Shown here: piece after piece, positions 1 to 64,000 of the stretch
How positions within the stretch are numbered: position 1 is the stretch's first letter
Layout of the letters: every line of letters starts with the position of its first letter
Program-made: the position numbers and the translations under genes
NCBI RefSeq assembly: GCF_014196425.1
Contig: NZ_JACIDR010000001.1
Coordinates: 496,001 to 560,000, forward strand
Direction: 5' to 3'
DNA from: Hansschlegelia beijingensis
GTDB taxonomy: Bacteria > Pseudomonadota > Alphaproteobacteria > Rhizobiales > Methylopilaceae
DNA: 64,000 bases
The notes under the pieces: model-generated
The model's input: the letters and a program-made list of their open reading frames with translations, nothing else
The model's database searches: none
Told to the model about the DNA's origin: nothing

Positions 1-1385
1 GGCAGATTCTCGTCGTGGTAGAAACAGCCGACCACGACCGGATTGTCCGGATCTCCGTTCATGAAGGAGATGCCGACTTCCGTGCCGACGCGCGGCAGAT
101 GCTGCCAGCCCCAGCCGTCTCCGGCCCAGGCGTGAAGGATGCGGACGAAGATCGACTTCGCCGCCGTGGTGTCCTTGCGGTGATCGAACAGCGGCTGAAC
201 CTTGACCCGCGCCAGACGGTCCGAGTGGATTTCCTCGCCCGGCTCGCCGAGCACGATCGCCGAGAACACGCCGGTCATCGCCGGGCGCGGGATCGACAGG
301 TCGTCCCGCCATGTCACCGCCTGCCGGAAGCAGACGAAACTGCTCTCGAAGCTGGCCTCCCCGGCGCCGCCGAGCCAGGTGTCGTCCGCCGCCGTGTGGA
401 CCACGCTGTGGATCACATGCTCGACGCTCCGCGCGCCCGTGATCGGATCGGTCGCCAGCGTGAAGCGGAAGCCGGGGCAGAAATTGGGATCGTAGCCGTG
501 CCCGCTGCAGAGCGCCGCGGACGCCTCCGCCGCCTCCTGCCGGAACCGGGCGCGATCGGCGGCGACGGCGTTGTCCGTGGTCATCGCCGGCCAGCGATAG
601 GCCCTTCGCCGCGCGGCGCCTGCGGTGCGGAGGCGCGTCCGCCGTTCGCCGTTCACCGGCTTGCGCGGCTTTTCGGGATCGTAGTCCTGGAGCTGCACGC
701 GGCCATAGGTGGTCTCGCGCGCGTCGCTCCAGGCGTCCACGATGTCGCTGTTGTCGCCCTGATAGACGACCCGATGCACGGTATCGACCTGCGGCCGGAA
801 CGCCTGGTTGTGATCCGCTATGACCAGGACGTGCTTCGAGGCGGAATGCTCGAAGAAGTAAAAATAGCCGCTCTCCTGCATGATCCGCTGGACGAACTGC
901 AGGTCGGTCTCGCCGAACTGGGTCGTGTAGGGGCGGACGCCGCCGCGGCTAAGGACGCGGAACTCGACATGCTCGACGCCGTGCTCCCCGAAGATCTCCT
1001 TCAGGATGTCGATCGCCGTCTTCTGCTGGAAGATCCGGCAATCGCTGATCTGGCTGAGGAACCAGAGGCGCGGGACGATCTCCAGCCGGTACCGCCACCG
1101 GTCGCGCTGGTCGCTGCCGAGCGCCTCCATGCGGCGGACGACGCCGTGGAACAGTCGTTCATGCCCGTCCTTGAGCCGCACGGTGATCGTGACAGGCTGG
1201 TAGAGCAGTCTGTCGGGGTCGAGCGCCCGGATGGTCGAGACGGCGAGGACGTCGATCTCGAACGGCGCGCTCAGCCGCTCCCGGGCGCTCATGCTGACCG
1301 CATGAAGCGTCTCGTCCTGGAATGGCCGCCGGTCAGCGCCGAGCGGCGACTTGAGCAGCAGGAGCGGGGACGATCCGCCGGCCAT
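1..1385 (-). CDS. vgrG: Type VI secretion spike protein VgrG (3' end outside window)
   Basis: VgrG trimers form the spike of the type VI secretion tube and carry effectors. About 461 residues are visible before the frame runs off the left edge. The N-terminal part starts MAGGSSPLLLLKSPLG and has the beta-barrel/LysM-like spacing of the phage gp27/gpD fold. The OB-fold region carries the family motif GDPDNPVVVG near residue 445. I chose the ATG at 1385 because GGAG lies about 10 nt upstream; an in-frame ATG near 1499 would add about 38 residues without family similarity. The gene is the last visible member of a long minus-strand series, 250 nt downstream of a secreted protein gene. Whether the missing C-terminus carries an effector extension cannot be seen. 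Confidence 0.93.
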   Translation of the reverse strand, partial: MAGGSSPLLLLKSPLGADRRPFQDETLHAVSMSARERLSAPFEIDVLAVSTIRALDPDRLLYQPVTITVRLKDGHERLFHGVVRRMEALGSDQRDRWRYRLEIVPRLWFLSQISDCRIFQQKTAIDILKEIFGEHGVEHVEFRVLSRGGVRPYTTQFGETDLQFVQRIMQESGYFYFFEHSASKHVLVIADHNQAFRPQVDTVHRVVYQGDNSDIVDAWSDARETTYGRVQLQDYDPEKPRKPVNGERRTRLRTAGAARRRAYRWPAMTTDNAVAADRARFRQEAAEASAALCSGHGYDPNFCPGFRFTLATDPITGARSVEHVIHSVVHTAADDTWLGGAGEASFESSFVCFRQAVTWRDDLSIPRPAMTGVFSAIVLGEPGEEIHSDRLARVKVQPLFDHRKDTTAAKSIFVRILHAWAGDGWGWQHLPRVGTEVGISFMNGDPDNPVVVGCFYHDENL

Positions 1386-1635
1386 CAGCGAGCCGCTCCG
1401 GCGCGCCGGGTGATTTGCTCGTCGGGGACGGGGGGCCGCGCCGGGTGGGAAGAAGCCATGAACGATCTGCGTCGCCGGGCATGAGAGCGCCGGCGTCATC
1501 CTCTTGCGGGTGCGTGTCGTTGATCCGGAGCCTCGGCCCGCTCGATTACGCGACGGTTTCAGGATCGTCGGGCTTCAACACAGCGGTAATCGGCCTTCGC
1601 GCGTGGATGGCATCCGATCCTCGCCGCCGCCGGCG

Positions 1636-2583
1636 CTACCGGTCGGAGTGCGCCGGCGCGCGCGGTTTCGGAACCGGGCGACACACGCCTGTGCTCTGCA
1701 CGAGGAGCGGCGTGGCGCCGATCATCGCCTGTCGGCCGAGGGCGCTCGGAACGCCGCCGCTCCGTCCCGCCGAGACGAACAGCGTCAGGGTCGCGGCGTC
1801 GCCGTTCGGGTTCACGGAGGCGAGCAGGGCCTGCCTGTCGGTCCTGATGATGCGCGCGACGGTCGCGCCGTCTCGGTCGATCAGCGCCGCGCGCCGCCGC
1901 CGCACGTCCTCGGCGGAAGCCGCGATGAGCAGCGTCGACGAGCCGCTCGGCGCGCCGGGTCCGTAGTCCAGCCCACGGAACTGGCCGACCGACACGGCGT
2001 GGAAGCTGCAGGCCAGCGGCGCTGCGAGCAGATCGTCGAGCGCATCCGGAGCGCCCCCGGACGCCGGCGGCCTCTCGGCGGACGGAGCCGCCGCGTCGAG
2101 GACGGCGAGGCTTCGTCGGAGGAGATCGCGTGCGCTCGGCTCGGGCTGGTCTCCCCCTGCCGCGCCGCCCGCGATGGCGTCGATCCCGAACTGACTGATG
2201 CGCTCCGCCAGCGCGGTCTCGGCTGACGTCAGGGGCTTCTCGGGAAGGGTAGCGGATGGAGGCGCGTCGGCCGATCCAGCCGCATCCGGTTCCGGAGAAC
2301 CGGATGCGGCTGGCGCAGCCGGCGGATAGGTCGCCTGGCGCTTCTGCTCTCCCGAGGCGGAGGACGGCCCGAACTGGGCGAGCTTCGGCGGGGACCCCGT
2401 CCCGCTCTCGGGATTCGGGCGCATTTCGCCCGGGCGAGGAGGGGCGAAGTCGTAGCTCCTTCGAGCTGTGTCCGGCTTCTCCGGCGCCGGCGCCTCCGCG
2501 GGGGAGAACGCGGTCAGGGCGACGATCGCGGCGATCCCCATGAGCCGCCGGGCCCGCGCCGCCAGCATCCGCTCACAGGACAT
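1636..2583 (-). CDS. Secreted Pro/Ala-rich protein of unknown function
   Basis: 315 residues from the ATG at 2583, which overlaps the previous gene's end by 11 nt. A second ATG at 2568 (MLAARARRLMG) is a possible start. The N-terminus is a Sec signal peptide with hydrophobic core IAAIVALTAF. Residues about 30-130 are low-complexity and rich in Pro, Ala, Ser and Glu, as in a linker or wall-spanning segment. The C-terminal 150 residues look globular, with two widely spaced cysteines that could form a disulfide in the periplasm. I do not recognise the family. Its place between the TolR-like and vgrG genes suggests an envelope-facing part of the same apparatus. Confidence 0.65.
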   Translation of the reverse strand: MSCERMLAARARRLMGIAAIVALTAFSPAEAPAPEKPDTARRSYDFAPPRPGEMRPNPESGTGSPPKLAQFGPSSASGEQKRQATYPPAAPAASGSPEPDAAGSADAPPSATLPEKPLTSAETALAERISQFGIDAIAGGAAGGDQPEPSARDLLRRSLAVLDAAAPSAERPPASGGAPDALDDLLAAPLACSFHAVSVGQFRGLDYGPGAPSGSSTLLIAASAEDVRRRRAALIDRDGATVARIIRTDRQALLASVNPNGDAATLTLFVSAGRSGGVPSALGRQAMIGATPLLVQSTGVCRPVPKPRAPAHSDR

Positions 2584-3127
2584 GAACGGCCACCACCAAA
2601 TTGTTGAAGGTGAGATAGAAAAGGAGGTTGCTCGCACGATCGGCGCGCTGCTTCGGGACCCGGAAAGCGATCTTCCCGAGCACAACGCGATCGGGATCGT
2701 CCCGGCGCAGCGTCACCTTGACCGGTCGAGCGTCGTCGAACAGCCAGTCGACCTTCCGGCCGCGTTCCGCCGGGCGGTACAATGAGAGGCCGAGCCAGTC
2801 GAAGTGGAGCTCGCCCGTCTCCCGCGTCGCGCCGCCGTCGCTCGGGTCCATCGACACGTTGAGATAGTCGACGGTCACGACGTAGGCGTCGCCCTCGTCC
2901 TGGCAGCGCGCCGCCCCGCTTGCGAGGACGCCCCAGGAGGCGCCGGCGATCTTGACCGGCGACGGCTCGCCCCGCCCCGCGCAGAGCGCCGCGTTCCGGC
3001 CGAAGCCGAGCCAGAAATCCGGCTGGCCCTCGTCGGCCCCGGCTGCGGCGGATGACGTCAGAGCCGCCGCCAAGGCGAGGCAGATCGGGATGCGCCGTCG
3101 CGCGCGGGCGTCACCGAATGACGACAC
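2573..3127 (-). CDS. Small secreted protein, unknown function
   Basis: 184 residues with a clear signal peptide (LALAAALTSSAAAGA, cleavage near residue 30). The mature part is beta-rich, has two cysteines (LCAGRGEP and RCQDEGD) and ends LTFNNLVVAVHVL. The start lies inside the 3' end of the TolR-like gene (17-nt overlap) and the stop overlaps the next start, so all three are probably translated together. No family recognised. A periplasmic or surface-exposed partner of the channel-like pair is a reasonable inference from context only. Confidence 0.7.
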   Translation of the reverse strand: MSSFGDARARRRIPICLALAAALTSSAAAGADEGQPDFWLGFGRNAALCAGRGEPSPVKIAGASWGVLASGAARCQDEGDAYVVTVDYLNVSMDPSDGGATRETGELHFDWLGLSLYRPAERGRKVDWLFDDARPVKVTLRRDDPDRVVLGKIAFRVPKQRADRASNLLFYLTFNNLVVAVHVL

Positions 3128-3707
3128 GGCCGTCGTCCTCCACCGTGAGCGTGGCCGCCCGCACCCGCTCCCTGGCGGTCCGCAGCGTCCGGGGCGGAAG
3201 CGCGCGGCGTCCCGTCCGGTCGAACACCGCGCCGCTCACCTCGACGGTCGACCCGGCCGGCAGGCCGTTCGCCACATAATCGATCTGGTAGGGGCCGGGC
3301 GTCGCCGCCGGATGCTCCCAGACTTCGACGCCCGGGCCTCCGGTCATGTCGGAGCTGAGTTCCGCGGCGCTCGAGGCGTAGTCGAGGCCGCTGGCGTTCG
3401 GCCGGCGCCAGAAGAACTCCTGTCCGGCCGGGTCGGTCACGTGCAGGTCGACGTCGGCGCCGCTCGCGGCCCAGCGGATACGCACCAGCACGAAAGGCGG
3501 CCCCGGCGGCCGCGCGGCTTCGAGCTGGCTCTCCAGCCTCCGGATCGTCTCGTCCTTGAGCGCGAGCCGCTCGGGCGCGGTGCGCCCTTCGCCGTAATAG
3601 GGGAACAGGATGATCGTCACGAGGATGAAGGCGCCGAGCGCCGACGCGAACAGATCGAGCGCGGAGATGCTGAAGATCTCGATGTGGCGGCGTCGCCGGC
3701 GAAGCAT
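3111..3707 (-). CDS. TolR/ExbD/MotB-like single-pass membrane protein
   Basis: 198 residues. A basic N-terminus (RRRRRH) is followed by one transmembrane helix at about residues 12-36 (SALDLFASALGAFILV) with an Asp near its start. That is where ExbD, TolR and MotB carry their proton-accepting Asp. A short helical stretch with charged residues follows, then a periplasmic beta domain from about residue 72 (FVLVRIRWAASGADVDLHV) containing a WEHP motif. No OmpA-type peptidoglycan-binding domain is present, unlike MotB or ZorB. It lies 400 nt after the ExbB-like gene with one small gene between. I infer a stator-like pair; the ligand of the periplasmic domain is unknown. Confidence 0.7.
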   Translation of the reverse strand: MLRRRRRHIEIFSISALDLFASALGAFILVTIILFPYYGEGRTAPERLALKDETIRRLESQLEAARPPGPPFVLVRIRWAASGADVDLHVTDPAGQEFFWRRPNASGLDYASSAAELSSDMTGGPGVEVWEHPAATPGPYQIDYVANGLPAGSTVEVSGAVFDRTGRRALPPRTLRTARERVRAATLTVEDDGRVVIR

Positions 3708-3759
3708 GGCGGCGGCTCAGTCCGCGGCCGCCGGGGCGGCTGTGCGCTGCGTGGGGCCG

Positions 3760-4095
3760 TCAGGAACCTCCCGTTGCTTCGGGACCGGGATGCGGGACCG
3801 CGCGTCTCGGCGCCACCACGGTCGCGTCCGGGTCACGGGCCAGGTCGCGGCGCGTCCCGCCGTGATCCTCGGGCCGCGAGGCGGCCTGCTCCTCCCTCGC
3901 GCGTTCCCGTCCTCGGCTGGCGTCGCGGGCCGGCCAGGCCAGGCGAGCGGAGACCGGGACTGGTCGAGGCGGCAAGACGGTGACGTCGAGCTCCCTGTCC
4001 GGCCCGCGGGTCGCGGCGAGCTCGGCTTCGGGCGTCCGCCGAAGCGGGGCGCGGCGGGGCGAGCGCGACAACAGGGCGAGGATGCGTCTGAACAC
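3760..4095 (-). CDS. Small basic protein of unknown function
   Basis: 111 residues from a GTG at 4095, with AAGG 8 nt upstream, 10 nt after the ExbB-like stop. The N-terminus MFRRILALLSRSPRR is amphipathic, and the rest is Arg-, Pro- and Glu-rich and probably disordered. A competing frame starts at an ATG (4109) that overlaps the ExbB-like stop as ATGA and runs to 3717 (131 residues). Its composition is unusually rich in Arg, Pro and Ser, so I prefer the GTG frame. One of the two must fill this slot in the operon; neither is recognisable. Confidence 0.45.
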   Translation of the reverse strand: MFRRILALLSRSPRRAPLRRTPEAELAATRGPDRELDVTVLPPRPVPVSARLAWPARDASRGRERAREEQAASRPEDHGGTRRDLARDPDATVVAPRRAVPHPGPEATGGS

Positions 4096-4105
4096 GGGGG
4101 CGCCT

Positions 4106-4933
4106 TCATGCGGCCGGCTCGGGGTTCGGGACGTAGAGCCGGTTGATGAGATGATCGAGGCAGCGCTGGCCCGAGAGATTGAGGGCGTGCTCTTCGCGCG
4201 CCTCCGCGACGCCCTGCCAGAACAGCAGGACCGCGGCCATCAGCAGCGCCACCAGCGTTCCGTCGAACGACACGGCGAGCCGGGCGGTCACCTCGGTCAG
4301 CAGCGTGGGCTCCTGGAGCCGGCCGGGCTCGCCCGCGTAGGACAGGGCGTGGCCGATGCCCGTCACGGTGCCGATGAAGCCGAGCGACGGGATCAGCCAG
4401 GTGATGTAGCGGAGCGGGGCGTAGCGCAGCTCGATCTCGTGGGAGATCAGGTCGAGCGTGGAGTTCATCAGCATGGTGCACTGCTCGACCGAGGAGCTGA
4501 TCTGGAACTGGAGGATGCAGCGGGAGATCAGCCGGGGCAGGAAGCTGCGCTCCGCCGCGCCGCTCTCGCGCACCCGCCGGTAGATCAGTTCGAGATCGTC
4601 GGCCTGCAGCACGACGCTCGGGTCTTCCGGCAGGTAGCCCAGGGTCAGTTGCCGCAACTCGCGGGAGGCGGCGCGCATCCGCAGCGCGAGCTCGCCCGCC
4701 GCGATGCAGAACACGATCCACATGACGTTCTGCACGGAGAACGGATAGAGCAGGCCGCCGCGGTCTATCATGATCTTCGCGGCGGCGTCGGGCAGCACGG
4801 CGTGGAAGGCTGCGCAGAGCGCGACGCCGAACAGGCCGGTGGCCGCCGCGAGCGTGGCCCGGCGGTCTTCGAGCCGGGGGCGGCTTCCAGAGAGGCCGTC
4901 CGGCGTCGCCGGTTCGGCGGCTGCGATCGTCAT
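4106..4933 (-). CDS. MotA/TolQ/ExbB-like proton channel family protein
   Basis: 275 residues. Predicted membrane segments lie at about 33-50, 60-90, 190-212 and 225-245. The third contains GFIGTVTGI, the hallmark of MotA/TolQ/ExbB subunits that form the pentameric channel around a TolR/MotB-type dimer. The segment between helices 2 and 3 is the cytoplasmic region typical of the family. The start overlaps the FHA gene stop as ATGA, so translation is probably coupled. With the Asp-bearing TolR-like protein downstream it should form an ion-driven motor or force transducer. What it drives (wall remodelling, T6SS, defence) is not shown by sequence. Confidence 0.85.
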   Translation of the reverse strand: MTIAAAEPATPDGLSGSRPRLEDRRATLAAATGLFGVALCAAFHAVLPDAAAKIMIDRGGLLYPFSVQNVMWIVFCIAAGELALRMRAASRELRQLTLGYLPEDPSVVLQADDLELIYRRVRESGAAERSFLPRLISRCILQFQISSSVEQCTMLMNSTLDLISHEIELRYAPLRYITWLIPSLGFIGTVTGIGHALSYAGEPGRLQEPTLLTEVTARLAVSFDGTLVALLMAAVLLFWQGVAEAREEHALNLSGQRCLDHLINRLYVPNPEPAA

Positions 4934-5265
4934 CGATTGCGCACCACGATCCGCCCCGTGAGGGGGTCCCTTTCCACGCGACGGAGCGGCCGCGTGGGAG
5001 AGGGCAGTTTTGCGCGCTCGAGAAGATCCCCTACCGTCGTCTCGAACTCGCCGAGGCGGATGAGGTCCCCGGCCGCGAGCTGCGCCTCCGTCATCGGCAG
5101 CCAGTCGTCGCCCTCCCTGCGGCAGCTACCGGCGGTGCTTCCCGTGTCCACGAACAGGAACCGGCCGGGCCCCACGGCGCTGAGCCGGGCGTGCTGGCGG
5201 GACACGGTCGGATCGACGACGACGATGTCGCAGCTCGGCGCGCGGCCGATCGAGAAGCTCGACAT
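4930..5265 (-). CDS. FHA domain protein (phosphothreonine reader)
   Basis: 111 residues, essentially one forkhead-associated domain: SIGRAP at the N-terminus supplies the conserved Gly-Arg, SRQHARL the Ser/His pair, and DTGSTAGS the region usually written NG. FHA domains bind phosphothreonine peptides, so this is the natural reader for the kinase encoded upstream in the same run. It sits 3 nt after the DUF4399 gene and overlaps the ExbB-like gene by 4 nt. T6SS clusters use PpkA/Fha pairs for post-translational triggering. This stand-alone FHA next to a channel protein suggests phospho-control of the channel, which is inference. Confidence 0.88.
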   Translation of the reverse strand: MSSFSIGRAPSCDIVVVDPTVSRQHARLSAVGPGRFLFVDTGSTAGSCRREGDDWLPMTEAQLAAGDLIRLGEFETTVGDLLERAKLPSPTRPLRRVERDPLTGRIVVRNR

Positions 5266-5268
5266 GGT

Positions 5269-6183
5269 CTAGCGCCCCTGCTTTCCGGCCAAACGGACCA
5301 CCACCGACAGGCGCTTCGACATCACCGGCGGATCGAACTGCCGGCCGTCCGCGTCGGTGAAGACGAGCTGCAGCGTGTGCCGCCCGGGCGGGAGCCGCAG
5401 TTCCGCCTCGGTGGCGCCGTCCGGGAAGCCGCGATGACGATCGTCCTGCGGAAGGAGATCGTCCGGCGAGAGCTCGCCCGCGTCGACCAGCAGATGATGA
5501 TGCCCGGAGTTCGGCCGGGCGCCGGCGTCCGCCGGAGCGACGCCCATGCCCCGAAGGCCGAAATAGACGGTCATGCGCGGCGGGACGGTCTGGCCGTCGC
5601 GCAGCCCGACCAGGTAGACCTCGGCCCCGGCCGGCGCCGACAGGCGTGGCGGGACGGCGACGACGTTGATCGTGGGCGAGGCCACGGACGGTTCGAGCGG
5701 CGCGTGATCCTTGTCGCCGATCACGAGCTGCAGCGTGTGGGGGCCGGGGCTGAGCTCTATGTCGGCCTCGGTCTGGCCCTGGCCGAGATGCAGATGATTG
5801 TCGTCGGCGGGGATCGGCCGGTCGGGCGCGGGCGGTGGGGCGTCGATGAGCAGGTGATGGTGGCCGGTTCCGGGGAACGCCACGCCGGCCGGCGAGACGC
5901 CCATGTTGGACAGGCCGAAGCGGACCCGGAGCTTCAGCGGCACGCGCGCGCCGTCCTGGAGATCGATGAAATAGACGGCCGCCCCCTCCGGCGCCCGCGT
6001 TGGCTCGGCGTGCGGCGGCGCCGCGTGGGATTGGTCGGCCCGCACGTCGGCGGCCGCGCCCGCGAGAAGCAGGGCGGCGACGGCGGCTGACCGCCATCCG
6101 CGCAGGAAGCAGCCGGCGCTCCGCTCAGGCGGCGGCCCCGGCCGCCGGCTCGGATCAACGTGGGTCGCGGCTTTCCTGAACAT
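5269..6183 (-). CDS. Exported protein with two DUF4399 domains
   Basis: 304 residues from an ATG at 6183 with AGGGAAG 5-9 nt upstream. A signal or anchor segment lies at about 28-48 (AAVAALLLAGAAADVRA). Two similar domains of about 110 residues follow, each with the sequence YF/YL-DL/GLRDG, a VRFGL or VYFGL strand and the diagnostic His cluster GHHHLL-D, ending in HTLQLV. That is DUF4399, usually found singly. The duplicated His-rich sites could bind a metal or a glycan. The intergenic gap to the lysozyme gene upstream is 50 nt. Export puts it in the periplasm beside the TolR-like domain. Confidence 0.85.
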   Translation of the reverse strand: MFRKAATHVDPSRRPGPPPERSAGCFLRGWRSAAVAALLLAGAAADVRADQSHAAPPHAEPTRAPEGAAVYFIDLQDGARVPLKLRVRFGLSNMGVSPAGVAFPGTGHHHLLIDAPPPAPDRPIPADDNHLHLGQGQTEADIELSPGPHTLQLVIGDKDHAPLEPSVASPTINVVAVPPRLSAPAGAEVYLVGLRDGQTVPPRMTVYFGLRGMGVAPADAGARPNSGHHHLLVDAGELSPDDLLPQDDRHRGFPDGATEAELRLPPGRHTLQLVFTDADGRQFDPPVMSKRLSVVVRLAGKQGR

Positions 6184-6233
6184 GATCTTCCCTGGGTTCG
6201 AGGGGCGCTGACCAGACGCGGGCGCTGAAGCCG

Positions 6234-6920
6234 TCACTCGTTGTCGAAGGGCCATGGCTTTCGCTCCGGCGGCGCGCCCGCGTCCGTCGGCGTGGCGGTG
6301 TCCAGGCCGTCCGCCGCGATCGGCGCCGCGAAGCGCTGTCCGGGCGGGCTCGGCCTCGCGAAGGGCGGGAAGGCGCCGGTCCGCATCGCCGCAGCCATGC
6401 GGCGCGCGCGCAGGGGCGAGTCCGAGCGGCTCCACTTGGACTGCTCCATCGACGCCGTGGCGGCCGGCCAGTCCTGCGCCTGCACGGCCGGGATCAGCCG
6501 CCGGAACTTGCCGAACCGCGCCTCGCCCATCTGGTAGACCATCGCCGACAGGACGATCTGGCGCGGCAGGTCGATGACGCGGAAGCGGGGGAAGTGGCGG
6601 CACACGCCGTTGAGAGCCACGAACTCCGATATCAGCAGCAGCGACTGAGCTTCGGGCTCGGTCAGGAAGGCCGCCTTGGCGATCAGGTCGGACGTCGTCT
6701 TCGCCGTCACGCGGCGCAGGACGCCCGCCGCGCCGCCGTCCTCGAGGTTGAACCCGTAGCCGATGGTCGCGATGCCCTTGCTGTCCCGGTAGGACACATG
6801 CAGCCCGTTCCGCACGATGCGGCCCTCCTCGAAGATCAGGAGGTTCTTCAGCCGGTCGGTGAGCTCGTCGGCGGAGCCGGCGGCGACGCAGGGCGGCGGG
6901 GGCGAGAGCGCGGCCGTCAT
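6234..6920 (-). CDS. T4-type (GH24-like) lysozyme domain protein
   Basis: 228 residues from an ATG at 6920 that overlaps the previous stop as ATGA. Residues 28-60 carry the phage-lysozyme active-site layout: Glu31/32 in IFEEGR, Asp46 in YRDSKG and Thr52 in TIGYGFNLE. These match the Glu-Asp-Thr catalytic set. The enzyme should cut the MurNAc-GlcNAc bond of peptidoglycan. No signal peptide is visible at this start, so it needs another exit route: the T6SS, or a -1 shift fusion to the secreted protein upstream (see findings). The C-terminal 60 residues are Pro/Ala-rich. Alternative role: local wall opening for assembly of an envelope machine. Confidence 0.85.
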   Translation of the reverse strand: MTAALSPPPPCVAAGSADELTDRLKNLLIFEEGRIVRNGLHVSYRDSKGIATIGYGFNLEDGGAAGVLRRVTAKTTSDLIAKAAFLTEPEAQSLLLISEFVALNGVCRHFPRFRVIDLPRQIVLSAMVYQMGEARFGKFRRLIPAVQAQDWPAATASMEQSKWSRSDSPLRARRMAAAMRTGAFPPFARPSPPGQRFAAPIAADGLDTATPTDAGAPPERKPWPFDNE

Positions 6921-7387
6921 GGCAGGTTGATCGTCACGATCGCGCTGTTTTTTTTTGAGCAGGCGGCGTCCGCGCAGGTCTGCGCGATCCAGAACTCGCC
7001 GCCCGCGAGGCCGACCTCGTCGCCGCGGACGATCATCCGGCTTTCGTCCGTCACGGCCTCCCGGAGTTGCGCGGCCTTCAGCAGTTTTTCGGCGACCGTC
7101 CGCAGCTGCTCCCTGGGCACGACGGTGTTGGACGCGCCTTCCGTCACCCGCACCTGCGGGGCCGTCAGCTCCAGGATCGGCGCAGGGTCGCCGGATGCGG
7201 CGCTCCGGGCGATGCCGTTGACGACGCCTTCGACCTGCGCGACGTCGAAATCGCGCGCCTCGAGGTCGCGTCGCAGCGTCGGCGAGGCGGCGTAGACGCG
7301 CCGCTCGGCGGTCTGCGCAGCGGCGAGGGCGCAACTCCCCAGCGTGAAGGCCAGGCTTGCCGCGAGCGTCCTGATCATGATGGCCAT
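6917..7387 (-). CDS. Small secreted protein upstream of and overlapping the lysozyme gene
   Basis: 156 residues from an ATG at 7387 with a strong AGGAGG 7-12 nt upstream. Signal peptide at 1-25 (SLAFTLGSCALAAAQ). The mature domain (about residues 30-156) has an alternating helix/strand pattern and ends in CADAACSKKN, whose two cysteines may pair. The codons for SKKN contain a run of nine A. Candidate roles are an immunity protein protecting the wall from the adjacent lysozyme, or the N-terminal half of a frameshift fusion with it. It follows the kinase gene by 11 nt. The family is not recognised. Confidence 0.8.
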   Translation of the reverse strand: MAIMIRTLAASLAFTLGSCALAAAQTAERRVYAASPTLRRDLEARDFDVAQVEGVVNGIARSAASGDPAPILELTAPQVRVTEGASNTVVPREQLRTVAEKLLKAAQLREAVTDESRMIVRGDEVGLAGGEFWIAQTCADAACSKKNSAIVTINLP

Positions 7388-7398
7388 GATGCCGCCTC

Positions 7399-9294
7399 CT
7401 ATGGCCGCGCTGCCGGCGCGGGGGCGGCCGCGAGATCGCTCACGACCCGCAACCCGTTGGTCACGTAGGGGACCGCCGCGTCGTACTTGAAGCGCGCGGC
7501 GGACCGCACATAGCGGGCGTCGCTGTTGAAGCCGCCGCCCCGGAGCACGCGCTGTCCGCAATCCGGAGTGGTCACAGCGCGCGCGTCCGACGGTGCCGAG
7601 CGGTAGTCCGGGGTCCAGCAATCCTCGACCCACTCGGCCGCGTTTCCCGCTGTGTCGTAGAGCCCGAAGCCGTTGGGCGGGAAGCTGCCCGTCGCCACGA
7701 CGGCGCCCCGGGCGCCGCCGCAGTCCGCGCAATTCGCGTGGGTCTCCCCGACCTCGTCGCCCCACCAGAACGAGCCGACTGCGCCGCCCCGCGCGGCGTA
7801 TTCCCACTCGGCCTCGCTCGGCAGGCGGTAGGGCTGGCCGGTCGCGTCGGAGAGCCAGTCGGCGTAGCGGCGAGCCTGGTTCCAGCTGACGCCGGTGGCG
7901 GGCGCGCGGTCGTCCGCGGCGCGCGGATTCCGGGCGAGCGGCTCGCAGCCTCCCGCGGCCACGCAGGCGACCCATTCACGCCGCGTCACCTCGCGCTGGC
8001 CGATCGCGAAGGGCTTCGCCAGCGTCACGATGCGCACCGGCCGCTCGTCGGCGCGGCCGTCGTCGGAGCCCATCCGGAACGCCCCGGCGGGCGCCACCGT
8101 CATCACGGGGCAGTCCTGGCAATCCTTGAACGTGGCGCCGGGACGAAGACCCGCGGTCTCCCGCTCGGAAAGCGCCTTGGGCGGCGCGCTCGCTATCGCG
8201 GGCGCATCGGCTTCCGGCGCCCGTGCCCGCGGCAGCAGGAACGCCGCGGCCCCGGCGACGATGACGACGGTCGCGACCGCGAGGCCGACGACTTTCGCGC
8301 GGCCGCTCGCGGACCTGGCGCCCCCGCCGGGCGCGGGCGCCGCAGGAGCCTGCGCGGCGGCCGGCAGCAGGCTTCTTGCGTGGGCGACCGAGGCCGGCCG
8401 CCCGGCGGGCTCGATCGCGAGCAGCGCATCGACGAGCCGAAGAAGCGCCTCGTCGTAGCGCCCCGCGGCGGCGACGCCGGCGGGCGGAAGCGGATCGTCC
8501 CGCAGGCGCCTCAGGGAGTCGGTCGGAACCTTGCCGGTGACCGCCCGGTAGAGGATCGCCCCAAGGGAGTAGATGTCCGACCAGGGTCCCTGCTGATCCC
8601 CGATGCCGTACTGCTCGGGCGGCGAGTAGTTCGGCGATACGATCTGGGTGACGGTCGCGCTGTGGCGCAGTCCGAAATCGCGCGCCGCGCCGAAGTCGAT
8701 GAGGACCGGCGTGTCGTCGTCGCGCAGGATCACGTTCCTCGGCTTTAGGTCGCGATGCAGGATGGCCCGGTCATGGAGCGCGCCCAGCCCATCGAGCACG
8801 CCGTTCAGGATGCTGAGGACGCGGCGCTCCGGCAGCGGCGCCTCCTCGAGCGTCGCCTCCAGCGAGCGGCCCTGCACGAAGTCCAGCACGATGTAGCCGG
8901 TGCCGTGGGCCTCGAAGAACCTGCGGACCTGCACGATGTTGGGGTGCCGAACGCGGGCGATGATCCGGGCCTCGTCCAGGAAGGACGCGACGCCGGCGTC
9001 GAAGGTCGCGGCGTCCCGGCTCGACCGCGCCCGCGCCGACTGGTCGCTGGCCCTGATCGCCGCGTGCGCGGGAAAGAACTCCTTGACCGCGACCGGCTCC
9101 CTGAGAAGCGTGTCCTCGGCCAGATAGGTGATGCCGAAGCCGCCGTGGCCCAGCACGGCGTCGATCCGGTACTCGAACAGGCGCGTGCCGCGCGAAAGCG
9201 CGGCCAGGTGGTCGTCCGTCCCGCCGAAGCGGGCGGCGTTCCGGAGCGCCGGATCTGTCGCCCGCAGAAGATCGCCGCTGTCCTCCTTCGCCAT
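7399..9294 (-). CDS. Transmembrane Ser/Thr kinase fused to a formylglycine-generating-enzyme-like domain
   Basis: 631 residues from the ATG at 9294, which overlaps the preceding stop (TGATG). Kinase domain at about 42-310: Gly-loop LGHGGFGITYLAED, Lys71 in VAVKEFF, HRDLKPRN at 180-187 and DFG at 200-202. All catalytic residues are present. A Pro/Gly linker is followed by one membrane helix (about 335-355), then an FGE-sulfatase/DUF323 domain at about 385-630 in the periplasm (PAGAFRMGSDDGR, EVTRREW, PSEAEWEYAARGG). The same arrangement occurs in PpkA-like T6SS kinases, where the outer domain senses an envelope signal. The FHA protein in the same operon is the likely reader of its phosphorylation. 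Confidence 0.93.
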   Translation of the reverse strand: MAKEDSGDLLRATDPALRNAARFGGTDDHLAALSRGTRLFEYRIDAVLGHGGFGITYLAEDTLLREPVAVKEFFPAHAAIRASDQSARARSSRDAATFDAGVASFLDEARIIARVRHPNIVQVRRFFEAHGTGYIVLDFVQGRSLEATLEEAPLPERRVLSILNGVLDGLGALHDRAILHRDLKPRNVILRDDDTPVLIDFGAARDFGLRHSATVTQIVSPNYSPPEQYGIGDQQGPWSDIYSLGAILYRAVTGKVPTDSLRRLRDDPLPPAGVAAAGRYDEALLRLVDALLAIEPAGRPASVAHARSLLPAAAQAPAAPAPGGGARSASGRAKVVGLAVATVVIVAGAAAFLLPRARAPEADAPAIASAPPKALSERETAGLRPGATFKDCQDCPVMTVAPAGAFRMGSDDGRADERPVRIVTLAKPFAIGQREVTRREWVACVAAGGCEPLARNPRAADDRAPATGVSWNQARRYADWLSDATGQPYRLPSEAEWEYAARGGAVGSFWWGDEVGETHANCADCGGARGAVVATGSFPPNGFGLYDTAGNAAEWVEDCWTPDYRSAPSDARAVTTPDCGQRVLRGGGFNSDARYVRSAARFKYDAAVPYVTNGLRVVSDLAAAPAPAARP

Positions 9295-9773
9295 CAATCG
9301 GCGCTTCGGAAGGTGAGGCCGGCGAACGTCCGGCATCCCGGCTGCGCGGGGTCGACCGCAAATCCTCCGAAGACGCTGGCGACCCGGCAGGTGAAGGGAA
9401 ACCGGGTTCTTCCGACGTCGCCGTCGCCGTTCACGAAGGTGATGGCGCCGGCGCGGCTCTCGTAGCGGCCGACCGCCTGGCGAGCGCCTCCGAGTTCCTG
9501 GACCAGGAACGCGCCGTCCGGCTGGAGGGAGAGGGCGACGGAGGCCGAGAGGTAGATTCCGGGCCGCACCCTCGCGCCGCCGCCGCTCTTGGTCCCGACC
9601 GCGTCCGCGGCCGCGATCCCGAGGACGGACGCCGCAAGCGCGACCACGCCGACGCTGCGGCTGCGCGCCGGCCGTAGCGGCGCGGCCGCGCCGTCCCGTC
9701 GAGAGGAGGGAAAAAGCTTCCTGCGGCTCAGCTTGGACCGTCGCCGGACGTCGGCCTCGGTCGGGCGCATCAT
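9294..9773 (-). CDS. Membrane-anchored or exported protein, unknown function
   Basis: About 159 residues from the double ATG at 9773/9770; the frame is open to 9842, so a longer start is possible. A basic cytoplasmic stretch (RRRSKLSRRK) precedes a hydrophobic segment at about 42-60 (VGVVALAASVLGIAA), giving a signal anchor. The outer domain is a small beta-rich module with two cysteines (FTCRVASV and GCRTF). The stop overlaps the kinase start by one base. It appears to be the first gene of the run, so a promoter is expected in 9774-9945, but I could not pick a convincing -35/-10 pair. Family not recognised. Confidence 0.65.
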   Translation of the reverse strand: MMRPTEADVRRRSKLSRRKLFPSSRRDGAAAPLRPARSRSVGVVALAASVLGIAAADAVGTKSGGGARVRPGIYLSASVALSLQPDGAFLVQELGGARQAVGRYESRAGAITFVNGDGDVGRTRFPFTCRVASVFGGFAVDPAQPGCRTFAGLTFRSAD

Positions 9774-9945
9774 GATTTCGAACAAGGGATGACCGGCGGC
9801 TGAAGGGCTTCGATGACTGAATGAAGACCCGGCGCGTTGCACCCAGATGTTCCGCTGGTTACGCCTGTAATTGCGTCTTCCGGGGAATGGGGCGCCGAAT
9901 TCATGCCGGCCGCCGCGAAAGCGCTGGTCGCCCCTCGCGCCTGCT

Positions 9946-10380
9946 TCAGTCGGCGAGCGGCCGCTTCGGACCGCCCAGCAGCGCGGCGCGCACCCGGACG
10001 TCCGCGAGCGCCAGCCCGACCCAGATCGAGAGCCCGAGGAAGATGCTCAAAAGCTGAGGCGGGGACCCGAACCCCTCGACCCGAAAATGCGAGCAGATCG
10101 CTCCGCCGAGGAAGCCGGTCGTGAGCACCGCCCCGAGCGGCGCGAACCGGGGGATCGCAAGCAGGGCCGCGCAGGTCAGGGTGATGACCGCAAGTCGCGG
10201 GCCCTGGTCCGCGGCGAAGCCGATCTGCGTCAGGGCGCGCACCATCACGTCCGGCGAAAGGATCTGGAGGATGCCGTCTGCGAGCAGGAGCAACGAGGCC
10301 CCCAGGACAACCGCGCGCCCGAGCACCGCGGCGCGCACCGTCCCGATGCTTCGGGATGAGGGAAGTGCTTCGTACGTCAT
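9946..10380 (-). CDS. DoxX-like integral membrane protein
   Basis: 144 residues from the ATG at 10380. Four predicted membrane helices, roughly 18-40 (VVLGASLLLLADGIL), 58-76 (LAVITLTCAALLAIP), 80-98 and 112-132. This is the size and topology of DoxX-like/SURF4-type small membrane proteins. Such proteins often accompany oxidative-stress genes, and here the next minus-strand gene upstream (105 nt away) encodes an exported superoxide dismutase. The biochemical role of this family is not settled. It is probably not part of the 7-10 kb kinase run, which starts about 170 nt further left. Confidence 0.75.
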   Translation of the reverse strand: MTYEALPSSRSIGTVRAAVLGRAVVLGASLLLLADGILQILSPDVMVRALTQIGFAADQGPRLAVITLTCAALLAIPRFAPLGAVLTTGFLGGAICSHFRVEGFGSPPQLLSIFLGLSIWVGLALADVRVRAALLGGPKRPLAD

Positions 10381-10485
10381 CTCTGGATGTCCTCGTCTGA
10401 GGGTGAAGTCGTCTTCAGACCGCGCCAGCAACGCCGACGGCCGCGCCGCCGCGTGAGGCGGTCGCCTCGGATCGTCGGCGTCGCG

Positions 10486-11223
10486 CTAGATGGTCAGTTC
10501 GCCCGTCCGGGCGGCGCGGTAGCGTTCCTCGATGCGCGCCCAGTTCAGCACGTCCCACCACGCCTTGAGGTAGTCGGCGCGCCGGCTCTGATACTTGAGG
10601 TAGTAGGAGTGCTCCCACAGATCGTTGCCGAACAGGACGCGTTTGCCGTCCATCAGGGGCGTGTCCTGGTTCGGCCGGGTCTCGATCGCGAGCCTGCCCG
10701 TCCGGTCGACCGTCACGAACACCCAGCCCGACCCGAAAACGCCGGCGCCGGCTGCGTTGAACCGGCGCTGCAGGTCATCGAGCCCGCCGAAGTCGCGCTC
10801 AATCGCCTCCATGGCTTCGCCGGTCGGCGCGCCTCCGGCGCCGCCCATGACCAGCCAGTACATCGAGTGGTTCGCATGGCCGCCGAGATTGTTGTGCACC
10901 GTGGCGCGCACGGCGTCCGGCAGGTCGCCGAGGCGGGAGAGCACGTGCTCGATGGGGCGCTTCGCGATCTCCGGGGCGACCTTCGCGGCCTGGTTCAGGT
11001 TGGCGACGTAAGCCGCATGATGCCGGCCGTGATGCAGAGCGACGGTCTGGGCGTCGATGCTCGGCTCCAGCGCGCTCGCCGCGTAGGGCAGGGGAGGAAG
11101 CTGGAACGGACCGGAGGAGCCGCCCGCGCTCGTGTTGTCGTAGGACTGGCTGAAGCCGTCGCGCGAGGTCGCGACGATCGCCGTCGCGCCGGCGGCGACG
11201 GTCAGCAGGGTGCGGCGTGTCAT
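10486..11223 (-). CDS. Exported Fe/Mn superoxide dismutase
   Basis: 245 residues. The N-terminus MTRRTLLTVAAGATAIV has a twin-arginine pattern, so the enzyme is probably sent folded to the periplasm. A typical Fe/Mn-SOD follows: LPPLPYAASALEP at about 41-53, metal-ligand His in HHGRHHAAYVANLN, a second His in LGGHANHSMYW, and the C-terminal Asp/His ligands in DLWEHSYYLKY. It disproportionates superoxide to oxygen and peroxide. A GTG 6 nt upstream (11229) sits at a better distance from AAGGA and is an alternative start. The DUF3455 gene lies 104 nt upstream on the same strand. Confidence 0.93.
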   Translation of the reverse strand: MTRRTLLTVAAGATAIVATSRDGFSQSYDNTSAGGSSGPFQLPPLPYAASALEPSIDAQTVALHHGRHHAAYVANLNQAAKVAPEIAKRPIEHVLSRLGDLPDAVRATVHNNLGGHANHSMYWLVMGGAGGAPTGEAMEAIERDFGGLDDLQRRFNAAGAGVFGSGWVFVTVDRTGRLAIETRPNQDTPLMDGKRVLFGNDLWEHSYYLKYQSRRADYLKAWWDVLNWARIEERYRAARTGELTI

Positions 11224-11327
11224 GGCCACGGTCGATCCTTTCCCGAGAGGAACGGAGGGGGAGCCGGAGGCGAGGATCGCCTTCGGGTTCGATGCGGAAC
11301 TTGTGGGCGGGGCGGCGCGACGGGCGC

Positions 11328-11876
11328 TCAGCCGCGGAGAAAGACGTACTCCGCGGCGTAGGGTTGGAGATGGAGAGCGCCGGGCTCGCCGCAGATCCCG
11401 CTGAAGACGCCGCCATGGGTCTCCAGCCGCTGGATCGTTGTGGCCTGCGCGAGCGATCCCTCGCCGCTTCGCCGGACGACGGCGAGCTTGAGCTGGGCGA
11501 TGTCGCCGGCGGTCGGGCCCGGGCTCTGGGCTTCCACGCGGCCGACGACCACGTCTCCGGAAAGCTCCCAGCTCGGACCTGCGAAGTGGCGGCCGACCGT
11601 CTTGCCGTCCTGCAGCAGCGTGGCGAGCGGCTCCCGGAACCGCCACGCCAGGCCCGCCGGCCCGGCGACGCATTCGTAGATCTGGACGCCCTCAGCGTGC
11701 AGCCGCGCGATCTCGACCTTGCCGGGCGCGGCGATCTGCGCGGGAATGTCGGCGGCGGTCGGGGCGCCGGCGGCGAGCAGACCGCCGATGGCGATCAGGC
11801 CGAGCCCGCCCGCCGCGAGCCAACTCGCTGACATGCGAGGCGCGCCGGGCGCGCTCGCGGAGACGTCAGGCTTCAT
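11328..11876 (-). CDS. DUF3455 exported protein
   Basis: 182 residues from an ATG at 11876 with GGAGGGG about 8 nt upstream. One hydrophobic segment at about 19-40 (AAGGLGLIAIGGLLAAG) serves as signal peptide or anchor. The remainder matches the DUF3455 pattern seen in many proteobacteria and fungi: a G-V-Q-I-Y-E-C start, a GPSWEL middle and a LAVVRRSGEG segment before the C-terminal Cys. The function of the family is unknown. The neighbours on this strand are the exported SOD and DoxX-like genes, which hints at an oxidative or envelope stress group. Confidence 0.82.
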   Translation of the reverse strand: MKPDVSASAPGAPRMSASWLAAGGLGLIAIGGLLAAGAPTAADIPAQIAAPGKVEIARLHAEGVQIYECVAGPAGLAWRFREPLATLLQDGKTVGRHFAGPSWELSGDVVVGRVEAQSPGPTAGDIAQLKLAVVRRSGEGSLAQATTIQRLETHGGVFSGICGEPGALHLQPYAAEYVFLRG

Positions 11877-12216
11877 CGCGATTACCCCTCCGAGAGCGCC
11901 GGGGCCCGTGTCGCTCGGCCCGTGTGCGGCTCCGCCGAAGCAAGTCCGTCAGTGCGACGGGGCTGGCGCGGCGGCGTTCCTGGAGGTGATCTGCAAGTAT
12001 GGATAATGCAGTCGCGTTTCACTTGGGGTTTGTCCTGCTACAGAAGTAATGGCGCTCCGCTGATGCGCGAAGATGCGCCGGCTCCCCAGCGCCCCTTGTG
12101 TTGCATTCGTAATGGGGCGGCCGATCGCGCCATGCCCGTGTAACCGAGGCCAGCTACCTCGCGGCCCTTCAGGACCGCCCGCGCCATCCCGGCCGGCGGC
12201 CCGCCGGAGAAGCGAG
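11877..12216. other. Divergent intergenic region, no gene seen
   Basis: 340 nt between the divergently oriented DUF3455 and hydroxylase genes. It should hold promoters for both. I see no convincing open frame, strong palindrome or clear sigma-70 hexamer pair. The part around 11995-12060 is AT-richer than its surroundings and is the likeliest promoter location. Confidence 0.5.
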
Positions 12217-13422
12217 ATGGCGATGGACAGACAATCGAGCCTGGGCGCGGCCGCCCGCATGCGTGAGCGCTTCGAGGAGCCGGCCGGAGCGGCGCGCATC
12301 CTCGCCGAGATCGACGCGCTCGCGCCGGTGATCGTCGCGGAGGCGTCGAAGGGCGAGGCGGAGCGGCGGATATCGCCGGTCATCATGGAGCGGCTCGGCG
12401 CGGCCGGCCTCTACCGGGCGACCGCCCCGCGGAGCCACGGCGGCCTCGAGGTCGACCTCGCGACCATCGGCACGATCATCCGCCGCCTCGCGCGGCTCGA
12501 CGCCTCCGTCGGATGGGTCGCGGGCGTGCGCATGGTGGTGCAACTCGGCCTGCCTCTGCTGCCCCGCGACCGGTACGAGGCCGTGATGGGCGATGGCCCG
12601 GACGTCCTGCTCAACGCCAGCAACCAGCCCGGCGGACAGGCCGAGGCGACGCCGGAAGGACTGCGCGTCACCGGCCGCTGGCCGTTCGCGAGCGGCTGCG
12701 AGGATTCGCACTGGATGGCGCTCGCCTGCGTGCTGACCCGGGACGGCGCGCCGCTTCCCGGCCCGATGGAAGGCGTCCCGGCGATGCGGATGGTGCTCGT
12801 GCCGCGCCGGCACATACGGATTGAAGACACCTGGCGCGCCCTGGGGCTCGAGGCCACGGCGAGCCATCATGTGGTGGTTGATGGCGCGGTGATCCCGGAA
12901 AGCGACGCGATCGACGTCGGGTCGGCGCGCTCCTGCCTGCCGGGCCCGCTCCAGGGCCGGGCGATGCAGATCGCGGCGCTCATGCATTGCCCCCTGGCGC
13001 TGGGCGTCGCCGAAGGCGCGCTCGACGACCTCGTCGCCGCGGCGAAAGCCGGCCGCCGCCTGCTCGGCTCCGCGACGGCGTTGAAGGATTCCGAGGTCTT
13101 TCAGTTCCAGCTCGGTCAGGCCCAGGCTGAACTGAGGGCGGCCGAGGCGCTCACCGACGCCGAGACCGCGCGGCTGTGGAACGACGCCGAGGCCGGCCTG
13201 CTTCAGCCGGGGCTCCCGCACCCGGCGCTCCTCCAGTCGGCGGCCTGGATCACGCAGGCCTGCCTGCGGGTGACCCAGAAATGCTTCGAGCTCTGCGGCG
13301 CCTCGGCCGTCTACGAAAGCTCGTCCCTGCAGCGTCGTCTGCGCGACCTGTCGACCGCGGCGCAGCACACCCATGTGCAGGGCCGCAACTACATCCCGGC
13401 GAGCCGCCTGCTCCTCCAGTGA
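12217..13422 (+). CDS. Acyl-CoA dehydrogenase-fold flavin monooxygenase/hydroxylase
   Basis: 401 residues from the ATG at 12217 with GGAGAAG 5 nt upstream; an upstream in-frame ATG at 12073 reads through non-coding-like sequence. The fold is acyl-CoA dehydrogenase: an all-alpha N-terminal third, a central beta domain with GRWPFASGCEDSHW (about 150-163), and a C-terminal helical domain containing WITQACLRVTQKCFELCGA. This pattern belongs to the group D two-component hydroxylases (HpaB/HsaA/DszC-like), which use reduced flavin from a partner reductase, rather than to true acyl-CoA dehydrogenases. No reductase gene is adjacent, so the substrate and partner cannot be named. Confidence 0.82.
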   Translation: MAMDRQSSLGAAARMRERFEEPAGAARILAEIDALAPVIVAEASKGEAERRISPVIMERLGAAGLYRATAPRSHGGLEVDLATIGTIIRRLARLDASVGWVAGVRMVVQLGLPLLPRDRYEAVMGDGPDVLLNASNQPGGQAEATPEGLRVTGRWPFASGCEDSHWMALACVLTRDGAPLPGPMEGVPAMRMVLVPRRHIRIEDTWRALGLEATASHHVVVDGAVIPESDAIDVGSARSCLPGPLQGRAMQIAALMHCPLALGVAEGALDDLVAAAKAGRRLLGSATALKDSEVFQFQLGQAQAELRAAEALTDAETARLWNDAEAGLLQPGLPHPALLQSAAWITQACLRVTQKCFELCGASAVYESSSLQRRLRDLSTAAQHTHVQGRNYIPASRLLLQ

Positions 13423-13647
13423 AGCCGGCGTGACCGGCGCCGTGTGGGCTGGCGGAGGCCTGCGAGCAGGACTGTCCTCACCGCCAAGCACGTTCGGGAG
13501 CGCGGATGCGCGCGCTCTCGAACGATGCGGCGCACGAGCTTCAGCGGCGCGGCCTCAAGGCTTCCCGCTGGAAGGCGCTGCGCCTCCAGCAATGCCAAGC
13601 GGACGGCCGAATATGCGCCGCGGTTCGCCCAAGGCGTCTAGCGGGTG

Positions 13648-14073
13648 TCAGGCCGCCTCGAGCACCCTGACATCGAGGGTCCGCCCAAGCGCATCGAAGG
13701 CGGCTTCCAGTTGATCAAGCCGCGAGGCGTGATCCAACCGGAAGAGCCGGTCCACCTGCTCACGATGCCAGCCAAGGCGGCGCGCGAGTTCAGCCCGCGA
13801 CATGCCTTGAGCCTTCAGAGCCATGTAAAGCAGGGTCTTCACGGCGGTGAGCGCCGGAAGCCGCGCCACGCTGTCGCCGGCCTTCAAGGCCGGCGTCGGG
13901 ATCTCGGCGCCCTCTGCGATCCTCGCGGCGATCGCCTCCTCGATAGCGGAGACGGCGTTCGACAGGACGCTCGGACCATCCTCGCCGTAGGTGGTGACCT
14001 CCGGCAGATCGGGACAGGTGACAAGGAACGTGCCGTTGTCATCCGGTGTGGTCTGGATCTTGTACGCGAGCAT
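13648..14073 (-). CDS. hicB: HicB-type antitoxin with helix-turn-helix
   Basis: 141 residues from the ATG at 14073 (a GTG at 14076 is the alternative); it overlaps the hicA stop. Residues 1-55 form the partial RNase-H fold of HicB (PDDNGTFLVTCPDLPEVTTYGED), which caps the HicA toxin. Residues about 75-125 form an Xre-type helix-turn-helix (MSRAELARRLGWHREQVDRLFRL) that would bind the operator upstream of hicA. The pair follows the usual toxin-first order. It borders plasmid-type genes, consistent with a stabilising role on mobile DNA. Confidence 0.92.
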   Translation of the reverse strand: MLAYKIQTTPDDNGTFLVTCPDLPEVTTYGEDGPSVLSNAVSAIEEAIAARIAEGAEIPTPALKAGDSVARLPALTAVKTLLYMALKAQGMSRAELARRLGWHREQVDRLFRLDHASRLDQLEAAFDALGRTLDVRVLEAA

Positions 14074-14258
14074 CACTTCAGTCCCAGGTCCTTGAGGATC
14101 TTGTTCACGAGCCCCGTGCCGAGCTCCTTACGGCCATGCATCGGAAGCTGAGAGGTCCGGCCGTCACGCTTCACCGTCAGGTGACCGCTGCCGCCCCGGT
14201 GTGTCTCGAAGGTGCAGCCGCTCCTGGCGAGGAGCTTCTTGAGTTCGTTCGCGTTCAC
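14073..14258 (-). CDS. hicA: HicA-type mRNA interferase toxin
   Basis: 61 residues from a GTG at 14258. The double-stranded-RNA-binding fold of HicA is plain: NANELKKLLARSGCTF, the catalytic His in GSGHLTVKRDG, and LPMHGRKELGTGLVNKIL. HicA cleaves mRNA and arrests growth until neutralised by HicB. The start is placed at the GTG because the family begins almost exactly here and a 32-bp palindrome lies only 15 bp upstream. The stop codon overlaps the hicB start, so the two are translationally coupled. Confidence 0.9.
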   Translation of the reverse strand: MNANELKKLLARSGCTFETHRGGSGHLTVKRDGRTSQLPMHGRKELGTGLVNKILKDLGLK

Positions 14259-14272
14259 GAAATTAGGGTGCT

Positions 14273-14304
14273 CCACACTTCTGTGGAAGTCAACAGAAGT
14301 GTGG
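14273..14304. promoter_or_regulatory. Perfect 12-bp palindrome, probable HicB operator
   Basis: Left arm CCACACTTCTGT at 14273-14284, 8-nt spacer, right arm ACAGAAGTGTGG at 14293-14304, with no mismatch. It lies 15 bp upstream of the hicA start, where autoregulatory operators of toxin-antitoxin operons are found. The antitoxin has an Xre-type helix-turn-helix that dimerises, which fits a two-fold symmetric site. Confidence 0.75.
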
Positions 14305-14634
14305 AACGTTGGTCTCGTTGCTGCAGCGCCTGCGATTGGGAGACCGACATCAGTCGCCGTTAGAACCCGATGACGTCCCTGCTGGCGTTGGTCGCGGGCA
14401 TCAGCGAACTGCCGGCTTATGTCCGGCATCCGGGAGCGTCCTGTTCCGCCATGTCGGCTTTGTCCGCAGGACACTTTCCCAAGAAGCTCTCGGGATGTAT
14501 GGCTGGGGCGGGAGGAACCCCACCTGCATACAAGCTCTCTCTGCGGCCCTTGAGGCATCAAGGATTTCCGCCGACGCGCGGGTGGACGGTGCGCCACCCC
14601 AGCGCGCCAGGTCAAGGCCCGGGCGCGAGACGTG
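14305..14634. other. Gene-free stretch with an interrupted hairpin
   Basis: 330 nt between the hicA operator and the 3' end of the relaxase gene. No credible open frame. An imperfect inverted repeat at 14496-14532 pairs TGTATG with CATACA and an inner GGGG with CCCC. It could be a transcription end for the relaxase gene or part of a transfer origin; nothing else supports either reading. Confidence 0.35.
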
Positions 14635-15645
14635 TCAGCCGCACGACCGAGGGACGACAGACGGGCTGAGGCCATGGGCCTCGAGGATGGCGAGCGCATC
14701 CGCCAGAGCGGCTTCAGCATTGTCGCCGCGCGACCGCTGCGCTGCGAGCTCCGCGTCCATGGAGGCGCGGTAACGCCTGGCCCTGTGGAACTCCTCGGCC
14801 GCTTCAGCCTCGCGCGCCGCCAGACGTGCTTCGTCCTCGTTCCTCAGCTCGATAAGGCGGTTCTGAAGCCGGCGCTTCGCATCCATGATCGCCTTGTCCC
14901 GTTCGCGCTCGAGGCGCCGCGTCGTCAGATGGACTTCGCGCGTCCGCCGGCGGCGACGAGGACCATAGCGCTCATGGCCGAACCGGGAGCCGACAGCGTC
15001 GTGATAATCGTCCAGCAGGCCGCTCATCGCCGTGCAGTAAGCGAGCCGCTCGGCCCGCTTACTTTCCCTGTCGGAGCCGGGCGCGGGCGCGCCTGCGACG
15101 ACGCTCTTTTCCCTGGCGGCGACGATCGCGGCGCGACCGCAGTGGATCAGATCGTGCCGCAGCCGGCCCTCCAGGAGTGGCGGCACGATGAAAAAGTGGA
15201 TGTGAGGATATTCCTCGTCGAGGTGCAGGACCGCGGACTTAAGCGCGGAGCCAAACTGCTTCTGCGCCCATTTCAGCGCCGCTTCCTTCCAGGCGAGGAA
15301 GGCGGGATCGACGATCCTGCGGCGGCCGCCGTGATCACGGCTCACGACGCTGCTTGTCTGCTTCGGGTAGCTCGCGACTGCGGCGAACATGACGATGGCG
15401 TCGATCCGGACTTTTCTTCCGATGGCGTCTCTGGCGTGATCAGCCTGCGCGATCGCCTCGGCGGCCGCCTCGCTGGGCGAGCCGCCGAAGAGGCGGATCG
15501 GCTTCATCGGCGACGGAACGTGGCGGCAGGCATGCCGCTGGCGTTCAGCCTCGGCGATGATCCCGGCGACATGCGCCTTCGGATCGCCGGTTTTGCGGGC
15601 GGCTCGCGGGTACCCGATGATGTGGAAAAAGTCGAACTTTGGCAT
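14635..15645 (-). CDS. MobV-family relaxase (plasmid mobilisation/recombination enzyme)
   Basis: 336 residues from an ATG at 15645 with AAGGAGA 7 nt upstream. The metal-binding motif HLDEEYPHIH, at about residue 150, is the HxDExxPHxH signature of MobV/Pre relaxases, which nick an origin of transfer and attach to the 5' end. The C-terminal third (about 230-320) is a charged coiled coil (ERERDKAIMDAKRRL), as in the family. It lies 101 nt downstream of the RHH/ParA pair. A MobV gene within chromosomal-looking DNA points to an integrated mobilisable plasmid or element. No matching oriT could be recognised. Confidence 0.85.
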   Translation of the reverse strand: MPKFDFFHIIGYPRAARKTGDPKAHVAGIIAEAERQRHACRHVPSPMKPIRLFGGSPSEAAAEAIAQADHARDAIGRKVRIDAIVMFAAVASYPKQTSSVVSRDHGGRRRIVDPAFLAWKEAALKWAQKQFGSALKSAVLHLDEEYPHIHFFIVPPLLEGRLRHDLIHCGRAAIVAAREKSVVAGAPAPGSDRESKRAERLAYCTAMSGLLDDYHDAVGSRFGHERYGPRRRRRTREVHLTTRRLERERDKAIMDAKRRLQNRLIELRNEDEARLAAREAEAAEEFHRARRYRASMDAELAAQRSRGDNAEAALADALAILEAHGLSPSVVPRSCG

Positions 15646-15745
15646 CGCTGTCTCCTTCGAGACGTTGATGCCCGAGAGTCTGGAAAGAGACACGCGATCA
15701 TCGAACGTGCCATCGGGCGCGATCGATATCCTATGACCGACTAGG

Positions 15746-16120
15746 CTATGTTTTTTTCCGGGGGCGCGAAGGACGATAGAGGGTCGACACCTCTGCGAGA
15801 TCGGGGCGCGGCGGCGGCATGCGGATCCCCAGCGGCGCCGGGCGAGATTTGCGGGTCCGGCTAAGGTAGCGGGCTATCGCCGGAGCCCTGTCGCGGATCG
15901 TCGGACGGCCGATGGCTTCGAGTCCCACATCGAGCAGATGATGGACGAAAGCGTTGACGGACACGCGGTGCGTCCGAGCGAGATCGTGCAGATCGTCGAT
16001 CACCGCGCGAGGCGTACGCACGACTAGCTGGTCCACAGCTCCAATTGCGGCCGTCAGATCCGGATCACGCTCGGCCACGTCGCGGATCTCGTCGAGGAGG
16101 GTTCTGTGTGCGGAGCTCAC
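15746..16120 (-). CDS. Ribbon-helix-helix partition-type DNA-binding protein
   Basis: 124 residues from a GTG at 16120, one base after the parA stop. Residues 33-70 (TPRAVIDDLHDLARTHRVS followed by a helix VNAFVHHLLDVGLEAI) have the strand-helix-helix layout of ribbon-helix-helix proteins. The C-terminus is basic and Pro/Arg-rich, ending RPRKKT. Immediately downstream of a ParA ATPase, such a protein is normally the centromere-binding partner (ParG/ParR-like). The three 8-bp repeats upstream of parA are its candidate sites. Family membership beyond RHH is uncertain. Confidence 0.7.
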   Translation of the reverse strand: MSSAHRTLLDEIRDVAERDPDLTAAIGAVDQLVVRTPRAVIDDLHDLARTHRVSVNAFVHHLLDVGLEAIGRPTIRDRAPAIARYLSRTRKSRPAPLGIRMPPPRPDLAEVSTLYRPSRPRKKT

Positions 16121-16121
16121 G

Positions 16122-16763
16122 TCACGCTCCTGCGGTCTGAGCAAGCCGGCGGCGGATCGCTCGCCAGGCGACCTTCGGCTCGTCCGCGAGCTCAGGGTCT
16201 CCGGACATCTCGGAGACCGAGAGACCGCTCGCGATCGCCGATTGATATCGGACCCGGTCCGAAAGCTGCGCATCAAGCACGCAGCCGCCAGACCGGCGAT
16301 GGTAATCTCGGATCTGCTGCACTCGGGCTTCCGTGTTCGCCTTCACGCATGTCAGCAAGACACCGAACGCGACGCCCGCCCTCCGGCAGGACCAGACGTT
16401 GGGCGCGATCGCGTCTCGATCCAGCACCGTCGGACGACACGGCACAGCGACGAAGTCGGAGCACGCGATCAAGCCGGTCAAGGCCGGGTCGTCACGACCG
16501 GCGGTGTCGACGAAAACGAGATCGAAGCCTTCATCTCGGGCCCGGCGCAGCCTGCGATCAACGTCAGCCAGGCGACACGCTTCCACCACAGGCCAGGGAG
16601 CGTTCCGGCGGCCGCGCCAGGCCAGCGCACTGCCCTGCGCTATGTCGGTGTCCAGGATCAAGACGCCGGCCCTTTCCATCCGCGCAGCGGCCACGGAGAC
16701 TGAAATAAGGCTCGTGGTCTTTGCTGAGCCGCCCTTCTGCGAAATGAACGCGACGCATTCCAT
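16122..16763 (-). CDS. parA: ParA-family partition ATPase
   Basis: 213 residues from an ATG at 16763 (GGAG just upstream). Deviant Walker A ISQKGGSAKTT at about 7-17, with the signature lysine of ParA/MinD. ILDTDIAQGSALAW at about 37-50 is Walker A', and FVDTAGRDDPAL at about 82-93 is Walker B. The short N-terminus, without a DNA-binding domain, makes it type Ib, the kind that pairs with a small RHH centromere protein as here. It uses ATP-driven patterning on the nucleoid to segregate a plasmid; on an integrated element it may be vestigial or work during excision. Confidence 0.92.
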   Translation of the reverse strand: MECVAFISQKGGSAKTTSLISVSVAAARMERAGVLILDTDIAQGSALAWRGRRNAPWPVVEACRLADVDRRLRRARDEGFDLVFVDTAGRDDPALTGLIACSDFVAVPCRPTVLDRDAIAPNVWSCRRAGVAFGVLLTCVKANTEARVQQIRDYHRRSGGCVLDAQLSDRVRYQSAIASGLSVSEMSGDPELADEPKVAWRAIRRRLAQTAGA

Positions 16764-17089
16764 CTCCGACCTCACCGCTGATCACTGGAGCCGGCTATTG
16801 GGCTCTATGCAAAAAAGCGTAAGAGGAGATCGCCTCGCGGAAAAAGGAATTCTTGTCGAGTAAATCGCGGCGGCTCGCAGAACGCGAGTTTCGTCGATCT
16901 CAAGACATCAAGACCACAAGACCTCAGCGTCTCTGCCGCCGGGCTTCAAAGGCCGCGTGGGTAGCTCGGGCGAAGAACATCAGCGAGGGGAGGAGCCGGG
17001 GCCCCGTTCCACCAGGTAACGCGTCACTCAGCAGTCGGAAGGCCAGTGGCGTAGCGCATGTGCGTCACGGCTGACCGCGAGTTCAGACC
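16764..17089. other. Upstream region of the par operon
   Basis: 326 nt without a gene. It holds three tandem 8-bp repeats (16901-16924) listed separately and an A-rich segment at 16808-16855, both upstream of the leftward parA, so a par promoter and centromere are expected here. Sequence 16930-17089 shows nothing I can name. Confidence 0.5.
16901..16924. repeat. Three tandem 8-bp repeats, candidate centromere/iterons
   Basis: CAAGACAT, CAAGACCA and CAAGACCT lie head-to-tail without gaps, consensus CAAGACCW. They sit about 140 bp upstream of parA. RHH partition proteins such as omega and ParG bind arrays of short direct repeats, so these are a plausible parS/operator. Only three units are clear, so chance cannot be excluded. 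Confidence 0.5.
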
Positions 17090-17818
17090 CTAAAGCGCCA
17101 CGCCGTCCTGCTTTTCACCACGCGCGACAACCATCAGCGCGTCGTCCGGCAACGGACGCTGGAGCGCCTTCGCCTCATCCCAGGACGCGCGCATCCAGAC
17201 GTCGATCTCCTCCGCCGTCGTGAGGATCACCGGCATCGCCTTCGGGTGGATGAGCGCGACGACGGCGTTCGGCTCCGTCGTGAGGAAGCCGTAGACGTCG
17301 CAGGTGACCTCGCCCTCCGACTTCTTCCGAACGCAGCTCCAGTTCGTCCAGAGCCCGGCGAACACGCAGAGCGGCCGGCTCTCGTCGAGCGCGAACCACA
17401 CGGGGACTTTCTTGCCCTCAGGGTTCGTCTCGTATTCCGAGAACGACGTCATCGGAACGACGCAGCGGTTCGCCGGGCCCAGCCACCGCCGCCAGTGCTG
17501 AGACGCGACGTTGCGGATGTTGGTCGTGCCGATGTCCGGCTCCGCCCTCAGCAGCGCCTGGAAGTCGACGGGCTGCCCCTTCTTCTCCAGCGCCGCGGCA
17601 CGCTTCTTCGTCGCCTCGAAAATGGCGCGGCTGGAGGACGGCATTCCCCACCGGGCGAGCACGAGCTCGCGGCCCTCTTCCGAGTTGCGGACGATGGGGG
17701 CGGGATAGTCCGGGAAAATCGCCGGCATGGGTGGGAGGTTGCCGGTGCGGTCGACGAGAGCCTTGGTCAGCTCGCGGATCGCCGCCTGGCCTTTGGTGAC
17801 GCTGTAGAGGTTGCACAT
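17090..17818 (-). CDS. yedK: SOS response-associated protein YedK/HMCES (abasic-site shield)
   Basis: 242 residues from the ATG at 17818, chosen because the mature catalytic Cys2 must follow the initiator (MCNLYSV). The enzyme forms a thiazolidine crosslink with abasic sites in single-stranded DNA. Further active-site landmarks: TTNIRNV with Asn at about residue 105, the Glu in PMTSFSEYE at about 135, and the His in [12 protein letters not shown] at about 195. Length is normal for the family. Such genes are common on phage and conjugative elements, matching the surrounding plasmid-like genes. The stop lies close to the window of par repeats but no promoter is evident. Confidence 0.93.
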
Positions 17819-17844
17819 CGGCGCAGTCTGCCGCGGTGGACGAC

Positions 17845-18414
17845 TCACTTAAAGACCCGCTTGCGGCCCTTCGGAAGGTGGGCGCGGACCCGTTCGATCT
17901 CCGCGTTCACCGCGGCCGGCGCCTCCGTCGAGGGCTCCGGTTCCGGATGCTGCGCCACCAGCTGTCCAAAGCGCCGAAGCACGATCTGCTGCCCCTGCTC
18001 CAGCTTCAGAACCTCGATCGCGGCATGGAAGGCCGCGCGCGCGACGTCGCTGTCCGCTGAGGCGGCGATCATGCGGTCGAGAGAGCCACCGGCGCGGTAG
18101 AGCTCCACCCGATGCGGCAGCGCCGCCATGTCCTCGCGTGGCGAGGGCGCACGGACGCCGCCCTCGTCCGTGATCGGAGGCGGCATGAAGGCGACGGCGA
18201 CTTTCAGCGACCGGCACGCCGGGCAACGGAGCCGGCCCGCAAGATCGCCAAGAGGAAGCCCGGCGCCGCGCGTCCAGACGAGCGTCTCCATCTCGAGCTC
18301 GTATTCGCGATGACACTCCCGGATCGACTTCATTCCGTCGCGCTTGCCGTGCGCGCAGCGCGCCTTCACGCGCCAGCCGGCGCGCCAAGCTTCGCCGAGC
18401 GTCTCGACGGTCAC
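17845..18414 (-). CDS. Putative zinc-ribbon protein of unknown function
   Basis: 189 residues. The N-terminal half carries Cys20, Cys34 and His35, and the pair Cys64/Cys67 in RCPACRSL, which could form a zinc site. The C-terminal half is helical and ends in a basic tail (KGRKRVFK). The start overlaps the stop of the preceding small gene by 4 nt (ATGA), so the two are co-translated. The stop is 26 nt before yedK. I do not recognise the family; context suggests an accessory plasmid or phage-like gene. Confidence 0.7.
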
Positions 18415-18626
18415 GGGAGCTTCCGCAGCGGCTGGCGTCCGCGCCGATAGCCGAGCGAGATCCGGCTGTGCGCCAGGGCCCTGGCCTCCTCGCGCTCAGC
18501 CAGCTGCACAAGCAGCGCCCAGACCGCCGCACGTGGGTCCCCGCCGGCCGCCCGAATCGCGTCGTCGACGGCGGCTTCGCGCGCGCCTAAGCTCTCGTCC
18601 TCAAGCCGCTCGGCAGCGTCCGTCAT
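18411..18626 (-). CDS. Small helical protein, unknown function
   Basis: 71 residues, mostly predicted helix (AAERLEDESLGAREAAVDD and ALLVQLAEREEARALAHS) with a basic end. ATG at 18626, and the stop overlaps the next gene as ATGA. It heads a three-gene minus-strand unit with the zinc-ribbon protein and yedK. No family can be assigned. Size and helix content would suit a regulator or anti-restriction-type small protein, but nothing supports either. Confidence 0.6.
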   Translation of the reverse strand: MTDAAERLEDESLGAREAAVDDAIRAAGGDPRAAVWALLVQLAEREEARALAHSRISLGYRRGRQPLRKLP

Positions 18627-18670
18627 GATCCATCTCCATCTTCAGGAGAGATGGATTCCATGAGAACGAA

Positions 18671-18808
18671 ATGAGAACAAGAGCGATGAGGAAGGACGGT
18701 CGCCGGCACTGGGATCATGACGAGGATCCGCGGCCGATCCTCTCGACCGTGTTCGCGATCGTCACGCCGCTAGCGCTTGCGGCGCTCATCTGGCTGCGCT
18801 GGGGATGA
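18671..18808 (+). CDS. Possible small single-span membrane protein
   Basis: 45 residues from the ATG at 18671 (or 40 from 18686), starting in the gap upstream of the minus-strand small gene. A charged N-terminus (RKDGRRHWDHDEDPRP) is followed by a hydrophobic segment VFAIVTPLALAALIWL and a short basic end. That is the shape of bacterial small membrane proteins. No good ribosome-binding site is visible, which keeps confidence low. It would be divergent from the 17.1-18.6 kb unit. Confidence 0.4.
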   Translation: MRTRAMRKDGRRHWDHDEDPRPILSTVFAIVTPLALAALIWLRWG

Positions 18809-18970
18809 GATGAAAGCCCCCGAACGCCGCCCGATAAAGTAATGCCCTTAGCGCTAGTGGGTAAATTTGGCCCGGCTTGGTTAGCTTCATACGACGCGCT
18901 TCCTGTGTCCCGCGCTGCTCCGCCGCCGCGGTGCGCCGATCTTCCCGGCTCCACGACAGCTGCAGAGACG

Positions 18971-20983
18971 TCAGTCCCCAAGCGGCCACTTTCGCCTCAG
19001 GCCCACGGCGCATGCTCCTCCGATCAAGCAGCGCTGCTCCAGCAGCAGCTCCCCCAGCGTCCTCACCTCCGCCTCGCGTGCGCTGACGAGCTCCATGGTC
19101 TCCCCCATCAGCCGTTCGAGGTCTTTGCTGACGATGCGCCGGAGCTCCGGATCAAGCGCGAGCGCCTTTTCGGCGCGCTCCGGAGGCACGCGTGAGAGCA
19201 GCGTGTCGGCGAGCCCGAACGAGGCGTGGACCGCGGTCACGAGCGCCGTCGCGTGCCGCAGATCGGACGTCGCCCCGGTCGTCGCTCCGCCCGAGAACAG
19301 GACGTCGGCGGCGCGACCGGCGAGCGTCGTCTTCACGTCGCGCTCGATATCGCCGCGGCTGAGGACTCCCGTGTCGGCCGCGAAGGTGGTGACGCCGCCC
19401 ATGGCTCCTCTGGAGACGATCGAGACGCTGAGCAGCTTGCGGCCAAGCGCCAGGCCGACCACGGCGTGAGCCGCTTCGTGCAGGGCGATTGCCCGCCGCA
19501 GCTCGAGCGGCGTGGCGTCCGGCGGCGCGATGGCGTCGATGAGGTCGGCGAGCGTTATGGACCGAGAGGCAACGCGGGCGCGCTGACGCGCCTGCTTCAC
19601 CCAGCCCTCCGCCTCCGCGCCAGTGGCGCCAAGGCCGAGGCGTGCGGCTCTCGTGACGTCATGATCTCGCAGATCGTCACCAAGATGATGGCGAAGGACC
19701 TCCGAGAGTTCCTCCACCGTCTCCGGCGGGCGGATCTCGATGTGACGGTCGAAGCGGCCCGGTCGCTTCAGCGCCCCATCGAGCCGATCGATGTGGTTGG
19801 TGGCGCCGATCAGGATGACCGACGGCCGCTCGGCGCGGACGCGGTCGATCATCAGCAGCACGCCCGTGATCACAGGCGTCCACCAGTCGCGTCCGCGGTC
19901 TGACAGGCGCTCCCGATCCGGCAGAGCGTCCAGCTCGTCCAGGAAGCCGATCGCAGGCGCGGCCGCGGTCAGCCAGTCGAAGAAGGTCTGAGCCGCCTTC
20001 GCGACGTCGCCGAGGTTGCCCTCGGTCCTGGCGAACCATTCGCTGACGCTGGTGGTGACGATCGGCAGGCCGAGCGTTCTGGCGATCGACCTGGCCAACA
20101 TGGTCATGCCCGTGCCGGGCGCGCCATGCAGCAGCATGCTCGGCGGCGGCGCTCCAGCTGCGTCCGCCGCGATCCAGTCGCGAGCCTCGGCGATGATCGT
20201 CTCGATCTCAGCCATGGCGCCGCCATAGCCCTTGAGCTGCTCGAGCGTCGGGGTGGCGTGGTCTGCCCGAACCGCGATGCGACGCTCCGCCGTGCGGCGC
20301 ATGCGCCGAACAGCGGCCGCGGCGCTGGAACGGGGCCTTACCGCCAGCATGAGGTCCGGCAGATCGAGGCCTGCGACGTCGCGCGGCGTCACCGCTGCGC
20401 TGCGGCCAAGCGCGAGGCGCAGCCCCTCACGCGCGATCCTCGGCGTGAGGCGCAGGCGCACCCGAAGATCGGCCGCGTCCACATAGCCCGCCGGCAGCCA
20501 GGCCGGATTGTTGGTGATGGCCAGCACCGGCCGGTCGGCCGGCAGCGTAACGAGCTGCTCGAACCGGCTCGGCGCCTTGTTCATCGCGATGATGCGGCAG
20601 AGCGGCCAGAGCTCGCCGGCCGCACGGCCAAGCTGCGGGACCCAGTCCGGCGTGGGCGCCTCGACGACCACCACCAGCGGCTTGCCGCGTTCAAACGCGC
20701 GCCACACCCTGCGGGGCAGCAGCTCGACGATCGCGGCTCGCGCGAAGGCCGCGCTCGGCGACAGCTGCGGATCCGGCCCGTCCAGATCGTCATCGGGATC
20801 CGTATCATCATCGGAAGCCCCCTCGATGAAGGGGAGCAACGGCTCGTCGATCACCTGCGCCGTCTCCTTGTCTGCCGGCGCGTGGGGGCTGCGATCGAGC
20901 CGCGCGAGGGAGACGCTGGTGGACAGCGTCTTCCCCTTGGGCGTGTCAGCGGCTGCGGAGCGGGAGGCTTTGGAGCTGGTCAT
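18971..20983 (-). CDS. FtsH-like AAA+ ATPase/M41 metallopeptidase with altered Walker A
   Basis: 670 residues. An unusual N-terminal 240-residue region without membrane helices replaces the FtsH membrane anchor, so the protein should be soluble. AAA+ domain at about 245-440: Walker A is GAPGTGMT (287-294), with Met at the position of the ATP-binding Lys. Walker B FLDELDAL (347-354) and the second region of homology ATNHIDRLDGALKRPGRFD, with both Arg fingers, are intact. M41 peptidase at about 490-660: zinc motif HEAAH (502-506) and Asp574 in TSDLRHAT. ATP hydrolysis is therefore doubtful. It is separated by 2 nt from the GIY-YIG gene upstream in the same unit. Confidence 0.88.
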   Translation of the reverse strand: MTSSKASRSAAADTPKGKTLSTSVSLARLDRSPHAPADKETAQVIDEPLLPFIEGASDDDTDPDDDLDGPDPQLSPSAAFARAAIVELLPRRVWRAFERGKPLVVVVEAPTPDWVPQLGRAAGELWPLCRIIAMNKAPSRFEQLVTLPADRPVLAITNNPAWLPAGYVDAADLRVRLRLTPRIAREGLRLALGRSAAVTPRDVAGLDLPDLMLAVRPRSSAAAAVRRMRRTAERRIAVRADHATPTLEQLKGYGGAMAEIETIIAEARDWIAADAAGAPPPSMLLHGAPGTGMTMLARSIARTLGLPIVTTSVSEWFARTEGNLGDVAKAAQTFFDWLTAAAPAIGFLDELDALPDRERLSDRGRDWWTPVITGVLLMIDRVRAERPSVILIGATNHIDRLDGALKRPGRFDRHIEIRPPETVEELSEVLRHHLGDDLRDHDVTRAARLGLGATGAEAEGWVKQARQRARVASRSITLADLIDAIAPPDATPLELRRAIALHEAAHAVVGLALGRKLLSVSIVSRGAMGGVTTFAADTGVLSRGDIERDVKTTLAGRAADVLFSGGATTGATSDLRHATALVTAVHASFGLADTLLSRVPPERAEKALALDPELRRIVSKDLERLMGETMELVSAREAEVRTLGELLLEQRCLIGGACAVGLRRKWPLGD

Positions 20984-20985
20984 GA

Positions 20986-22227
20986 TCAGAACCCCATCCC
21001 GATCGGCGCGCTGATCGCCAGGCCCCTGGCCTTCAGGCGGATCAGCAGAATGTCGAACACGTCCGCCGCGCTCGGCGTCCCGTCGATGGCGCAGGCCAGC
21101 ACCGCGCTCATGGCGAGGTCGAGCGAGCCCGTCGCGGCCGGCTCGCCCTGGAGCGGGTTGGTGACCCTGAGCGCCGCCCGCACCGCCGCCTTGAGGTCTC
21201 CCTGCACGGCGCGCGGCCAGTCCGGCTCGCCGAGCAGCGCGGTGCGCCCCAAGACCTCGCGGATGCTCTTCGCGTCCTCCGCCGTGCAGGCCTGCGGGGA
21301 GGCTTCACGCCAGAGCGTGAGCCAGGCGGCGGAAGCCGCCCGCGGCTCCGCCTTCGGCGTGGAGGCGCGCTTCCAGTGGCCGGACGTGCTGCCCGAGACG
21401 AAGCAGGCGAGCCGCGTCTGGTTCTCGAACAGCAGGTCGCGCATCGTGATGAGCGCGCCGTGCTGCTCGGTCACCAGGCCGGCATAGAGCGCCTCCTGCC
21501 GGTGGATCGCCGCCCGGGTCCCGATGCTGGCGACCGTGAAGGAGCGGACGTGGCTGCCCTTCTTCAGCAGGCAGCGACCGTCCTGCAGGAACAGGGCCTC
21601 GGCCTTGTAGCCGCCGCCCCGGGTCCGCATGCGCCGGGCGCCGATCAGCGCCTCGAGCGCGGGCTCCACCAGCAGCTCGGCGCACATGCTCATGCCGGTC
21701 AGAGCCTGCCGCCAGCGGCCCCCAAGAGGCAGCAGACTGGACTGGCCGATGCGCGTCAGCACGTCGGCCGTGAAGCAGCAGAGCTGCTCGAAGCGCGGCT
21801 GGTCGACCGGCGCGTGGGAGGGCTCGTCGAGATTGTCGAGCTCGATCATCGGCTCGGCGGCAAGCCCGAGGTAGATCAGCCGCTCGAGCGTGCGGACATC
21901 CGGCTTGGCGAGGTCGCCACGCTCGGACGTGACCGCGATGACGAACACGGCTCCGCTGTTCGGCCGCAGGCGGCTGTGCCCGGCGAGCCGGTTCGACAGC
22001 AAGCCGGCCTCGCCGACATAGATGGAGGGCGGCGAGCCGGGCTCCTCGCGGACGATCAGATAGGCCCCGGCGTTCTCCAGCGCCTCGGCGTCGCCGAGGG
22101 GCAGGCTCGAACCCGAGATCACGGTGATGACGGGACGGCTGAGGGTGGGCGTCAGGGTGTAGACGGTCGGCAGCCCGGTGAGCAGGTGGGGGCGGGGCTT
22201 GGCGCCCGAGAAGATGAGTGAAGACAT
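20986..22227 (-). CDS. GIY-YIG-like nuclease domain protein
   Basis: 413 residues. Residues about 50-130 resemble a GIY-YIG nuclease: AYLIVREE for the GIY strand, SIYVGEAGLLSNRLAGH for the YIG strand with following Arg and His, and an acidic residue in TLERLIYLGL. Residues about 195-260 (EALFLQDGRCLLKKGSHVR) resemble DUF4357, which often accompanies GIY-YIG domains. The C-terminal 130 residues are helical. The FtsH-like gene begins 2 nt after its stop, implying a shared job. A paired nuclease-like and protease-like gene on a mobile region could be anti-phage or element maintenance; that is inference. Confidence 0.6.
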   Translation of the reverse strand: MSSLIFSGAKPRPHLLTGLPTVYTLTPTLSRPVITVISGSSLPLGDAEALENAGAYLIVREEPGSPPSIYVGEAGLLSNRLAGHSRLRPNSGAVFVIAVTSERGDLAKPDVRTLERLIYLGLAAEPMIELDNLDEPSHAPVDQPRFEQLCCFTADVLTRIGQSSLLPLGGRWRQALTGMSMCAELLVEPALEALIGARRMRTRGGGYKAEALFLQDGRCLLKKGSHVRSFTVASIGTRAAIHRQEALYAGLVTEQHGALITMRDLLFENQTRLACFVSGSTSGHWKRASTPKAEPRAASAAWLTLWREASPQACTAEDAKSIREVLGRTALLGEPDWPRAVQGDLKAAVRAALRVTNPLQGEPAATGSLDLAMSAVLACAIDGTPSAADVFDILLIRLKARGLAISAPIGMGF

Positions 22228-22383
22228 GGAGAGAGTCCTTCCGCGCCGCGTCCGGCAGCGCAGTTGAGATGAAGACAGAGGGGTTCAGAAGCGCGGACGC
22301 GCGCCGCCGCGGGCAGCCGTCACGAGCGACGTGACGTCAGATCGAAGCTGCTGATGCGGAAGACGTGCGCCCGGGCTTTGGCG

Positions 22384-22551
22384 TCAGCGCTCGATGCGCA
22401 GCCGCGACGCCGCGCGGCGCGTGAGGTCGGGCGTGCGGCGTCGGCGGTCAGGCCTGATCCGGCGGCGTCCGGCGCTGCTCTGCTGAGCCCTCAGGCTCTC
22501 TCCGGGGGGATTGCGGTCGGCGCGCAGCCGACCATAGATGGCGCAAGCCAT
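22384..22551 (-). CDS. Small Arg-rich protein
   Basis: 55 residues. The ATG at 22551 is preceded by AGGAGA at 8 nt spacing, the best ribosome-binding site in this neighbourhood, which is the main argument for a real gene. The start MACAIYGRLRADRN is followed by a strongly basic tail with runs such as RRRRTPDLTRR, suggesting nucleic-acid binding. The open frame continues upstream but without support. It lies 156 nt upstream of the GIY-YIG gene on the same strand. No family assignable. Confidence 0.45.
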   Translation of the reverse strand: MACAIYGRLRADRNPPGESLRAQQSSAGRRRIRPDRRRRTPDLTRRAASRLRIER

Positions 22552-23084
22552 GCTTGGTTCTCCTGTCACAGCAGGATCGCCGACATGGTCAGGGCGTCGG
22601 TCGCTGTTAGCGCAGCTTCCGGCGCCCGCCTCACCGCTCATGCGGGGACCAGGGCGAATCCGCGACGTCGGTGACGTCACATGCCAAGGATCAGCGGGGG
22701 TTGCGCGGGGCGCAAGCGGTTTGTGGCTGAAGACAACGCGATCGTCCGGGATGGTTAATCGCTCTGCGGTTGCGCGATGCTTGTGGCAGTGTGGCGCGCC
22801 GTCGGCGCCCGCCCGACTGGGCGCGTGGTGCGTGATGGCGTCTCTGAACGGCCGTGCGGCCGCTGCAGTTGCAGGGGAGGCGACCTGGCCGACGCTCGGT
22901 TTGTCTGCGCGGAGACGGCTACGAATGCGGGCGCCGGAACTCGAACCTGGAGCGGTCTCGTTCTTGGCCCTTCTGACCATCACCAAGGTCGGCCGCTGCG
23001 TCGCGCTCACCGCCAATCGTGATAAGCCAACGCGCACGGGAAACGGCAGGCGCCGTGCGGCCTTGTCCGGTGATCAGGTAGCTC
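22552..23084. other. No gene seen
   Basis: 533 nt. Several open frames on both strands overlap here, but none has a good start site or protein-like composition. It should contain the promoter of the leftward small gene and GIY-YIG/FtsH-like unit. Confidence 0.45.
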
Positions 23085-23552
23085 ATGCGAGCTGAACCCG
23101 AGTTCGAAATCTCTGTGCCGGCTTGGCGGGCTCGGCGGCTCCGTGGTCATCTGGCGGCGCAGAGAGCCGCGGGGCGCGCGGCAAAGGCGGCCGGTGAGTC
23201 CAGGATCGTCCCATCTGAACTGGCGCATCGAGCCGAGGCTCGGTGCTGGCTCTCTGGCTGGGATCAGGCCGGCTCCGACAGCGGCGACGTCAAGCCCGCG
23301 CCGACGGCCAGGCAACTGATGAAGCTCGACCGGTGGCAGCGCGGCGCCGGCCGGCTGTCGCAGACGCAGGGCCAGCTTCGGCGAGCGATTCTGCAAGGCG
23401 TCACCGATGAGTTGCTCGCCAACCGCCCATTGAGGTCTGGCGCCATTGCAAAGGCACACAGGGAAGCGGTGCGCCGCTGTCGTGATGCGGGACTACCAGC
23501 GCCGAAGGCGTCTCGGTATCGTAAATGGCTGAAGCTGATCAGAGGGATATAG
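23085..23552 (+). CDS. Hypothetical basic protein with an RMF-like motif
   Basis: 155 residues from the ATG at 23085. The composition is balanced and protein-like, with Arg-rich helices. ARCWLSGWDQAG near residue 54 recalls the C-x-x-G-W-x-x-G signature of ribosome-modulation-factor-like proteins. The C-terminal half (SQTQGQLRRAILQGVTDELL) looks helical. No ribosome-binding site stands out. Next to it on the right is an IS3 transposase scrap, so this gene may mark the end of the plasmid-like region. Confidence 0.5.
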   Translation: MRAEPEFEISVPAWRARRLRGHLAAQRAAGRAAKAAGESRIVPSELAHRAEARCWLSGWDQAGSDSGDVKPAPTARQLMKLDRWQRGAGRLSQTQGQLRRAILQGVTDELLANRPLRSGAIAKAHREAVRRCRDAGLPAPKASRYRKWLKLIRGI

Positions 23553-23632
23553 AAGTAACTGTCTGCTTCTGACCCGTCTCGGACCTTCGCCAGGTCCGCT
23601 TCCGGTAGACTGGTTGCCCGAAAACTGACCTG

Positions 23633-23767
23633 TCCTCGGACAACGGAACCGAGCTGACGCCGCACGCCATGCTGCAGTGGCAGGAGGAGTGCAGCGTCGG
23701 TCGGCATTACATCGCGCCGGACACGCTGGAGGCGAAGGGTGCCGATACCTTGGCAGCCGGTCCAGGC
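23633..23767 (+). pseudogene. Remnant of an IS3-family transposase (OrfB)
   Basis: The frame beginning near 23636 reads SDNGTELTPHAMLQWQEE, then VGRHYIAPDTLEAKGAD. This is the integrase-core segment of IS3-family OrfB around the second catalytic Asp (usually DNGTELTS-AILRW..., WHYIAPGKP-QNGF). Only about 40 codons remain. The upstream part, the catalytic Glu and the terminal inverted repeats are gone, so it is a scar of a past insertion. It abuts the frameshifted regulator gene. Confidence 0.75.
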
Positions 23768-26673
23768 TTACGAGCGGTCGGAGCGCTTGCCCATGGGAAG
23801 GCTGGTCCTCACCGACGACAGCAGCGCGCTTGCGCGAGCCAGATCTCGCGTCGAGAATCCTTCGTCGAATTGCCTGTACAGGCGCTCGAGCCTTTCCGTC
23901 GCGTCGGGCTGAAGGCCCATTTCCATCATGCTGACGGCGATGCGAAGCTGCCACGACTTGGCGCCGATCGCCTCTGCATCCGCCATCGCGCGGGCAAACA
24001 GGCGGGTGGCGCCGTCCGTGTCGCCGCCTCGCATGCGCACGACGCCAGCGACCCGCAACACTTCAGGACGGCACCACCCTTCGCGCTGCGTTTCTACGCC
24101 TGCCTCGGCCGCGGCGATCACCCTCTGCGCTTCGACAAGTTGACCGTTCGTCGCGAGCGCCTCGGCGAGGACGCTCCGGTAGAACGGCACGCGTATTAGG
24201 AACCGCCCCCCTGCAAGTTCGGCGATCGAGGAGCGTAGCGTTTCGATCGAACCCGGGCTGCGGCGCTCCGTGGCGGCCCAAGCTGTGAGCGTGCGGCCGA
24301 GTGGACGCCAGATCCAGATGTCGTTGCGACGAACGGTGTCGTCGAGAAGCGCGAGATACTTATCGGTCTCGTCCAGATCTCCGCGCCAAAGCGCCACTAG
24401 GAGCGCTGACGCGACGAGCGAATTGGCGACCGACATGCCGTGTTCGATCGATTGCGCGATGCCCACGGATTCCGCGGCGGCCTGCGCCGCCTGATCGGGG
24501 AATCCCAAAAGCCAGAACGTGAGTGACCGGGTGCTGCGGATCCCAACTGTGAGATCGAAGTGGAACCGGCCTAGCTTCACGCGCGGCGACGAGGCGTGAT
24601 GGCCGCGCGCCAGCGCTTCGAGCCGACGATGCGCGGCTTTTAATTCGCCAGCTTGAAACTCCGCGAGCGCGCGAAGTCGCTCGCCATCCGGAAGCGCTGC
24701 GGCGTCCTCACGTGTCGCGACCTCGGCGAAACGGTCGAGCGGCGACAACGCTTCGAGATGACGACCCGAGTAGATAAGGTAGTAGACTAAGCCCCAAAGC
24801 GCGCGCAGCTGGATGTCCGCGTTCCCAACGCGTTTGGCGAGTTCGATGCAGCGCTCCCATGCGCCCTCGATCTCGGGCACGAGCGTTTCTTCGCGTGTCA
24901 GACCCCATGCGTGCGACGCGCGCAGCTTCGCCTCGATGGAGCCGTCGCCGCACTTCCTATCTTCTAACAGGGCGAGCGCGCGGGCGACATGAGATCGGCT
25001 TTCTCCGACGAGCGACAGCGCATCCCAAAGCGGGATCGCGGCGCTCGTCAGGCGCAGTCCGAGGTCCGCGTCTTCGCAAGGGCCGAAAGCCCAACCGAGC
25101 GCCTTGCGAAGATCGTCGATCCGGCCTGCGTAGAGAACTGACCAGTCGCGGGTCGGACGGAAATGCCATTCAGCTTCGGCTCTTTCGAAAACCGCAAGCA
25201 GATGGCGCGCATGCCGGCGGGCGCAGTCGCGATCCTCGCCCGCGGCCCGCAGGCGACTTGACGCATAGACCCGCGTGCTTTCCAGAAGGCGGTAGCGAAG
25301 GGTGCCCCCGCGATAGTCGCTCGTGATGAGGGATTTCGCTGTCAGTGCCGCGACGCCGGCCGCGACTTCGGCGGGGAAAGGTGCGCGTTCGCGACCACGG
25401 CGATCGCATCGTCGGCGCCGAAGTAGCCGGCGAACACCGACACGCTGCGCAGAATGAGCGCCTCGTCTTCCGACAACAGGCTATAGCTCCAATCCAGCGT
25501 CGCGGTCAGTGTCTGTTGTCTCAGCGGAGCGCTGCGGGGGCCATGCGCGAGAAGCGCGAGGCTGTTCGACACCAGGGCGCGGATGGTTGTGAGATCCAGG
25601 GTGATTACCCGCGCGGCGGCGAGCTCGATCGCCAGCGGAATGCCGTCGAGAAGGCGGCAGATGTCGGCGACGACCGGCGCGTCGCCGCTGCACAGTTCAT
25701 AACCGTTCCGCTGGCGCGCACGGATCACGAAAAGCTCGATCGCGGGGAAGGCGAGTGCTTCGTCCACCCTTAGCGCCACGTCCGGCCGGGGGCTGGCAAG
25801 CGGCTGGAGCCAGTAAACGTGCTCTTGGCTGAGGCCAAGAGGCGCGCGGCTGGTCGCAAGGATGCTCGCGGCCGACGCTAGCTTGTGAAGGCGCTCCGCC
25901 GATACGGCGACGACGTGCGCCAGATGCTCGCAGCCGTCGAGTACGACCAGTCCCGGCTGGAGGCGCAGCGCGGCGACGGCGGCGTCGAGTGCATTGGGAT
26001 AGGTCGCGGCGCCGAGCGCAGCAGCGATTGCGATGGGCGCCAACTGCGGATCGCCAACAGTCGAGAGATCAACGAAGGTTACAGTTTGCCCAAGCGCAGC
26101 CGCCCGGCGCGCAGCAGCTGCGGCCACCGTGGTCTTGCCTACGCCGCCTGCGCCGACGATCGTCACAAGCCGCGCTGTCGCCAGCTGCCGGACCACTGCC
26201 TCGATGTCGTCGGCGCGGCCGATAACGCCGAGATCCTTGGGCAGGTTCGCGGGACTGTTTGCGACGGGCGCGATCACCATGGTCTCGACGCTGACCGGAG
26301 CGACGAAACGATAACCCCGCCCGATTTCGGTGGCGATGAACGCCATTCCCGGCGCGACTGCAGCGAGCGCGCGGCGCAGGGCGGCGATGTTCACCCTCAA
26401 GTTGTGTTCTTCGACGAACGTGTTCGGCCAGGTATGGCGTACCAAATCCTCCTTGGAGACAACGCTTCCGGCACGTGCAACGAGTAACGTTAATATATCA
26501 AAAGCGCGAGAGCCGATCGTAACTGGTTGCCCGTCGGCCAACAGAAGTCGTGTGTGAGGCACAAAACGAAACGGACCAAAGAAATACTGAGATTCTTCGG
26601 GCGCGTACTTATCTGTAACGGCGATCGCGTTCTCCGGAGCGCCAGGCGGTGTCAGATCCTCAGGTGATGACAT
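23768..26673 (-). pseudogene. Winged-helix/NB-ARC/TPR transcription regulator broken by one frameshift
   Basis: The first frame (26673 to 25342) encodes an OmpR/CadC-type winged helix at about 30-125 (SRAFDILTLLVARAGSVVSKE), then an NB-ARC-like ATPase with P-loop VGAGGVGKTT and VVLDGCEHL, and stops at 25342. From about 25390 a second frame continues without stop to 23768 (AEVAAGVAALTAKSLI onward) with the rest of the ATPase domain and tetratricopeptide-like helices. Joined, the two give about 968 residues, the normal size for this regulator type, so one base was lost or gained near 25380-25392. Such regulators often control the divergent gene, here the alcohol dehydrogenase. A sequencing error is possible. 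Confidence 0.85.
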
Positions 26674-26941
26674 GGCGTTTCCGCTCCCCCAGCCATGATC
26701 GCGCCAGTCCGCACGCCAAGCCGGCGAGGCCTAGCTGGAACCAGCCTCCACCAAACGACGGAACCGCGACATCGAGGGTGAAGCGCATAATTTATACCAG
26801 TTTACGCCGCTTAACGAGACAGGTCCTCCAAAGACGAGCAGGTTTTCATCAACGCTCTGTGCAAGCAGCGTGGATCGCGCATTGCGATACAGGCTAGGCA
26901 ACCAGAGTACGGAAAGCCGCTCGCGGAAAAAGAGGACAGTT

Positions 26942-28021
26942 ATGGAAACGATGCGTGCAGTCGTAGCGGAAGAGCTACGTAGGCCGATGGAAGTCAAGAA
27001 CATACCGATCCCGAACATCGGCGACGATGATATTCTCGTTCGTCCCTCAGCGTCCGGCATTTGCCGGACTGATTGGCACGTCTGGAACGGCGACTGGACT
27101 TGGGGCGGGCTAAAGCTCCCGCTTCCGATCGTGCTCGGTCACGAGATCGGTGGCGTGGTCGAGCGTGTGGGAGCGAACGTCAGGCACCTCAAGCCCGGCA
27201 CGCGCGTCTGCGTGCCGTTCAACTACGCCGACGGAGACTGTCCCTACTGTCGCAAGGGGCTGCAGAACCTCTGCGACAATCCTGCCTGGGGGTTTACCAC
27301 CCAGGGCTCCGGAGGTTTCGCTCAGTTCGCCCGGGTCCCGAACGCGAACCTCAATTGCGTGGCTTTGCCCGAGAACGTCACGGAGAAGGACGCCGCCGCA
27401 CTGGGGTGCCGCTACATGACGTCCTTCCGGGCGGTCAAGACGCGTGCGCAGGTTCAGGGCGGCGAAACCGTCGTGGTGGTCGGCTGCGGAGGCGTCGGCA
27501 GATCCGCGGTGCAGATCGCGGCGGCGATGGGCGCCCTGGTGGTCGCAATCGACACCAAGGACAGTGCGCTGGAAGCATCCAAGGCGCTGGGCGCGAGCTA
27601 CGCGATCAATTCCTCCGGCCTCACGCCCTTTGAGGTTCGCGAGAGCCTCGACAAGCTCGTCGGAAGCCGGGGCGCTGACGTCGCGATCGACGCGATGGGT
27701 GGACAGAATTCGACTCTTACGTCCCTGCATACGCTGGCGAAGGGCGGTCGCCTGTGCGTCGCCGGCCTGACCACGCAGGATGACCGAGGCGAGATAACGC
27801 TTCCGATCGACATGCTCGTGTTCAAGGAGTGGTCGCTCGTCGGCACGCTCGGCAACCCGCACAGCGACTATCCCGAACTGCTGCGATTGGTCGACAGCGG
27901 CAAGCTTCAACCAAGCAAACTGATAACGGAGGAGGTCGGGCTCAAGGACGTCCAGAGCGTCTTCGATCGGATGCCGAGCTTTAAGACAGAGGGCTTCGTC
28001 GTCGTCACCGATTTCAACTGA
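26942..28021 (+). CDS. Zinc-type alcohol dehydrogenase (MDR family)
   Basis: 359 residues from the ATG at 26942 with GAGGA 7 nt upstream. Catalytic zinc ligands: Cys in SGICRTDWH and His in GHEIGG. The structural zinc lobe shows DGDCPYCRKGLQNLC, where the first of the usual four Cys is Asp, a change found in some active members. Rossmann motif VVGCGGVGRSAVQ at about 180-192. It oxidises alcohols or reduces aldehydes with NAD(P); the substrate is not predictable. It starts 268 nt from the divergent, broken regulator and is followed after 22 nt by a tautomerase-like gene. Confidence 0.93.
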   Translation: METMRAVVAEELRRPMEVKNIPIPNIGDDDILVRPSASGICRTDWHVWNGDWTWGGLKLPLPIVLGHEIGGVVERVGANVRHLKPGTRVCVPFNYADGDCPYCRKGLQNLCDNPAWGFTTQGSGGFAQFARVPNANLNCVALPENVTEKDAAALGCRYMTSFRAVKTRAQVQGGETVVVVGCGGVGRSAVQIAAAMGALVVAIDTKDSALEASKALGASYAINSSGLTPFEVRESLDKLVGSRGADVAIDAMGGQNSTLTSLHTLAKGGRLCVAGLTTQDDRGEITLPIDMLVFKEWSLVGTLGNPHSDYPELLRLVDSGKLQPSKLITEEVGLKDVQSVFDRMPSFKTEGFVVVTDFN

Positions 28022-28043
28022 GCCGGATCACAGGAGATACCTC

Positions 28044-28472
28044 ATGCCCATCATGTTCCTCAGCGCCGCCGAAGGCACCTTCGACCAAGCCGCCAAGGAT
28101 GCAATCGCCCAACAGTTGACCGATCTTGGTGCCGAATGCGAGCGCCTCGCCCGCACCGACTTCGTGCGCAGCACGACTTTTCTGCACGTCTGCGATCTCC
28201 CCGCCGGCGACATCTACCATGGCGGCAAGCGCGCCACGGCCAAGATTGCAACGCTTCTCGTCAATGTCCTCGAGGGCGGCTTCGACGCGACGGCGAAGGA
28301 GCTCTTCATGGAGCGCGCCACCAAGATCCTTGGTGACGCCTCCGGCCAGACCGGACGGGTGCCGGCCTACATCATCTTCAGGGACGTCTCGAACATCAGC
28401 CTAGCCCTGTTCGGCGGGACGGCCACGCTGAAGGATCTTCGCGAACCCGATCCGAACGCAAAGCCGATCTGA
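28044..28472 (+). CDS. Tautomerase-superfamily-like protein
   Basis: 142 residues from the ATG at 28044 with AGGAGA 6 nt upstream. Pro2 follows the initiator, as needed for the amino-terminal proline catalyst of the 4-oxalocrotonate tautomerase/MIF superfamily. The length is about two beta-alpha-beta units. The middle (GDIYHGGKRATAKIATLLVNVLEGG) and VPAYIIFRDVS near the end fit the alternating fold. It sits between alcohol dehydrogenase and amidase genes in one orientation, consistent with a small catabolic operon. Confidence 0.7.
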   Translation: MPIMFLSAAEGTFDQAAKDAIAQQLTDLGAECERLARTDFVRSTTFLHVCDLPAGDIYHGGKRATAKIATLLVNVLEGGFDATAKELFMERATKILGDASGQTGRVPAYIIFRDVSNISLALFGGTATLKDLREPDPNAKPI

Positions 28473-28574
28473 GTTCGGCGAGTAGACGGCAGCGGTGTCG
28501 ATGACCGACCGGCAGGCACAGCCGTCGGCGCCGCAGGCTCTAAACAAGCAGTAAGCTGCCGATCGGAAACAGAG

Positions 28575-29981
28575 ATGAGCGAGAACATTATTTTTTCGGA
28601 CGCAGTCAGACTGGCCGAACGGATCCGCACCAGGGAGGTGTCGCCGGTCGAAGTCGTGAAGGCGTATCTCGAGCGGATTGAAACGGTCGACCGGAAGATC
28701 AACGCCATCGTCGCCCTCGCAGACGGCGCAATTGAGGGCGCTAGGAAGGCGGAGGCCGCGATCTTGGCCGGCGACGACGTCGGACCGCTCCACGGCGTTC
28801 CGTTCACAGTCAAAGATTCAATCGACACAGCCGGCGTCCTCACTCAGCGCGGCTCCCCGATCTTCGAGGGGCGCATCCCGGAGACAGACGCCACGAGCGT
28901 CGCGCGAATGAAGAAGGCGGGCGGCATCCTGCTCGCCAAGACTAACCTTCCCGAATTCTCCTACTGGATCGAGAGCGACAACCTTCTTTCCGGTAGGTCG
29001 AACAATCCTTGGGACGTGACCCGCACGCCCGGCGGATCGAGCGGGGGCGAGTCGGCCGCAATCGCAGCTGGTATGTCGCCGATCGGGCTCGGCACGGACC
29101 TCGCCATTTCGGTTCGCGGCCCGGCCGCGCAGACCGGCATCGTCTCGCTCAAGGCGACGCATGGGCGGGTGCCGATGACCGGCGTCTATCCACGCGCGCC
29201 GCGCCGCTTCTGGCACGTGGGCCCGATGGCGCGCAGCATTCGCGACCTCGCTCTCGCGTTTTCGCAGCTTGCAGGTCCGGACGGAAAGGATGCCTTCGCC
29301 ACCAGCGCCGGACAGTTCGACGCGGGCATCGGGCGTCAACCCTATCGGCAGCTCCGTGTCGGCTGGCTGGTGGAGCCGGGCTTCGGTCCGATCGACCCTG
29401 AAGTCGCCAGGACAGTCGAGGAAGCGGCTGAAGCTTTGAAGAGCCTCGGCCTCCACGTCGAACCCGTCCGCATTCCCGCGCTCGAGACGGACTTTGCGCT
29501 AGACGTCTTCAACCGGCTGCACGTGATGGAGATGAAGCCCGAGTTCGCCGCGGCGACTGCCGGGCACGAAGACCAGATGTACAAGATGTCAAAGACAATG
29601 CTCTCGCTGCCTGACACGTCCATGAAGGACTTCATCGCCGCCGAACAGGCCGCCGAGCGCCTGCGCGACGGCTATGCCGAATACTTCCGAAGCTTTGACG
29701 CGCTGGTCACGCCCGTATTGCCGCTGCCTGCGCACAAGCATGGACAGGCAGAATTCGTCATCAACGGGCAAAAGGTCGACGCAACCTACCTGCAGGGCGC
29801 GACAGTCCCACTCAACATCACGGGCCTGCCGGGTATTTCGATGCGGTTTGGCAGCAGCCAGGAAGGGCTCCCGATTAACGTTCAGATCGTCGGAAGTTGG
29901 CTGGCCGAGTCCACGATCCTCAACGTCGCATCGCTTCTCGAAAGCGTAAGTCCGGTCCGCGGTCTGAATCCGGACCTCTGA
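28575..29981 (+). CDS. Amidase signature family hydrolase with unusual oxyanion-loop residues
   Basis: 468 residues. Catalytic Lys in PFTVKDSID (about residue 82) and the cis-Ser motif GGSSGGESAA (about 157-166) are in place. The nucleophile motif, normally GTDxGGSxRxPA, reads GTDLAISVRGPA: Ser and Arg are kept but the two Gly before the Ser are Ala and Ile. Length is normal for GatA-like amidases. The likely reaction is hydrolysis of an amide to acid and ammonia. It follows the tautomerase gene by 102 nt and may be co-transcribed. Altered activity is possible because those glycines help form the oxyanion hole. Confidence 0.9.
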   Translation: MSENIIFSDAVRLAERIRTREVSPVEVVKAYLERIETVDRKINAIVALADGAIEGARKAEAAILAGDDVGPLHGVPFTVKDSIDTAGVLTQRGSPIFEGRIPETDATSVARMKKAGGILLAKTNLPEFSYWIESDNLLSGRSNNPWDVTRTPGGSSGGESAAIAAGMSPIGLGTDLAISVRGPAAQTGIVSLKATHGRVPMTGVYPRAPRRFWHVGPMARSIRDLALAFSQLAGPDGKDAFATSAGQFDAGIGRQPYRQLRVGWLVEPGFGPIDPEVARTVEEAAEALKSLGLHVEPVRIPALETDFALDVFNRLHVMEMKPEFAAATAGHEDQMYKMSKTMLSLPDTSMKDFIAAEQAAERLRDGYAEYFRSFDALVTPVLPLPAHKHGQAEFVINGQKVDATYLQGATVPLNITGLPGISMRFGSSQEGLPINVQIVGSWLAESTILNVASLLESVSPVRGLNPDL

Positions 29982-30191
29982 CAGGTCTCGGGCCAAGTCT
30001 GTTGTGCTTGCCCGCCCCCTACGTGGTCGGGGCGTTCCGGCTAACAACCGGCGCCAACGCGACGGACTCGGGCGCCTTAGACGATCCTGCCTTTCTCTGA
30101 TCGGATCTGCATATAGGCGAAGTTCCCGGCATGCTCGTCTTCGTCTCGCGCCTGATCGAGGCATTCAGTAAGCCGTTTTTGCTTGGCGACC

Positions 30192-30412
30192 ATGATGAAG
30201 ATAAGCATGCAGAATAAGTCTTACTCTTCTGTCAACCGACGTGATCTTGTACTTAGATCGTCTGCCGGAGCTGCGTCGGCGGTCATGCTCGCGGATGCGG
30301 CTACCGCACGGGACCAGAACGCGCCGGTCCGGAACCCGCACGACCCGAACCGAAGAGATTTGCAGGCAAACGCGTTCTCGTCACGGGCGACTCGCGCGGC
30401 ATCGGAGCAGGG
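30192..30412 (+). pseudogene. Truncated, frameshifted SDR oxidoreductase with Tat signal
   Basis: From the ATG at 30192 the frame reads MMKISMQNKSYSSVNRRDLV and then SSAGAASAVMLADAATA, a twin-arginine signal. Around 30350 the coding sense moves to the next frame, which gives FAGKRVLVTGDSRGIGAGMA, the TGxxxGIG nucleotide-binding motif of short-chain dehydrogenases. Similarity stops near 30412, where the LysR gene's 3' end follows in the opposite direction. So both a frameshift and loss of about 80 percent of the gene are evident. Confidence 0.75.
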
Positions 30413-30436
30413 ATGGCTGCCGCACCATCAATTGGT

Positions 30437-31345
30437 TCAATCACCGGGCGTCAGGTTCGCCGCCACCTCGCCGATCAGCGATCTCAGCCAGCGGTGCGCG
30501 GCATCGTGCCGATAGCGCACGTGCCATGCCATCTCGACCGGGAAGGTCCCGAGGTCGACCGGGGCAGGCAGAACCTTCAGCCTCCGATCGTGCGCCACCC
30601 TGCGGCAGATCAGCTTTGGCAGCGTCGCGCAGTAGTCGGTGACGGCGATCATCTCAACGACGGCAAAGAAGTTCGTGACCGAGATCGCAACGTCGCGCCT
30701 CAGCTGTTGCTGCGACAGTGCCTGGAACAGGCCGGCGCGCATACGGCCGGGCGGCACAACGTTGATGTGCTTGAGCCGCTCGAACTGTTCGCGGCTGATT
30801 CTGTCGCCGATCTCGGGATGATCCGTCCTCACGACGCAGGCCAGACCGTCGTCCAGCAGGTGCGTCACGACCAGATTGTCGGGGGGATCGACGATGCGGC
30901 CGAGCGCAAGCGCGGTCGCGCCGGAGCTGACGCCGGTCTCCACCAGGTCGTTTCCATAGGGGATCAGGCGCAGCTTAACGCCGGGAGCGTCACGCCCGAG
31001 CCGAGCGATGATCGCGGGCACGATCGCAAACTCGACGTAGCCGTTGGGCGCGATGGCGAACAAGCGTTCGGCATTCGCCGGGTCGAAGTCCTGCTGGCCG
31101 AGGACCGCGTCGTCAAGCCGGGCTAGGGCCTCCGCGATGACCGGCGCAAGCTCGAGCGCGATCGGCGTCGGCTGAACGCCGTAGCGCTCACGGGTGAAGA
31201 GCTGGTCCTGCATCATCACGCGCAGGCGCGAGAGGGCGTTCGAAAGCGCCGGCTGGGTCATGCCGAGTCGGTCCGCCGCGCGGGTGACGCTGCGCTCCTC
31301 CATCAGGGCGACGAAAATCGGCAGCAGGTTCAGGTCGTAGCGCAT
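30437..31345 (-). CDS. LysR-family transcriptional regulator
   Basis: 302 residues. Winged helix-turn-helix at 1-65 (RSVTRAADRLGMTQPALSNALSRLR), then a periplasmic-binding-protein-like effector domain, in which FAIAPNGYVEFAIVPAII starts the first subdomain. It diverges from the DJ-1/monooxygenase/hydrolase/NAD(P)-binding cluster with 117 nt between, the usual arrangement for a LysR activator and its target. A 6-bp inverted repeat spaced by 12 bp lies just upstream of its start. The inducer is unknown; the target genes suggest reactive electrophiles or quinones. Confidence 0.93.
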   Translation of the reverse strand: MRYDLNLLPIFVALMEERSVTRAADRLGMTQPALSNALSRLRVMMQDQLFTRERYGVQPTPIALELAPVIAEALARLDDAVLGQQDFDPANAERLFAIAPNGYVEFAIVPAIIARLGRDAPGVKLRLIPYGNDLVETGVSSGATALALGRIVDPPDNLVVTHLLDDGLACVVRTDHPEIGDRISREQFERLKHINVVPPGRMRAGLFQALSQQQLRRDVAISVTNFFAVVEMIAVTDYCATLPKLICRRVAHDRRLKVLPAPVDLGTFPVEMAWHVRYRHDAAHRWLRSLIGEVAANLTPGD

Positions 31346-31346
31346 C

Positions 31347-31370
31347 AGTTATAACGCAAAGCACATAACT
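31347..31370. promoter_or_regulatory. Candidate LysR operator in the divergent promoter
   Basis: AGTTAT at 31347-31352 and ATAACT at 31365-31370 form an inverted repeat with a 12-nt spacer, close to the T-N11-A layout bound by LysR regulators. The region 31346-31400 is clearly AT-richer than its flanks. It touches the LysR start and would allow autorepression together with activation of the divergent operon. Confidence 0.5.
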
Positions 31371-31462
31371 AAGATTAAGGAAATAAATTTCTGTAATATG
31401 TGGTGCTGAGCCACATTCCGTCTGCCCGCAGCGACCGCGGCCAAACTCAGACGGAGGCTCAG

Positions 31463-32263
31463 ATGACAAACGCCACAGTTCTCGTGATCGGCTCCAACGC
31501 CACCCGGATCGAGCTCCAGGGCGGCGGCTCGGCGGAGATCGGCCAGTACCTCAACGAGACGGTCGTGCCGGCGATGGCGCTGCTCGAGGCCGGCTACGAC
31601 ATCGTGCTCGCGACCCCGGACGGAACCAAGCCGCACATCGACGAGGCGTCGGATACCGCGGACCATTTCGGCGGCGACGCGGCATCCTATCAGCGCGCCA
31701 GGAGCTTTTACGCCGACCACCCGTCGATGAATCAGGTCCGCACGCTGGCGTCCGTGCTGCGCGACGGCCTGGACGGTTACGCCGGCGTATTCGTTCCCGG
31801 CGGACACGCGCCGGCGGTCGATCTGATGCAGGACGCGGACGTCGGCGAAATCCTCCGCCGCTTCCACGACGCCGGCAAGCCGACCGCCCTGCTGTGCCAC
31901 GGCCCGATCGCGCTTCTGGCGGCGCTGCCCAACGCGCGCGCGTTCCGCGCCGCGCTGATCCAGGAAGACAGGGAAGCCGCGACCGACGCGGCGCGCGACT
32001 GGCCCTACGCCGGCTACGCCATGACCGTGTTCTCGGCCAGCGAGGAGCGGGTCGCCGAGGAGCATCTCCTCAAGGGCAGGCTGCACTTCAACATGCCCGA
32101 AGCCCTGGAGCTCGCCGGCGGCAAGGTGAACGTCGTCGCGACGGACTTCGCGCCGAACGTGGTCGTCGATCGCGAGCTGATCACCGGCCAGAACCCGGCC
32201 TCGGATCACCAGATCGCCGCGCAGCTGATCGAAGCGCTCGGCGGCCGCCGCGCGGCCGCATGA
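31463..32263 (+). CDS. DJ-1/PfpI family protein
   Basis: 266 residues from the ATG at 31463 with GGAGG 7 nt upstream. The class I amidotransferase-like fold shows VFVPGGHAP (about 112-120) and the nucleophile elbow PTALLCHGPIALL with its Cys at about residue 143. Related proteins include Hsp31/YajL glyoxalases and chaperones that deal with methylglyoxal and other reactive carbonyls. It is first in the cluster facing the LysR gene. The exact activity (glyoxalase III, deglycase or chaperone) cannot be told from sequence. Confidence 0.9.
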   Translation: MTNATVLVIGSNATRIELQGGGSAEIGQYLNETVVPAMALLEAGYDIVLATPDGTKPHIDEASDTADHFGGDAASYQRARSFYADHPSMNQVRTLASVLRDGLDGYAGVFVPGGHAPAVDLMQDADVGEILRRFHDAGKPTALLCHGPIALLAALPNARAFRAALIQEDREAATDAARDWPYAGYAMTVFSASEERVAEEHLLKGRLHFNMPEALELAGGKVNVVATDFAPNVVVDRELITGQNPASDHQIAAQLIEALGGRRAAA

Positions 32264-32338
32264 GCACGCGCATGACCGGCTGGGCGCCTCCGTCTGCGCC
32301 CCGCCTTCACCCCCACGCACCGCAAGAGGAACGTCACC

Positions 32339-32635
32339 ATGTCCCGTCACGTGAAGATCACCGCGATTCTCGTCGCCCACCCGGGCAAGGCCGCGGAGCT
32401 CAGGACCCTCCTTGAGGGCATGACCGCTCCGAGCCGGGCGGAGGCCGGAAACCTTCGCTACGACCTCTGGCAGGATCAGGCCGATTCCGACCGCTTCGTG
32501 ATCGACGAACTCTACGTCCACGACGACGCCGTCGCGGCCCATCGCGCCACCCCGCATTTCCAGAACTACGCCGCCGCCGTCGGCGGCCTGGCGGAGCGCA
32601 CCGCCCTCGTCCTCAACCCCGTTTCAGTCGCCTGA
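32339..32635 (+). CDS. Antibiotic biosynthesis monooxygenase (ABM)/quinol monooxygenase-like protein
   Basis: 98 residues, a single ferredoxin-like ABM domain: KITAILVAHPGKAAELRTLL for strand 1/helix 1, NLRYDLWQDQADSDRFVIDE for strands 2-3, and the His-containing HRATPHFQNYA segment. Such proteins (YgiN-like) act as small dimeric monooxygenases on quinols or related aromatics without a cofactor. It is 75 nt after the DJ-1 gene and 25 nt before the hydrolase gene, so probably in one transcript. Confidence 0.88.
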   Translation: MSRHVKITAILVAHPGKAAELRTLLEGMTAPSRAEAGNLRYDLWQDQADSDRFVIDELYVHDDAVAAHRATPHFQNYAAAVGGLAERTALVLNPVSVA

Positions 32636-32660
32636 AGAAGGCAAGAAGGAGAAACTCGTC

Positions 32661-33419
32661 ATGTTCGGCAAGATTTCAGGCCTCCTCGCTTTGGCGATGG
32701 CCGCAGCGGCCGTTCTTCCCGCGAAGGCCGCGGAGAAGCCGGTCTCCATCGTTCTGGTCCACGGCGCTTTTGTCGACGCTTCCGGGTGGCGCGCGGTCTA
32801 CGACCGGCTGACCCGAGACGGCTACGAAGTGCTGGTGGTCCAGAACCCGACGATCACGCTCAAGGACGACGCGGCCGTCACGAGACGCGCGATCGCGAAG
32901 GCGAAGCACCCGGTGGTTCTGGTCGGCCATTCCTACGGCGGCGCCGTCATCACCGAGGCCGGCGACGATCCCAAGGTCCGCAGCCTCGTCTATGTCGCGG
33001 CCTTCGCGCCGGACGTCGGAGAGTCCGTCGCGACGCTGGCCGAGAAGCCGGTTCCCGGCGAACCGCAGGCGCCGCTGCTGCCGCCCGCAGATGGCTTCCT
33101 GATCGTGGACCCGACCAAGTTCGCAGCCGCCTTTGCGGCGGATGTGGACGCCGGAACGACGGCGTTCATGGCGAACGCGCAGAATCCCTGGGGCATCGGC
33201 GCGGTGGGCGGCGCGGTCACCACGGCGGCCTGGAAGTCGAAGCCGAGCCACTACCTCGTGGCGACGGAGGATCTGATGGTGCCCCCGACCGCCCAGCGCA
33301 GGATGGCGAAGCGCATCGGCGCGACGATCAAGGAGCTGAAGGCCAGCCACGCCGTGATGATGTCCCAGCCCGACGAGGTCGTGGCCTTCATCGAAAGCGC
33401 GGACGCAACGCCCAGGTGA
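32661..33419 (+). CDS. Exported alpha/beta hydrolase
   Basis: 252 residues. A signal peptide at 1-24 (LLALAMAAAAVLPAKAAEK) sends the enzyme to the periplasm. Oxyanion strand VLVHGAFVDASGW follows, and the nucleophile elbow GHSYGG is at about 90-95. The catalytic His is probably in the ASHAVMM segment near residue 235. The overall pattern matches the salicylate-esterase-like subgroup of small hydrolases. It lies in the LysR-controlled cluster; the substrate is not predictable. Confidence 0.9.
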   Translation: MFGKISGLLALAMAAAAVLPAKAAEKPVSIVLVHGAFVDASGWRAVYDRLTRDGYEVLVVQNPTITLKDDAAVTRRAIAKAKHPVVLVGHSYGGAVITEAGDDPKVRSLVYVAAFAPDVGESVATLAEKPVPGEPQAPLLPPADGFLIVDPTKFAAAFAADVDAGTTAFMANAQNPWGIGAVGGAVTTAAWKSKPSHYLVATEDLMVPPTAQRRMAKRIGATIKELKASHAVMMSQPDEVVAFIESADATPR

Positions 33420-33675
33420 GCGAAAGACGGAGCGCTTCTCTTTACGGAGCGGGGCGCTTCAACGCTCAAGGGCTCTCTCGGAGCTTTTTGCGACGAGAGG
33501 GGCGCGGTCCAAGAGTCCCGGGGTGCCTGCCGAGACGTCGAGCCGCCCTGCCGATTCCGTCGCCCGAGCGCCACGACGCCGAGCGCAAGCCTCGTCTTCA
33601 ACCCCGTCACCGAACCGTCCGGCCGCCGCCGAACAGAGCGCCAGCGACCGCGACACTCTGAAAAGGAGAGCAGAC

Positions 33676-34338
33676 ATGAAAGTCTTCATCATCGGCGTCG
33701 CCGGCGGCGTGGGACGCCGGGTCGCGGAGCAACTGGCCGAGGCGGGCGACGAACCCACCGGTCTCGTGCGCCGGCCTGAGCAGGCGGCGGCGCTGGCCGC
33801 GAGCGGCGTACGAACCGCGGCAGGCGATCTGGTCGCGATGTCGGTCGACGAGTTGGCGGAGGCCATGCGCGGCTCCGACGCCGTCGTGTTCAGCGCCGGA
33901 GCCGGCGGCAGGGACAGCGACGACGCGACCACCCAGGTCGACGGCGACGGACCAGGAAAACTGGCCGCTGCGGCGAAGCTCGCGGGCGTTCGACGCTTCG
34001 TCCTCGTCTCGGTCTTCCCCGAGGCGTGGCGCGAGCGGCGCATGGACGCCGCGTTCGAGCGCTACATGGTCCAGAAGAAGAAGGCGGAGACCCACCTGGT
34101 CCTGACCGGCCTAGACTGGCTGATCGTGCGGCCCTCCGCCCTGACGAACGAGCCCGGGACCGGCCGCGTCGACCTGGGCCTTGCGAAGACCCACACCGAG
34201 ATCGCGCGTGACGACGTCGCGGCCACGATCGTCGCGCTTCTGAGGGCGCCCCACCTCAAGCGGCTGATCCTGGAGGTCACGGGCGGACCGACGCCGATCG
34301 CCGACGCGGTCGAAGCGATGACTGGCGCGCCGCAGTGA
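33676..34338 (+). CDS. NAD(P)-binding atypical SDR (NmrA/YwnB-like)
   Basis: 220 residues from the ATG at 33676 with AAGGAGA 7-10 nt upstream. Rossmann start KVFIIGVAGGVGRRVAEQL with the GxxGxxG variant at 7-12; a second half contains RRFVLVSVF and WLIVRPSAL. The classic Tyr-x-x-x-Lys appears only loosely (YMVQKKKAE), typical of atypical SDRs that act as redox sensors or epimerases. It ends the cluster; 256 nt separate it from the hydrolase gene. Confidence 0.88.
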   Translation: MKVFIIGVAGGVGRRVAEQLAEAGDEPTGLVRRPEQAAALAASGVRTAAGDLVAMSVDELAEAMRGSDAVVFSAGAGGRDSDDATTQVDGDGPGKLAAAAKLAGVRRFVLVSVFPEAWRERRMDAAFERYMVQKKKAETHLVLTGLDWLIVRPSALTNEPGTGRVDLGLAKTHTEIARDDVAATIVALLRAPHLKRLILEVTGGPTPIADAVEAMTGAPQ

Positions 34339-34488
34339 AAAGGGGTCATCGGGTGGCGATGGGTTCACCGATTCCAGCGCGCTTCCGGCGATCGGCGCCA
34401 GTTGACCCTCAGCGGATGTTCGTGAGGTCTGCTGTAGGGCAAGGGAGCAGATGTCCCCGCAGACGATCTGGGGCTGAGCTCGGCGCTC

Positions 34489-34505
34489 CGGGGCCCGGCG
34501 CCCCG
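34489..34505 (-). terminator. Possible terminator hairpin downstream of the defence-like operon
   Basis: CGGGGC and GCCCCG with a 5-nt loop lie 39 nt beyond the stop of the last minus-strand gene. There is no T-run after it, so this is only a weak candidate. Confidence 0.3.
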
Positions 34506-34543
34506 AGGCCCTGCTTTGCCAGCTTGGCCGGCTGGACGGTACG

Positions 34544-35335
34544 CTAGCTGCGCGTCTCGGCGAGGGCGTCGCTCGTGGCGTGCTCTGGCTTCTGCACAAA
34601 CATCTTCATGTTCGTCAGCTCGCCCAGCCTGTCGAGCACCGCCTGGAGCAGGAGGTCAAAGGGCTCCCGGGGCACGCCTCCGGACACAATGCCGAAGATG
34701 CCCCGCTCGCGCCCGATGTCGGCACCGTGGGCGCAGCGGGCGCGCATTCGCGGCGCGTAGTTCCGGAACGCCTGCGGATCGAGGTCCAGGCGGCGGATCT
34801 CATTCTCATACCGGTCGAGCCACTTCGACCGCTTTTTCTTGTCCACGATGAGCAGCTCCAATGCGCGGTAGAGCGCCAGGAAGCGGTAGTGGCGGGGGAT
34901 CTCGGGACGCATGGCCTCCCTGAGCGCGGCGAGCGCGTCCGAATGCTCGGCCGTTTGAGCCGCGAGGGTGAGCAGGCCGTTGAGGTCCCAACGATGAGGC
35001 AGGCCCTCAGGCAACGTGATGCCGATCCCGTAGGCGCTCGGCACGGGCTCGGCGCTGAAGTAGCCGACGGAGATGAAGTCGCCGTCATCCCCAGCGAGGA
35101 CCGGCCGGACCTGGGTGGAATAGCTGATGCTGGCCGCCGCGAGCAGCCGGCTCAGGGCGTCGCTGACCAGCCGATGGTAGGGCTCTTCCGACCGCATGAA
35201 CCAGGACGGCACGGAGACGCCGAGCACGTCGATGTGGCCGGGCTCGCCCTTGCGGGGGCCTGGACGTCCCATCAGGTACATGTGCCAGGTCCAGCCCTTG
35301 TCGTGCCGCACATCTACCGCCGCAAGCAGCCGCAC
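34544..35335 (-). CDS. Protein of unknown function at the end of the defence-like operon (start uncertain)
   Basis: About 263 residues from a GTG at 35335. Coding-like sequence (GDDKPYWHCAWPLSPPPEP) continues upstream for 30 codons to the PIN-gene stop but without ATG or GTG, so the true start is unclear. The C-terminal half is helical and charged (YRALELLIVDKKKRSKWL and MRARCAHGADIGRER). I do not recognise the family. Its frame is shifted by +1 from the upstream PIN gene with no gap, so a frame disruption joining the two is possible. The composition is like that of the neighbouring nuclease genes. Confidence 0.6.
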   Translation of the reverse strand: MRLLAAVDVRHDKGWTWHMYLMGRPGPRKGEPGHIDVLGVSVPSWFMRSEEPYHRLVSDALSRLLAAASISYSTQVRPVLAGDDGDFISVGYFSAEPVPSAYGIGITLPEGLPHRWDLNGLLTLAAQTAEHSDALAALREAMRPEIPRHYRFLALYRALELLIVDKKKRSKWLDRYENEIRRLDLDPQAFRNYAPRMRARCAHGADIGRERGIFGIVSGGVPREPFDLLLQAVLDRLGELTNMKMFVQKPEHATSDALAETRS

Positions 35336-35426
35336 CTCGGCGGGCTCTGGCGGGGGCGAGAGGGGCCAAGCGCAATGCCAGTAGGGCTTATCGTCCCCAG
35401 GTCCGCCCTGCCCGGGCCGGGAGGGC

Positions 35427-36551
35427 TCAGTCCTCGTAGCTCCAACGCAGGTCGATGTTGCCGAAGTCGACGTGCAGGCGGCGACGGTTAACCTCGACCT
35501 CCACGGCGGAGGGCTCTGGATCCAAGGCGCGGTTGATGGTGACGCTGACGCTGACGCGGTGGCTGCTCTCAACGTCGTCCGACTGGGTGTTCAGGCGCAC
35601 ATACTCCCCGTCAATGCTGTCGCGGACCGAAAGGTCGAACTGCGCCACGAACCGGATCAGGCAGTCGAGCTCCATCGAGAAGGTGACCTCGTCGCCTTCG
35701 AGCGACAGCACCTGCGGGGGCGAGGCGATCGTCCAGGTCTGCTGAGAGGCGCTTTCGGGCTCCGCTTCGAAGTGGAAGGACGAGCGCGCCTCCACCTCGA
35801 AGTCGGCTTCGTCCAGCCAGGCCTGGATCGCTATATTGAGGTCGTGCTCCACGTCCGGCGCCTGGCCGGCCTTGAGCAGCTCCACCGCCCGGTGCACCAC
35901 TCGCTGTCCGGCCTGGTTGAAGAGGTTGAGCGCGCCGGTGAAGTTGGGCGTGCAGACGAGGCGCGTCGAACCCTCCGCGAAGGCCCGCCAGTCGCCGTCG
36001 CGGCTGATGGCGAGGACGGTGGTGTCCTGCTGCTCTGCCCAAGCTTCGAGAGCCAGGAGGGCTATGGCGTCCGGGAACTCGGCCTTCTTGGACACCGCGC
36101 CCCTGAAGGGCGGCTGGGAGCTGAAGTAGCGCTGCAGCAATGGGCCGACCTGCCAACCCCTCGCACCTGATCTCCGTCCCCCCGACAGCGCTCAGGAAAG
36201 ACTCCCACTCCTCTTGCGCCAGCTCTGCGGGGTCGGCCTGCAGGTCGTCGTCAGCGCCGACGCTTCGTTTTCGGGCCTGCGCCAGGCCTTACGGTACTGG
36301 TTCAGGGCGGCGGTGAGCTTGGCGGCTTGGTCGGTCGCCGCGCGCGCGATGTGCGCCTGCACCTCCCGCGCGGTGACATCGGTGAAGATGAGCGCCACCC
36401 CATGCTGGGAGGCCACCGGTCCGAGCGACCGCAGCGCCCGGTAGTCGAGGTTGCACTCGAACTGGTCGAAGACGCTTGTGTCCAGGGTCATGGCGCCGAA
36501 GCAGCCCTCGGCGACGGCGTCGGCCAGCTCGGCGTCGCTCATGGCAGGCAA
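35427..36551 (-). pseudogene. PIN-domain (DUF4935-like) protein disrupted by two frame changes
   Basis: The first frame from 36551 encodes the PIN start (MTLDTSVFDQFECNL with the first catalytic Asp, then DVTAREVQAH with the acidic partner). It then hits TGA at 36194. Protein-like sequence moves to another frame near 36262 (DDDLQADPAELAQEEWESFL) and returns to the original frame near 36141 (LLQRYFSSQPPF, then SKKAEFPDAIALLAL and LAISRDGDW with further acidic residues), ending at 35427. Repaired, it is about 375 residues with a beta-rich C-terminal domain. PIN domains are RNases or nicking DNases. Two close compensating indels mean decay, a sequencing artefact, or less likely recoding. Confidence 0.75.
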
Positions 36552-36630
36552 GGGGCAGGTCTCCTCGACGGCGCTAGTCTGTGCTCCGCAGCGGTGGGGC
36601 CAAGCGCCGCCGCCGTCACCCGCTGCAACC

Positions 36631-37596
36631 TCATGGGGCCGCTGAAAGCCGCTCCCGGAGCTGGCTGATCCAGACCTTCACCATAGCGGAGTACGGCGCC
36701 TGGGGAGCCGCCATTCGCCTGAGCTCCGCCAAGATCTGGTCCTGCAGGAAGTGCAGCCGCTTCACCGCCACGGGAACGATGGCCCCCGTGGCGCCGGTCT
36801 CCAGGTCTTCTGCCAGCTTGCCCAGCTCGATGATCAGCATCTCCAGGAACTCGAGGCGGCGAAGGACGCGCGTGCGCTCCTGGACGAGGCCCAGGCGGTT
36901 GAGGCCGTAGACCTGGATCGAGACTGCGCCGCGTTGGCTGATGGCGGGATCGCCGGCCTCAGGATCCGGCGTGGCGGCAGCGTCGGGCCGGGGCAGGACC
37001 AGGCTGATGGGGTTGGTGCCTTCGGTGTAGAAGAGCAGGTGCTCCTCTGGATCGTCGTCACAGGGGTTCAGCAGGAGCGGCTGCTCCCCGGCGAGAGGGT
37101 CGTTCTCCGACCTCGCCCGAACCCCCGCGATGGGGAAGGCGTCCTTCTTGCCCGAGGACAGGACGGCGGACGAGCCGAGCGTCCGGCTGTTCTCGTCCAG
37201 GGTCTGGAGGCTGGCGCTGCCGGTGGGGGTCACCTGCCGGCGGCGACGGTTGCAGTCGATGCAGCTCGGCAGGAGGTTCTCCCACACCATGGCGAGCCAC
37301 CAGTAGCCATGATGCTGGTCGTCGCCTTCCACCGCCGCCTTTGGCCTGAAATGCTCCACGTCGACCGGGGCGCTGGAGGCGTAGACGGTCTCGCAGTAGG
37401 CGCACTTGCCGTGGAAGAGGTCCTCCAGGCGACCCTTCACCTCTGCGGCCTTGTAGACCGCGAAGGGGAAGCTGCCGGTCTTCGGATCGTAGGGGTCGGA
37501 ATAGTGCGCCCTGCCGCGCTCGAGCTCGGTCTGACCCTGGACGAGGACGGCCAGGGCGCGGGGAGGCGGAGAGACGCCGCGGCTCGCCCTTCGCAT
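36631..37596 (-). CDS. HNH endonuclease, PtuB-like
   Basis: 321 residues from the ATG at 37596, whose A is shared with the upstream stop (TAATG). Complete HNH/beta-beta-alpha-metal site: zinc Cys in KCAYCE (65-68), catalytic EHFRPK with His82, WENLLPSC (105-112) and CIDCN (112-116). This layout and length match PtuB of the Septu anti-phage system and retron-Septu effectors, which cut DNA or tRNA when freed by their ATPase. The translational coupling to the ATPase gene supports a complex. Unlike Septu, the ATPase carries its own HNH-like module. Confidence 0.88.
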   Translation of the reverse strand: MRRASRGVSPPPRALAVLVQGQTELERGRAHYSDPYDPKTGSFPFAVYKAAEVKGRLEDLFHGKCAYCETVYASSAPVDVEHFRPKAAVEGDDQHHGYWWLAMVWENLLPSCIDCNRRRRQVTPTGSASLQTLDENSRTLGSSAVLSSGKKDAFPIAGVRARSENDPLAGEQPLLLNPCDDDPEEHLLFYTEGTNPISLVLPRPDAAATPDPEAGDPAISQRGAVSIQVYGLNRLGLVQERTRVLRRLEFLEMLIIELGKLAEDLETGATGAIVPVAVKRLHFLQDQILAELRRMAAPQAPYSAMVKVWISQLRERLSAAP

Positions 37597-39899
37597 TAGA
37601 CGCCCTCCAGCGCTTTGACGATCCGGCGCCGCGTGTCCTCCCGAAGCTCCCGCAGGCTCTGGCTAGACTGCTCGCGCTTGAGCTTCAGGTAGTCGGCGAC
37701 GGCCTGCTGCACCTGGCGCTGCACTTCCGTGGCGCCCACCGGGAGGGCCGAAGCGACTTCCGCCTCGAACTGGGAGAGCGTCGCCGCCTCTTCAGGGTCC
37801 AGCGGCTTGCCCGCCGCGCGCTTCGTGAGGAGGTCGGCGACGCTCGCAAGCCTCCGCTCCGTCTCCGGCTCGTCGGTGGAGAAGAGGCTGAAGAAGTCCG
37901 ATGTCAGGAGCTGCTGGACCGTAAGCGCGCCCACGTTCGGCAGATCTGTGAGCTGTTCGACGAAGATGGGCAGGCTGGTCCTGTCAGTGGCCGCGCCGGC
38001 GATCCGGTGCAGGACCAGCACCTCCCCGTCGGCCATCCCGCGCAGGCAGAGGGGGTCGTGGGTCGTGGCGATGAAGGTCATGTTCGGCAGCGCCCGGCGA
38101 AGCCCGGTCATGATCTGTATCTTCCACCGTGGGTGCAGGTGCGCCTCGACCTCGTCCACGAGGACGACGCCGCGGGCCGAGGCGAAGGTGTTGAAGACCG
38201 GGTTGACCCGCTCGTCCATGAGGCCTTCGAGGATGTCGCAGATCATGGCGAGGACGGAGCGGAAGCCGGACGAGACCAGGCCGAGGGGCGTCTGCGTCTC
38301 GACGAGGCGGCCGTCGGGGCCGCGGGTCGCCGTGACGACGAGGCAACGCCGCCGGGCCGGGTCACGACGAAGGACCTCGAAATCCTCCTCCACGGAGAGG
38401 ATCTCACGAAGGGCACGGACCACCATGTTGAAGCGGTCCTCCTTCAGGCCCAGCAGCCACTCCTCCGGGTTGGACAGCAGCGTGTCCGTCCTGAACAGGC
38501 TGGCGATGGATCGGGCGGGCATATAGCGCCGGCGACCGTCCAAGTACTGGCGGTAGGCGCCGTAGGCGAAGACCGGCGGCCGGTCCTGCCGGCCGGAGGC
38601 GGCCATGCCGCGCGCATCGATGACGAGCCGTCGCTCCTCCCCGTCGTCGAACGACAGCACCACCTCCGCAGATGGCACAGGTCGGGCCTGGTCGACGCCC
38701 ATAAAGGCCGGATCCAGGCGCAGCTTCGACGGATCGAGCTTTAGGCCTTCCCAGGCCAGACCGGAGCACATGGCCAGGGCGATGGCCTCGAGGATGGAGC
38801 TCTTCCCCGCGGCGTTCTCGCCGAGGATCAGCAGCGCCGGCGTGGGCGCCTCCGGATCGGAGTCGGCCGCATTGAGCCCAACCGGAAAGTCCAGGGACTC
38901 CAGGCCCTTGAACCTGCGGATGCTGACGTGCGTCAGGCGGGCCTTGCTGTGGGTGAGGTCCTGCGCCACGGGCTCGAGGGGCGGCCCCGCCTCATCAAGT
39001 TCCCGGACGGCTTCGAAGGCGGCCGTCAGCTCGGTCGCTGAGACCCGCCGCCGCGGCGACGTCAGGAAGGCGGCGATGCGGGCGGGCGAAAGGGTCGGCG
39101 TTCCGCCCTCGCGGCGCGCCAGTTCGCCGGCGACCCGGCGAAGGAGGAGATACCAGCCGCCGCCGAAGGGCAGGGCTGGGAAGTCGAACACCTCGGGGGT
39201 GTCCGGCGGCCTTGGGGCGTCCTCCCCGTCGATGGAAAGGAGCCGGAGCAGGCGGGCGCGATAGCTGGCGAAGGCCGTCGCTCGCTGATCGACGAGCTTC
39301 GGGCGATGGAGCCTGAATTGCTGGATCGTGAACCTCGCGCGGTCCGTCTTGCCGACAACGCGGCCGTCCTCCTGGAGATGGAAGTGGGACACGAAATCCT
39401 GCTGCACGCAGGGCTCGATGAGCATGGGCCGCTCGCGAGGAGGATAGTCCCGCCACAGGCCGGCCCCTTCCTCCACATAGCGCTCGATCTGTTTGGGCGT
39501 CGGCACGGGCGCCCGCGAGCCGCGCACCGGAAACAGGTCGGGCTGTTCGGGGCGGCAACCCTCGCAGATCGGGTAAAGGTTCTCCCAGGCCTCCGCGAGC
39601 CAGGCGTAGTAGAGATGGCCAGTGCGGGGCTGGAAGGGCAGGGCTTCGCTGGCGGGTCTGAAGCGGTAGGGCGTGATGGGATCCGGCGCCTCGCAGAAGG
39701 CGCACCTGCCCCGGAAGAGCCGCCTCAGGGATTCCCTGACGGAGACGTGGTCCAGGTTCGGGCGGCGGTTGACCGCCGTCTGCAGTTGCCGTTCCGCGCC
39801 GGAGCTGAAGAGCCGCTGCAGGTCCTCGCGCGCGACCTGGGCTTCCCTTTCCAGGAGAAACTTCGGCGGCGGCTCTGTGTTGCGCTCGAACTTCTGCAT
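37596..39899 (-). CDS. AAA/ABC-type ATPase (PtuA-like) with degenerate N-terminal HNH module
   Basis: 767 residues from the ATG at 39899, with GGAGG 5 nt upstream. Residues 60-116 imitate an HNH domain: CAFCE (67-70), AWENLYPIC and CEGC (112-115) keep the zinc cysteines. The catalytic His position (EHFRPK in the neighbour) reads YRFRPAS, so nuclease activity is unlikely. Residues 320-620 are an SMC/OLD-like ATPase: Walker A LGENAAGKSS (359-368), signature LVSSGFRSVL (541-550), Walker B VVLVDEVEAHLHP (578-590) and H-loop TTHDPL. It probably senses the invader and controls the intact HNH protein encoded next. Confidence 0.9.
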   Translation of the reverse strand: MQKFERNTEPPPKFLLEREAQVAREDLQRLFSSGAERQLQTAVNRRPNLDHVSVRESLRRLFRGRCAFCEAPDPITPYRFRPASEALPFQPRTGHLYYAWLAEAWENLYPICEGCRPEQPDLFPVRGSRAPVPTPKQIERYVEEGAGLWRDYPPRERPMLIEPCVQQDFVSHFHLQEDGRVVGKTDRARFTIQQFRLHRPKLVDQRATAFASYRARLLRLLSIDGEDAPRPPDTPEVFDFPALPFGGGWYLLLRRVAGELARREGGTPTLSPARIAAFLTSPRRRVSATELTAAFEAVRELDEAGPPLEPVAQDLTHSKARLTHVSIRRFKGLESLDFPVGLNAADSDPEAPTPALLILGENAAGKSSILEAIALAMCSGLAWEGLKLDPSKLRLDPAFMGVDQARPVPSAEVVLSFDDGEERRLVIDARGMAASGRQDRPPVFAYGAYRQYLDGRRRYMPARSIASLFRTDTLLSNPEEWLLGLKEDRFNMVVRALREILSVEEDFEVLRRDPARRRCLVVTATRGPDGRLVETQTPLGLVSSGFRSVLAMICDILEGLMDERVNPVFNTFASARGVVLVDEVEAHLHPRWKIQIMTGLRRALPNMTFIATTHDPLCLRGMADGEVLVLHRIAGAATDRTSLPIFVEQLTDLPNVGALTVQQLLTSDFFSLFSTDEPETERRLASVADLLTKRAAGKPLDPEEAATLSQFEAEVASALPVGATEVQRQVQQAVADYLKLKREQSSQSLRELREDTRRRIVKALEGV

Positions 39900-39966
39900 G
39901 CGGCCCTCCTTCCCCAAGGCGACGCTAGCAACTGTAACCTCAGGTTGTGAAGCCTAAGGGCCTCGC

Positions 39967-42723
39967 TCACCTCTGCTGAAGCGACCGGTAGTAGACGCGC
40001 GGGGCGCCCGGCGTGGGCTCCCACGTAAAGCACTCGCAGTAGTCGTCGATGGCCTGAATGACTCCGAGGAGCGAAGCGCCGGTGAAGGTTAGGGTCTGGC
40101 CCGTGCCCCAGTGGCTTAGAAAGTTGCTGGTGATGGTGAAGAAGTTGGCGTTGAGGCCCGCGACCTGCGCCGGCTCCAGCACCAGGATCCCGGCCGCCTG
40201 ATGCAGCTTCACGGCGGCCTCTAGGGCCTTCAGAAATTCGCCGGCCAGCTGCTTGTTGTCGTTGAAGGCGACGTCCACGGGCACTGGGATCCGCAGCCGG
40301 CTGATCAGGTCGCTCAGGCGGTACTCCAGGTATTGGCGCAGGCCTTCCTTGGCGTTGTCCACCTGGCCAGCCTGGAGCATAGAGATGGTGCCCTCACGGA
40401 CCTTGTTGACCGCGCCCGCCTGGGGGAGGACGGCGAACTTGGGCGTCCCTTCCAGGCGCTGATGCCACCATCCCCCTAAGTTGCAGTGCTTGTTGAACAG
40501 CTTCTCGAGCATGGTGTCGTGGCTGAGCATGATCACCTGCGGGCCGCACGGATTGCCGGGCCTCGCGTAGCTCGTCCGGATCAGCTCGACCAGGTAGTTC
40601 TGGTGGCCGGCGTCGAAGCTCGAGGTGACATCGTCGAGGATTATGAACTTCGGCAGCCCGCCGAAGAGCGAGGCCGCGGCCAGGTAGAGGGAGATCGAGA
40701 ACGCGTTCCGGAAGCTCTCCGAGAGGACGGCCTGGGGCGAGACATTCGACTGCCCGTGGAAGTCGGCGAGCCGGATCTGCAGGTCCTCGCTGCTCGCGCG
40801 CTTGGCCACGGCAGGCTCGACGCCCAGGAACCACATCCGCTTATAGTAGTCTTTGAAGACCGGCTCGACCGCCGCCAGCCGCGCCTTGCTGAGATTGGAT
40901 TCCGCCACGCCGAAGGTCTGGGACGCGAAGTCGAGGAAGGTCTTGACGCGGGTGACGCGCCCCTCCTGCTCCAGCAGGCGCGAGACTTCCGCCTGCGCCG
41001 CGGCGAGCTTGCGCCAGTTGTCCTGCAGCCGGCGCGCGGTCTCGATCTTCTTAGTGACCTCCACCGAGGATTGGGGCAGCTCCTTCTCGAGCTGCGTCTG
41101 TTCCGTGGCGAGGGCCTCTTCGCGGGACCGGGCCTGCTCGCGCAGCGCCTGCAGCCAGTCCACGAGCTGCTGGGCCTCTTCGCGCGTGATAGCGCCCGCC
41201 TCCGCGCGCGGATGCAGCGCGCCGATCAGCCTCGCCTCGGGCGCGGCTTGGAGCTCCGCCTCCAGCGCGGTCAGCTCCGCCCAGCCCGCCTCGCCCCATT
41301 CGACGCCGCAAGCCTCCGCGGCCTGGTCCAGCAGGCTGAATTCGGCAAGCTTCGCGGCGAGGTGGTGGCGCAGGTCGTGGGGCGCAGAGCTGTCGCAGAG
41401 AGGGCAGATCTTCGGATCCGTCCAGTCGGGATCCTGCACCACCTTTGCTCCGGTCTGGAACAGCTGGAGCATGAGGTCGCCCGCGGTCTTGGCGAGGGCC
41501 TCGTCCCGTTCGGCGGCGCGGCTGACCAGCTGCTTCGCGCGCTCCGTGGACGGGGCTTCCAGGTTGAGCTTGCCGAGCTCGGCGCGCTCGCGCAGGCAGG
41601 CCGAGAGTCGCTCGCGCTTAGGGCCGCCCTCGGCCGCCTTGATGGCCTCGATGCAGCCCTCGATATCTACCTCGCCGAAGGTCTTGGCCTCGCACAGCCC
41701 CTTCAGCGGCGCGATCTGGGCCAGGGCGTCGAGGCATCGCTCTTGGGCCTGGGCGTCGCCGAGACCCTGCAGGGACGCGCCCACATGGAGCTCGAAGTCC
41801 GTGGCGAGCGCCGCATTGGCGTCCGCCGCCGCCTTGCGCTCGCGCGCCAGCGCCTGGGTCCTGGCCGTCACCTCGAAGTGGTTGTTGAAGGCCTTGGCGT
41901 GGGCGAGACCGGCCAGGGCTTGGCGCAGGGCGCTGTAGGCGGAGAGGCCCAGCAACCCTGCGAATGTGCGTCCACGCTCCAGCGGCTTGTCGGCGATGAA
42001 CCGCCGGAAGGTTGGGCCATCGAGGAACACGAACTCCCGATCCAGCCCGGCCAGGATGGCGTTCGCGTCCCAGGGGGCCGGCGCGCTGACGGTGCGGACT
42101 CCCTGATCGTCGCGGACGACGGTGATCTCGCATTTGGCGCCCGTGGGCTCGGCGACCAGCCGCAGCTTGATGGTCGCCTTGCGCCCGGAGTGGAAGCGAT
42201 TGAGGTAGTAGTCGCCCTCGCGCTCCGCAGCGGGCAGGTCCTCCAGCCAGGGCAGGCGGCCGGTGATCGCGTAGCGAACGGCGTCGTGGACGGAGCTCTT
42301 TCCCACCCCGTTGACCGCCGCGACGCTGTTGACCTTGTTGGGGTGGAACTTCAGGTCAAGCGGCTTGCCCTCGTTGTTCACGCCCCGGAAGCCCTCGATG
42401 CTAATCCCCTCCAACAGCCAACCGGTGATCGGGTTGGGCGCTGGCGGCGACGGTCCAGCTGCCGGCGGCGTAGGAGCAGGCTGAGGCGTAGCTGCCGGCC
42501 CAGGGGCGGCCACGGCGGAGGATGGCGGCGACGGCGATGTCGCGGCCAGGAGGTCCCGGACGGCCTCCTCGTCGTGAGTGTCCGCCGCCATCGCGGCGAA
42601 GTGCTTCGCCAGCTCCGGGCCGAGCGCAGCGTCGGCCTGGGTCAAGTGCGCGGCGAAGCGTGCGAGATTGTCCTCCAGGGAGGCGCTTTCGTCGAAGGCG
42701 AAGGAGCTGACTGGGGTCGGCAT
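39967..42723 (-). CDS. SMC/Rad50-like ATPase with zinc hook
   Basis: 918 residues. A Pro/Ala-rich linker (61-98) separates a small helical N-terminus from the ATPase. Walker A VNGVGKSS (137-144) is followed by a long coiled-coil-rich middle with a zinc-hook-like CPLC (440-443) near its apex. Then come the signature segment VLSESFRNAFS (666-676) and Walker B FIILDDVTSS (693-702). The C-terminal 200 residues are unassigned. Such proteins act on DNA ends or loops, as in Rad50, Wadjet JetC and Lamassu LmuB. It is the first gene of the five-gene minus-strand set, 67 nt before the HNH-ATPase, and diverges from the helicase gene. Confidence 0.88.
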   Translation of the reverse strand: MPTPVSSFAFDESASLEDNLARFAAHLTQADAALGPELAKHFAAMAADTHDEEAVRDLLAATSPSPPSSAVAAPGPAATPQPAPTPPAAGPSPPAPNPITGWLLEGISIEGFRGVNNEGKPLDLKFHPNKVNSVAAVNGVGKSSVHDAVRYAITGRLPWLEDLPAAEREGDYYLNRFHSGRKATIKLRLVAEPTGAKCEITVVRDDQGVRTVSAPAPWDANAILAGLDREFVFLDGPTFRRFIADKPLERGRTFAGLLGLSAYSALRQALAGLAHAKAFNNHFEVTARTQALARERKAAADANAALATDFELHVGASLQGLGDAQAQERCLDALAQIAPLKGLCEAKTFGEVDIEGCIEAIKAAEGGPKRERLSACLRERAELGKLNLEAPSTERAKQLVSRAAERDEALAKTAGDLMLQLFQTGAKVVQDPDWTDPKICPLCDSSAPHDLRHHLAAKLAEFSLLDQAAEACGVEWGEAGWAELTALEAELQAAPEARLIGALHPRAEAGAITREEAQQLVDWLQALREQARSREEALATEQTQLEKELPQSSVEVTKKIETARRLQDNWRKLAAAQAEVSRLLEQEGRVTRVKTFLDFASQTFGVAESNLSKARLAAVEPVFKDYYKRMWFLGVEPAVAKRASSEDLQIRLADFHGQSNVSPQAVLSESFRNAFSISLYLAAASLFGGLPKFIILDDVTSSFDAGHQNYLVELIRTSYARPGNPCGPQVIMLSHDTMLEKLFNKHCNLGGWWHQRLEGTPKFAVLPQAGAVNKVREGTISMLQAGQVDNAKEGLRQYLEYRLSDLISRLRIPVPVDVAFNDNKQLAGEFLKALEAAVKLHQAAGILVLEPAQVAGLNANFFTITSNFLSHWGTGQTLTFTGASLLGVIQAIDDYCECFTWEPTPGAPRVYYRSLQQR

Positions 42724-42908
42724 GGCGTTTTCTTAAGGGCCCGATCCTAGCCGCCGGGGGCGTCCGCCTCGTCGCCAAATAGCGCATGCGGAAGATTACG
42801 GCTCGTGCGTCTCAGGAGCGGGCAAGTGTGTCCTGCGCCGTTGTACCGTGTAGCCTGGGCGGGCAGTAGCTGAGATCACAATGAGCTCACAAGACCGGAT
42901 CGATCCCA

Positions 42909-45900
42909 ATGCAGCTCGAAGACGGCCGACTCCTGCTCAGCGCCTCGGACCTCGTCGGCCATCTGAACTGCCGTCACCTCACGGAGCTGGACCGCGCGAG
43001 CGCTCATCGCCAGCTGCAACGCCCACAGGTTTGGGATCCGCTCCTCGATCTCCTGCGCGAGCGGGGCGCGCGCCATGAGCAGGGCTATGTGGACAGCCTG
43101 CGCGCCCAAGGCCTGGGGGTGGTCGCCATCGACGGTGTGGGTGTGGACGCCGCCGCCGTCGCCCGGACGGTCGAGGCGATGCGGGCTGGTGCGGCGGTCA
43201 TCGTGCAGGGCGCGCTGCGCCATAGCGCCTGGGGAGGCCGGGCCGACATCCTCTTGCGCGTGGAGCGGCCGAGCCAACTGGGCGGCTGGTCCTATGAGCC
43301 GCTCGACGCCAAGCTGGCACGCGAGACCAAGGCAGGGTCGGTGCTGCAGCTTTGCCTCTACGCCGACCTGCTGGCCGCCGTGCAGGGCGCGTGGCCGGAG
43401 ACGGCCTACATCGTCGCGCCGTGGACGGACTACACCCCGGAGCCCTTCCGACTGGCCGACTACGCCGCCTACTACAGGCGCGTGAAGGCGGGGCTGGAGG
43501 ACGCTGTCGCCGGCGGGCCCGGCGCGACCTACCCCGACCCCACAACCTATTGCGACGTCTGCCGGTGGCGGCTCGCCTGCGAGGCGCGGCGGCGGGAGGA
43601 CGATCACCTCTCGCTGGTGGCCGGGATCAGCAAGATCCAGCACAACGAGCTTCGCGCCCACGGCGTCGAGACCGCCAGCGCCTTGGCCGCCCTGCCGACG
43701 CCCCTTCCGTGGCGGCCGGAGCGCGGCGCGCGGGAGTCCTATGAGCGCATCCGCGAGCAGGCGCGCATCCAGCTGGAGGGCCGCACGGCAGGCGCTCTGC
43801 TCTACGAGCTGCTGCCGGTCTCCGCCGAGTGCGGGCTCCCGCGCCTTTCGGAGCCCAGCGCAGGCGACATCTTCCTCGACCTGGAGGGCGACCCGTTCGT
43901 CGGTGAGGCCGGGCTCGAGTACCTCTTCGGCTACGCCTGGGCCGAGGCGGACGGCGCAGAGCAGTACCGCGCCGCATGGGCGCTCTCGCGAGACGCAGAG
44001 CGGCAGGCGTTCGAGGGGTTCATCGACTTCGTCCTCGAGCGGCTCGAGACTTACCCGGACCTGCACGTCTATCACTTCGCGCCCTACGAGCCGGCGGCGC
44101 TGAAGCGGCTGATGGGCCGCTACGCGACGCGGGAGGAGGCGTTGGACCGCCTGCTCCGCGCGCAGGTCTTCGTGGACCTCTATGCGGTCACCCGCCGCGC
44201 CATCCGGGCCAGCGTCGAAAGCTACTCGATCAAGAAGCTGGAGCCCCTCTACGGCTTCACGCGCGAGGTGCCGCTGGTGGTGGCGAACCAAGCCCTGGCC
44301 CGGCTGCAGGCGCACCTGGAACTTGGCGAGACGGCCGCTATCGGGCCAGCGGAACGGGCCGAGGTGGAGGGCTACAACCGCGACGACTGCATTTCCACCT
44401 GGCGTCTGCGGGACTGGCTTGAGGCGCGCCGCAGCGAACTCGTCGCCGCCGGCGTGGAGGTTCCCCGGCCCGAGCCGGTCGTGGGGGAGGCAGGCGAGGG
44501 TGTGGCGGCCTGGACCGCGAGGATCGCGCCTGTCATGGCGGCGCTCCTCCAAGGCGTGCCGGACGATCCGCAAGCGCGGAGCGCCGAGCAGCAGGGACGA
44601 TGGCTCCTGGCCCACATGCTCGACTGGCATCGGAGGGAGCAGAAGGCGGTCTGGTGGGAATTCTTCAGGTTGGCGGACCTGACGGCGGAGGACCTCCTGG
44701 AGGAGCGGGCGGCCATCTCCGGCCTGGAGTTCGTCGAGGCCGCCGGCGGCACGGCCGCGGCGCCGATCCACCGCTACCGTTTCCCGCCGCAGGAGACGGA
44801 ACTGCGCGGCGGCGAGGAACTGCGATCCCGCGGCGGCGGCAAGTTCGGCAAAGTGGAGGCGATCTCGGTCGAGGCCCGGTGGGTTGACATCAAGAAGCGG
44901 AAGGACACCGCCACGGTCCATGCGGACGCGGTGTTCTCGCACAAGCTGGTGCCCGTCGAGGTGCTGCAGGAATCGCTGCTTCGCCTTGGGACCTATGTGG
45001 CCGAGAACGGGCTCACGGGCGCGGGCCCTTACAGCGCCGCCCGAGACCTGCTGCTGCGCGCGCCACCGCCTTCAGGAGGCGGGGTTGTCCAACAGCCCGG
45101 GGAAACGACCCTGGACGCCGCTCTCCGGCTGGCCGACGCGCTCGGACCCGGCGTGCTGCCGATCCAGGGCCCGCCCGGTGCCGGCAAGACCTTCACGGCG
45201 GCGCGGATGATCTGCCGGCTGGTCGACCGGGGACAAACCGTGGCCATCACCGCCAACAGCCACAAGGTTGTGCGCAACCTGATCGACGAGGTGCTCGTGG
45301 CCGCCGCCGAGATGTCGGTGGACGTCATCTGCCTGCAGAAGCCGGACGTCATGGAGCCGAACCAGGCGCGGCTGCGCTTCGCCAAGGTGAATGGCGAGGT
45401 GTTCGCGGGCCTCGGGTCCGACTGCTCGGTGGCGGGCGGGACCGCCTGGCTCTGGGCCTCGCCCGAGGCCTTCGAAAGCGTCGACGTCCTCTTCGTCGAC
45501 GAGGCGGCCCAGATGTCGCTCGCCAATGTGCTGGCGGTCGCCCAGTGCGCGCGGACCGTTGTTCTGCTGGGCGACCCGCAGCAGCTCGATCAGCCCTTGC
45601 AAGGAAGCCACCCCGACGGGACCGACGCCTCCGCCCTCCACCACCTCCTTGAGGGTTGCCAGACCATCCCGCCGGAGCGCGGGCTCTTCCTCGACGAAAC
45701 CTGGCGGCTGCACCCGCGAATCTGCGCCTTCACCTCGGAGGTCTTCTACGAAGGCCGTCTGCAGTCGCGCCCCGGGCTGGAGGGGATGCGCTTGGAGGGC
45801 GCCGGTAGCCTTGGCGGCGCAGGGCTCCGCTACCTGCCGGTCCTCCATGAGGGCAACCAGAACGCCTCCCCGGAGGAAGCCGAGCGGGTGGCCGCGCTGG

Positions 45901-46301
45901 TGCGCGAGCTCCTCGCCGCGGCCCCCATCTGGGTGGACCGGCGCGGGCAGTCGCATCCCCTCCGCCTGGAGGACGTGCTGGTGATCGCGCCTTACAACGC
46001 CCAGGTCTTCGAGCTGCAGCAACGACTCCCCGGCGCGCGGGTCGGTACGGTCGACAAGTTCCAGGGGCAGGAGGCGCCGCTCGTCATCTACTCGATGACG
46101 ACCTCGTGCCATGCGGATGCGCCTCGGGGTATGGAGTTCCTCTACAGCCTGAACCGGCTGAACGTGGCCACCTCGCGCGCCAAGTGCGTCTGCGTGCTGG
46201 CGGCGTCGCCCGCCCTGCTCGCCGCCGACTGCCGCACCCCGCGGCAGATCCAGCTGGTCAACGCCTTCTGCCGCTATCTGGAGCTGGCGGAGCCGGTCTA
46301 G
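42909..46301 (+). CDS. TM0106-type RecB-like nuclease / DEDD exonuclease / SF1 helicase fusion
   Basis: 1,130 residues. N-terminal Cas4/RecB-like nuclease: Asp112 in GRADILLR, Asp133-x-Lys135 in PLDAKLAR, Gln147 and Tyr151 in VLQLCLYA, and a Cys cluster YCDVCRWRLAC (214-224) that may bind an iron-sulfur cluster. Middle RNase-H-fold exonuclease: FLDLEGDPF (322-330), HVYHFAPYE (386-394), GYNRDDC (488-494). C-terminal SF1 helicase: GPPGAGKT (754-761), FVDEAAQMS (862-870), GDPQQLDQ, and VATSRAK near the end. Known as a nuclease-helicase of unknown pathway. Divergent placement suggests it belongs to the defence-like island. Confidence 0.92.
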   Translation: MQLEDGRLLLSASDLVGHLNCRHLTELDRASAHRQLQRPQVWDPLLDLLRERGARHEQGYVDSLRAQGLGVVAIDGVGVDAAAVARTVEAMRAGAAVIVQGALRHSAWGGRADILLRVERPSQLGGWSYEPLDAKLARETKAGSVLQLCLYADLLAAVQGAWPETAYIVAPWTDYTPEPFRLADYAAYYRRVKAGLEDAVAGGPGATYPDPTTYCDVCRWRLACEARRREDDHLSLVAGISKIQHNELRAHGVETASALAALPTPLPWRPERGARESYERIREQARIQLEGRTAGALLYELLPVSAECGLPRLSEPSAGDIFLDLEGDPFVGEAGLEYLFGYAWAEADGAEQYRAAWALSRDAERQAFEGFIDFVLERLETYPDLHVYHFAPYEPAALKRLMGRYATREEALDRLLRAQVFVDLYAVTRRAIRASVESYSIKKLEPLYGFTREVPLVVANQALARLQAHLELGETAAIGPAERAEVEGYNRDDCISTWRLRDWLEARRSELVAAGVEVPRPEPVVGEAGEGVAAWTARIAPVMAALLQGVPDDPQARSAEQQGRWLLAHMLDWHRREQKAVWWEFFRLADLTAEDLLEERAAISGLEFVEAAGGTAAAPIHRYRFPPQETELRGGEELRSRGGGKFGKVEAISVEARWVDIKKRKDTATVHADAVFSHKLVPVEVLQESLLRLGTYVAENGLTGAGPYSAARDLLLRAPPPSGGGVVQQPGETTLDAALRLADALGPGVLPIQGPPGAGKTFTAARMICRLVDRGQTVAITANSHKVVRNLIDEVLVAAAEMSVDVICLQKPDVMEPNQARLRFAKVNGEVFAGLGSDCSVAGGTAWLWASPEAFESVDVLFVDEAAQMSLANVLAVAQCARTVVLLGDPQQLDQPLQGSHPDGTDASALHHLLEGCQTIPPERGLFLDETWRLHPRICAFTSEVFYEGRLQSRPGLEGMRLEGAGSLGGAGLRYLPVLHEGNQNASPEEAERVAALVRELLAAAPIWVDRRGQSHPLRLEDVLVIAPYNAQVFELQQRLPGARVGTVDKFQGQEAPLVIYSMTTSCHADAPRGMEFLYSLNRLNVATSRAKCVCVLAASPALLAADCRTPRQIQLVNAFCRYLELAEPV

Positions 46302-46513
46302 ACGAGGTCCGCGAGCTTGAAGCGGTCCAGATAGTCGGGCGTCTTGGGCCAGGGTGCCCCTGGCAGCCGCTGGACAAGCCGCGAGAACACCTGGGCGAAG
46401 GCGGCGCGGCCCGCCTGGTCCGTCAGCGCCGCCGCCGCGGCGTTGGGCAGCAGGGGTCTCCCCTGAAACGGTGCACGAGCACCTGGAGCTGGCGGAGCGG
46501 CGCTATGGGCCGC
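46299..46513 (-). pseudogene. 3' remnant of an unidentified gene
   Basis: A minus-strand frame ends TAG at 46299, overlapping the helicase stop, and reads back through FKLADLV, APWPKTPDYLDRF and FAQVFSRLVQRLPG to a TAA at 46514. It has no ATG, and only one GTG in the middle. The composition is protein-like, so this appears to be the C-terminal end of a gene whose body has been lost. Not identified. Confidence 0.45.
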
Positions 46514-46654
46514 TTACGGACTGCGTCCGAGGTGTCGTGTTTCCGCGCCGACCTCAATGTCGCCTCCTGGCGCCAAGCGGCTGCCGACGACCGGCTGCTG
46601 ACCTGTTGCGGGCGATGAGTGAGCGTGGAAGCGGAACGGCCGGCGTGGCATGAT
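46302..46654. other. Recombination scar between the defence-like island and downstream genes
   Basis: Contains the minus-strand gene tail above and, from about 46465 on the plus strand, another protein-like scrap (TVHEHLELAERRYGPLTD) that soon changes frame (FRADLNVASWRQAAADDRLL). Neither is complete. The region looks like a joint of unrelated fragments. Confidence 0.45.
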
Positions 46655-46867
46655 ATGGGCATGACCTACCACGTCGAGATAATCGAGTTATCGGATCCCA
46701 CTGACGACGGTTTCCTGTCGCAGCGGCTATCTGGGGCCTATCCCACGCTAGACGCCGCGCGGGCGGGCGCTCATGCCTATCTTGGAAGGCGAGACGCCAA
46801 TCTCGGCAGGGTGACGTTCAGAATCGTGGATGAGAACGGGGATCCTGCGGAGACCGGCGGCGGTTAG
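46655..46867 (+). CDS. Small hypothetical protein
   Basis: 70 residues from the ATG at 46655 (or 68 from 46661); the frame is open upstream to a GTG at 46619. MTYHVEIIELSDPTDD starts a predicted beta-alpha-beta fold with GAYPTLDAARAGAHAYLG as the helix and RVTFRIVDENGDP as the last strand. This is a pattern common to many small proteins of alphaproteobacteria. It converges with the DUF2934 gene, overlapping it by 4 nt at the 3' end. Confidence 0.6.
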   Translation: MGMTYHVEIIELSDPTDDGFLSQRLSGAYPTLDAARAGAHAYLGRRDANLGRVTFRIVDENGDPAETGGG

Positions 46868-47076
46868 TCTCGGTTTGCCCTGGACTGAGAGGGCGGGTAA
46901 GCGGACTTCCCCTCAGCCTCCAGCTGAGCTTTGGCGCGCCCCCAGTATAGCTCGGCCCTTCCTTCCGGCCTTCCGTCTTGTTCCCACATGCTATACGCAA
47001 GCTCGCGAATGCGATCTTCTATGTGAGCGGGATTTTTGTCGTTCTTGTCATAGTGCTGGTTTGGCTGGTCAGCCAT
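46864..47076 (-). CDS. DUF2934 family protein
   Basis: 70 residues. The core IRELAYSMWEQDGRPEGRAE is the DUF2934 signature (I-R-x-x-A-Y-x-x-W-x-x-x-G-R-P), followed by an amphipathic helix YWGRAKAQLEAEG. DUF2934 proteins are small, widespread in Rhizobiales and of unknown function, often near stress genes. It overlaps the convergent small gene by 4 nt. Confidence 0.85.
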   Translation of the reverse strand: MADQPNQHYDKNDKNPAHIEDRIRELAYSMWEQDGRPEGRAELYWGRAKAQLEAEGKSAYPPSQSRANRD

Positions 47077-47181
47077 GGCTCGATCTTTTTCTTAGTTTGA
47101 ACGCTGACCTTAGCACACGGAAGGTGAGCCAAGCAGCGTTAATCGCCGTTCTTCCATCGGGCATTTATCTGCAACCGGCCG

Positions 47182-47424
47182 CTAATGTGGAGCGAGGCTC
47201 AGTACCCGAAGGCGCCTCGCGATCGCGGCTTGGACAAGGTCGGCTACGGCGCTGCCGTCTGCTTGCAGGAAGAAAGAGACCTCCAGCAGCCGAAGCCCTT
47301 TGGTCTGAGAAGCGGCGTTCGAGGCATAGCCGGTCAGGAACTTGCTGATGGCGATCTGGCCGATCGGCAGATCTAATGGCCCCAGCTTGGTGAGGGCTCC
47401 GAGGCATGTTTCGAGTTTGGACAT
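47182..47424 (-). CDS. Possible small hypothetical protein
   Basis: 80 residues from the ATG at 47424 (MSKLETCLGALTKLGPL). The frame is open further upstream to 47514 but that part is less protein-like. Composition is reasonable, with helices LPIGQIAISKFLTGYAS and AVADLVQAAIARRLR. AAGG is too close to the start to be a good ribosome-binding site. No family recognised. Confidence 0.35.
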   Translation of the reverse strand: MSKLETCLGALTKLGPLDLPIGQIAISKFLTGYASNAASQTKGLRLLEVSFFLQADGSAVADLVQAAIARRLRVLSLAPH

Positions 47425-47753
47425 GCCTTCAAGTACGCGCTTGTTTCCAGACGAACGCAAGCTGCGGGAACCCAAAGACCCGGCGACAGCCCTTTGAACA
47501 CACAACAAGACCATGCGGATGGCACATGCGCCGCCTCACGCGCCTGACGAGCGTCTTCTTAGGAGCTATGGTTTACCCATGCCCCGCCGGCGGCGTAGCC
47601 TTGAGCTCTTCCTGGGCCTCGACATCCTCTCGGATGATCCACCAGGAGCCGCGGCGGCGTTCCGCAGCAGAAGCGATATCTTCTCTGGCGTCAGCTCGGC
47701 CCGGACCTCCGTCCCTGTCCGAGCTGAGCAGGAAGCGGAGGTGGCGCCGGTCA
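47425..47753. other. No gene seen
   Basis: 329 nt between two small minus-strand genes. Open frames on both strands overlap one another and lack start signals; I see no repeats or palindromes worth naming. Confidence 0.4.
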
Positions 47754-48038
47754 CTAATTTTGCCGCGCCCGATCGCTTCCGATCTCTTTTGAAGCTGGAA
47801 CATCGCCTCGCACGCGGTGAAAGACGAGCGCGAATAAGCCGAACAGTGCGGAGGCAGCGGCGCAGTTCGGCATGTCGGACCACAAGAAGATCGCTGCGAG
47901 CCCGGCCGACGGAACCACGATCAGGGCGAACCGGACCGTGCGGAGACGCCACCGTTCAGTCGTCGGCTTGGAGAGAAACGCGCGGCGTTCCTCCAATTCC
48001 CTCGCCATCTGTTGATCAAAGGCGCGACGCCAACTCAT
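47754..48038 (-). CDS. Small two-span membrane protein, unknown function
   Basis: 94 residues from the ATG at 48038 with AGAAGA just upstream. A charged helix at 1-30 (QQMARELEERRAFLSK) precedes two hydrophobic segments, about 36-54 (VRFALIVVPSAGLAAIFLW) and 58-74 (CAAASALFGLFALVFH), and a charged tail. This is a common layout for small inner-membrane proteins. No family named. Confidence 0.6.
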   Translation of the reverse strand: MSWRRAFDQQMARELEERRAFLSKPTTERWRLRTVRFALIVVPSAGLAAIFLWSDMPNCAAASALFGLFALVFHRVRGDVPASKEIGSDRARQN

Positions 48039-48128
48039 TCTTCTGGGCCTAACGTCAGTTCGGGTGGCGACCAGCCGACTGGGTGCACCAGCCGGCCGCG
48101 CTTTCGAACGGTTCCGGGAGTGACGCCC

Positions 48129-48407
48129 TTATTGGGCGGCTCTCCAGGCGGCGTGCACGGCCGTCAGCCGGCCTCGGCTCTCGCCGCGGACGGCCGCTGA
48201 GTTGGCGGCTAGCCCGGCCGTCGCATAGTGCATCGCGCCGATCGTGCCCGGGCTTTGAGACGCGGCCCCGTCGTTCGCGGTGCGTCCCGCAGGGCCCATG
48301 CGGCGGTCCATTGTTGAAGCGTCCAGTCGATCGGGCCGGTCGACGGCCATGGACGACGTCGCCGTAAGCGCCACGATCGCTGCGGCGAATAAGTATTTCA
48401 ATAGCAT
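48129..48407 (-). CDS. Small secreted protein
   Basis: 92 residues from an ATG at 48407 with AAGGA 8-9 nt upstream. A textbook signal peptide (MLLKYLFAAAIVALTATSSMA) is followed by a small polar mature part rich in Ala, Arg, Gly and Ser with no cysteine. Function unknown. An AT-rich gap upstream probably holds its promoter. Confidence 0.65.
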   Translation of the reverse strand: MLLKYLFAAAIVALTATSSMAVDRPDRLDASTMDRRMGPAGRTANDGAASQSPGTIGAMHYATAGLAANSAAVRGESRGRLTAVHAAWRAAQ

Positions 48408-48741
48408 CAGAGGATCCTTCCGGAGGATGGCCTCAAACGTTTCCTCGAAGTTTAAACATTAATTTCCCTAGATAATGCACGAATGAACGTCTATGTCAAT
48501 ATTATTCGTAGCGGCGTTCTATTTTTTACAATCCGGACGTCGCTATCCATCGGTCCGTGAGCATAGGCGCAAGCGCAATATTCAGGCCGCCGTGCGCTCG
48601 AACATTCTGGTGCGGAGACGCCGCGCTGAGAAATCAGGAGCGATTCGGCATTCTGCGACTGCTGCGGACCAAGAAGATCGACCCTGGCGGCCGCTGATCT
48701 AGATGCCGACCAGACTCGCGGCGCCGTTGGCGGGGCGGTCT
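48408..48741. other. AT-richer intergenic region, no gene seen
   Basis: 334 nt between the secreted-protein gene and the 3' end of ndvB. The first 130 nt are much richer in A/T than the surroundings and probably contain the leftward promoter. A plus-strand open frame at 48493-48702 lacks a ribosome-binding site and family features, so I do not call it. Confidence 0.45.
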
Positions 48742-51700
48742 CTACGCCGCCCCTCTGGGCAGACAGAGCGTCAGGTCGTGCTCCTGCGCATCGAGGGGTA
48801 TCCGCACGCCTTCAGCGGTAAGCTCGAGCGTTGATCCGTCAAGCGTATGTGACGCTTGACGGAGACCCGGGGGGAGCCTTTCGACCCGAACCCGACAGAC
48901 TGTGCCTTCAACTGAGAGCGTCGCTTCGAAGCCTGGCCATGACGGCGGCACCACCGGCGCGACCCGAAGATGCGACGCCTCGCGGGTGACGCCGAGAATG
49001 CCCTCAAGGCCGGCCCGGTACATCCACGCGGCCGAGCCCGTGTACCAGGTCCAGCCGCCGCGGCCGACATGGGGAGCGACCGAGTAGACGTCCGCGGCCA
49101 CCACGTAGGGCTCAACCTTGTATCGTTCGACCAGTTCGGCATCGAGCGCGTGATTTATCGGATTCAACATGGCGAACAGGTCGTGCGCCTTGGCTCCGTC
49201 GCCGAGCTTTGCGAAGGCGAGTACCGACCACATGGCCGCGTGGGAGTACTGGCCGCCGTTCTCGCGCAGTCCTGCCGGATAGCCCTTGATGTAGCCCGGA
49301 TCGCGCGGCGTGGAGACGAACGGTGGGGTAAACAGCGCCGCGACGCCGTCCTCTCGCCGGATCAGCCGCTCGTCGACCGACGCCATCGCTCGGGTCGCCC
49401 GCTCCGGGTCGGCGGCGCCGGACAGCACCGCCCAAGACTGCGCGATCTGGTCGATGCGGCACTCGTCACTGGTCGCGGACCCGAGCCAGGCGCCATCGTC
49501 GAAGGTCGCGCGACGATACCATGCGCCGTCCCAGGCCTCGCGTTCGATCGCAGCGCGGACGTTTTCCGCGTGCGCCCGCCAACGCGCGGCGCGGTCGGGG
49601 GCGCGCGCGTCCGAGTGGGGCGCGAACAGCTCCACGGACCGGATGAACAGCCAACCGAGCCAGACGCTCTCGCCTCGGCCGCCTTCCCCTACGCGGTTCA
49701 TTCCGTCGTTCCAGTCCCCGGTGCCCATCAGGGGCAGCCCATGCGGGCCGGTGAGTTCGACGCACTGGTCAAGGCCGCGGGCGCAATGCTCGAAGAGCGA
49801 GGCGCGTTGAGCAGACTCCATCGGCTGGAAGAAGGCGTCATGTTCGCCGGCTTTCAGGAGCGGGCCTTCGAGGAAGTTGGTTTCCTCCTCGAGCACTGCG
49901 GCGTCGCCGGAGGTCGCGACATAGGTCGCGGCCGCATAGGCAAGCCACACGCGGTCGTCCGAGATGCGCGTGCGGACGCCCTGGCCCGAATGCGGCAGCC
50001 ACCAATGTTGGACGTCGCCTTCAGGGAACTGACGGCCCGCGGCGCGCAGCAGGTGGCGGCGGGTCTCAGCAGGATCGATCAGCGACAGCGCCATTCCGTC
50101 CTGCATCTGGTCGCGGAACCCGTAGGCGCCGCTCGCCTGATAGAAGCCGGAGCGCGCCCAGATCCGGCAGCCGAGCGCCTGATAGAGCAGCCACCCGTTG
50201 AGCATGATGTCCATGGCGCGATCCGGCGTGCGGACCTGCACGGCTCCGAGACGCCTCGCCCAGCTTTGGGAGACCACCATCAGCATGGCGTCGATGTCCG
50301 CCGCACGGGTGCGGACCAAGCAAGCGCGGGCTTCCTCTTCCGAGCGGCACTGCCCCAACAGCCAGACGATCTCGACGCTTTCGCCTACGCCGAGCGCGAC
50401 ATCAGTTGAAAGGGCAGCGCAGGGATCAAGGCCGGCTCCTGCGGCGCCTGAAAGGCAGCTTTCGCGGAACAATGCGGCAGGCGCCTCAGGCCCGCCATTC
50501 CGTCCTAGAAATTCCGTTCGGTCGGAGGTCCAGCTTGTTTGGCGGCCCAGCAGATCGGCGAACGCCACGCGATCGGGGAACGCGGAACGCCAGCGGTTGC
50601 GCGCGAACAGCGCGCCGGTTTCGGGGTCTACAGAGGTGACGACGAACGGCGCGGACGCCTCCCGCGCGGTGCCGAGCGCCCATTCGGCGAACGCCGTGAC
50701 CGAGAGCCGCCTCGGACGCCCGGAGGTGTTGCGAAGCGTCAGGCGCGAGATCTTGATGGGGTCCGCGACAGGAACGAACTGGGTCAGCGCCAGCGCGACG
50801 CCGTTGGCCTCGTGCTCAAAACGGGTCGAGCCAAAGCGATGCCGCGCCACGTAGAGCCCGCCGTCGCAGATCGGTTGGGCGGTCGGCGTCCAGACGTCCC
50901 TAGTCACTTCGTCCCGGACGTACATGGCTTCGCCCACTGGGTCCATGACGGGATCGTTCGACCAGGGCGTCAGCTGGTTCTCCCGGCTGTTTTCGGACCA
51001 GGTCGAGCCGCTGCCGCCGGCGGAAGCCTGGAATCCGAACGCCGGGTTGGCGATCACGTTGATCCACGGCGCGGGCGTCGTCTGTCCGCCGTCGAGAACG
51101 ACGACATATTCGCGGCCGCCGTCGCCGAAGCCGCCGAGCCCATTGAAGAATTCGAGGTCGTCAGTCGCCCTGCCGCGCTGCGTTTCCGTGCTTTTCGTTG
51201 CGGGGGTCTTCCGCGGCCGGGGCGCGGCGAGCGGCGCGGCCGCGGGAAGGCGCTCCATCTGCGCCGCGATAGGCCCGCGCCGAGCGACGAGCACGACGCG
51301 CGCGACCGACAGCAGCAGATTGCGGGCTTCAATCGGAAGCAGGTCGGCGCGCAGCGTGTAGACATCGCCCTGCGCGGGCGCATCGCCGGACCGCGGCCGC
51401 GACTGGCTTGAGCGTACGGCGGTGTCAATCGCGATCTGCAGGTCCTGAAGATAGGACGAGGCGTGCTCGTTGATGATGACGAGATCAACCGAAAGGCGTT
51501 TCATACGCCAGTACTCGATGGCGCGGAGAAGCTGCCGGACCTGGTTGATGTCCTCGACGTCATCGATCCTGAGCAGGACGATCGGCAGGTCCCCAGAGAT
51601 CGAATAAGGCCAGAGCCCGGACTGCGGACCCGCGCCGCCGAGGATGACGTCCGAGGCCGCCCGAAAGCGCGCGTCGGGGTAGAGAAGCGGCGCCGCGAGA

Positions 51701-54700
51701 CGCTGGAAGTCGGCGGCTTCGTCCGCCGTCACGTCGAGATGACGAAGCTGCACCTGCGCCTGCGTCCAGGCGAGCGTCTTCGCCCGTTCGAATGCACTAC
51801 GGTCGTGATGGGCGTCGACGAGGTCGAGCAGGTCCGCACGCGTGGCGGCGACCACCGTCCAGAACGCAACGCGCACCTGGGCCCCTGAGGGGACCACCAC
51901 CCGGCGGCGGATGGAGAACACCGGGTCGAGGACCGTTCCTGCGGTGTTCGAAAGCGGCCGGGCGGCGTTGCATGCGAAGGCCGCCGGGTTGGGGAGGCCG
52001 CGCCCGAGGAATTTCGCACGATCACTCTCGTATTGTGGCTCGGCGGACTCGGCGCCTTCGATAACCGCGAAATGCGCCGCCCACGGTGTCGCCTCACCAT
52101 TTGCTCGCGGGCGGCGGGTCGCGACCAGCGCGCCGAACTCGGGCAAATGCTCGGTCACGACAAACAATTTCGCGAAGGCCGGGTGCGCGGCGTCGGCGGC
52201 CTGCGGCCCGAGCACGATCTCGGAATAGGACGTGAGTTCGATTTCGAAGGCGGTGCGGCCGGCGTTCGTCAGCGTCACGCGTCGCACCTCGGCGTCGACC
52301 TCGCCGGACACGATGACCTCAACGGTTGTGGTGAGCGGACCGTCGCGGCGAATGAAGCTCGCCTGGTCCTCGGCGAATACCACCTCCTGCTGGTCGGCCG
52401 GAGCGCCGAGCGGCTGGGCGGTCGCCGACCAGATCCGGCCGCTCGCGACATCGCGCAGCATCACGAACGAACCGAGGTCGTCGCGCGTGGCGTCGCCGCG
52501 CCAGCGAGTGACCGCGAGGTCGCGCCAGCGGCTGTAGCCGCCGCCGTCCGCACTCAACATGACGGCGTATCGGCCGTTCGACAGCAGGTGCGTGACCGGG
52601 GCTCCGCCCGTCGCCGGCGTCACATGCCGCACGACCGAGGCTTCCGTGAGGTCGCCCGGCGAGGCCCTGACTTCTTCGGCCCGCGGCTGGAGCACGGCGA
52701 CGTCCCGCGGCACCCGCTCCTGCATCAGCGAATCGCAGGCCTCGATCATCGGCTCCCGGTGAAAGCGCGCACGCATCCGGCCGTCCTGCAGGACGTTTGC
52801 GAGGGACACGATGGTCATGCCCTGGTGGTGGGCCATGAAGGTGCGCACGATCGCGACGTTTTCGCCCGCCGGCAGGCGGCCGCGCGTGAAATCGATCGCG
52901 TCGTAGAAACCATAGCGGCCGCTGGCGCCAATGGCGGCGAGGCGGGTGAAATTCGCCAGCGCTCCCTGCGGATCCACCATGGCGGCGAGGGCGGTCGCGT
53001 AAGGGGCGAACACCGCGTTCTCAGCGAGGCCCCGCTTGAGCCCCAGGCCTGGCACGCCGAAGTTCGAATACTGGTAGGTGAACTCGAGGTCGCGGGCGTT
53101 GTAGGCCGACTCCGAGACGCCCCACGGAACGCCGAGCGATCGGCCGTAATCCTGTTGGCGGCGTACGATCAGGCGGTTGGTCTGCTCCAGCAGACTTCCG
53201 GCCGGCGCGCGCATGACGAGCGACGGCATCAGATATTCGAACATTGAGCCCGACCACGAGAGCAGCGCGGACGCGCCGCCGGTCGGAGTCGCAGTGCGGC
53301 CGAGGCGGAACCAGTGCCGCGTTGGGGCGTCGCCCTTAGCGATGGCGAAGAGGCTCGCAAGCCGCGCCTCTGAGGCGAGGAGGTCGTAACAGCTCGGATC
53401 GAGCCGGTTGTCCGGCAGCGAGTAGCCGATGGAGAACAGCTTACGCTCAGGGTCCAGCAGGAACGCGAAGTCCATCGCGAGTGCAGTGGCGCGCGCTTCC
53501 ACGGCAATCCGCGCAGCCCGTTCGCGAAGAGGGAGGGCCGTTCGATCGCACCCCGCGTCGCGAGCGTGCTCCGTGACGCCGCGCATAAACGCCGTGATCC
53601 AGAACTGAAAATCCGCCGCGCCTTCGGATGCGATCGGCGGCAGCACACCACGAGCGATCTTCAGCGTCTTGTCGGACAGTCGCATCAAGGCCGGCGCGAG
53701 TGTCGAAATAGGGACGCCGCCGTTCAGCTGGGCGTCGATCTCGTCGATGATCTCGCTGATCGGCCGGGTCTGGGCCTTGTTCCCCGAAACGAGCTTGGTG
53801 AGGGTCCTCCGAGCCAGCGCCAGGGAGTCGGCGAGCCCCTGCCGGGCGAATAGCGCCACAGGCTCCGCAGGCCAATCCTCGCAGGCGTTGGCGAGTGCGA
53901 TGAGGTGACCGGCAAGGTTGCCACTGTCGACAGTCGACACATAGGCCGGGATCAGTGGCTCGCCGTTCTCGGTGCCGTACCAGTTCAGAAAATGGCCGCG
54001 GTGGCGCTGCAGCGTCTTGAGCGACGCGAAGGTTGCCTCGAGCCGATCCAGGGTCTCGGTCGTGCCTGCCCAGCCGAAGTCGCGCGCCGCTACCGCCGAC
54101 AACAGATAGAGCCCAATATTGGTGGGCGAGGTGCGCCGTGCGATGACTGGGTGAGGATCTTCCTGGAAATTGTCCGGCGGCAGCATATTGTCGGCCGGCG
54201 TCACGAAGGTCTCGAAGAACCGCCACGTCCTGCGGGCGATCAGACGGAGTTCAAGTGCGTCGTCCGGCGACAGCGCGAGATCCGTGGCGGCGTCCGGAGA
54301 GCGGCTCGCCCATAGCGCGATCGCAGGGGCCGCGCCCCAGGCGACGGCGAACGGCAGAATCAACGCCCAGCTTGCAGGGGCGAGCACGAGGCACAGGCCC
54401 GCAAGCCCAAGCCCGAGAGCCACGCCTCCCGCCATCATCCTGTAGAAGCCGGCCAGCGTGAGCCGCGGCGCGGCAGTGGACTGCGCCGCAGTTGTCCATT
54501 CGAGCAGCCGCCGCCTCGTTCGAAACACGCGGTCGATCGTGCGCCCGATGGCGTCGCCCGCCCGCCAAGCCTGATCCGGCAGGAAGGCGAGGGACAGGCC
54601 GATCTGGGTCGCCGCCAGCCTAAGGTCGCTGAGCAGCGCCCGGTTGTGGGCCGCGAGCTGGATTCCGGCCCGGCGTGGCACGACGGAGAAGAACAGGTGG

Positions 54701-57267
54701 AGGGCACCGGGCAAGACGAGCGCCAGAACCAGGAACAGCGCACCCCACGCGGCTGCGGGCGGTGGAGCGAGCCAGCACGCCGCGAGCGTCGCTAACGCGG
54801 CCGGCGCGACGAGCGAGCGGCGGAGATTGTCGAGCATCTTGACCCGACCAACCGGGGAAAGGGCTCCGGGCCCTCCCAAGGCGCCCAGCACCAACGGCAG
54901 CAACTGCCAGTCGCCGCGCATCCAGCGGTGCTGCCGCCGCGCTGCGACGTCGTAACGGGACGGGAAATCCTCAATGACCTCGACATCCGATGCGAGACCC
55001 GCCCGTGCGAACACACCTTCGAACAGGTCGTGGCTCAGCATTGCGTTTTCGGGGGTCCGGCCAGCGAGCGCCGCCTCGAAGGCGTCGACGTCGTAGATCC
55101 CTTTCCCCGTGTACGAGCCCTCGCCGAACAGGTCCTGATAGACGTCCGAGATCGCAGCTGCATACGGGTCGATGCCGCCGGGCGCCGAGAATGCTCGCTG
55201 ATAGACCGACCCCTCCCGGCCAATCGGGAGGGACGGCGTCACGCGGGGCTGAAGGATGCCATAGCCCGCGACGACGCGCTGTCTGTGGGCGTCGAAGTTC
55301 GGCCGGTTCAGCGGATGGGCCATCTTGCCTATCAGCCGGCTCGCGGCGTCTCGAGGCAGGCGCGTGTCGGCGTCGAGCGTGATGACGTAGCGAACATCGG
55401 CAGGGACGCGCGGCGCGCGTTCGTCGACCCGAGTGAAGGTCGTGTCGGTCGCGCCGCGTAGAAGTCGGTTCAGCTCGTGCAACTTGCCGCGCTTGCGCTC
55501 CCAGGCCATCCAGACGCCGTCGACGGAGTTGAAGACGCGGCGGCGATGGAGCAGCAGGAAGCGGTCGCCGCCGGGGGCCGGCCCATGCTTGGCGTTCAAC
55601 CGCGCTATCGCCGAAGAGGCTATCGCGAGAAGGGCGGCGTCGGTGCGAAGCGTCTCGCGGTCCGCATCGACGCCGTCGACCACGAGCGCGAACGAGATAT
55701 CGCCGCCTGCGCCGGACAGATGGTGCACCTCCAGGTGTGCGATCTGCTCGGCTAGATCGGCTTCGCCCGTGAGTAGGGTCGGTATTGCGACCAAGGTCCG
55801 GAACTCGGACGGCACGCCGGCGGACAGGTCCAGCCCTGGAAGGGGATGGGCTCCAAAGCTCCAGCCGATCAGGCGGTTGACAAGCGCGGTCGCGACGTCC
55901 GTGGCCGGAATGAAGCCGAGCAGCGCGATCACAGCCGGCCAGGTCGTTCCGCCGCCCGCCGCGATCAACGCCGAGACGGCACCGCCGAGCAACGCAGCCG
56001 TAAGGGCCAGGATCGCGCCCAAGTAACCGGCGACGCCGAGCCTTATGCTGAGCCGGTTGAACCACAGCCGGGGCGACGCTCGAAAGTCGAGCGCCCGTTC
56101 GAGGTCGAGGCGGCCTTCCGCGATTAGATGGTAGCCGGGATCGCGGACACGCTGCGTCCCGGGGGCGTCCGTCGGACCCTCGCGTCGCGACGCGGCCAGA
56201 GCCGCGTCGGCGACTACGAGTTCGCTGGCCAATGAGCCGCGCGAGAGTTGCTCTATCGCGCTCCGATAGAGATTACGGGTCGGGAAATCCATCGCCGCGA
56301 AATCGCTCGAGCGACGCAGCTTCTCGTCGACGAGACTGACAGCTTCGAATAGCTCCGCCCAATCGATGTCCGAGATCAGCCGCATGCTCGTGATGACGTT
56401 GCGGATCGTGAGGTTTGACGCGCCCTGACGCATCTGAGCGTGCCGGATGGCCTCCTCGATCGACGAGCCTTGCAGCGTCATGCGCCGATCGAGCCACTCC
56501 AGCGCGGGATTGGTGCGCGGATCCTGATCGCGGAGCCGTTTGGCCAGTTGAGCCGCGAACAGTTCGGAGACTGGTCCGGTGGCGCGTGTGGCGATGTCGG
56601 TCTCGAGCGCGGACCGCGCGCCGCCGGACGCGAGCAGCCGGTCGGCCAGAAGATCGGCGTCGGCGCGGGCCGCTCGCGCGACGCTGATCTGATCGGCGAG
56701 CCTTCGCAGATTCTCGATGAGGACTATGCGGATCGTGATCGCTACGGCCCAGAGTTCACCCATCGTGAGCGGCTGCACTCCTTGATAGGCGGCCACGAAA
56801 CGCTTCAGGATCTCTGGATCGAAGTGGCTGTCGGTGTGGGCGACATAGGCCCAGGCGAGGCCGAATACACGCGGATAGCCCCTGAACGGTCCTCCGGAAA
56901 GCTTCGGTAGCTGGCGGTAGTACCCCGGCGGAAGATCCTCACGGATCTCTCGCACTTGATCTTCGACAAGATGGTAGTTGTCGAGCAGCCACTCCGCCGC
57001 CGGCGTGACGCCACCTCCGCTCTCGAGCTCCGCGGCGCTTGCCTTGTAGGCGGCGAGCAGTCTAGCCGCATTGTCGTTCAGTCGAACTCGAAGCGATCGG
57101 ACGAATAGCGGCCGGTCAGTAACGGATTGGGCGGCCGCGAGAGATTCTGCGTGCTGCTCGAGGCGCTCTACTCCGAATAACTCATCCCGGACTGGCGCCG
57201 CACTGTCCCAAGGAGCTGAGGACGATCGACCATTAAAGAGATTTCCTACAACTTCAAGCATGCTCAC
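48742..57267 (-). CDS. ndvB: Cyclic beta-1,2-glucan synthase (NdvB/ChvB)
   Basis: 2,841 residues, full length for the family. N-terminal region (1-390) of unknown role; membrane helices at about 400-460, 810-865 and 940-985. A family-84 glycosyltransferase domain lies between them, with ITLDADTRLP (about 625) and HRWMRGDWQLLP (about 785). The C-terminal half contains glucan-binding domains and a GH94 phosphorylase-type domain with GTGDWNDGMNRVG (about 2,515) that sets ring size. It makes periplasmic cyclic glucans from UDP-glucose for osmoadaptation and host interaction in Rhizobiales. Start at a GTG (57267); an ATG two codons later is equally possible. It has no neighbours in an operon. Confidence 0.97.
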   Translation of the reverse strand: MSMLEVVGNLFNGRSSSAPWDSAAPVRDELFGVERLEQHAESLAAAQSVTDRPLFVRSLRVRLNDNAARLLAAYKASAAELESGGGVTPAAEWLLDNYHLVEDQVREIREDLPPGYYRQLPKLSGGPFRGYPRVFGLAWAYVAHTDSHFDPEILKRFVAAYQGVQPLTMGELWAVAITIRIVLIENLRRLADQISVARAARADADLLADRLLASGGARSALETDIATRATGPVSELFAAQLAKRLRDQDPRTNPALEWLDRRMTLQGSSIEEAIRHAQMRQGASNLTIRNVITSMRLISDIDWAELFEAVSLVDEKLRRSSDFAAMDFPTRNLYRSAIEQLSRGSLASELVVADAALAASRREGPTDAPGTQRVRDPGYHLIAEGRLDLERALDFRASPRLWFNRLSIRLGVAGYLGAILALTAALLGGAVSALIAAGGGTTWPAVIALLGFIPATDVATALVNRLIGWSFGAHPLPGLDLSAGVPSEFRTLVAIPTLLTGEADLAEQIAHLEVHHLSGAGGDISFALVVDGVDADRETLRTDAALLAIASSAIARLNAKHGPAPGGDRFLLLHRRRVFNSVDGVWMAWERKRGKLHELNRLLRGATDTTFTRVDERAPRVPADVRYVITLDADTRLPRDAASRLIGKMAHPLNRPNFDAHRQRVVAGYGILQPRVTPSLPIGREGSVYQRAFSAPGGIDPYAAAISDVYQDLFGEGSYTGKGIYDVDAFEAALAGRTPENAMLSHDLFEGVFARAGLASDVEVIEDFPSRYDVAARRQHRWMRGDWQLLPLVLGALGGPGALSPVGRVKMLDNLRRSLVAPAALATLAACWLAPPPAAAWGALFLVLALVLPGALHLFFSVVPRRAGIQLAAHNRALLSDLRLAATQIGLSLAFLPDQAWRAGDAIGRTIDRVFRTRRRLLEWTTAAQSTAAPRLTLAGFYRMMAGGVALGLGLAGLCLVLAPASWALILPFAVAWGAAPAIALWASRSPDAATDLALSPDDALELRLIARRTWRFFETFVTPADNMLPPDNFQEDPHPVIARRTSPTNIGLYLLSAVAARDFGWAGTTETLDRLEATFASLKTLQRHRGHFLNWYGTENGEPLIPAYVSTVDSGNLAGHLIALANACEDWPAEPVALFARQGLADSLALARRTLTKLVSGNKAQTRPISEIIDEIDAQLNGGVPISTLAPALMRLSDKTLKIARGVLPPIASEGAADFQFWITAFMRGVTEHARDAGCDRTALPLRERAARIAVEARATALAMDFAFLLDPERKLFSIGYSLPDNRLDPSCYDLLASEARLASLFAIAKGDAPTRHWFRLGRTATPTGGASALLSWSGSMFEYLMPSLVMRAPAGSLLEQTNRLIVRRQQDYGRSLGVPWGVSESAYNARDLEFTYQYSNFGVPGLGLKRGLAENAVFAPYATALAAMVDPQGALANFTRLAAIGASGRYGFYDAIDFTRGRLPAGENVAIVRTFMAHHQGMTIVSLANVLQDGRMRARFHREPMIEACDSLMQERVPRDVAVLQPRAEEVRASPGDLTEASVVRHVTPATGGAPVTHLLSNGRYAVMLSADGGGYSRWRDLAVTRWRGDATRDDLGSFVMLRDVASGRIWSATAQPLGAPADQQEVVFAEDQASFIRRDGPLTTTVEVIVSGEVDAEVRRVTLTNAGRTAFEIELTSYSEIVLGPQAADAAHPAFAKLFVVTEHLPEFGALVATRRPRANGEATPWAAHFAVIEGAESAEPQYESDRAKFLGRGLPNPAAFACNAARPLSNTAGTVLDPVFSIRRRVVVPSGAQVRVAFWTVVAATRADLLDLVDAHHDRSAFERAKTLAWTQAQVQLRHLDVTADEAADFQRLAAPLLYPDARFRAASDVILGGAGPQSGLWPYSISGDLPIVLLRIDDVEDINQVRQLLRAIEYWRMKRLSVDLVIINEHASSYLQDLQIAIDTAVRSSQSRPRSGDAPAQGDVYTLRADLLPIEARNLLLSVARVVLVARRGPIAAQMERLPAAAPLAAPRPRKTPATKSTETQRGRATDDLEFFNGLGGFGDGGREYVVVLDGGQTTPAPWINVIANPAFGFQASAGGSGSTWSENSRENQLTPWSNDPVMDPVGEAMYVRDEVTRDVWTPTAQPICDGGLYVARHRFGSTRFEHEANGVALALTQFVPVADPIKISRLTLRNTSGRPRRLSVTAFAEWALGTAREASAPFVVTSVDPETGALFARNRWRSAFPDRVAFADLLGRQTSWTSDRTEFLGRNGGPEAPAALFRESCLSGAAGAGLDPCAALSTDVALGVGESVEIVWLLGQCRSEEEARACLVRTRAADIDAMLMVVSQSWARRLGAVQVRTPDRAMDIMLNGWLLYQALGCRIWARSGFYQASGAYGFRDQMQDGMALSLIDPAETRRHLLRAAGRQFPEGDVQHWWLPHSGQGVRTRISDDRVWLAYAAATYVATSGDAAVLEEETNFLEGPLLKAGEHDAFFQPMESAQRASLFEHCARGLDQCVELTGPHGLPLMGTGDWNDGMNRVGEGGRGESVWLGWLFIRSVELFAPHSDARAPDRAARWRAHAENVRAAIEREAWDGAWYRRATFDDGAWLGSATSDECRIDQIAQSWAVLSGAADPERATRAMASVDERLIRREDGVAALFTPPFVSTPRDPGYIKGYPAGLRENGGQYSHAAMWSVLAFAKLGDGAKAHDLFAMLNPINHALDAELVERYKVEPYVVAADVYSVAPHVGRGGWTWYTGSAAWMYRAGLEGILGVTREASHLRVAPVVPPSWPGFEATLSVEGTVCRVRVERLPPGLRQASHTLDGSTLELTAEGVRIPLDAQEHDLTLCLPRGAA

Positions 57268-57466
57268 CCTCGCTGCCCGGATCTAACGGCGAGGAGAACT
57301 GCAGCGGCTATTGATGCGGCAAGGCCATCGTTGACGTCAGAGGACGGGCTTGATCGATCTCGTCCCTCGGAGAAGGGTGGTAGTCGTGATAATCGCCGAC
57401 GGAAGATAAATCTCTCCTTTATCTGATGTCGACTTTGCGCGGCAGGTTGCAATCGACCAGAAGGTC

Positions 57467-57739
57467 TCACAATCCTGCAACCGCTTTCTTGTCGGCCTCG
57501 AGAGCTGCTTCGAGATCCGCGGGCTCGACGAGGTGGGACTGAACGGTTCGGCTGCGGGTGGCGAGCGCGGGCGTCTGTAGTCGCGTGGCGACTCGATGGT
57601 AAGCGAGGATGGAGACGCCAAGAATCTCGGCTTCATCGACAACCAGCCGATAGGTTCCGGGTGGCTGCGGACCATCCAGCGCCTTCAGAGTAAAGGGTCG
57701 CTTGAACGTCACTGTGGTTTCGAGTGTTCGATCAGCCAC
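57467..57739 (-). CDS. Small conserved-looking hypothetical protein
   Basis: 90 residues from a GTG at 57739 with GGAG about 8 nt upstream. TVTFKRPFTLKALDGPQPPG followed by TYRLVVDEAEILGVSILAYHR gives a compact beta-sheet pattern that recurs in small rhizobial proteins. The C-terminal part (VEPADLEAALEADKKA) is helical. Function unknown. It ends 200 nt before ndvB on the same strand. Confidence 0.65.
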   Translation of the reverse strand: MADRTLETTVTFKRPFTLKALDGPQPPGTYRLVVDEAEILGVSILAYHRVATRLQTPALATRSRTVQSHLVEPADLEAALEADKKAVAGL

Positions 57740-58736
57740 ATCTCTCTCCGTCGGGTTCTTTAAGTTCGGGCGCGTGTCCAGTAGGAAAGGGGTTGAACGT
57801 CATGCAGGTCAGGTCCCGCTTCGGCCCTTGATCTTGGTCCGCCGGGCTTCTCGCGGTGGCGGTCTTCTTCTGTTCTCCGTCGGACGTCGTGCCATCCAAA
57901 AAGAAGACGACGCCGCGAACGCTGCGGCGGGTTTGGGACGCCAAGACGCCACTTCGGAACTGATGCCGTCCCGCCGCTGAACGAGGTTAGATCGTTGTCG
58001 ACTTCGCTCGTTAACGCGTGTCGCTGTCCCCTGGAGCGCCGGTCGGGGAGGGCGACAGTCAGGTCTGATCTGCAGCTGATCGCAGTGAGCTATCCGCTCT
58101 TGCGGTCAAGAACGAGCTCGTAAGCGATCTTCTGGATCTCCTGCAAATCAGATATGCCGGCGCGCTCCAAAGCGCTCATATGCACGAACTCGTCACCGCC
58201 GCCATTGTCCGGCTCGCTGAGGCCTACGCCTTATCGGCGTAACCTTTGACCTGCTCCGGAGGAATGAAGTCCCCTCTCAAGTAATAGACGCGTCAGCCTT
58301 TGAGGCCGGAGAGCGGCAGTGTTCCGGATGAAAAATAGAAACGGGTCGCTCGGGTGCCGGGTTGAGTGGCGCAACATCGAGCGATTCTGTCAGCAAATCA
58401 GAAGATGATGTGCTTTTTGCCGCTTGCAATGATGTGGCTGGCTTATTTTTGCAGAATTGCATCCTTATGGCTGAATTTATCGTGCCACACTCCTGATCCT
58501 CGGCGCGCTTGGGTCTACAGCTAGCGGATCGTCCGCGAGAAGTTGGTTTTGACCGTTGCGGCCCGTTCGCGGCAAGTCCCAAGGCCGTCGCGTCATCTCC
58601 TCCGAGGTCAGGTGCCCGTCCTCGTGACTGCTGCGCGAAGGATCTTGACGAGGTCTGCGCTCGATTAAGCACCACATCGCCATCGTCACGCTGTCGTTCG
58701 CCGGGGACGCTGTCTTCGACGATAGTTAGATAAATG
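57740..58736. other. About 1 kb with only scraps of coding sequence
   Basis: No complete gene seen. A plus-strand frame at 58069-58242 (57 codons, no start except an internal ATG at 58180) reads like a protein C-terminus, including AVKNELVSDLLDLLQIRYAG and HELVTAAIVRLAEAYALSA. A minus-strand frame at 58477-58689 is open but composed mostly of Arg, Asp, Pro and Ser. The stretch looks like eroded DNA. Confidence 0.45.
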
Positions 58737-58766
58737 AGCGCCGCGCCCTCTGGAGGGCGCGGCGCT
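58737..58766 (-). terminator. Intrinsic terminator of the PRC-barrel gene
   Basis: Perfect 14-bp inverted repeat, AGCGCCGCGCCCTC and its complement, with only two bases between (58751-58752). It lies 81 nt past the stop of the minus-strand PRC-barrel gene, and on the minus strand is followed by T-rich sequence (CATTTATCT). Confidence 0.75.
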
Positions 58767-58847
58767 TGCGCGCGGCCGTCAGAGCGGCAACCGTCAAGCG
58801 GATGTCGATCGAGGCGGCTGACTAGCGCTCGACCCGCCGCGGTATCA

Positions 58848-59576
58848 TCATCGAGCGAACATCTCATCGTTCCGGGCGCGCCAGGCGAGATCCGTCAGCC
58901 AACCGAAATCCTGGTCTGGCATTTGCGGAATAGTTGTCATCTCAGCGTGCGATATTCTAAGAAAGAAGATGCTGCGCTCCTGAGCGACTTGCATCGACTG
59001 TAGCGGGACGACGATGCTGCTTGTCCCGGGGGTGAAAAATCCGCCTGAGGCTACAATCACGTAGTCGCGACGATCTTTCGTCCCGAACACAATGTTCCTG
59101 ACCTCTCCGACGATCTTATCATCGGCGCTCCTGACCTCGGCGCCCATGATTTCGTCAGCTCTCAGTCCGGGCGAGAGACTGTCAACGGCGACGAGTGGCT
59201 TAGCGCCTGCGTCTGCCCGGTGCCCCACCCCGCCTCCTGCCCGGATTTGCGGCTTCAGCGCGTCGGCTTGCTTGTCAGCTTCCTCCTCGTCGTTATCTCC
59301 CAAGGATGACATCACGGGGCCCGATATGAGCTCTCTGATGTTTCCGAGAAGGCGCTCGCAATCCTCGTGGCGCCCATACGAACGAAGGGTAAAAGCCGCG
59401 TCTCGGAGATTTCGAAGGTCGCGAACCGCTTGTCTGTTCGCCGGACCGCGAAGGGCCGGACTTTTGAGGACTGCTTCCTCCAATTTCGCGTCGGCAATCT
59501 GACAGTCGGCGAGAGCTCCCGCAGCCCCAGACCCGCTCAGAACAGCCGCTATCAATGCAATTTTCGCGATTCGCAT
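58848..59576 (-). CDS. Exported PRC-barrel domain protein
   Basis: 242 residues from the ATG at 59576 (the frame is open upstream to 59708 but the signal peptide starts here). Signal peptide ALIAAVLSGSGAAGALA at about 6-24. A helical, cysteine-bearing region (25-90) with a charged linker (DNDEEEADKQADAL) comes next, then a PRC-barrel at about 140-220: LRADEIMGAEVRSADDKIVG, VGEVRNIVFG, YVIVASGGFF, IVVPLQSMQV. PRC-barrels mediate protein or RNA contacts; exported ones are common in Rhizobiales and of unclear role. A strong terminator follows. Confidence 0.85.
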   Translation of the reverse strand: MRIAKIALIAAVLSGSGAAGALADCQIADAKLEEAVLKSPALRGPANRQAVRDLRNLRDAAFTLRSYGRHEDCERLLGNIRELISGPVMSSLGDNDEEEADKQADALKPQIRAGGGVGHRADAGAKPLVAVDSLSPGLRADEIMGAEVRSADDKIVGEVRNIVFGTKDRRDYVIVASGGFFTPGTSSIVVPLQSMQVAQERSIFFLRISHAEMTTIPQMPDQDFGWLTDLAWRARNDEMFAR

Positions 59577-59846
59577 AATTGGTCCCGTCTCTGGCAAAGC
59601 AGATGTTGGAGTTAGTGTATCAGCAATCTCGTCAGGCGAGGGAAAAAGAGAAGAAATAAAATCGACTGGTGAGAATGAAGCGAGGGCGGTGAAGCTGCTG
59701 AGCGTCACGTGGCACCGGCGTAGGCTGGCATTTTACACGGCGTTATTTGAATGGGAGCTTAGGCGCCCCATCGATCCGTTGCTTGAGCTGCGGCCCATCG
59801 GATCGAAGGCGCTCGCCTCAAGCGACGGTGACGGAGCGGCCTCGTC

Positions 59847-60482
59847 GTGCGCACGCGGTCGGTGGGGCAGACCGCACGGCGGCGACCCACAACGGTTCTG
59901 AGCGGCGGATCGCTGCTGCGCCTTCAGGGGCGGCGGCAGCCCGACTCGGCCGTCAGAACGCTCTTCGAGGAGTCGGCCGACCGGCTGAACGCGATGGCTC
60001 GCGTCCACGACATGCTGAGTCGGTCCGAACACGCGCAGCGCGTCGATGTCGCCACCTATGTCGCCGAGCTCTGCGAGGCGCTGAAGTCGCTGACCGGCGG
60101 AGATGGGCGGATCGCCCTGAGGGCGCGCGTCGAAGAGGATATCCTAGTCGACGCCGACGCAGCCTTTCCGATCGGTATCGTGCTGACAGAGCTGATCACA
60201 AACGCGGTGAAGTACGCCTTCCCAGAGCACCGCTCGGGGATCATCCTGGTTCAAGCTAGGCGTAGCGGACCCGGTCGGGTGGAGCTGATCATCAGGGACA
60301 ACGGCGTCGGGATGACTGACTTCCGGGAGGGATCGCTCGGCTACGGCTTGGTCCGTTCTCTTGTGAAGCAAATCGGGGGCGAGCTGGAGATACAGGGCGA
60401 TGCAGGCGTGACCGTCACCATCTCATTCTCGGACGCCTCCCGGTTCCCGCCGCCGGGCGGCCGCGATCCCGCATCGGCCTAG
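59847..60482 (+). pseudogene. Sensor histidine kinase remnant (HWE/HisKA_2 type) without H-box
   Basis: The C-terminal part is well kept: LLRLQGRRQPDSAVR and ADRLNAMARVHDMLSR from the dimerisation helix, an N-box LTELITNAVKYAF, and G-boxes DNGVGMTD and GYGLVRSLVKQIGGEL. The conserved H-box (EVHHRVKNNL type) that should precede LLRLQ is replaced by an unrelated Arg-rich stretch and is absent from all three frames. The frame closes upstream with a stop near 59835. It is therefore 5'-truncated, or at most an ATPase-only protein. The GTG at 59847 has no clear ribosome-binding site. Confidence 0.7.
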
Positions 60483-60712
60483 GCAGAGGACGAACCCCGG
60501 AGCGAGCCACGGTCGCGGCTGGGACCGCAGGGCAGACCCCGGCGGCCGCTCCGAACAGCGGACGTGAGACCGTGTCGCAGCAACCTTCTCGGCCGTCGCC
60601 TTGAAGCGGACGAGTTCGCGGTAGCCGAATGTGACCTTTCGGAAGCTCAGGATGTCCGCCTTCCGGGCGGCGATCAGCAGCGCGTTCCTGGGAGTCCCGC
60701 GAGGGTGAGGAC

Positions 60713-60739
60713 GCTCCCCCGGAGCTTGTCCGGGGGAGC
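60713..60739 (-). terminator. Terminator hairpin of the autotransporter gene
   Basis: Perfect 11-bp inverted repeat GCTCCCCCGGA / TCCGGGGGAGC with a 5-nt loop (60724-60728), 25 nt past the autotransporter stop on the minus strand. No strong T-run follows, but stem strength and position favour a transcription end. Confidence 0.65.
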
Positions 60740-60763
60740 TGTCAGCGAACGGGCTCGCGCCGC

Positions 60764-63700
60764 TCAGAAGCGGTAGGAGACGCTGGCGGTCGCGCCGTGC
60801 TTGGTCGTTTCACGGCCGAATTCGCCATCGTACTGGACGCGCAGATCGATCGAATTGTCCTGGTAGAGCTGCAGCCCGGCGCTGGCGCGGCCCGTGACCC
60901 GATCGAGAGGCGCGTTCAGCCGGAAGTCGTCGCTCGACGAACCGGCGCTGAATTTGCCGCGGCTGCGCCACTCGTCATTGGTGCGCACGTTCAGGCCGAC
61001 CGTCACGAAGCTCCGCAGCGTCCGTCCGCCCCAGACCTCGTCCGCCCTGCCGATCTCCAGCGCGGGGGTGACGATCGCCGAGGTGTAGGAGCCGTGCGAG
61101 ATGGTCAGGCCGAGGCCGCCCTTCTCCTTCTCCGAGAAGCCGCTGTTGCGCGCATGAACGAGGTCGAGGTTGAGGTAGGGCCTCAGATAGAAGTCCTCCG
61201 CCCCGAGCGTGTAGGCGACGCGGGCCCGGACGCCCGCGCTGTACGCGTCGCTGTCGGACTTCGCGGTGGCGGCGTAGCCGGCCGCGGAGATTCGGCGCTT
61301 GATGTCGTAGTCGCCATAGCTCCCGAACAGCGCTCCCGTCAGCAGGAACGGGCCGCTCTGGCGCTTCAGGGTCAGGGCGCCCTGCACGCTGGAGCCCTTA
61401 GCCGAAACGCCGTCGTGGCCGTTGAAGGAGTCCGCCTGATAGGCGAGCGAGCCGCCCAGCAGCAGCCCGGAGTCGAGCTCTCCCTGGACGCCGACCTGCC
61501 AGGACAGGCTGTCCATGTCGGACTTGCCGCGATTGGCGTCGCCCTTGAACGAGGCGCGCTGTCCGCGCGTCGTTCCGTAGACGCAGGAGCCCTCGGTGAG
61601 GAACGTCTTCGAGCCCGACGGTCCGGCGTCGAACACCGGGCAGCTCATCGACGCGTCGGCGATTCGCGAGGCGTCCGCGGCGACCCGCGCGAACAGCGTC
61701 GAGATGCTACGCGGCGAGACTTCCGCGATGGCAGCCTCGTAGCGGCCGAGATCCGCGCCTGCTGTCGCGTCCAGTCCGGCGAAGAACGAGCCGAGCTCGG
61801 CGCGCCCTTCCGCGAACACGTTCTCGAGCGCGTTGGCGACCGCGCTGTGATGCGACGTCAGACCGAAGCTGTCCTTGTCGAACTGCGCGCCCGTGATCGC
61901 GATGTCGTAGCGGCCGGCGTCCTCGCGCAGCGCGTAGGAAAACAGCGGGCTGTCGGGCGCCGTCAGCGAACCCGTGACGGCGCCCTGCACGGTGAGCGCC
62001 GGCAGGAAGATGTTGGGCAGCGCGCTCGCAAGATTGGGCCGGACGCCGCCGTCGAGGACGGCGTTCCCGGTCACCACATAGGCGCCGCTGGTCATGTTGC
62101 TGAAGTCGAGATGCGGCGCGATGCGGCCTTCGGCGGTCTGGATGAGGTGCCCGTCGAGGTACGAGCGCTGGCCCGGAAGCGCGACGAGCGTACCGGAATT
62201 CGTCAGGGTGCCCGCCATCTCGCGGGGCGGCGAGCCGTTGGTGTTCTGGAAGTTGCCGGTGATCGACCCGCCCTGAAGCCAGGTGTCGCCATAGATCTGG
62301 CCCTGGTTGTCGACGTCGACCTTCTGCGATCCGTAAGCCCCCGTGGTCTTGATGGCGTTTCCGGACGCCGCCCACACCCAGCCGTCCTTGCCGATGTTGA
62401 TCTGGTTGGACGCGTTCCCGCCGTCGATCAGGATGCCGACGCCCTGCGCGCCGGAGCCGCCGGCGACCGTGCCGTTGACGTTCACCGTCACCGCGCCTGC
62501 GCTTCCCGGCGCGCTGCTCTGCGCGAGCACGCCGATGCTGTTCTCGCCCGTCGCCGACACCCCGCCATCGACGTTGACCGTCACCGCCCCCGCCGTGGAC
62601 GAGGCGTTCCGGCCAGTGTGGCCGATGAACACGCCGCCGCCGTTCGCGATCAACCCGCCGCCGCCGCCGATGCTCTGCGCGATGATGCCGAAGGCGCCGG
62701 CGGCCGAGGTCCCGACATAGCCTGCGGCGCTCACCGTGACGGCGCCGCCGGAGCCGACGCCCGCATCGGCGTCGGAGCTCTTTGGGCCATCATATGTGCC
62801 GGTCAGCACCGGAGGCGCTCCGCTCGAGGCGTATCCCATGAACAGGCCGCCGCCGCCGCCGACGCTCTGCGCGATGACGCCATGGCCGCCGATCCCATAG
62901 GTGTAGACGCTGCTTTCGGACTGCGGGAGCGAGACCGAAACGCTCCCGCCGTCGCTCGCATATTTCGTGCTGGAGTTCAGCGAGCCGAACTGCGCGACCG
63001 AGGCGCTCTGGCCGGGCGTCGCCGCCGCGATGCCGCCGCCGCCGCCGACGCTCTGCGCGATCATGCCGGCCGCGCCCGTTCCGCTCGTCCTGATGTTGGT
63101 GACGCCCTGGCCGAAGTCGGCGGTGACCTTGCCGCCCTTGCCCGCCGCGCCGGCGCCGCCCCCGAGCGTGAAGTTCACCGCCCAGTCGTCGGTGGAAGTC
63201 GTTGATCCGGTCGCCCCCATGCCGCCGCCGCCGCCGACGGATTGCAGCACGACGCCATGCGAGACGTCGCCCTGGGTCACGACGCTGAACCCGTTGGACA
63301 GGGCGGCGAGCGACACCGAGCCGCCGTCGCCTGCGCCCTCGGAGGAATCCGTGATGGTCAGGCCGAGCGCGACGCTGCCCGAAGGCGCGTCCGAACCGTC
63401 ATAGGCGCTGCCGCCGCCGCCGCCGACGCTCTGCGCCAGAAGCCCGACGGCGTGGGCCCCGACGGTAGACAGCGAGGGGATGCCCTGGTCCAGATTTACG
63501 GCGACCGAGCCGCCATTGCCGCCATAACCGCCGGACCCGTTGAAGCCCAGCGTCATGGAGGAGCTGACCGAGAGCTGCGCGAAGGTATAGAGCAGGCTGT
63601 TGGCGCTGCCGCCGGCGACCGCCATGCCGCCCATTCCGCCGCCGCCGCCGATGCTCTGCGCCAGCAATGCAGGCGCGTGATCGCCCTGCGTCGCAATCGA

Positions 63701-64000
63701 GCCCTCGAGGTTCACGGCGACGGCGCCGCCGTCGCCGCCCGGGCCCCCCAGTCCCCCGAGCGAAAGGGTCGGCGTGACGTAGATCGTGGGCATCGGCACG
63801 CCCTCGACGTTCCGCGCGACCACCTCGGCGGCCGACGTCGTCCCGCCATTCGCCGGAGCGACGCCGGCGGTCCCGCCGACGCCGCCGCCGCCGCCGACCG
63901 ACTGCGCGATGAGGCCGGCGGAGTTCGCCCCCTTAGTGGTGATGGCCCCTGCATGGGTCACGGTCACCGTCCCGCCGTCCCCGCCCGAGCCTCCGGTGCG
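60764..64000 (-). CDS. Autotransporter adhesin with Gly-rich passenger repeats (5' end outside window)
   Basis: 1,079 codons are visible; the frame stays open through 64000, so the signal peptide and more repeats lie outside. The passenger has seven copies of a motif like GLIAQSVGGGGG (with IGGGGG variants), spaced roughly 60-80 residues. An eighth degenerate copy (GVLAQSSAPG) follows, and then a non-repetitive part. From about residue 750 comes the autotransporter domain, with a C-terminal beta-barrel (about 840-1,067) ending in the typical aromatic SYRF. The repeats should form a beta-helix on the cell surface, exported through the barrel of a type V system. Probable roles are adhesion or aggregation. 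Confidence 0.92.
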   Translation of the reverse strand, partial: RTGGSGGDGGTVTVTHAGAITTKGANSAGLIAQSVGGGGGVGGTAGVAPANGGTTSAAEVVARNVEGVPMPTIYVTPTLSLGGLGGPGGDGGAVAVNLEGSIATQGDHAPALLAQSIGGGGGMGGMAVAGGSANSLLYTFAQLSVSSSMTLGFNGSGGYGGNGGSVAVNLDQGIPSLSTVGAHAVGLLAQSVGGGGGSAYDGSDAPSGSVALGLTITDSSEGAGDGGSVSLAALSNGFSVVTQGDVSHGVVLQSVGGGGGMGATGSTTSTDDWAVNFTLGGGAGAAGKGGKVTADFGQGVTNIRTSGTGAAGMIAQSVGGGGGIAAATPGQSASVAQFGSLNSSTKYASDGGSVSVSLPQSESSVYTYGIGGHGVIAQSVGGGGGLFMGYASSGAPPVLTGTYDGPKSSDADAGVGSGGAVTVSAAGYVGTSAAGAFGIIAQSIGGGGGLIANGGGVFIGHTGRNASSTAGAVTVNVDGGVSATGENSIGVLAQSSAPGSAGAVTVNVNGTVAGGSGAQGVGILIDGGNASNQINIGKDGWVWAASGNAIKTTGAYGSQKVDVDNQGQIYGDTWLQGGSITGNFQNTNGSPPREMAGTLTNSGTLVALPGQRSYLDGHLIQTAEGRIAPHLDFSNMTSGAYVVTGNAVLDGGVRPNLASALPNIFLPALTVQGAVTGSLTAPDSPLFSYALREDAGRYDIAITGAQFDKDSFGLTSHHSAVANALENVFAEGRAELGSFFAGLDATAGADLGRYEAAIAEVSPRSISTLFARVAADASRIADASMSCPVFDAGPSGSKTFLTEGSCVYGTTRGQRASFKGDANRGKSDMDSLSWQVGVQGELDSGLLLGGSLAYQADSFNGHDGVSAKGSSVQGALTLKRQSGPFLLTGALFGSYGDYDIKRRISAAGYAATAKSDSDAYSAGVRARVAYTLGAEDFYLRPYLNLDLVHARNSGFSEKEKGGLGLTISHGSYTSAIVTPALEIGRADEVWGGRTLRSFVTVGLNVRTNDEWRSRGKFSAGSSSDDFRLNAPLDRVTGRASAGLQLYQDNSIDLRVQYDGEFGRETTKHGATASVSYRF

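Follow-up and report, generated by a model that had tools for sequence, protein, structure and literature searches.

Can an enzyme that attacks the cell wall, encoded without an export signal of its own, borrow one from the gene in front of it? The question is raised by two adjoining genes in a window of 64,000 nucleotides from the genome of Hansschlegelia beijingensis, the whole stretch of DNA that was analysed. The first gene encodes a small signal-peptide (SP) protein and carries an uninterrupted run of nine A (A9) near its 3' end; the second encodes a T4-type lysozyme (Table 1).

Table 1. Features of the SP-lysozyme locus and its surroundings (window positions)
Feature	Position	Strand	Basis
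VgrG, cut by the window edge, past which the T6SS cluster runs on	1..1499	minus	
MotA/TolQ/ExbB-like protein	4106..4933	minus	domain match; 76% identical in Methylobacterium variabile
FHA-domain protein	4930..5265	minus	domain match
DUF4399 protein	5269..6183	minus	domain match
T4-type lysozyme (228 aa) that lacks both a signal peptide and a Shine-Dalgarno of its own	6234..6920	minus	T4 match, motif, orthologue
Fusion predicted for A10 (384 aa), running from signal peptide through domain and linker to lysozyme	6234..7387	minus	run-length variants
SP protein, 156 aa, sub-threshold SnoaL-like match	6917..7387	minus	ORF, Pfam; 51% identical M. variabile orthologue
Codons of the shifted frame (KQRDRDDQPA), translated only if slippage occurs, leading to the lysozyme Met	6921..6950	minus	sequence reading, run-length variants
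Proposed slippage site: the A9 on the coding strand	6948..6956	minus	zero-frame codons TCA AAA AAA AAC
Hairpin in the RNA on the 5' side of the run (two arms of 10 bp, 6997-7006 and 6959-6968)	6959..7006	minus	weak
Strong Shine-Dalgarno AGGAGG of the SP gene	7395..7400	minus	-10.2 kcal/mol
Ser/Thr kinase carrying an FGE-sulfatase-like domain at its C-terminus; the operon starts with this gene	7399..9336, start codon provisional	minus	domain match

The Two Proteins and Their T6SS Neighbourhood

The N-terminus of the SP protein, judged by eye, reads as a Sec signal peptide. Structure prediction gives a mean pLDDT of 37 for the protein alone and 41 when its one close orthologue is included, values too low for the models to be of use, and none of the Pfam models matched above cut-off in the family members scanned (P0001, L020, and L005). 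A profile built on the protein was run against 397 genomes of the order and found relatives in 30; within the order they form a widespread family of small exported proteins ending ...C.D..C....W.I..INN.

The second product matches T4 lysozyme across the domain (GH24, Phage_lysozyme), with an E value of 2.4e-13 over residues 29-186. The Pfam Phage_lysozyme model scores just below cut-off for the window protein and above it for the orthologue in Methylobacterium variabile. The catalytic E, D, T motif is kept in both species as E32, D46, and T52, which we take, by motif, to be the T4 triad E11/D20/T26; the phmmer alignment does not put E32 on T4 E11. The first ∼20 residues are proline-rich, poorly conserved, and linker-like. 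Neither species shows Shine-Dalgarno pairing at the lysozyme start (+0.3 kcal/mol), the values for the SP gene being -10.2 and -7.0. With such a start, production of the lysozyme must depend on coupling, fusion, or both.

Directly downstream of the operon, partly beyond the window, lie genes for VgrG, an FHA protein with a T6SS C-terminal domain, TssK, and TssM, and beyond TssM those for Hcp, ClpV, two TssC-type sheath proteins, and TssG. Kinase, FHA, and FGE-like proteins (PpkA, Fha, and TagR) belong to the T6SS phosphorylation pathway, and the kinase/SP/lysozyme operon is therefore probably a T6SS accessory operon. Its kinase-FGE protein presumably resembles a fusion of PpkA-like and TagR-like parts. 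The T6SS neighbours, absent from the initial annotation of this DNA, suggest a role for the lysozyme pair and also a competing explanation of it as effector and immunity protein (see below).

An operon of kinase-FGE, DUF4399, FHA, ExbB-like, and TolR-like genes is conserved beside the T6SS (window 2573-9336, minus strand; L020:3255-10300 in M. variabile). A related, lysozyme-free set of genes is found on a Rhizobium leguminosarum plasmid (L175), where an A8 run sits just past the start of the ExbB-like gene (L175:11982-11989, 60% GC).

A Run of Nine Adenines Before the Gene Junction

Read on the minus strand from the run to the stop, the SP gene ends TGC TCA AAA AAA AAC AGC GCG ATC GTG ACG ATC AAC CTG CCA TGA, which confirms the nine consecutive A (plus-strand T at 6948-6956) reported in the initial annotation. 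That such a run is rare in GC-rich DNA, as was also claimed there, is borne out by the run spectrum. In 96 kb of the H. beijingensis genome, A/T runs of length 4, 5, 6, and 7 number 63, 23, 4, and 1, respectively; none has length 8, and the only one of length 9 is the run in the SP gene. The whole 3.66 Mb genome holds three A9 runs. The other two are intergenic, one adjoining a GC-rich inverted repeat that looks like a terminator and one lying between two genes. Given the protein and local codon usage, and treating codons as independent, the probability of at least nine A is 5.7e-4 for the window and 2.5e-3 for M. variabile.

The SP stop overlaps the lysozyme start as ATGA in the window, and the lysozyme stands in the -1 frame because of this overlap. 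An ATGA overlap always places the second gene in that frame, so that the frame geometry alone is unremarkable; it is the run that is remarkable. One step back from the SP frame was said to lead through KQRDRDDQPA into the lysozyme with no stop, and computed run-length variants agree that the -1 frame is open. In the window, A10 gives a single ORF of 384 aa, with the junction ...SKKKQRDRDDQPA followed directly by MTAALS..., and A7 gives one of 383 aa. The open fusions in M. variabile are 402 aa (A10) and 401 aa (A7). With A8 or A11, the frame closes after a few codons in either species, and the window product then ends ...KTARS. The shifted frame would have a meaningful product, being open into the lysozyme in both species. 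In the fusion, the upstream domain would be without its last ∼9 residues, which are conserved, and the signal peptide may therefore matter more than the SP domain itself.

Conservation of the Run

A pattern scan of one genome per species, covering 84,980 species, returned one close relative, M. variabile (L020). This bacterium belongs to a different genus and has the same gene order as the window operon: kinase-FGE, SP protein (51% identical), lysozyme (67%), DUF4399, FHA, and ExbB (76%). Further along come VgrG, a PAAR-like protein, an FHA protein, and TssK, the names after VgrG being given by resemblance to the window proteins. Its SP gene ends TGC ACG CAA AAA AAA ATT TCG CTG GTG ACG ATC AAC CTG CCG TGA, and the run is again exactly nine A (L020:5922-5930), two bases further 3' than in the window. 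The residues encoded at the run differ (SKKNSAI in the window and TQKKISL in M. variabile), forming a variable stretch between conserved flanks. Fourfold-degenerate sites of the SP gene are identical at 16 of 30 positions, by which synonymous sites look saturated. In these two species, the run is kept beyond protein and codon constraint. The proposal that it is a slippage site has gained partial support from the comparison of the run and both frames in a relative: M. variabile has an exact A9, adjacent genes, and the -1 relation, despite changed codons.

Runs of nine or more A number four in the 7.4 Mb of M. variabile, that in the SP gene included. Two of the others are at contig ends by transposase-adapter-like sequence, and one ends an AT-rich contig of foreign composition. 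The adapter-like contig ends and the foreign-looking AT-rich end (L021, L024, and L029) make contamination of this assembly probable. In each of the two genomes, the SP-gene run is the only such run of native composition found inside a gene, and codon choice or protein constraint therefore hardly explains it. We regard it as very probable, from these comparisons, that the A9 is under selection as a nucleotide element.

The conservation case for the A9 consists of the two species that carry the pair. No third SP-lysozyme pair was found in 100 relatives or 297 genomes of the order, in 298 M. variabile relatives or 385 genomes of the class, in the plasmids searched, or in viral contigs, whose phage-type lysozymes are at most 38% identical. 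ExbB-like loci in five other genomes, and that on the Rhizobium plasmid, have related signalling genes and no lysozyme or SP protein. At the 17 closest SP-family loci (L146-L162), no run of A within the last 50 codons exceeds five, and the flanks examined, mostly about 1.5 kb, contain no lysozyme match. The A-run accompanies the lysozyme, though this association has no positives beyond the two loci with a lysozyme.

How the Run Might Act

On balance, and with moderate confidence, we favor the reading that the A9 is a selected recoding site giving a minor SP-lysozyme fusion by slippage. Most transcripts would yield the 156-aa secreted protein. RNA polymerase would slip on the A9, chiefly adding one A, and a -1 ribosomal shift on A-AAA-AAA could add to the fusion. 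A minority of the product would then read the SP protein straight into the lysozyme, yielding an exported fusion of 384 aa, and lysozyme alone may come from reinitiation at ATGA. The likely outcome would be that the periplasm of the producing cell receives a small, fixed dose of a peptidoglycan hydrolase linked to the T6SS, for example for T6SS passage through the wall. Slippage, its level, export of the fusion, and the role of the fusion are all what we infer from sequence.

Several published observations bear on this proposal. In living bacteria, RNA polymerase slips efficiently on nine A or T (PMC5009743), and the T6SS gene tssM1 of Citrobacter rodentium slips at an A11 run at a level of 20-25% (PMC4256274). 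In many bacteria, selection against A/T runs becomes visible at nine, and such runs in GC-rich genomes have been argued to be likelier under positive selection (PMC1088944). Programmed transcriptional slippage calls for about nine or more A or T inside a coding sequence, and both species have A9 there.

Transcriptional slippage is more likely here than a -1 ribosomal frameshift because neither a conserved downstream structure nor an internal Shine-Dalgarno accompanies the run. The initial annotation had pointed to A-AAA-AAC as the slippery heptamer. A slippery heptamer is indeed present in frame, but the zero-frame one common to both species is A-AAA-AAA. No downstream stem-loop stimulator stands out (z 0.1 to 0.7), and no internal Shine-Dalgarno was seen 5' of the run on reading the sequence of either species. 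Upstream, the window has a hairpin with z -2.9 for 50 nt and -0.95 for 60 nt; the best windows in the two species reach -2.9 and -2.5, with window lengths picked after looking. Such hairpins are reminiscent of a stem-loop in the nascent RNA of a Roseiflexus IS element (PMC5009743) and are a possible, weakly evidenced slippage aid. They are only a lead, because they are non-homologous between the species and their windows were chosen post hoc.

Some observations weigh against slippage as the explanation. The pair occurs in two species only, no stimulatory structure is conserved, and the conserved C-terminal end of the upstream domain would be missing from the fusion. Moreover, reinitiation at ATGA could yield the lysozyme without slippage.

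Alternative Explanations

The two genes could instead encode an ordinary T6SS effector/immunity pair, in which the signal-less lysozyme is injected, the SP protein is its periplasmic immunity protein, ATGA provides coupling, and the A-run has no function. An export-signal-free muramidase beside a small exported protein is a typical effector layout. The pair adjoins the VgrG region in both species, a linkage to T6SS genes as such pairs would have, and is rare among relatives, as is often the case for effector pairs. Predicted immunity proteins with signal peptides have been described near vgrG (PMC5061870). However, this explanation leaves the conserved A9 unaccounted for, and SP-protein relatives exist with no lysozyme nearby, by which the family is not dedicated to immunity. 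We consider it unlikely, and an effector/immunity pair and slippage are in any case compatible with each other. Phase variation at the DNA level, with replication slippage toggling the genome between A9, which gives separate proteins, and A10 or A7, which fuse them, draws on the hypermutability of homopolymers in genes and on the difficulty of separating replication from transcription slippage by sequence, as pointed out by Baranov et al. (PMC1088944). It seems improbable to us given exactly nine A in both genomes, an argument that is weak with n = 2.

Another use for the run would be as an unstructured, A-rich standby or S1-binding element that aids the lysozyme start. The lack of a Shine-Dalgarno there and the near-equal distance from run to start (27 and 28 nt) fit such an element, but it would have no need for an uninterrupted run of exactly nine A, and ribosomes translating the upstream gene would cover the site; we give this explanation little credence. 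Finally, the true run might be A10 or A7 and the locus a single gene, some sequencing platforms being error-prone at homopolymers. We reject this explanation as very improbable. Nine A were read in two separate assemblies, and the zero-frame C-terminal tail, VTINLP and stop, is conserved between the window and M. variabile and agrees with the native C-terminus of distant SP-protein relatives (...W.I..INN). The 156-aa product is therefore real, and the locus holds two genes rather than one that a sequencing error has divided. The slippage idea of the initial annotation has accordingly outlived the findings that could have undone it: the genes are not far apart, the A-run is conserved, and the two genes are not one.

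Possible Roles and Relation to Known Systems

The role of the locus may follow one of three readings: an exported fusion serves T6SS passage; the lysozyme is an effector with its immunity protein and slippage is unimportant; or both forms are used. It is possible, though doubtful, that one lysozyme gene supplies a cytoplasmic form, as potential T6SS cargo, together with a small amount of an exported form meant for the wall of the producer, at a dose set by slippage. If slippage does join the two genes, recoding would decide where in the cell a potentially lethal enzyme ends up, by giving it the export signal of a neighbor; no such use of slippage turned up in the literature searched. It would also account for how a signal-less wall hydrolase of a T6SS operon could reach the cell's own periplasm, and T6SS biology would have, besides tssM, another kind of slippage. 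As a search rule, a lone in-gene A9 in a GC-rich genome merits a conservation check.

Parts of this arrangement are familiar from other systems. Thermus thermophilus dnaX and the Shigella T3SS genes mxiE, spa13, spa33, and mxiA have runs of about nine A or T with productive slippage in cellular genes; their genes and products are different, and the passages on them describe no signal peptide handed to a neighboring enzyme (PMC5009743). IS elements that join orfA and orfB by slippage likewise have overlapping ORFs with the second in a shifted frame (PMC1088944, PMC5009743). Unlike these elements, the SP-lysozyme locus is not mobile, and there are no transposase domains in the operon. TagX of Acinetobacter is, as here, a T6SS-encoded wall hydrolase, proposed to act in the passage of the machine through the producer's wall, but it is a membrane-anchored L,D-endopeptidase rather than a T4-type muramidase without its own export signal (PMC5061870). 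TagX serves as a model for the periplasmic role proposed for the fusion. The tssM genes (C. rodentium tssM1, with its A11, and Yersinia pseudotuberculosis tssM3) share with the arrangement proposed here A-run slippage near a stop, T6SS linkage, and a short and an extended product (PMC4256274). In tssM, experiments demonstrate that slippage completes one protein, whereas here it is predicted to join two genes, the second of which would gain an export signal.
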